A stretch of DNA of 38,673 bases from Spirogloea muscicola (taxonomy: Eukaryota; Streptophyta; Zygnematophyceae; Spirogloeales; Spirogloeaceae). Below, piece after piece: positions 1 through 38,673 of the stretch. The stretch spans positions 165,592 through 204,264 of the forward strand of contig WELB01000082.1 of the NCBI GenBank assembly GCA_009602725.1, written 5' to 3'. Made by a program: the position numbers and the translations under genes. The number at the start of each line of letters is the position of its first letter. The stretch's first letter is position 1. The notes below the pieces were generated by a model that was not told the origin of the DNA, did no database searches, and saw only the letters and a list, made by a program, of their open reading frames with translations.

Positions 1-396
1 CCGCCGTCGCCACCGCTGCGCGGCGCGCGGAAGCGAAGCAGGCGGGCGGCGAGCGAGCGCCGCCGTGGCGTAGCGGCCTGCGCCGCTTTGGCACTGCTAC
101 CTGGCGCGCACTGACGGGCTCAGCATAAGCCGCGGCTGGCTGCGGGCAGCCCGGCGGGGCATGGCGGCGGCGGCGGCGGCGGCGGCGGCGCGGGGGGCTC
201 GCCGAGGCCTTTGGCTCGTCGCCTGCGGCAGCGGGTGGCCTTCGCCGTCAGCGCAGGCACGCGGACAACCCCCGCCTCCGCAGACGCGGTTTCCTCGTGC
301 CCGTTGCCGCAAACAGGATTGAGGTCAAAGGGAATTGAATAGTCAGTCTCAGGAGTGGCATTCGCGAGCGCTTAGATCCACTGGCGGCCGCTGCTG
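1..396. other. GC-rich upstream region with (GCG)n tract
   Basis: No gene is supported here. The stretch is strongly GC-rich and contains a run of about ten GCG/CGG triplets near 162-192, directly after an ATG in the reading direction of the + strand. It probably holds the promoter and 5' leader of the armadillo gene that starts at 397, but no recognisable core promoter motif is visible. An open frame after the ATG at about 161 is mostly poly-alanine followed by Arg/Pro-rich sequence, so I do not call it a gene. Confidence 0.4.
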
Positions 397-1587
397 ATGG
401 CCGCTGCGGCGGGTGCAGGCAGTCGGCAGCGGCAGACTCGGGCGGGCGGCTGTGGCTTTCTCGAGGCCACGGGAGCGCCCTACCGGACTCGCGGGGCCTG
501 CGGGGGCCCGCTCCTTCTGCGCGGCGAACGAAGGTAGTCTCAGGATCTTATTTTTTGCAACCCGAGTTCAAATGAGGAGGCTGGCATTGGCGGTGTTTGG
601 CTGCCCTCCTCGGTGGGTTGTCATTGATCTGGGTTCGGCACTGCGCCGTGCCATGCAGCCCGAGATGCGGCCGACGAGGCGGAGCACCTGCGCCGCAGCC
701 GCTGGATGCTCAAGGCGCTCGCGGCCGTCACGCTCGGCGTCGTCGGCCTTCACACGGCCGGCAACATGGGTCAGTTTGCTTGAGTGCCACAAGTCCCGTT
801 TGCAGACTATCAGCCTTACCTCTGCTGCGGTGGTTGACTGTGGCTCGAGCTTAAGCAATTCTGCTGCCCATTGCTGAGGTCTGGGCCGGTCGGCCGCAGG
901 TGACAGCATGGTGCGGCAGTCAGTAGCGCTCCTACGCTCCAAGGACCCCTTCCTACAGCGAACTGGCGCCGCCCGCCTGCATCGTATGGCCTCTGATGGT
1001 ACGACTCAGCACCAGGTCAAGGTACTTGCATGCGGATGCTCTGATACAATGTGGTCAACGCGCTTATCGCACCCTGACTGGTTGGCGAACTTGGCAGACA
1101 ACAGAAAGCAGCGCATCACCGAGGCTGGCGGCGTTGCTGGCCTGCTCTTGCTGCTGGAGGCGTCAAAGGACGAGGCCACCGTTCGTGAGGCTTCGAGGGC
1201 TATCGCACGGCTCGCCGAGCACGGTGAGAGCACAAACGATGCTCACTTAAGTGCATGTATGCTTCTTCTGCAGCTTGCTGCGTGTCGACTAAGGTGTCAG
1301 CAAACAACATGAGCAGCCAATTACACGCATGTTTCTTGATCCGAAAGCTCAAATCTGTTCTTGTCGACCACCCATGACCTGCAGAGAGCACTGCAAGTGC
1401 CATCTCGGCTGGCGGGGGCACGGAGCTAGTGCGGCGCTTGGCAGAGGACTCGGGGGATGGCGAGACACGGACATGCGCCACAGCCGCCCTGGCCCGCCTG
1501 ACGGAATTGCCCGAGCAGGCCCAGGCCCGGACAGACTGCGATAGCGAGCTCCTGCATGCTGTAGTGGCACCTCTTGCGAGGCACTGA
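397..1587 (+). CDS. Small armadillo-repeat protein
   Basis: Predicted exons are 397-412 (uncertain), 659-769, 900-998, 1098-1223 and 1385-1587. All introns are phase 1 and the frame ends in TGA, giving about 184 residues. The N-terminal part has a hydrophobic stretch (LKALAAVTLGVVGL) that could be a membrane or targeting segment. The rest is helical and ARM-like: it contains GDSMVRQSVALLRSKDPF, then ITEAGGVAGLLLLLEASKD and REASRAIARLAEH, then ISAGGGTELVRRLAED and TCATAALARLTELPE. The repeating pattern of a Gly-rich turn followed by a Leu-rich helix is typical of two to three armadillo repeats, which bind proteins. It resembles short plant ARM-superfamily proteins of unknown role. Exon 1 is the weak point: it was chosen because it gives a matching phase and an ATG, but a longer first exon (397-533) is also open. 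The partner and location in the cell are unknown. Confidence 0.72.
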
Positions 1588-1740
1588 TTGGCCTGCGCAG
1601 ACAGGCCTGCCGGAAGCCGTGAAGGACTGGCAGCCTGTCGGTCATCAGGTCATGTAGCCCAGGCATCCTGAACTTGCTAGCTCTTAGGTCCACCGAGCAA
1701 TGACTGTTGTGGTCGCGGAAGCATCTTAGCTTGAGAGGTG

Positions 1741-1762
1741 AAGGGTTTAGGGTTTACAGTAA
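1741..1762 (+). repeat. Telomere-like TTTAGGG repeats
   Basis: Two and a half copies of a TTTAGGG-type unit (gggtttagggttta) lie in the short gap between the convergent armadillo and PRA-isomerase genes. This is the telomere unit of plants and several green algae. The copies are too few to be a functional telomere. Confidence 0.6.
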
Positions 1763-1822
1763 GGGCTAGATGTCTTATCAGCCAGTCAAGTGCCTGAGAA
1801 GGCAGCACGCTGTTGCTAGGAC

Positions 1823-3247
1823 TTACAGTCTGTCAGCACCCTCAGGCAGCTGGGGAGGTTCTCGTAGTTGCAAGCACGCTTGAACAGCAGCCGCAAACGC
1901 GGCTATCTTTGCGGGGTCCTTGGCAATCTTGTCTGGGCCTGTGACGCCGCTGGAGACATCAACACCATCAGGGTGCAGGAGCGCGACAGCTTCTGCCACA
2001 TTGCTGGGTTCAAGGCCGCCCGCCAGCAACCAGCCGCGGCGGCTCAGACCCTGCGGGGCTGCCAGGTTGCTCCAGTCGAAGCGCTCGCCGCTGCAAGAAC
2101 ACCAGACCATCCGTTTATTACCATGTTGATGTCAAGTTCGCTTGGATTCAGCCAGCACCACCGGCATTTGCGGAGAGGTCTGACTGCATGTCCGCTGTAA
2201 GGGCCACTCGGACACTGAAGACCATCATGGTCTGCCGCTAACCTTCCGCCCTGCAGGCCATCGACCAGGATCCAGTCGACAAGGCCAGCCACACGCCCAC
2301 TTTGGCCTGGGCTGGCGCCACTTGTGAGCCACGGTAACCGTGGCAGCGGAGGTGGCGTGTGGAGCACGCCTTGGCTGTCGGCTTGCATCACGTACACAAG
2401 CCTCAGGTCCGGCGGTAGATGCGGCAATGCTGCCCTGGCTCTGTCCCCGTGCAGCTGCAGGTGCGGCATTGGCGACGGACTCTGCAATCAGCAAGCAATG
2501 CAAGGAGCTGCAAGAGGGCGATGGCCGCGACTGCACCTCGCGAAGCAGCAGCGCCTCCTACGCCATTCACCTGGGCATAGGACACGCCGGCCGCCTCGCT
2601 GGCGCGTGCAATCGTGGCGGCGTCCTCGTCAACAAAGACGCCGACCGTCTCTGCACCCAGCGACCGCACGGCTCGGGAGATCTCGGCGGCCGTTGCCAGC
2701 GACACCGATCGCTGCGGCCGCACAGAGCAAGCCCGCGCGGCTGAGCTGCCTCCACTGCGACCATTGTTGGAATCAGAGTTCCGGGTTTTGGGTTTAGGAT
2801 TTAGGGCTTGGGGTTTAGGTTCACCGTCACTTGGCCCACCTTGGACTTGGGCCAGAGTATCATGCCCACGAGCGAAGCGCCGGCTGCCACTGCCGCGACG
2901 CCGTCCTCCGGGCTCGCCACGCCGCAGATCTTCACGACGACCCCACCGCGGCCGCCTGGTGGGTCATCGACAGCCGCCGCCGCCTCCGCCGCCGTCGCCG
3001 TCATGCTCGGGCCCACATCGGGCCGGACCTTATGGGCGCCGCACGTCCGGCCGAGAGCGCGGGAGTCCCAGGAGGAAGCCTGGCGGAGCGTCGCCAGCTG
3101 AGGAGACTTCTGCTGCTGGGTGCAGCCGCGTCCGCGGCACGAGTTTGCAATGGCGCCCGCATCTGCGTCGGCAACGGAAGTGGCAGCAGTGGAGTCTGGG
3201 ATGCCTGCCAAGCTGGGCGGCCGCAGGAGTGCAGCTGCGCAGCACAT
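1823..3247 (-). CDS. PAI: Phosphoribosylanthranilate isomerase
   Basis: This enzyme converts N-(5-phosphoribosyl)anthranilate to CdRP, the third step of tryptophan synthesis, normally in the plastid of plants and algae. Exons on the minus strand are 3247-2840, 2711-2571, 2454-2243 and 2090-1823; phases match and the frame ends in TAA, about 342 residues. Family landmarks appear in order: VVVKICG with the catalytic Cys, a WPKSKRSVS join across intron 1, TVGVFVDE, the AQLHGD join across intron 2, VDWILVDG with the catalytic Asp, the GGSGERFDW join across intron 3, GWLLAGGL and GVDVSSGV. These last segments make the phosphate-binding part of the TIM barrel. The roughly 90 residues before the barrel are Ala/Arg/Ser-rich and fit a plastid transit peptide. 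The start is the first ATG of the open frame; an ATG near 3002 is a possible alternative. Intron 1 holds a telomere-like tract. Confidence 0.95.
2782..2820 (+). repeat. Degenerate telomere-like tract inside an intron
   Basis: About five imperfect TTTAGGG-type units (ggttttgggtttaggattt, then agggcttggggtttagg) lie inside intron 1 of the PRA isomerase gene. A second short tract of the same kind lies about 1 kb away at 1741. Confidence 0.6.
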
Positions 3248-4176
3248 GTCGCACAACTCTCACGAAGCCACAGTGTGCTTGCCGCAACGGCTGCAGGGCA
3301 ATCGTCGCCAGACCTAGCGAAGGTCAGATTGGGCAGGGGCCTCGTTTCCTCGTTAAAGCTAAGTACGATGTCTAATGGTCAATGGTGAGGGTCAATCACA
3401 TTGCTATATCCCGCTTTTGTTCGGGCGTGCCCGCTTCGCCACCCAGGCTCCTTCACTTCAAGCCACTGACTCCAGACGTCAGATAATCATTCGTTGCTAC
3501 CCACCATCTCTGTTCTCTCTCGAGTTTAGGTCCCAAGCAGACCTACGTTGAGAAGCTGGACTGAGCTCTGCAGACCGTGACTCTCAAACGAGGAGGCGAT
3601 GACATCACAGCCTGCACAGCGCTCTTACGGCTTTAGACCTTGTACATTCCTTTTGGCTGGCCTCTCACAGCCATTGTCTTACATATGAAGAGCTGGTTTC
3701 AATGAAGCATCTGCAATTATCACGGCTGGCTTCATGGCAGAAAACAACGACAGCTTGAAGACGAGGAGGCAAAGGGACAGTCAGGATGGTGTTAAAAGCT
3801 GGAGCAGCACGAAGCTGAAGTTTATAATCAAATATTCCCACCAAAACATCTGTCTTGCTCCCAGTCACATTCTATAGCTAAAAGTTCCTGCCGCACTTGG
3901 TTGTGTCCATCGAACTATGCTTTAAAGCAGAGGGCTGAAGCTAAGCGGAGGCAACGGAGCATGCTACTTCAGCGTTTCTCCTCTGCATTGCACCAATAGT
4001 CCTGCCACATTGCTTGGCTCGTTGTCATGTCATGAGCTCAGGGAGCTCATGTTTGGCGACAGTAGAATGTCACCTGCCTCAATATCAGGCAGCACATAAT
4101 ATTGCCTTTCACAAGCACTTCTGGCAGAACTCTTTCCTCAGTGAGACCCCGACGAACATCTGGTGGCGACCCTCCT
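3248..4176. other. Intergenic stretch with one repeat copy
   Basis: No coding exon is supported; the open frames here are short and show no family features. Positions 3628-3680 hold a + strand copy of the dispersed hairpin repeat (ccttgtacattcc, then ggctggcctctcacagcc). The rest is unremarkable sequence of lower GC than the flanking coding exons. Confidence 0.5.
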
Positions 4177-4377
4177 CTAGTGGCGCTGCCTCCTCCCAGA
4201 AGACACCTGCCCTGCGACGCTAGAGTTGAGCCTTGATAAGCTCTGATGGCCTGACGAGTTCCTCTTCACTGCCGACGACTTTCGGCCACTGCTGCTTCTG
4301 GTGGTATGAGCAAGGGACTGTGTTGGGATGACGCTGCGCACTCGGTTCCCTTCTCGGTCAGAAGAACCCCTCATAGG
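4177..4377 (-). other. In-frame basic tail after the TAG of the LRR gene
   Basis: The frame of the last LRR exon continues for 66 codons after the TAG. It encodes PMRGSSDREGNRVRSVIP and then a tail with SSSGRKSSAVKRNSSGHQ, ending in a real stop at 4177-4179. Composition (Ser, Arg, Lys) fits the C-terminal tail of plant relatives. It may be translated by readthrough, be a remnant after a recent C-to-T change in a CAG codon, or reflect a base error in the assembly. TAG acts as a stop in the oxidoreductase gene at 17842-17844, so a changed genetic code is unlikely. Confidence 0.5.
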
Positions 4378-6351
4378 CTATTCATTCAAGAGCATGAGTC
4401 TGGGGAGTAGCCCTGAGACAGTACGATGTCACTGAAGCATATCAGCTGAGGCAGTTGACTACGCACAGTCAGGATCTTGCTGCAGTGTCATCTGCAGTTT
4501 AGCGAAGACAGATTAGGTACAGCAACAAGGACGAGGTGCAGTGCTACGCAGGTTAGGGCAAAGCCTCACCACCAAGTGTGCGCCGGATGGCTTCCTCTCC
4601 AACAAGTGTCATTACTGGGTTATCAAGCACGTTCAACGCTAGCAGTGATCCATGATTAGCAGCAAGCTGCCCAAGTCCTTTGGTGGTAGTAATCTTGTTG
4701 CCTGACAGGTCCAGCACTCGCAGCTTCAGCAGGCGATGAAGGCCCTCTACGTCACTAATCTTGTTGTTTGACAGATCCACCTCCCTCAGCGACACACAGT
4801 GCCCAAGACCTGAAGATGCAGGTGGTGCAGGTCAGATAGTGTTATTGTGAACATCATGTATCTGCATGTATGTCACATCCACCACATCTTGGTGTAAAAA
4901 CCACATCTTGGTGAACTGCAGCATGCCGTCCACCAATACACAACCACAGCCAAGCAGTGCAACATTTATGCACTCACTGTGGCCAATGCGCGTGATACAG
5001 TTGCCTGTCAGCACAATGCAACGCAAGTGCGTTAGATCCCGAAGGCCCTCAATCACGGATATGCTGTTGTATGAAAGGTCCAATGTGTGCAAGCTCTTGG
5101 GTAACACACCACGCTTCAAGGCACCTGCATTGACCCCGCGGTCTACTGTTCAGTGGCCTACCACATACGGCACTGCTTGAGATGTCAGGCACGTGACCAG
5201 GGCTGACTGTACATACATCCTTCCAATCACCAGTTCACACAGTCAATCACTGCATTTTGGTGGCATTTAACAGGTGACACTCGAGGCCAGATTTTACATG
5301 CTGCCCAAGCTAGTACCCAGCACTTTCCAACAGAAGCTTGTCACATGCACAAAAGCAAGGTGCCTTTGTGCATGTGTCTGTGACCTGTAGATCCAGTTTA
5401 CAGCATTCCTGAATGGAAAACTTGATAGACTTGCAACCCTCCTCCTCTAACCCTGACATGAGATGTGGGCTCACCGATACGGTTGAAGGACAAATCCAGG
5501 TGCTTGAGATAGCGGAAAGAGACCATGCATGGCACTTCTTTCAACTGTCTTGCAGACCACTGAGCCTGTGTGGCGCGGTGTTCCAAAGACATCGTGAAAG
5601 CAGCAGCCGTTGCTTCTGTGAGGTGCACACCGCTCCTGTAGCCTGCTGAAGCAGATGACTCTGCATAGTACTGTCTGTTGCCCCTCACTAGTTCAATTTT
5701 GCCAAGCCCCATAGGTTCACGCGTAACTTCCATGTCACTGCCAAGGGGGCACACATTTGCCAACTCCTCCGCTATGTCATGCTGTGGCTGGACTCCCTCT
5801 TCTATCTTGAGCTGCATGTCAGAGTCGTCCTCATTGTAGTCGTCTGGGCTGCCCATGGCTTTCACCCACTGCTGCACCCAAGTCAGCTTCTCAATCTCAG
5901 CAGACTTGACTGCTGCAACTTGCTGCACCTTCTGGGGTCCTTTACCCTCCCCATGAAGCACCTCCTCCTGACTCTCCTCTGAGTCTCCTGCTGCAACCAG
6001 GCCTGGAATCTTGACCTGCTCGAGATCTCCATGACTACCTGTTGAATTACTCTCTGCTTTGTCGCCAACATCTTGCACCAATGTATTGAAGCCCATCAGG
6101 TCATGATCATGCTGCATGTGCTTGTGGCTTTTGCGAATGCAGATTGCTGAAGCTGTGTCTTGTGCTACTGCCTCCATGTGTGCATCTTGGATGTCGGTCA
6201 CAAGTTTGTGCTCCTCAAGATATACAGCCACGACCGTGACATTTGATGTATCTCCACATAATTCCATCTGGTTCCTCTCCAAAGACAGTTCTATAGCAGA
6301 TGTGGGCTGCACCGTGCAACCGCCAGAGATAGCACTGCAATGTGCTGGCAT
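4378..6351 (-). CDS. Plant-type leucine-rich-repeat protein (dynein light chain 1-like LRRs)
   Basis: Exons on the minus strand are about 6351-5475, 5124-4978, 4809-4570 and 4412-4378, all joined by phase 1 introns. The first 280 residues are acidic and low in structure. Then come SDS22-like LRRs: YLKHLDLSFNRIG, LHTLDLSYNSISVIEGL, LREVDLSNNKISDVEGL and LRVLDLSGNKITTTKGLG, closed by LLALNVLDNPV and GLLPRLMLLNE. This arrangement is that of the plant proteins annotated as outer-arm dynein light chain 1-like, whose LRRs bind protein partners; their function is not settled. The frame meets a TAG at 4380-4378, where relatives as I recall them carry Gln in the LNKQP segment. Beyond it the same frame stays open to 4177 and encodes a Ser/Arg/Lys-rich tail like that of the plant proteins. 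The 5' end may include further exons, since the first ATG sits right after a possible splice acceptor. Confidence 0.86.
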
Positions 6352-6363
6352 CTGCACATGCAC

Positions 6364-7600
6364 AGAGAAGAAGTCATAAGAGATGGAGGTACATGGACAT
6401 CTAGCGCTGTGGTTCCATTTGCAAACTCCTCAAAAAGCCACCTAGGGCTAAGCCCGTGGCAAGCGAGTACCTCATGGACCACAAGCTGTCCGAGATTGAC
6501 GACTTAGGAAGCCACAAGAAAACATAGACACTGATAATGCATCACTCGCAAGCGCTTGCCTTGTTTCTTGACTGCCTCTGCACTGCCGCCTTCATCCCGA
6601 TCAACAGAGAGGTGAGAGCCATGGTAGTAGCAGCGTGGCAATGAAACAAAATTGATGCCCTCGTCCAACAGGCCAAAGCAGTGGCAAGGTCTTGATATGA
6701 ATGGTCAGCCAGATGTATGTCTCTTATCGTCAGAGATTCTTCTGATGCCGTGCCTTGCTGCAGATGGCAACTCTTGGTGCAGGGTATCGTCCGGCACCCT
6801 GTGCCGAGGAGACACTGAATCTAGATGTCCACACAGGCTTGGCAGCCTTTCTCCACCAACAAAGCGCTTACATCGAGCCTGCGCGAGGGGGGTTCAGACA
6901 CGTCTACGCCACAGCCCTCTTAGCCGTAGTCCAGGCAGACGCCCTCAACCATCCGTCGTGCCCTCCAAACGGTGGAGGCTTGGCCCTGGCCTGGCAAATA
7001 GGCGGAGGGTGCGCAGGGTCCTCCGCGCACCTGTGCCAGCCACAAATGATGCACCCGCTCATGGGCCACCATCAGCAACATGCATAGGTTGTCGTGGTGA
7101 CGTCAGGGCGGGCGTATGGTTTGGCGCTCAGGAACAACAGGAACAACAGGCGAACCCTTATGGGCAGAGATCCAAAGACGCTCAGGAAGCCGACCTGCCA
7201 CGAGAAGCGGCACCGCCTGGCTGCCGAGGAGGCCAGAGTGAACGACGGGGGTGCTCGCAACGAGCGACGGGATGGGGTTTGGAGGCCGCCGGGCTGCACA
7301 GCGGGCATGGCATGACGCAGCATCGGCGGCGGCGGTCAGACAGAGATACTCCTGCACCACTTATGTCAAGTTCCAAGACAGCTGCGCGGATGCAGAGCGC
7401 TTCGGCCTGGCGGCAGCCACTGCGGCCTATCGCCAGATGGAGCGGGCCACCGTTGGGGCTTCGCCAATTGTGCGGCCGCGCCGGGCTTGCCTGATGTGCC
7501 GCGCGGCGCGGGCCAGCGCCCTGTCCAGACGGCGCACCTGCGACCGGCGGCGGCGGCGGCGGCGGCGGAGGCGGCGGCGGCNGGCTGGAATGTCACGAGA
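6364..7600. other. Region without a recognised gene
   Basis: Several frames are open but none is recognised. On the + strand 6405-6527 encodes a short K/E-rich segment with AKPVASEYLMDHKLSEIDD before a TAG, looking more protein-like than its surroundings, with a possible acceptor just before it. A + strand frame at 6755-7087 (about 110 codons) and frames at 7094-7323 are compositionally ambiguous. The region ends in a (CGG)n run containing a single N at 7582. No minus-strand frame of note exists between 6483 and 7072. Confidence 0.35.
7548..7582 (+). repeat. (CGG)n microsatellite ending in N
   Basis: A run of about eleven CGG triplets with one GAG interruption ends in a single undetermined base. 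The sequence character changes beyond it, so this may be a place where the assembler joined contigs. Confidence 0.85.
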
Positions 7601-7734
7601 AAAGTGGCATGAATCCTGGGGTCCTGCGGGGGTGGCTGTTAAGAGCCGCCATTGTGTTGATGGAGATGCGTTAGCGCGGCGGACGGCGCGAGAGAAATGC
7701 ACGTGCCTCTCCCCAAGGTGGCGACGGCATGTGA

Positions 7735-8010
7735 ACTGCAAGCCCGAAAAGAAAGTGGGGGAGGGCTCGCCCACAGAAAAGGAGGGGCCAGCAAAGCCAG
7801 CCCAGAAAAGAATGGACAATGTCCGCGGGCCTCAAAAGGCCACAAAGCAGTGCACAAAGGAAAGTGCTCGCCCATAGAGAAGAGGGGCTGGCAAGGCCAG
7901 CCCGGACATAATGGACAATGTCCAAAGCCAAAGAAAGAAGTGATACTCCCAATGGGGCAAGGGCTGTGAAAAGCCAGCCCGAAAAAGAATTGACAAAGGT
8001 TCGAAGGGGC
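7735..8010 (-). repeat. Tandem array of the hairpin repeat
   Basis: Three to four head-to-tail copies in minus orientation. Their cores fall at about 7789-7824, 7888-7923 and 7961-8002, with a weaker one near 7738. Each carries gccagccc, then gaaaagaat and ggacaatgtcc or a close variant. Spacing is 99 then about 75 bases. The copies differ by about one base in five, so the array is old or made of different subfamilies. Confidence 0.8.
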
Positions 8011-8165
8011 CAAATGACGGAGGGGCCTAAGAAGCGCTAAGCAGCTACGCATAGCCTCTTCAGGCCACGCAGTCGCTGCTTAGCTCGTTTGGCCCTTTCG
8101 AACCTTGTCAATTCTTTCGGGCTGGCTTCTCACAGCCCTTGCCCCCATTGGAAGAGCCACTTCTT
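7945..8165. repeat. Fold-back pair of hairpin repeats
   Basis: The minus-oriented copy at 7945-8035 and the plus-oriented copy at 8072-8165 are near-exact reverse complements. Both carry caatggg(g)gcaagggctgtg, agccagcccga, gaattgacaa(a)ggttcga and ggccaaa, and the similarity runs on to ctaagcagc at the inner edge. About 35 bases separate the arms. The layout is that of a fold-back or MITE-like element. Confidence 0.8.
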
Positions 8166-8170
8166 CTGCT
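8092..8170 (+). repeat. Hairpin repeat, full-length + copy
   Basis: One of the two best-preserved copies. It reads ttcgaaccttgtcaattc, tttcgggctggcttctc, acagcccttgcccccattgg and aagagccacttcttct in order. It is nearly identical to the copy at 13908-13987. GGGCTG and CAGCCC can pair around an eight-base loop. Confidence 0.88.
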
Positions 8171-8214
8171 ACGAAGGGGCCTGAAGATGCTATGTCAGAA
8201 CGGGGGAGGAGAAG

Positions 8215-8462
8215 AAAGAGGCAAGCGCGGCCAGAATAACTGGTGGCTGGGAGAGGCCGCGCTCTGGCGGCGGCCTCCGGCTTCCGTCAGGGCGACGGCT
8301 TTCCGCCTGTTAGCTATTCAGATTTGCATCTACTGACTAGAGGTTACTGAGAGTCCGCTTGCTGCTGTCTCAGTCCTTAGCACTCCGGCTCCTTCAGACC
8401 TTGTCCATTCCATTGGGCTGGCCTCTCCCAGCCACCACTTAATCTGGCCGCGCTTGCTCTTT
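8215..8462. repeat. Small element with 43-bp terminal inverted repeats
   Basis: Left arm 8215-8257 and right arm 8420-8462 are reverse complements except for a few bases (both contain gcaagcgcggccag, then tggtggctgggagaggcc). The 160-base interior carries the short conserved frame at 8276-8350, and a hairpin-repeat core (accttgtccattcc, gggctggcctctcccagcc) lies across the right arm. Size and inverted ends fit a non-autonomous transposable element. No target-site duplication is obvious. Confidence 0.72.
8276..8350 (+). other. Conserved repeat-borne peptide, copy 1
   Basis: A frame reading SGFRQGDGFPPVS then YSDLHLLTRGY and TGA. The same peptide with other codons ends minus-strand frames at 18540-18466 and at about 8640-8563, and appears at 30788-30855 and 38401-38339. 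It looks like the C-terminal end of a protein once carried by a mobile element. No start codon or longer intact gene is attached to it here. Confidence 0.6.
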
Positions 8463-8496
8463 AAAAGCTCTTCAAAGGAATGGACAAGGTCTGAAA
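8388..8496. repeat. Inverted pair of hairpin-repeat halves
   Basis: At 8393-8436 is a + copy (cagaccttgtccattcc then gggctggcctctcccagcc). At 8466-8496 is the start of a second copy in the opposite direction (aaaggaatggacaaggtctg). The two make a second, smaller fold-back next to the one at 7945-8165. Confidence 0.7.
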
Positions 8497-8562
8497 AACA
8501 GGTGCCGAGAAAGGACTACACCTCAAACAACTACAAAACACAAGACAATGCAATGAGGAAGC

Positions 8563-8640
8563 TCAGTACCCGCAAGTGAGCAACATCAGGTCGGAGTAGC
8601 TCGCTGCACGAAACGATTGACACGGAAAGACTGCCGACCG
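8563..8640 (-). other. Conserved repeat-borne peptide, copy 2
   Basis: The minus strand reads FRAASYSDLMLLTCGY and then a stop (TGA). It terminates an open frame that begins far upstream (to 8946), but the upstream part shares nothing with the other copies, so only the tail is considered meaningful. Confidence 0.55.
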
Positions 8641-8757
8641 ACCACTGGCCACTGGCCGTGAAGCTATGTTCGGAAGGGCCGCCGCCACCCCTCCTCCTAA
8701 ACCCCGGGCCGCCGCCGGCGCCGTCGCCGTCGCCGTGGGGTCCGCAGCGGCGTGCTC

Positions 8758-8819
8758 CTTGCCTTGTTTCTTTGCCCCTTGGCCACTCAAGCCAAGGGGC
8801 AAAGAAAAACGAAGGCAAG
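8758..8819. repeat. Strong 62-nt hairpin
   Basis: A 16-bp perfect stem (ttctttgccccttggc paired with its complement at 8791-8806) closes a 7-base loop, cactcaa. After a short bulge an outer 8-bp stem follows (cttgcctt with aaggcaag). The same sequence words, cttgcctt and cttggccactca, recur unpaired in the repeats near 13770 and 38270, so this is probably a rearranged member of that repeat. A small-RNA precursor role is possible but unsupported. Confidence 0.75.
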
Positions 8820-9004
8820 CCCCTCCATCGCTCAATGCACGCTCCGTTTCTCGACTCCACTTGCTGTAGCAGCAGACTACAACCGGTCGTTGCGGCTCCA
8901 TTCCCTTGCCACGTATCGCGCGCGTGGTGAGCCGGCTTGCACGCACGCGTACTTCTCAGGCGCGTCAAGGTCTTCTCGCTCTTGCCTTAGCCGCGTGGTT
9001 TAAG

Positions 9005-9360
9005 CGCCATTCGGCCTTCGGACGTTGTCCTTTCTGGGCTGGCTTTCCACAGCCCACGCCCGCCTTTGAAAGAGCTCCCTTTCGTTTCATGTACACTGCG
9101 CGCTTCTATTCCGCTGTTCTGAGGCCGGCGTTGACCCGGGAAGGCGCTGTGCGGGAAGAAACAGCTGTTCTCTGCTGCTGTTGTCTCCCACTTGCAGCTG
9201 CCGAAAGGTTTACAGAGCAGGCACCCTTACTCTTATCCACGTTGTCCGACTCCTTGGACCTTCTTCATACTTCGTGGGCTGGGCTTTCACAGCCCTTGCC
9301 CACTTCAGAAGAATTGCTTCTTCTCTTGCGCGGCCTCTCACAGCCATCGCCTTGCCTTAA
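9005..9360 (+). repeat. Two or three divergent hairpin-repeat copies
   Basis: Copy at 9012-9075 (cttcggacgttgtcc, tgggctggctttccacagcc) and copy at 9238-9315 (ccttcttcatacttcg, gggctgggctttcacagccc, ttgcccacttcagaag). A fragment ggcctctcacagcc follows at about 9332-9347. All are + strand and about 20-30 percent diverged from the best copies. Confidence 0.7.
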
Positions 9361-9585
9361 GGGCAGTGTCTGTAAGAGAAGGCGCGCGGTGCACATGAAA
9401 CGGCTGTAAGTGGAAGGAGGCGGCCCGCCTGGAGCCTGAGGCGACCTAGAGAATTGAACAAGGGAATGCAGGCAGACTAGGGAGCTCCTCTAGGTGGCGC
9501 CTGACCTAGAGCCGCCTCTGAGAGAGATGGAGCGTGGTACGCATGAGATGTAAATGCGGCCAAGTCAAGCCAGCCCACTGCTCAG

Positions 9586-9830
9586 GCAAAAGCTAGTGCA
9601 AAGGAACGGGCTACACAATCGACGCCCTATGCTAACTGGGGGCTACGAGTGCAGAAGCTGGCTAAACGGGGGCTTCAATATCCCTCCAAGAGAAAGAGCT
9701 CTTTGGAGAAGGTGAATGCATACAGTAGACACAAGTAAGGGAGCAAGTAAGCCGCTACAATTTGCAGGCAAAGCTAGTGCAAAGATTGGGCTAAACAAAG
9801 CAAAGCCCTCTGCCAAAGGGGCTTAGGCGA
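9586..9830 (+). repeat. Second dispersed repeat, gctagtgcaaa type
   Basis: Two direct copies, 9586-9640 and 9766-9826, share gcaaa(a)gctagtgcaaag, then gggctanacaa and gccc. A third copy lies at 19141-19185. The spacing here is 180 bases. No coding potential is seen. Confidence 0.65.
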
Positions 9831-10240
9831 AAAGAACAAGCTCTTCTGAAGGGCAGCGATGGCTGTGGAAGGCAAGCCCAAGTTATCAAATATGGTCCAA
9901 AGGCGGCTGAAATTCTCACACCACCCACAGCAAGTGGCTAGTACTAACGCGTATGACCTCGCCACCCCTTGGAATGTGGTCGTAGAAGCGGCAAGCTTGA
10001 GACAGGGTGAGCTACATCTGCAAAAGCGGTTGGTATGCTCGACTTTGCGAGAGCCACAGCTCATGCTTATTTCACCAGTGCCACCATCAAGCCACGCAGC
10101 TGCCAAATTGCCAAATTGTACAGACTGTGGCCTCGCTTCAGGAGGTGAAAACGAGGCCTTCTGAATCAACCAGCATCCACATGTCCACTCCCACAAGGCA
10201 CGCACACTTGCAGAGGCACAGTATACACGTGTAAGGCCCA
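9831..10240. other. Intergenic stretch downstream of the phosphatase gene
   Basis: Open frames of up to about 100 codons on + and 160 on - have no recognisable features and odd composition. This is most likely the 3' untranslated and intergenic part of the phosphatase gene. Confidence 0.4.
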
Positions 10241-13200
10241 CTACCGGCTGCCATTCGTTGAACAAGCATCCACAATGTCTTGTAGCTCATCTCTTACAGC
10301 TAAGTGGCAGAAGAGAAATTGGCTCTGCAACAGATGAACACAAGAATGAGAGCAACCTTCAGTCCCATCCTTAATCCAAATACCACATTTTACCTTGACA
10401 CTTTGCAAAGAGCACAACAAGCATGTCCTTCCTGATCTCGTAGCCAGCAGACAGACACTCCACGGACAGTCCTGCACAGTCATGGCTGGTCCTGATTCTG
10501 GTGCTGCAATATAGATGAGGAGGAGATTGTGGCAACCACATGTGCTGTGCATGGAAGGATAGGTTGCAGCAAGGTCACCTTTGTCTGCACCATACCAACG
10601 CGTTGCTGTCGTAAGATGCTGATATTTGCAGCAATATCAGTGGCAGAGAGATCGCCAGCAAGTACTCTCCTGATTGTGTAGTCAATGGTACAGAATGAAC
10701 CTGATCTCCCAATACCTGCACTGCTTACACACAGCAGAACCGCCTCCCAAGAAGATCTAAGTAATCAGATCTGCTCTGCGTTCGATTCAAGACTGTGTAA
10801 CTCGCTGCAATCATTGTGAGGGACAACTCATAGCTTGCCATACATATCAGTGTTGAAAGTGTCAGAACAGCGCCCACCTGCAGTGAACGATGAACGGGCC
10901 ACGGGAGATGAAATTTGTCCGCAGTATTTGCATAAGACCCCTTATAGATTTTGTCGAGACAGGAACTCCATGATCTGGCCAGTCCAGGTATTGCAAGTGT
11001 ACTAGCTGATGTGGAGGGCCCTGAGGAGTAAGATGTAGGAGAAAGGGGACGAAGAGGTCATCAATGATAAGAATAGCAGTTGAACAACAACCACAGTTGC
11101 AACCTCAGAGGCAGCAGAGACCTGGTGTGCACAGCTTTGACTATCTATAGCAATATCATTGACGTGCGCAGAAAAACAAACTGAGAGAAGGCCAGCATCT
11201 ACAAGCACATATGAGAGTACAACGGTCTGAGACATAGGCCTGACCTTAGCTTCCGTGTCCCAAACCCTCATGTGGCGTATTGCAATGTTCTCGTGGACTT
11301 CTACATGCATATTTACAACCTGAAGAGAACCATACACTTCCACGTTCCCAGTATAATTTGGAAAGTACTGCCAACACTTCACCTGTACCAAGCACGTGAA
11401 TTCATGTGTCATGTACTATACGGAAAATGACTTCTAATATAACAATGTTGTGAAGGTAACGGTTGCAGTGCACGATCTCGTGAAAGATCTATGCAGCTTC
11501 CCATCGACCTAGTGTGCAACGTGAGATGGCGGCGACTGCTCCCTCACTTGTAGTTACAGGATAGAGGAGTTGCTGGACTCATAGACTGTCATTCGTTTCT
11601 ACTGTACACCTGCGTCTTATCAGCAAGCAGTGCCAGACCTTATTGTCCTCAATCGTCTGTGTGAGCATTATGATGGCAGGACAATTGTACTGCATTGCCA
11701 TCTCCCAAAAGTCCGCAGCAGTATTGCTTTGGGGACCCTGAGTACTTATGTATCTTGGCAAGGTGGGGTTGTGGTTATCCTGCCAGGAGCACGCTGCTGG
11801 CAATCAGGCAAACACCACAGTGCTAGGAGCAAACAATTCCTTCCAGCACCCTTGGTAGCTCAAGCAACTCTTGTAGATCTTCTTCATGCACCATGGCTTA
11901 GTAATGGGCTGCATGACCTGAACCAAAAGGCTTGCAGTGCTGCAGGGGTATTCGACAAGTACATAAAGTGTTATGACACTGTGCGAGCTAGTTCAGCTCA
12001 GATGGCCTAAAGCTCAGAAGCAACAGAATCACCTTAATGTGGCTGGCATTGATATAATCGGAACCATCCTGGTTGTGTCTCCTTGGGCCTTTCAGACGCA
12101 CGCGATGCTCATCATCTTTGCCAACAGATCAAGGATTTTTCCTTCATAAAAAGAGGCCAGTACGCTTGCATGCAAGATAGGCAACTGCACCTGCATTCGT
12201 CATTTCGACCAAGTCACACCGAGTCCTCCTTGCCAGGACTGCTAACAATCAAGAGGGAGGTTGCTTGATGGGAAATCTGAAGCCAATCTGAACAAGGCCT
12301 TACGGCTGGAGGGAGGGGATACATGGTAGGACATCTGCATATCGGTTCTTGTCCCGGTTGGCCGGCAGGTACGCAGCCGTTATTCTGGCTGCTTCTCTTG
12401 GGCGGCTAGTTGCCTCAGCTTTCTGCTGCAGAAGAAGGAACACTCCAATCAATTGCACGATGCAAGACGGAGCTGCAAACGACAAGCCCTGAACTTCGGG
12501 CTAAGAGCACAACCGATGTTGTGAGCAATTTGAGTGCTATTTATCCTGCCAGAGGAGCCTGGGCAGCTGTAAGTCCAGTACATTGTGACTGCAGGTAACC
12601 TGCAGGAATGAAATCGGGCATTCTGCAACAATCTGCCTCAATGCAAGCAGAACCTCAAGAGCAGCAAATGCTCTGTCGAGCCCAGTCAGCCTTCCATTCA
12701 AGGGGCGCTCCAGCTCCTCGATGCTCTGCTGCAGCTGCAGCAAGGCCCTCTCACACGTCTGGAGCTGCAACGCAGTCAGCTCCGAGGAGGAGCTCTCCAG
12801 CAGCCCACTACCGTCCATGCTCAGCCTGCAGAACAGTAATCCAGCACCGAGATAAAGAATGACTATTAGTATCTGATGAATTACTTTCCCCATGTGATGT
12901 TACTGAATATGGTATAGAGAAGCCTTGCTTTGCAATGGCTCCTGCAAAGCTGAAGGAATGTCCAATGTGCCCATCTGAGAGAGGTACTGGCAGCCGCCAG
13001 CATGCGCAGCCGGCGACGCCGATAGGACCATCGAGGCCAGCTTTGCAGACTCCTCTTCGAGCTCGTCTTCTGCATGGCCTCGTGAGTGAGCGGCAAATAT
13101 ATGTGCCTTGCTCCATCTCCTGGCCGCCCCAGTCAACGGATTCGGCTCACGCCGGCAGAGGCAGCCAGCGGCGTGGCTGAGAAAGGAGCGGCGAGCGACG

Positions 13201-13300
13201 AGCTCGAATCGATCCTTAGACCTCGCCGGAGAGGGTACTACCGTGCCGGCCGGTCGTACGCCGCGCTTCCGGGGCTGGGCGTGGCGGGCGAGTCGTCCAT
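10241..13300 (-). CDS. PTP1: Protein-tyrosine phosphatase, plant PTP1-like
   Basis: This enzyme removes phosphate from phosphotyrosine in proteins, probably in the cytosol. Ten exons join with consistent phases: 13300-13242, 13119-12904, 12825-12600, 12425-12323, 12115-12033, 11779-11639, 11382-11245, 11020-10878, 10720-10579 and 10324-10241 (TAG), about 444 residues. Landmarks in order are NRDKNRYADVLPYDEHRVRL, GSDYINASHIK, RYISTQGPQSNTAADFWEM, IIMLTQ, VKCWQYFPNY, YLDWPDHGVP (Asp about 338), the signature HCSAGIGRSG (Cys about 369, Arg about 375) and the Q loop RQQRVGMVQT. Every catalytic element of a classical PTP is present. The first 170 residues are not phosphatase-like; they include an acidic segment and a Leu/Gln-rich helical part (LQTCERALLQLQQSIEELE). 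The first intron is the least certain: it was set by phase only. A (CGG)n run and an N lie about 100 bases upstream of the ATG. Confidence 0.92.
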
Positions 13301-13907
13301 GGCCGCCGCCGCCGCCGACGGGCATGCGCGCCGGAGGACGGCCCTCGGCAGCCCCGCCGCAGCCAGCAGCGCCAGCCTCATGCGCAGTGCCGCCGCCGCG
13401 CCCNGCGGACGCGGCTCGGTGACCAACAGCACTTCTCCCTGCGCAGGTCCGCTCCCGGAGCGGGCCCGGCCAGCGGCCACGTGGCAGTCCACTGTGCGGC
13501 GGTTCTGTGCGATCATGCTAGGGGCACACTAGCATTCCTCGGGGCATTAGTTGCAATTATGAAGTTAAACCTGTCGGGGATTTCCACACGCTTGACTCGT
13601 GGGTTACTAACGTCCCTTTTCAGCCGCATTCCCAGTGTCACCTTAACCCCGCTTTGCACTAGGGCTTCGCCTTATGTAGCCACTTTTCTCGCCTGCCACT
13701 GCTGCCGCCCCTACTTCTCCAGCAGCTCCAGTCACGTACATTTCGTGTAGTTGAAACGAACGAAGGCCAAATGGCCAAGTACAAAGGCAAGCACATCTTA
13801 AGACCTACGTAACCTACAGTAGACCCGCTCGGTAACCACGGGTCAAAACAAGTAGCTGCTAGCTGCTAGCGGCTACATCATTTGATGTGCTTTGCCTTCG
13901 TACTTGT

Positions 13908-13987
13908 TTGGCCCCTTCGAACCTTGTCAATTCTTTTCGGGCTGGCTTCTCACAGCCCTTGCCCCCATTGGGAGAGCCACTTCTTCT
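13908..13987 (+). repeat. Hairpin repeat, full-length + copy
   Basis: Almost identical to 8092-8170: cccttcgaaccttgtcaatt, cttttcgggctggcttctca, cagcccttgcccccattggg and agagccacttcttc. These two copies give the best view of the unit. The word gccttcgtacttg just before it also appears next to the copy near 38270. Confidence 0.88.
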
Positions 13988-14202
13988 TTGTACTTGGCCA
14001 TGGTGGCCTTCGATTGTTTCAAATACACGAAATCTCTCCTTTTCTCACCATCCCTTCCCTGAGCGGTGTTTTGACTCGGATTCGCCTCCCACTCATACCG
14101 TGCGCAGCGCATGCCCTTTCTGCCTTGTATACGGCCACTCAGGCCCCTCCACTCAATTCACACTCAATCCCCTGCAACATAACAGCCGCCAGAGCCAGCT
14201 CC

Positions 14203-14203
14203 C

Positions 14204-14240
<37 letters not shown>
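14203..14240 (+). repeat. (CGG)n microsatellite
   Basis: About twelve uninterrupted CGG triplets just before an ATG at 14243, one of several such runs in the window. Confidence 0.85.
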
Positions 14241-14720
14241 GGATGCTGTGCGCAGCCGCGGCGTGGAAGCTCGGCGGCGCCTCCGCCGCTCCTGCGCCGC
14301 GGCCGGGCGGCTATCTTTGCCAGTCCCCGGTACTAGTACGAGGGCCAGGCCGCATCGGTCCTTCGCGGCGTCGCGATCTCGCGCGGGGCGGCGGCGAGGG
14401 AGGCCGTCCTGGCGGTCGCCGCGTCGGCGTCATGGCGGCGGCGGCCACGAGCGGTGGCGGCGGCGGCGTCATGAGGTGCGATTGCGGCCTGTGTGTTGAT
14501 CATATCGTACTGCGGCTCTGTCCACTGCTCGGCTGTCCTCAGCACTGTCCAGGTCGGAAAAGTCTCAGCTCGAGGCACAGTCCAGGCGCAGCTGCTAGCC
14601 AAGAGCTTCAAAGTTCGAGTAGATCGACAGACCAGCACGCAGACAAGGATGCATGCAGCCGCGGTTGCTTCATAAGGCTTGTGAAATGTAAGATTCTGAT
14701 GCCATTCTGCCGAGCTCGCA

Positions 14721-17700
14721 ATGCCCAATTTCCCACTGATTAGTGGGGACGTCCTTGCGACGTCCAACGGCAACGGTTCCGCCTCACCAAAGGCCAAGCA
14801 TGCGGTCGTCTGCGGCGGCGGCGTCATCGGGGCCTGCACCGCCTACTTCTTGGCGCAGAAGGGCGTCAGCGTCACGCTTGTGGAGAAGTGCGCAGGTGAG
14901 GCCTCTTGCTCCCTCTCTTGCAGCTAGTCGCCGTGACCGGGAGCACGTCGGGCCTCCCGTAGGTGCTTGCCTAGCGGTCCTCTGTGCACCCAAATGTACA
15001 TCTACGTGCTTATGTATCTTCAGCTTAGGACGCTTTCTACACCCTGTTGGCTGCATCGCGCGATTGATGACATCACCCTCTGATCTCAAATGCCAAGCCC
15101 TTTATTTAGTACACAAACCATATTGATTAAATCAGAAAATACAAGCCATACCTTGCCCCTACATGCAAAGATTCATACTCTCTAAACCTTGGCTTATGCC
15201 ATTCTTCTACTTCCTGCAGTTGCCTGTGCAGCTTCAGGGAAGGCTGGCGGCTTTCTGGCTTATGATTGGAATGACCGGAGCCCGGTCAAGGAGCTGGCCA
15301 GAGCCAGCTTCAAGCTTCACAAACAGCTGGCGTCAGAGTTGAAGCAGGACTACGGATATCGTAGTGTCAGTGCTCTGAGCTTGAGCGTCAAAGAGCCTGC
15401 TGCCACTTCCAAGCCCTCCAAGGAGTCCCACAAGGTGAGCACAGTGTCACATGTGTCTGTATCCTTGATGTCCTCAAGAGTATCACGTCATGGACCCTCA
15501 AGCATGACCAATTGTTCAGGGTCTCCTGCAAAGAGTAGCTCCTGCTCACATCTAAGGCAGGACCTTCCAGAGGCGGTGTCTTACCTTGCTCGACTGATGA
15601 GCTCTTGTGGCACACGGTTGACTTTTGAAAGACGAAAGGAGGGCTGCCCTCATGGATTGATGGGCCAGTCAGATCAGCTGCTGAGATTGGCAACGAGGTG
15701 ACAACTGCCCAAGTGCATCCACAACTCTTCACGAGGGCAGTTGTGGGTACTGCTGTGGAGAAGTATGGTGTCAAGGTGCTCTTTTCCAGATTAGAGTTTT
15801 GTGGCATATTGTAGTATTCCATGTACTTTGATATGGATTCAAGAAGCTCGCCTATCTCCTTGCTTGCCTCAGTCCAGCAGCCTGGTCCGTGTCCTGCCTT
15901 CACCATGATGTATAGCGCAGGTGTATCTTGACGGCCAAAACCCTCTGTTAGCTTGCTTGGAGTTGATATTGACATTCTACTGACCTTCTCTTCAGCATTC
16001 AATTCTTCAAATTCAGGTGCAAATAGGAGAAGTCCAGGACATTGAAGTGGACAGGCTCGGGCCGAGGTACTAGAATCTCTTGCCTTGGATGCTGCCACTA
16101 GTGCTCATGCTATGTAGGAACATAGGCAAAGAGTTTCTTCCAAAAGGACATATCCCTTATGTGTTCACTGTTCTAGCTGAGATATTAAAGAGGTTCTTTT
16201 GACAAATGGACCTTCTGTCTGTACAGCTCCTCAAGAGTAACGGGCGTTGTTGTGAATGGTCAGCTAATACATACAGGTACAGGTTACTGCTCTCTTATGC
16301 TTTTCCATAGGTACTGCAGAACTGCAACTAGCACCACTCGCCTTGCCTGTCTTCATGTCCTTGATTCATATGAGCTGTTTGTGTTGCTGGATGTGCACGG
16401 GGGGTAGAAATTCCATTTACAAAGCTTTCAATTGTTTCGCTGGTTATGCACGGGAGGTAGTAACTACAGTCACAAAGCTTTCAACAATTAGTTGTGACCC
16501 CTAGCTGCACAGCTTTCACCTTCTCAATTGTCAAGGCTCTCTGCTAACATCAACGTCAGATGCTGTGGTGCTCGCTATGGGGCCTTGGTCCAATCGCCAC
16601 AAGCTCATCTCCCAGGTAAGCGTGCCATCAGCCGAGGCTCACCTTTCTTCATGACTACTGGGGAGGAATGGGTAGTCGTGTAGCTGATGTATTCATGCCC
16701 TAAACCCTCTGTTAGCTCGGTGACCTAGTGTGAGCCTTGCGATGCCCAGCAAGCATAGGCACCAGCTGTCTCCTCTGCTTTAGTGACCTCTCTGACGCCT
16801 CGACTTGCTGATCGTGCGGGCTCTTTCCATCTGTGTGTTGGGCAGCTGACAACGATCACTGGCCTCAAAGCCAACAGCATCGTGCTGCGCCCAAAGCAGC
16901 CTGACAACATCTCCCCTCACTGTCTCTTCCTCACTTACAGGTCCAAGATTCGACCTCGCTTCGTGCCCACTACTTGCACAAAGCCAACTGGAATCTGTGT
17001 GACAATTGCAGATCTCACGGACTGGCATGCTGTCTGCTACTGAGAGTACTGCGCCTGGCGGCGCCGCACCTTGACCTCTATTGCATGGCAGAACCCAATC
17101 TGGCAAAGAGATGGACCCTGAGATCTACCCCCGAGCAACCGGCGAGGTGTATGTGTGCGGTGTCTCAAGTACGGAGGAGGTGCCAGAGGATCCTGCAAGC
17201 ATACTTCCAACACCTGGGGCTCCTGATATGTTGAAAAGGTCGGGCTTTCTGGCCCATGTCATCAACAGGACCTGATATTGGCATTGGGCTGGTTGTTTCA
17301 ATGTGAGGCTTTGTCGCCTCTGAGGATGCACACTCGCCCTTTGGTATTGGAGAAAATCAATCATTTCTGTCTGTGCTGTCCTGCCGAAGGCACGTGGTAA
17401 TTGGCCCGCCACTGGTAGCTGATTGAGTGTGTCGCATGTGTGGCAGGGTGGCTCTGACAGTTTCCAGCGAGCTTGCTGAGGCAGAGGTCACAGTAGAGCA
17501 GGCCTGCTTCTTACCATGCTCAGCGGACGGCATTCCTGTCATAGGTACGCACCTTACCCAGCTCGCTGTGGCATGGAAAGGTCGATGCCACTGATAAAGC
17601 GGGCCTTCCTGGTAACCTTCTGTGGCTGCATGACAAGGTGCACACCGCCATGGGATCTGCAGGTATGATTCCGGGCGTGGAAGGCGCATATGTTGGGACG

Positions 17701-17844
17701 GGCCACAGCTGCTGGGGCATTTTGAACGCGCCCGCAACCGGCGCAGCCCTCTCAGAGTTGATTGCAGACGGGTCCTCGTCCTTGGTAGATCTGTCGCCAT
17801 TTGATCCCCAGCGTTTCTGCGTGCCGGCTGGCTTCAGGCGGTAG
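14721..17844 (+). CDS. FAD-dependent oxidoreductase (DAO family)
   Basis: Ten exons with matching phases: 14721-14895, 15220-15434, 15632-15775, 16017-16066, 16227-16276, 16560-16615, 16846-16940, 17092-17238, 17447-17544 and 17663-17844 (TAG), about 403 residues. The N-terminus carries the Rossmann FAD motif HAVVCGGGVIGACTAYFLAQ (GxGxxG at about 32-37) with VTLVEK after it. Further family segments are SGKAGGFLAYDW, WIDGPVRSAAEIG, VTGVVVNGQ, DAVVLAMGPWS, IYPRATGEVYVCG, SADGIPVIG and the C-terminal FAD loop YVGTGHSCWGILNAPATG. The pattern is that of plant and fungal proteins related to yeast TDA3, whose substrate is unclear; an amine or amino acid is likely for the fold. The second ACAASGKAGG segment follows the usual join after the dinucleotide motif. 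The start is the first ATG before the FAD motif; a further 5' exon with a targeting peptide cannot be excluded. Confidence 0.92.
16386..16491 (+). repeat. 53-bp tandem duplication in an intron
   Basis: Two copies, 16386-16438 and 16439-16491, share gctgg, tgcacggg, ggtag and acaaagctttcaa in the same spacing. They lie in the intron between exons 5 and 6 of the oxidoreductase gene. Confidence 0.7.
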
Positions 17845-18159
17845 AGGGATCTCCTGTGACTGCACTCGCGTGAACGTCTGCAGGAGGTTACTTCTGGCAA
17901 CTGTTTGTCTTGACGGAGCCTGCATGCTGGAGGCTGCTTGAGTGAGCACAAGCAGGCGCAGGAACTATGAAGGACTGCTTCCGCAGGCTAGACCGTGCAC
18001 ATTCGTCCTACTGACAGACCTACTACATCATTGTGGGCCAGCGTGAGGGCCTGTTTCTAAGCAGTGCTGTGCTGCCACTGAGCACAAGGTCACCGTGTTC
18101 TTTTGACCACGCCACACAGAGCCCGGCAATCCCGCGACCGGCGACTCTGCCAGTCCATA

Positions 18160-18412
18160 AAAGTTGGACAAGGTAGAGAAGTAGCGTCTTCCAAAGGGAG
18201 ACGAAGGCTGCAACAGGGCAGCCCAGACAATATCCAGAAGAGACGGTGGAGAGGGGAGCCCCAACAAGAAAGCAGGTAGGGTGATGGCCCGCCAGTATAA
18301 GTTGATGCGCTTCTCAAGGAGCCGCTAGCACGCAAGGCGAGAGAAAGAGCACTTCCAAAGTGGGCGAGGGCTGTGGAGAGCCAGCCCGATAAGAGTGGAC
18401 AAGGTTCGATGG
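18160..18412 (-). repeat. Two minus-strand hairpin-repeat copies
   Basis: The copy at 18160-18240 is divergent: read on the minus strand its stem is ggctgc with gcagcc instead of the usual GGGCTG with CAGCCC. The copy at 18345-18412 is better preserved (tcgaaccttgtccactc, gggctggctctccacagccc). The peptide module at 18540-18466 lies just upstream of it on the same strand. Confidence 0.75.
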
Positions 18413-18465
18413 GACCGAGAAGTGCTTAACCACACAACTAAGCAAGTCCCGCAGAGGATGGTTAA

Positions 18466-18540
18466 TTAGTAACCTCTAGTTAGCAGCCGCAGGTCAGAAA
18501 GACTAGCCGCCGGAAGGCAGTCCAATTGACGAAAGCCAGA
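18466..18540 (-). other. Conserved repeat-borne peptide, copy 3
   Basis: The minus strand reads SGFRQLDCLPAAS then LSDLRLLTRGY and a TAA stop. Over 24 residues it matches the peptide at 8276-8350 at about 17 positions, though codons differ (for example tct-gac-ctg against tca-gat-ttg for Ser-Asp-Leu). Downstream, about 60 bases later, lies a hairpin repeat. Confidence 0.62.
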
Positions 18541-18984
18541 GACTGTAACTAGAGCACGGCCAGCGCGCAAGTGCAAGGTGTGGGCCAAGGACTGTGGAGT
18601 AATGTGGACAGGAGCATGTGAAACTCCTGCGCCAGCAAGCAAGCGGTGCTGAAGTTGGACTGTCGCTCCGCAGGACACAGCGCGGCGTGCAGCCCTGGTC
18701 AACAGGTCTAGCCATCGATACCGGGAAGCTCCGTGCACACCGATGGCCGTTGATGCGAACGAGTCCCTTTCTGGATGGTCCGTGTACTTGGCCTCCTTGC
18801 CACGAGCCGCGATCACTGCTGCATGCCCAGTTTTCGAAGCTGAGAGCCCCGGATTGGAGTGGTCAACCACATCTGGGTTGACCTATGTCTCGATGATGCG
18901 TGGAGAGGAAGCTCGACGCCGTGCACCTGAACGAATATAGATAATTAGCTCATCCGAAGGGGGCGAGGATGTAATGAAAGATGC

Positions 18985-19240
18985 TTCCAGGAGAGGGCGG
19001 TGGCTGGGAGAGGCCAGCCCAGAAAAAGAACAGAACAAAGAATTAACATTGTTTTCTCTTTTTCCATTCCCGAAGAGATAATGCGCGCGATAAGCATAAC
19101 TGATACGTAGGGCAGATTGTACGTTCATACAATTTAAAGGGCAATAGCTAGTGCAAAAAAGTGGGGCTACAATAACGAAGCCCGGAAAGAAACGAGAGCC
19201 TTCAGAGGAGGGGAAGCCTGTGATTGGCCAGCCCAGGAGA
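18985..19240 (-). repeat. Hairpin repeats and a gctagtgcaaa repeat
   Basis: Minus copies at about 18985-19040 (gggctggcctctcccagcc on the minus strand) and 19183-19240 (gggctggccaatcacaggc). Between them at 19141-19185 sits the third copy of the gctagtgcaaa repeat, directly abutting the second hairpin copy. Confidence 0.65.
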
Positions 19241-19489
19241 GAAAGACAGGACAGACACACCGGGAACAAAAAGAGGCGCGCTTGCGACACACAGAAGACA
19301 GCGGGCAAGGGGACCAGGCGCTCGCCACTGCGGCCGCTGCCGTCGCGCCGCTGCTCCATTGCGCAAGCCGCCAGAGCGAGGGCCCCCCCACCGCCCCACG
19401 GGCACGTTCCGCAGCTGCCAGCCGGACAGGCTCGTCCCATGCGCTTGCGTGGTCGGCGGGTCCCCCCTCTCGGGTCCCATCTCGGACCT

Positions 19490-19560
19490 TGTCCCTTCAG
19501 GGGTTGGCATCTCACAGCCCTTTGCCCACCATTGGGAGAGCCACTTCTTCTCACAGCCAT
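19490..19560 (+). repeat. Hairpin repeat, + copy
   Basis: Reads tcggaccttgtcccttcag, ggttggcatctcacagccc, ttgcccaccattgggagagc and cacttcttctcacagcc. It is well preserved in its 3' half and less so in the stem. Confidence 0.78.
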
Positions 19561-19902
19561 GGCCTTGTTGCGGGAGAACTGTCGCCCGCTTCGGAAGAGC
19601 ATCACCTCTTCTGTCGCCGTTGCGGCCCGGTCACCTGAGCCCCTCACAGTTGTCTTACAATCTTTCCAGGAAAAGGCGCGGGGTGCTCATCGTTGAGGAG
19701 GGAAGGCCAAATGAAGCCAGTACGCTGTTTGTAAGCGACAGCAAATTGCTGGCTATGCTTGGGTACCATGTCATGCATTCTCTTCCGGGCTGGCCTTTAT
19801 ACAAGTATCGGCTAACTGTGCAAGGGCGGTTGGTTTTTATCTCACACTGCATGACACCAGGCGCCCTCTTTCTTAGTACCTTGCTTTTTGCGCCATTTGG
19901 CT

Positions 19903-19955
19903 CCTTCAGACTTTGTCCATTCCTTTGGGCTGGCCTCTCACAGCAGAAGAAGAAG
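19903..19955 (+). repeat. Hairpin repeat, truncated + copy
   Basis: Reads ttcagactttgtccattcc then tttgggctggcctctcacag, after which the similarity stops. It is closest to the copy at 8393. Confidence 0.72.
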
Positions 19956-20592
19956 GGGCTCACCCGTCGAAGGGGCTCGCCTACAGCCACCAGTCAACTT
20001 AGCAGCGCTGTAGTTTCCGGCCACCTCCGCCATTACCGGGGGCCGCGTCGGTAGCGGCCCGTCGGCCTCGGGAGCAAGCGGCGAGGCGGCGTACCCACCA
20101 TTGAGGCCAGACGGCGCTGCTGGCGAGAAGGCTGTGTTTGACGGCGAAGCGCGGCCGCGGCGCCACGGCGTTAGGCCCCCGGGCCGAGGCCCGGCGGTTC
20201 CTGGGGTCGGACAGCGGCCCGATGCCAAGCGCCACGTGGCAACGCGCTCCCAGGGCCCGACGTGACTCGCACGTGCGCACCGGTACCTGAGCACCTGCCA
20301 GGGTGCGGAGGGGCGGGATCCACGGCGGCGCAAGGGCTGTACGGCGGAGAGATCTTGGCGCGACCCGCGGATCGCGCAAGGCCCGGCGCCTGGCCGGCCA
20401 CAGGCAGGGCCCCCGAATCCGACAGGCGGGCCCCTGGGGAGCTGCTGCGGGCACCTGACTGGCCGGCCGCTCCGGATGCCACGGGCCACGTGTTGGGCGT
20501 CAGGCTTGGGCCCGGAGCCCGCGGCAACAGGGGCGGCCCCGCTCCGCGGCCGGCCTGAAGGCGCCGCCCGGCACCCTCCCGCCGGCCAGGCC

Positions 20593-23500
20593 ATGGCGGC
20601 CCCCCCCCCGNNNNNNNNNNNNNNNNNNNNNNNNNNNNNNNNNNNNNNNNNNNNNNNNNNNNNNNNNNNNNNNNNNNNNNNNNNNNNNNNNNNNNNNNNN
20701 NNNNNNNNNNNNNNNNNNNNNNNNNNNNNNNNNNNNNNNNNNNNNNNNNNNNNNNNNNNNNNNNNNNNNNNNNNNNNNNNNNNNNNNNNNNNNNNNNNNN
20801 NNNNNNNNNNNNNNNNNNNNNNNNNNNNNNNNNNNNNNNNNNNNNNNNNNNNNNNNNNNNNNNNNNNNNNNNNNNNNNNNNNNNNNNNNNNNNNNNNNNN
20901 NNNNNNNNNNNNNNNNNNNNNNNNNNNNNNNNNNNNNNNNNNNNNNNNNNNNNNNNNNNNNNNNNNNNCGGCGCAGGCGCAGGCGGCGGGCGCGGCGCCG
21001 CTGCCGCTGGCCGCCGCCAAGGCCGCCTTCCTGGCCAAGCAGGTCGCGTACGAGGTGAGCGCGAACGGCTAAGCCACGCCGCGCTCGGCCCTCGCCCCTC
21101 GCCCCCTCACTGTCTCCGCAAGCTCTCGCTGCCATCGTCACCTCTAGATGGCCCGCAGCGATTCGGACGTGCTCGACTCGTGGGGTTGTAGTATCGCCTC
21201 GCCTGTGCCGTCGTATGTGCTGGAAGAGGACTTAGCTGACTGGCTGACGACTGCCGCTACCCCGCGCCCAGCGACTGGCGGCGCCGTTTGACGAGCTGCG
21301 GGCGGCGGAGTACGCGCACCTGGACAAGGGCCGGCGTGCGTGCCTGAGCTACTCGGGCGTCGGCCTCTTCTCGCACGCGCAGCAGGTGGGCCTCCCCCTT
21401 TCTGTGTGCACCTGGCTGGCTTTTACAGCCGCTCTTTAAGCATCAGCAGCCGCATCCTCTCTCGGCTGCCACCGCCCTCCCCTTGTCCTGCTTCGCACTG
21501 CAGCTCTACGCCATGTGTGGCAGTGGCATGCTCAAGCCACAGGAAGGCTTGGCAGCCGTTGGGTTTGTCCGTGGTCGCTTTCTGCTGGTCAATGCCATGC
21601 TCGCGCCTTGTGACCTGTGGCTGACGCGCACGCTCGCCTGCCTGTTGTAGGGGGATGAGGAGATTGCCAATCAAACGCTTCCGAGCTTCAACTTCAACTT
21701 CGTCAACTCGGGGGGCAGCCTCAGCCCGAAGGCGCTGGAGGTGACCATTGCGCCTCTGTTGGCGTCTGAAGCGACTGTGAGCGCTTACTCCACAGCCGCA
21801 CTCGACCTCTAGTTTGGCGCTGACCGTCGTCCCTTGCCCTTGCAGAACATGCTCGCTGAGGAGGAGCCGCTGGAGAAGGAGTTGCGGGAGAGAGTTGCCG
21901 AGTTCTTGCAGGCACCGCAGCGCGACTACTACGCCTTGCTCGTGCCTTCCAGCGACTCTGCACTGCAGGTGTCACCCCCACCCTTTACGCCCTCGTGCCG
22001 GGCAAAGCTCAGCTGCGTAAACCTCGCCTGTACTGGCTCCACGTGGCAAGTGTTGGAGACTTGCTCCTTGAATTGAAGCTGGAGGTCAATGCTGCGCAGC
22101 TGCTGTCGGAGGTCTACCCGTTCATGGAGACGAGCAGCCTCTTCACTGTATACGACCACCCGAACAAGGGCATCGAGCCGCTCCAAAAGGCTGCTGCAGC
22201 CTCTGGCGCTGCCCTTGTGACGCCCAAAATATCCTGGCCCGACCTCGTCGTCAACGGCCGAGACTTGAGCAGGTGCAGATTGCTGAGAGCACCCGATCGT
22301 GTGAATCGCTTTGATCAATGGCATGCGCCTGGCTCCCTCTGCACTGTCTGACTTCCGCACTACAAGATGTTGTCATGTTATAGTATAAAGATATGAGGCT
22401 GATATCATGTTGCCCGGCGTAGGCTGCTGTGCGAGGACGGCAAGGCCGGCAAGGATGGCGGCGCCGGTGGCATCGGCGGCGCTGCCAAAGGGCTCTTTGT
22501 GCTGCCGGTGCAGTCGGAAGTGACGGGGGCCAAGGAGCGGCTCGACTGGCTGGCGACTGCCGCGCAGCAGGGCTGGCACACGCTGCTGGACGCCACTGCC
22601 GCGTCGCCAGGCGAGGAGCTCTGCATTGCACTTCACAGGCCCGACTTCGTCGTGGCCTCCTTCTACAAGGTCGACCGGCGTTGCGCCTTACCAAGCGGCG
22701 CCGCAGCTCGGCACGTTCTTGCTGGCTCTGGCAGCTGAGGACCGGAGGCGGTCTCCTGATGCAGCTTTCGGAGCCAAATGCAGGTTTTTGGCGAGGATTC
22801 TGGAGGCTTTGCCTGCCTGCTGGTGAAGCGCGGCCTGTCGCTGCCGCCGCTGCCGCCGCCACCTGCCGCCGCCGCTGGCAACAAGGGCCCGCCCCGGCTC
22901 TCGCTCGACGTGCTCGTGGCCAAGGGGGCGACCGCTGCCGCGGCCGATGATGTCGTTGTTGGGCTTCCTTTGGTGGTTGCGACTGACCAGGAGTCGTCCG
23001 GGCGGTCCTCCTCCTCGTCCTCCTGCTCATCCTCCTCGCCCTCCACGCCGTCCCTGGCGTCCTCCGCCTCCTGCCCGCTGATCCTGGATGCATTGCCGGC
23101 GGCCGCCAGCCGGACCGCCGCTGCCGCCGCCGCTGCCGCTGCTGTCGTTGGTGAGAGGCCGTCTGCTCAGGAGGCGCCATGGTACATCTTGTCTTCCCCG
23201 GCAACAACATCGGCGGCCTCCTCGTCACCGGCCTCATCCATCAGCCAGGAAGACGATACGGCCGCCCACGCAGACAGTGCTGAATGGGACGAGGCAGCCT
23301 CAGAAAAGCCCACATGTATTTTGCAGCGGTGGGCCTCACCTCTGATTGCCCTTTGCGAGCATCCATCAGACATGTTGCTACTCGGTCTCGCGAGGAGTTT
23401 GCACTGCAGTACCCGCATACACACTGTGTATGCAAAAACTTTCGTCATCTAATATGTAGCTGGCTAGCTTCGCCGGGCTTGCTGACAGCTGCCCGTCTTG

Positions 23501-25534
23501 CCCTGCCTGCAGTACGCACTCGTATCACAACCCCTGGTACACGGGGCCGCTTGTGTGCCGGGGACTAGAGCACCACGTGGTACTGGCCTTCTCTGCTCGC
23601 TCTCTGCACACCAGGCTGATGGTTGGTACTGCTGACAGACAGACGTGAAAGGGCTTGCTGTAATGATGCGATTCTGAAAGTTAAAATCGGTGGAGTGGCC
23701 CAGGCAATGGGCGCTGCACGCACCCGCCGGAGGCTTGCATGCTTGGGAGACTGGCTCTTGTCCTCGCTTGCTCAGGTACACGCTGCAACCTTGAGCTCCA
23801 GAAGATCAGTCTGCGCAGGGTAAGCAGCAGGCACTGCAGCGACGTCCGAGACTTAGATGTCATGCTAGCTCGCTGGTGTCCATGCCATGCAGCTGAAGCA
23901 TCCCAGGAGCCAAGAGCCGCTGGTGGAGATTTATGGGCCCCTCTCCTCGGCTACGCGGGGCATGAGACTTGCGTTCAACGTCTTTGACGTCAAGGGTGAC
24001 CTCATTCCGCCCACGGTCGTTCAAGTGAGCCCACAATTGTTCATCATACACATTTGGATCGAATTGAAATACCCAAGTCTGCTGTCATTCTGTTGAATAT
24101 CAGATGCTGCCTACACCCGGTAACAGCACAGCTAGGTCCTGCCATTGACATGATACACATGGTAGACCGAGCATTCTCAGGTTGCCCAAAGCGTGTGGCG
24201 GTTTCAGCAGCCCTCGGTCGCCCAGTTTTGTCAGATGAGCTCCTCAGCAGTTGGCTGCCAGAGATAGGAAACTGCCTTGTGAGGGCAGTCTCCAGTGACA
24301 CGACCAGGCCTTCACACATGTATTGCTTTGCTTGCCTGCATTTGCTGTGCAGAGGTTGGCAAGCAAGAGCCATATTAGCCTGTCCACGGGGGCTGTGTGG
24401 GCACCCAGCAATGTGCGGCTGGTGCTCTCCACCTTCTCACCTGAAATTGAGCAGGATGAGAGTGCGCTCATGGGCTGCCTCCTCTCGCCATCCGACAGCT
24501 CTCCAAGGAGGAAGCTTAAGCAGGCAAGGCACTGGTGCACGTGACTCTGCGGACCGCTTGTTCATGCAGACTACATGTTTTCGGCATATCTTGGTGACCA
24601 TTGTATGATCCGAGTCATGGCAAGCTTTACCTGTTCTTGTTGGAATACTGAGTATCACTGAGTTGCTGTTGCTGTGTGCAGCTGTTTGGCATCGGCCAGG
24701 GCTCTGAATCGCAGGGGCGCAAGGGCGCCCTGGAGGTGGATGATCGGGCTGTTGTGTTGCACAGGAAGACGTCGTCAATGTCGCAAGTTGGTGTGACGTT
24801 GTGGAACAACAGCGAGAGCCACAAGGGCATGAAGGCCCCAGCGCTCACTCCTACAGTGGGCTTTGAACGCGCGGCCAGCGGCAGCAGCTTCACCAAGCTG
24901 ACCATCGCCCTTCCCCACGACCTCCTCAGGAGCACGCGGCGCGCGATGACAACCAAGTCGCTGACGCTTGTTCCTGCAAGCGCCAGCCCGAAGGATAAGT
25001 CTGTTCGACGGTCCGGTATGGAGGTGCTGTCAGGCATATTTGGGAGGCGAAAGATTACATCGCCTAAGGGGCCGAAACCTGGGACACCAACCAGGAGCCG
25101 GCGGAGTCACAGCATGACATTCTTCCACAAGGATCCAGTGAGCGACAGAAGTACAAGGCCTGCAAAGCCTGGCCCCCAGCTGGAGTCTGGACCTGCAAAG
25201 CCTGACAGGTGAGAGTTCTTCAGATTAAGCTTCCGTTACAGTCTGACAGCCAACTCCTTCGAAGTCTCCTAGAATGTAGTAGCAACAATCAGAGGGTAGC
25301 CATTGCAACCCTCCATATTTAGCGCTGACGTCACTTATGTTTCCATGTCTTTGCAGTGATGGCAACCCCATGGTCATGCCTGTGGTGTCCGTGGCATTTG
25401 GTCTTGTCACCAACTTCGAGGACGTATACAACCTGTGGGCCTTTGTGGCCCATTTCCTTGATGCGGACTTTGCATTCGAGTGGTCCCGCGGCCTGAATGA
25501 CTTTGCAGCACCTACTCAGCATCTGACTCCTTGA
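20593..25534 (+). CDS. MOCOS-like PLP-fold protein without MOSC domain
   Basis: Exons: 20593 to 21054 (through the gap), 21272-21385, about 21660-21740, 21846-21968, 22100-22272, 22423-22669, 22784-23328, 23513-23576, 23704-23775, 23893-24024, 24353-24523, 24682-25208 and 25357-25534 (TGA). Apart from the third exon the phases agree. The order of segments is that of plant proteins related to the N-terminal half of molybdenum cofactor sulfurase: ACLSYSGVGLF, DYYALLVPSSDSALQ, LLSEVYPF, LFTVYDHPN, GLFVLPVQSEVTG, WHTLLDATA, the presumed PLP-lysine segment VASFYKVFGED, VCRGLEH, VEIYGP, LAFNVFDVKGD and the C-terminal VTNFEDVYNLWAFVAHFLDA. Relatives lack proven activity. The usual MOSC domain is absent. 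Between the lysine segment and VCRGLEH lies a long Ala/Ser-rich insert (about 22830-23270), and exon 12 adds about 150 basic, Ser-rich residues. The intron after 24523 uses a GC donor (caggcaagg). Confidence 0.9.
20611..20968. other. Assembly gap (358 N)
   Basis: A run of undetermined bases, right after a C-rich stretch 18 bases past an ATG. It hides the rest of exon 1, and possibly an intron, of the following gene. Confidence 1.
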
Positions 25535-25998
25535 CGTACATCCAGGGCTTGCATTTATAGGTTGTTGAACACAGTCTTCTAGCAATAGGTCACAGAGCAG
25601 CAACGCCTCTCATAAGACATGCTGATTTTTGACTTGTACCAATAAAGGTACCATAGCAGCTTGTGCGAGTGGGTACTAGTATGCCACAAGGGTGTACTCG
25701 CTTCCCTGCACCGCCTACAAGCCTGCACAGCCTATACATCTGTACAATTTTACATACTATCTATGCAGACCCAATAGCCTGCTTGGCAGGTAATGTTGTT
25801 TGACCAATTGAACACTCGCATCCAACAGAATCATTGCTTTCCCTTAAGTGCTGACAGTGGCACGCCTTTTCGAGAACAATAGGCACAACTCAGGTGCATA
25901 GTTGGTGGGTGTACCTGCAAGGTGCGCAGGTTATCTGTAAGCTTGCTGTTGTCTACAGATTGTGTCTGCTTCTTCCAATTAACAAAAATCTAATGTCC
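25535..25998. other. Short region between convergent genes
   Basis: These 464 bases separate two 3' ends. An aataaa on the + strand near 25640 and a tgtaa on the minus strand near 25750 (the algal type of polyadenylation signal) are candidate 3'-end signals. No gene is seen. Confidence 0.45.
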
Positions 25999-30409
<4,411 letters not shown>

Positions 30410-30431
30410 GGCGCGCGGCCCACCCCCGGCG

Positions 30432-30458
30432 GCGGCGGTCGCGGCGGCGGCGGCGGGN
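30432..30458 (+). repeat. (CGG)n microsatellite with N
   Basis: Short CGG runs ending in a single N at 30458, in the 5' leader of the aminotransferase gene. The sequence beyond it is repeat-derived, so a misjoin is possible. Confidence 0.75.
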
Positions 30459-30534
30459 AAATTGGAACACCGCGCAATACGTTGACGTTTGCGGTCCACC
30501 TGCTGGCAGGCCGCACGAGAGACAGACGCTTCCA

Positions 30535-30672
30535 GTAGAGGCGGTGGCTGTGATTGGCCAGCCCAGACAAAAACTGGAATGAACAAAGTCCGAAGGGGCC
30601 ATGAAGAAGTGGCACTCCCAATGGGGGCAAGGGCTTCGAAAAGCCAGCCCAAAAAGAATTGACAAAGAAGGC
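30535..30672 (-). repeat. Two tandem hairpin-repeat copies
   Basis: Read on the minus strand: 30672-30605 (tttgtcaattctttttggg, ctggcttttcgaagccc, ttgcccccattgggagtgcc) and 30604-30535 (ccttcggactttgttcattc, gggctggccaatcacagcc). They are head to tail and lie upstream of the aminotransferase start. Confidence 0.82.
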
Positions 30673-30787
30673 CATGAAGGCGCTAAGGCTTACGGCGACT
30701 CTCAGTGGCCACTGGGTGCTCAGTGTCCCCTGTCAATGGGCGAGCCTTGCCTTTCATCCTGTTAAGCAGCTGCGCCTTGGCTGCTGC

Positions 30788-30855
30788 TTCCGGGAGGCGA
30801 CGCTTTCCAACCCTCTCATTTTTCTGATCTGCACTCGCTGACTGGAGGTTATTGG
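30788..30855 (+). other. Conserved repeat-borne peptide, copy 4 (broken)
   Basis: One frame gives CFREATLSNP and another gives FSDLHSLTGGYW, so the module is recognisable only across a frameshift. The stop codon is lost (tgg in its place). This copy is a decayed relative of those at 8276 and 18466. Confidence 0.5.
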
Positions 30856-31029
30856 CGTCTCACTCGCAGAAGTCACGGAGAGCAGTTTCGTGCTCTGTGC
30901 GCCTCTTTCGGCGCACAGAAGGAAAAGGGTGTCAAGGGCTGTGAACAGGCAGCATTGGATAAGCTCTTTCTCTGATACACATGCTCAGGCACCGCATCCT
31001 CCGCGGCACCACTCGTTCCCAGGCGCGGC

Positions 31030-31172
31030 CCGCTTCGGCCACGCGGCCGAGCGGGGGCTCCGTCGCAGGCAACGGCGCGGCGGGGCGCGGCCCCGTCCGC
31101 GTCCCGTCCGCCCCGCGCGGTTTTCGAACAGCGGGGGGACGGGTTCGAATCCCCGTTGGCGCGCGCCACTTT
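31030..31172 (+). other. tRNA-like element or tRNA remnant
   Basis: Contains gcggccgagcggg, like the A box of Leu or Ser tRNAs, and about 90 bases later gggttcgaatcccc, a perfect B box with T-loop. A run of six T (31170s) follows as for RNA polymerase III termination. The acceptor stem cannot be paired cleanly and the T stem has mismatches at its base. I therefore do not call a working tRNA gene. It lies in the leader region of the ribonucleotide reductase gene. Confidence 0.3.
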
Positions 31173-31322
31173 TTTGCGAGGTGTCACCGCCACGGCGCCC
31201 CCCTCCCGCCATTAAAATTCCCCGTGGCAAAACCCCCCAAACCCCACTAAACTCAAACGAACCCCTCCCAGCTGCCATCGCCGCTGCCACTGCCACTCCC
31301 CCCCGCCGCCGCAGCCGCCGCC

Positions 31323-33386
<2,064 letters not shown>

Positions 33387-33487
33387 GGGTGGAGTGTGCA
33401 GCTTTTCCTGAATCCTTCCAACCCCTCATCCCCGGCCTCATACTCTCCCTCCCGTTAGCAGGGCAAGCTGACCCTGTTTGTACAGTC

Positions 33488-36400
33488 TCAGTAGTCCTGG
33501 ATGCTTTGTAGCACGTCCTTTGCACAGGACTGCATCCACGAGCTGGCCTTCTCCAGGTACAGGTCAAAGTTGTTGCTCGTTTTCACACAAGCAATAGCTG
33601 TAGGTAATTCGAGGGTGTTCCCATATTTGGCAAGGTTCTACAGTGTCTCCGCACCTTCTGAGCTGTAGCAAATTCGTTTCTGGCAGCCAAGGTACAGTGC
33701 AAACATGGCTGACTGGAGTGGAAGTAAAAGATAAAGATGTCCAATAACGTCGTGAAGGCTTGCAACCAACCAACACGATTGATTGAGCTGCTGCAACATA
33801 ATAAGGCTCGAGAGAAGCTGTGGTGTGAGTTAAAATCCTGCCAGGTGTCTACGGCAACAGTACTGAGGTCAAGGAAATACATCCCTGAGTTATCCTACCA
33901 AGTCTGCTTAATGGGGCTTGGACTAAGGCTCTACCACAATCTGGCCATCATATGCCATCCTGTGGCCGGCACTGCTTGGCATGTGCTGGTGCTGAGCTAA
34001 GGCTAAGCGGATCTACTAAATAGGCAGATACTTGTCATAAGTAGCAACACATGTAGCTCCACAAGCTCCAGATTTATGTACACCTACATGCACAGCTGTG
34101 CATAAGGGCTATGTAACCTGTGAGATATGTACGTGGGTGAGAAAGAATGCTGTACAAGCTCTTACATGCAAGTTTTTAATATGGCCTTGGACTATGGCCT
34201 TGGAAGAGCAGAAGTCCAACACGTGGTTCAGTATTCCCAATGTGTTTGCGTTCACTTTATCCATCACGCTTTGCTTGGGTCTGGCCACGCTGGTCCTTAT
34301 GTTGGATTCTGTTGTTCTTGAGAACTCTGGGATGAAAGCGACCACCCAGAAGCTGACAGTTCTGTACGGTGGTCGCCCAGGGGCTTCCAGCCGAAGTCAA
34401 AGGAGCTGAAGGCACATGGCTGCCGTCAATAGGCTGCAGAATAAGCACCAGTCGCCTGTCAGTGTTCCCTTGTTATGGTAGGAACGATGAGGTTAGACGG
34501 ATAACAAGAGAGGTAAATAGAAGGGAAGGGGGTCACCCAAAGCGCCACTAAGCAAGAGAGAGGTCTGCACCTGACTCCTGCCATTGAGACAAAGTTCCAC
34601 AGGACGCCTGTCGAGTGCGCAGCAGCGCTACGGACATGGAACTGCAGCTCCAAAAACCGGTAGTGTGCTGCATAACAGCCAATGTCATCTTCAGCCATCA
34701 TCTTCAGTCTTTGCTCTGTGGAAGTAAGTGCTCCTCAGCATGTTGCTCTTGTGAAGCCAGAAGGTGGTGCAGAGTCCTGAGCCTAAGCGGAGGCAGATGC
34801 AGCTTGTAGCCATGAGCACTGGCTGAGTCGTCTGCTGATAATACCAGAAGAGGATAAATTGTTGCCTAATCTGATGACTGATCCAGAAGAATACCTGGAT
34901 TGAGTGCCGGGTCGAGGGGCAAGTGGCCCCCAGTGCAGCACATGGTGCAGTGCCAGCCTCCTTGGGGCAAGGCAGCCAGAGGGCGGCTCAGTTGAGACCT
35001 CCATGCCGGCCCATGGCGCATGCACGGGGCGAGCAGGTTGGCAGCCGCCTGGTGGTGTGACGCGTTGGTCGACAGCAGGAGCCGGAAGGGGCGGTACGGG
35101 CTTGCTGACAGGTGCAGCGGGCCTGGCCTCCACTTGCAGCTGTGGGCTGGCGACTGCCTTGACCTGGCAAGGCCAAGGAGCAGCGCCACTGAGACGGTAC
35201 TCTTCAATGGAGACAGTGGCTCCTGCTCTTATAGCACGGAGTTTCGTCTGACGTCATTGCACAGGACACAAAGAGGGTGCACACTGACAGTGTACGAGTA
35301 GGGTGGCCGTGGCATACGATCATACCTCCAGCCTCGCCACACCTGGGACTGCAGCTCGCTGGGCAGCTTGCACACATCGGCAGCAAGGAGAAAGGCTGGG
35401 ATGGAGAAGGGCAACGAGAGCTCCTCGCGAGAGATGGCACCCTCCTCCTTGAGCAGCAGCTGGAGGGACGACAGTTGGTCCTCATGCTCCACGTGACCCA
35501 GCGGCTTGGTCAACAGAGCGCGATCCGTGCAGACCACTCCTGCAGATATGAACAGAGAGGGGTCTTTCTCACAGGGCAAAGGCCTGGTCGCATCCAGTAC
35601 AGTCGTGTGGGAGGATCCGGCTGGTTGTTGCTTGCCGCAAAGACAAGCTGCTCGTGCTTCACTAACCTGATTGCGTGCACTCCACGATCAATGACTCAAG
35701 GCAGATGTTGAGGAGGCTGGCCGGGGAGGGAGTTGGCGAGGCGATCCCCAGCGCAATTGCCTGCTCGGCAGCAGCTGCCAATCTGCACAGCAGCTACTGA
35801 GATTATGAGCATGTATCTGAGGGTCAAGACTACTGCTTTGAGCTATTAACAAGTATCTCCTTGCCTATCATGTCGAATCTGCTAGAGTTAATCATGCTGC
35901 TTGCAGGCCAGTAGGTATCACCTAGAATGGCTCCCACTCAAGCTTGAAGATCATTGCCATTGGGCCATCCCTATCCTTACTCACCTGGTGAGAACAGCCA
36001 CTGACTTCATTGCAGCTGCCTGCACGGTGCTCGCAGCAGACTCTCGCAAGGCTAGTGTTGTTTCAAGGATTGCCTCCTGTTGTCCTTGCAGGAGATTTGT
36101 GGTACCCCTTTGATCAGTAGTTGCTGGCCAGGCAAGGGCGGGACCACCACGGAGAACGTCATTTGGGCGCTGCGTTGGTGCTGCCAGCTGCTCGACTTGT
36201 GCAGCTGCAGCGTCCACGTCGATGAGGCGGAAGACCTCCCAGTGGCCCACGGTCAGCCGCCTCGCCGTGATGGCCCCATTCGGCTCAGCGGAAAGGTAGC
36301 GCCTGTAAGACAAGGCTATCGTGCCTATGAGCTGCGCAAATCGACTCTTACAGGGGTGCACAGCGTGGCTGCTACAGATACTATTTTCATCCACGCGTCT

Positions 36401-38673
36401 CAGGTGACACCTGATGCTTCAATGGCTGACTACAGCGTCTTCATGGAGGTGTCTTCGTTGTGTGGCTCACTCCTTGCCATGAATCTTCCGGACAGTGCGG
36501 ATGCTGAAGCCAGCAACACTGCGGGCCTCACCCACACGCTCAGGCACGATCTTGAAGAGCGAGGCCACTGCCGGGAAGTGAAGGGACGGCTCACTCGACT
36601 GCAGACGAGAGGCCGCGGCAGGCGCTTGAGCATTGCAGCGCATGACAAGATGAGGAGACGAGTGGCAACATGGCACGGCTCCCTTGGACACGGAGCTTGC
36701 CTGCAGGACTTGGCCAGCGGAGTCGACATAGAGGTACGAATCGCCAGCGCCAGGCGGCATTGCGGGGACAGCGACCAGCGTGTAATGGGAGTCTCCGTGG
36801 GCCCTCAATTGCCAAGCGGCACCGTGCACCGCCTCGTCCATGCTGCCCCTTGGTTCTACCGCCTGCGAGGCCCACGAGTATGAACAGTCGAGCTGCTGCA
36901 AGTCCCTCCTGCCACTGAGGCCGCAGCCGTTCCAGGCGCTCGTTGCCACGCTGATCATTAGAGGCTCCGGCGTCACCGATAGCAGGGCGCCATGAGGGCT
37001 CTGTATGAGGACGTGCGAGAGGTCCGCCAGCTCCAAGCAGAAGCGCTCCCAGCGCTGTGCGCGAGGCCGGTCGCATGCCACTATGCCACGACGCTCGGCC
37101 GAAAGGTAACAGCAGGGAGGGGGTCCGCTGCTGTCGCTGCCGCTGCCGCTGTAGCTTCCTGCTCCTTGTTGAACACCCGGGAGGTACCGCAGCGTAACCT
37201 CGGAGGTGCCCCGGCGACCGGCGCCCTCGAGCTCGAGCACAAATGCCTCCTTGCCGCGCGCCTGGCTGACCTCCGTCGCCAGCACCCGCTGACCGCTGCC
37301 CTCCACGGTCCACTGCGCAAGTGGTGGCCACAGGCAGAGGCGCACCATCAGAGGCTGATTCAGCAGCGAGAGCCAGCCAAGGGTGCAGGAGATCAAGAGG
37401 GCCTCAGCCAAGGGGCATCAAATGCACACCATATGCCGACCCTCGCCAGTGCGAACAACGCACGACCAAGAGTGTTCGTCTGCGCCACTGCTGTCCGCAC
37501 CGCACAGGTCGCGATTACAAGAGCCGGAGGCCAGCAGCAGCGGGGGAGGCTTGAGGTCAAGCAAGAACTCCTCGCAGCAGCATGCTGTCTGCAATTACGC
37601 AGATCAGCAGATGCATCGTGACATGTCAGCAATGCATTAGCCCAAGCCAGCCACTGCCAGGCCAGCAAGTCAAACCAGCAGTGCGATGTGAAAGGGCGCA
37701 GCCGCAAGACTGCCAAGTACCTCGGCGCGAGCGTTGAGGACTGGATGTGCGCTGCACAGGTACTTGCCGGTGTGAGCGCGCAGGTTCACTCGCACGGGGG
37801 CCCGCATGCTCCAGCCGCTGGTTGGTGGGCAGACCCTGAAGATTGGCGCGGCGGGCGGGCAGGCAACAAGCAGCAACTCAGCTGGTCAACCTGCCGAGGG
37901 CTGCATTGCGGCCAGTTTATGGCAGCATGTGCTGCAGCTCACAGCCAGATCGCCAGCTGCGGCGGCGCGGCACCTCCGGCACTCACTCGGCGGTGCACCT
38001 GGGGAGCCCGTCGCCGAGGTCAGGGACGAGCTGGAACCTCTCCCACGCCCTGGCGACGCGCGTGCCGCACCACATCCGGCCCTCGGGGCTGCACGTGACG
38101 AAGCCGCCCTCGGCGTGCAGGCTCACGACTGCAGCATGACCAAGAGTGGCCGGCTCAGAGGCCGCAGTCGTAGGGACCTTCCAGCCGAGCGCCACTCACT
38201 GACAGAAAGAGCCCCATATATCGATCGGCAAGGCCAGGTAGTGGAGTCTATATTGAGTTGTGGAGGGCCTGAGTGGCCAAGTACGAAGGCAAGCACATTG
38301 ACAGATGTACACCACCTGCTGCTAAACTGACCCGCTCGGTAACCACAAGTCAGCACGTAGAGGTCGCTGACTGACGCCCGGATACCAGACGGCAATTGAC
38401 AAGCCCTTGTGCCCAGGCAGGCGTGCGCACACAGCGGCCAACAGGCGCGACATGATCCTGGAGTGCGACAGGCGCGGCGGCGACGACGGATCGGCCGCGC
38501 GCGGCGGCGCGGTGGCGCATGGAGTGCGTGCGTGGCTCACATTGGCCGCCGAAGAGGGCGATGAAGAAGTGCGCCGCATCCGCGCGGCTGCGGACGAGGC
38601 AGAGCTCCCGGTTGCGGCACGCCAGGTACCGCGCCGGCGGCGCGCCGTCCCCGGCGCCGGCCGCGGCGGCGGC
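33488..38673 (-). CDS. Fascin-like beta-trefoil repeat protein, 5' end outside window
   Basis: Predicted exons on the minus strand: window edge-38541, 38128-37999, 37835-37721, 37588-37430, 37354 to about 36520, 36302-35985, 35782-35667, 35539-35326, 35227-34895, 34708-34571, one or more uncertain exons around 34420-33600, and a last exon ending in TGA at 33488. The first half has repeated trefoil-like units: VSLHAEGGFVTCSPEG with ARAWERFQLV, VNLRAHTGKYLCSAHP, CCYLSAERRGIVACDRP with AQRWERFCLE, and RYLSAEPNGAITARR with GHWEVFRLIDVD. This is the pattern of fascin and actin-cross-linking-like folds. The second half is helical and unrecognised (for example AISREELSLPFSIPAFLLAA, then HYRFLELQFHV) and ends with LYLEKASSWMQSCAKDVLQ. 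The join between the fifth and sixth exons does not close in phase, so a small exon is missing or these are two genes. The first intron holds a repeat copy. Confidence 0.58.
38258..38401 (-). repeat. Peptide module and repeat words inside an intron
   Basis: The minus strand gives LPSGIRA then SVSDLYVLTCGY at 38401-38339 (no stop directly after). It is followed by gtgcttgccttcgtacttgg and ccactcaggccc, the same words that precede the hairpin repeat at 13908. The hairpin unit itself is not recognisable here. This copy sits in the first intron of the fascin-like gene, showing that the repeat also enters genes. Confidence 0.6.

Follow-up and report, generated by a model that had tools for sequence, protein, structure and literature searches.

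The window analysed here, a stretch of 38,673 nucleotides from the genome of Spirogloea muscicola, raises the question of whether a short peptide, read repeatedly at scattered places with freely varying codons, is what remains of a protein, and of what kind of genetic object that protein would have been part. The scattered repeats are real, and five badly eroded copies share a short stretch beyond what chance would give. The family features a codon-phase pattern, neighbouring repeat modules and, at two of its copies, inverted arms. Most simply, the shared stretch is viewed as the leftover tail of a mobile-element gene.

The window has a G+C content of 56.6% and carries what look like interrupted genes. 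Neither a tRNA nor an Rfam family at gathering score was detected over its whole length. An exon resembling phosphoribosylanthranilate isomerase, seemingly part of an interrupted gene, lies at 2403-2723 on the minus strand (Pfam PRAI, E 2.5e-4; 21.2 bits, slightly under the curated cut-off of 22.7), and an Armadillo-repeat-like piece lies at 908-1312 on the plus strand (Pfam Arm, E 1.8e-4). A 53-nt unit is present as a tandem pair at 16379-16484, with 81% identity. Assembly marks consist of a single N at 7582 and at 30458, both adjoining runs of CGG repeats, and a 358-base gap at 20611-20968.

Copies of the motif

The motif is present in multiple dispersed copies, five of them plus one very weak. 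Copy c1 (8276-8350, plus strand) reads SGFRQGDGFPPVSYSDLHLLTRGY followed by a stop, and another stop codon lies 13 codons ahead of its SGFRQ, without ATG in between. Copy c2 (8563-8640, minus strand), placed tail to tail with c1, ends in FRAASYSDLMLLTCGY and a stop, and c3 (18466-18543, minus strand), whose DNA is 70% identical to that of c1 across 94 nt, reads VSGFRQLDCLPAASLSDLRLLTRGY, again with a stop. Copy c4 (30796-30855, plus strand) reads GDAFQPSHFSDLHSLTGGY and copy c5 (38336-38398, minus strand) reads QLPSGIRASVSDLYVLTCGY. The very weak copy c6 (13827-13852, minus strand; E 2.1), not listed in the sequence-only reading from which this work started, has its 3' flank in common with c5 (13772-13845 and 38274-38352, identity 76%), and this flank differs from that of c1-c3.

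That reading had placed the peptide at five positions, and copies were indeed found at about those places, beyond chance, although the peptide pattern is not as uniform as described. In six-frame translation the ending S.SDL.LLT.GY is exact in c1-c3 and looser in the other two, so that three copies read SDLxLLTxGY with a stop and c4 and c5 read SDLxxLTxGY without one. The stop said to follow the peptide stands at the same place in c1, c2 and c3 (TGA, TGA and TAA, respectively) but is replaced by TGG in c4 and CGA in c5, and the preceding SGFRQ is seen in only two of the five copies, c1 and c3. The free use of codons was borne out, with Ser written as TCA, TCC, TCT and AGC and Leu as TTG, CTG, CTC and CTA.

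A DNA profile built on c1-c3 alone retrieved c4 at E 1.2e-4 and c5 at E 6.2e-3, the next match having E 1.7. When each copy was left out in turn, the profiles recovered c1 at E 0.038, c2 at E 0.061, c3 at E 0.020 and c4 at E 1.9e-4; c5 reached only E 2.8, which equals the background level, and it is for this reason the least certain of the five.

Repeat modules and inverted arms

A module about 80 nt long is scattered over the window in both orientations, and 20 of the 25 matches listed have E<0.02 (11 of the copies served as seeds of the model). One module (8387-8461, plus strand; E 1.7e-14, a seed) starts 37 nt past the stop of c1, another (18342-18418, minus strand; E 4.7e-18, a seed) 48 nt past that of c3, and a weak partial module (8474-8495, minus strand; E 0.011, also found by blastn) lies 68 nt past that of c2. 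Further modules lie on the upstream side of c6 (13907-13986, plus strand; E 1.3e-23) and of c4 (30603-30667, minus strand; E 3.4e-16), both being model seeds. A module in the same orientation is thus present within 80 nt past the stop in three of the five copies, and the module profile scan found none after the motif in c4 and c5. Random placement equalled this association in 7 of 100,000 trials; when placement was confined to hand-picked repeat zones, at least three of the five copies were so accompanied in 2,182 of 100,000, making it only moderately rare.

Inverted repeats enclose two of the copies. Around c1, the arm at 8221-8258 is 95% complementary to that at 8420-8457, while around c6 the arms at 13740-13786 and 13986-14033 pair at 90%. 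Such flanking arms were not found at c3, c4 and c5, nor around c2 among the 5 longest of 25 pairs. By eye, no obvious target-site duplication surrounds the copies, whose element ends are uncertain. A separate fold-back, apparently without the motif, occupies 7935-8166 and consists of inverted modules at 7935-8014 and 8088-8166 with a loop of about 73 nt.

Codon pattern and selection

Across 11 codons and five copies, the codon pairs that differ comprise 44 synonymous and 31 non-synonymous ones, and differences at codon positions 1, 2 and 3 number 35, 19 and 56. A first permutation test, in which 181 of 3000 permutations matched c1 against c3 alone in some frame and a control on the modules gave about 0.05-0.1 in several frames and 6/400 in one, is too lenient with clustered conserved columns. 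It was replaced by a within-triplet shuffle, in which columns are permuted inside each triplet so that their clustering is kept and their phase destroyed. Under this shuffle the mean number of synonymous pairs was 18.6 and the observed 44 was reached in 2 of 5000 replicates; the observed BLOSUM score was reached in 32 of 5000. The pooled pN/pS was 0.35 (10 codons, 10 non-independent pairs), and not the value of about 1 that had been named beforehand as speaking against coding selection. For c1-c3 over 31 codons dN/dS was 0.21, whereas the weakest pair, c3-c5, had a dN of 0.46 against a dS of 0.62, and some pairs with c5 have dN near dS.

Longer pairs were matched in their synonymous counts by few shuffles: 7 of 5000 for c1-c3 over 32 codons, 11 of 5000 for c2-c3 over 18 codons and, ungapped and in one frame, 13 of 5000 for c3-c5 over 21 codons and 204 of 5000 for c1-c4 over 20 codons. 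All these stretches include the same 11 codons, and without them 589 of 5000 shuffles matched c1-c3 (21 upstream codons) and 269 of 5000 matched c3-c5. Moreover, MAFFT placed a 2-nt gap in c5 directly ahead of the motif, which speaks against the ungapped reading.

The other five frames gave values from 0.02 to 0.97, the lowest being frame -1. Coding on the opposite strand was considered and rejected: frame -1 reached 0.0215, and 11/2000 on identity, but in four of the five copies this frame runs into TAA within the motif, and its signal is taken to arise secondarily from the same variable positions. In a control on nine module copies one frame gave 0.018, and 0.01 in one sub-block, so that small values do occur in DNA of this kind. 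Neutral simulations in which both the frame and the location could be selected within 100 nt reached the observed z of 3.65 in 2/400 and 4/400 families under two settings, and in 0/400 when restricted to 33 nt; these rates take no account of the number of repeats that the sequence-only reading had looked at.

The excess of synonymous differences is therefore a good signal, if not an overwhelming one, and it is confined to about 11 codons. The past coding selection proposed earlier is upheld by the codon-phase tests and the pN/pS within these limits, and descent from the coding tail of a protein is likely, though not proven.

Searches for relatives and for structured RNA

The longer homologous frame expected of a parent protein was not found in the window, nor among contigs of bacteria, archaea and viruses, which were scanned narrowly. 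Six-frame self comparison of the window returned 54 pairs at E<=0.01, two of which correspond to the motif (c1-c3 and c1-c4) and none of which extends it; most of the others are modules or arms. The exact motif pattern had no matches in the bacterial, archaeal and viral contigs, a narrow scan because the pattern fits c1 and c3 and not c2, c4 and c5. In viral contigs a looser motif scan matched one stretch, which was unconfirmed, and the module string and the motif string had no matches. In genome contigs the module string was matched exactly 7 times, about as often as chance is estimated to give; all 7 loci carried a single module-like match, the one for which it was fetched, and no motif at E 0.5 or better.

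No parent protein emerged from Pfam (two copies queried) or NCBIfam (five copies queried). One search of PDB sequences gave no matches and another gave four, the best of which, a ribosomal protein at E 0.043, was taken as chance. The string LLTRGY was absent from the literature searched and, as far as the portions of those sources that were available go, no publication on a repeat family with this motif or module was noticed among the matches listed.

A structured RNA was set aside, as no conserved covarying fold was found: the consensus energy was -0.9, to which covariation contributed an unfavourable 0.92, both sides had changed in 2 of the 7 consensus pairs, and the five z-scores were 0.27, 0.94, -1.60, -0.49 and -0.89. 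A tRNA-derived SINE was likewise rejected, since neither a tRNA nor an Rfam match at gathering score was present. A permissive Rfam scan of 7700-9400 gave 14 matches, all under gathering score and mostly miRNA models on one hairpin; the Cyano-2 model overlaps c1 at 14.1 bits (E 1.2), its gathering score being 40. The simple hairpin on which the miRNA models fall lies at 8743-8827, and a near-perfect hairpin at 8758-8819 is matched by several of them under gathering score. Bacterial promoter and terminator models found nothing in 8200-8700, and such models say little about a eukaryote.

Discussion

The repeat is real and its coding tail, now eroded, is probable; objects of this kind are ordinary in eukaryotic genomes. 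The shared stretch has the character of the final dozen residues of a protein, which is curious, though probably not remarkable. With about an even chance of being correct, the copies can be read as decayed non-autonomous elements, fold-back or TIR-like, in which one terminus is still adjoined by the 3' end of a gene otherwise lost. A transposon that retains its ends would also retain the last codons of a gene ending beside the terminal repeat. An internal deletion may accordingly have removed the middle of the element, leaving the last 11-30 codons or so and the stop beside the terminal module. The copies would trace back to separate sub-lineages of a protein that was once active, and most differences between them would have arisen while selection still acted on that protein, ahead of the death of the copies; it is proposed that they differ mainly at silent positions because several sub-lineages lost their middles at different times. 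From the neighbouring modules and the inverted arms we infer that the protein was element-encoded; the modules would then be the element ends and the gene the element's own, possibly a transposase.

The main rival is that the repeat is old and never coded: the motif would be merely its best-kept part, and the codon pattern a chance result picked out from many repeats in six frames each. This is possible but doubtful. It draws on the fact that the whole signal is carried by about 33 nt, to which upstream codons add little and beyond which the window offers no longer frame, on the simulated families that attain the same signal, and on the module control frame at 0.01-0.018. It sits poorly with a pN/pS of 0.35, with the scarcity of phase shuffles (2 of 5000) that reach the observed count, and with three matching stops. 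Less likely are two readings in which the tail belongs to a gene of another kind. The motif could be the final exon in a family of dispersed host genes, live or pseudogenic, with the modules as unrelated neighbours: the ungapped c1-c3 homology (8255-8348) reaches no further than the stop on one side and some 30 codons upstream on the other, as exon limits would have it, and the peptide is kept despite high synonymous divergence. Such an origin is unlikely, given that the stop is missing in two of the five copies, that a same-orientation module follows the stop position in three, and that no other common exon was recognised in the window. Very unlikely, finally, are 5'-truncated copies of a LINE-like retroposon in which the tail of the last ORF survives together with 3' untranslated sequence. 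The copies are truncated upstream and a 3' side is common to c1-c3, and another to c5 and c6; against this reading, these two flanks differ, and the modules are found in either orientation and also as inverted pairs, which would be unexpected for a LINE tail.

Under the preferred reading of decayed fold-back elements, the copies resemble MITEs and fold-back DNA transposons in being short, without an intact gene and dispersed in both orientations, with arms around two of them. They differ in that arms occur at only two of the six copies, no target-site duplication was seen and no parent transposase was found. In the part of the literature on the Foldback-like Galileo of Drosophila that is drawn on here, some copies are nearly complete and others are reduced as far as two TIRs or a solo TIR (PMC3573991), which the module pairs and single modules of the window recall; unlike that element as there described, the present family yielded no transposase of any kind, and its arms are short (38-48 nt). 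It is quite unlikely, though worth stating, that an algal element superfamily encodes an undescribed transposase, or another protein, of which the peptide is the conserved tail; its non-autonomous fold-back copies would keep this tail because the codons also serve as part of the end required for mobilisation.

Should the element reading prove wrong, the locus would serve as an instructive example of a codon-like pattern in old repeats. If it is true, the peptide and the module together would offer a handle to the autonomous element of this lineage's repeat family, and selection on a protein would still be readable in 30-nt scraps of dead elements.
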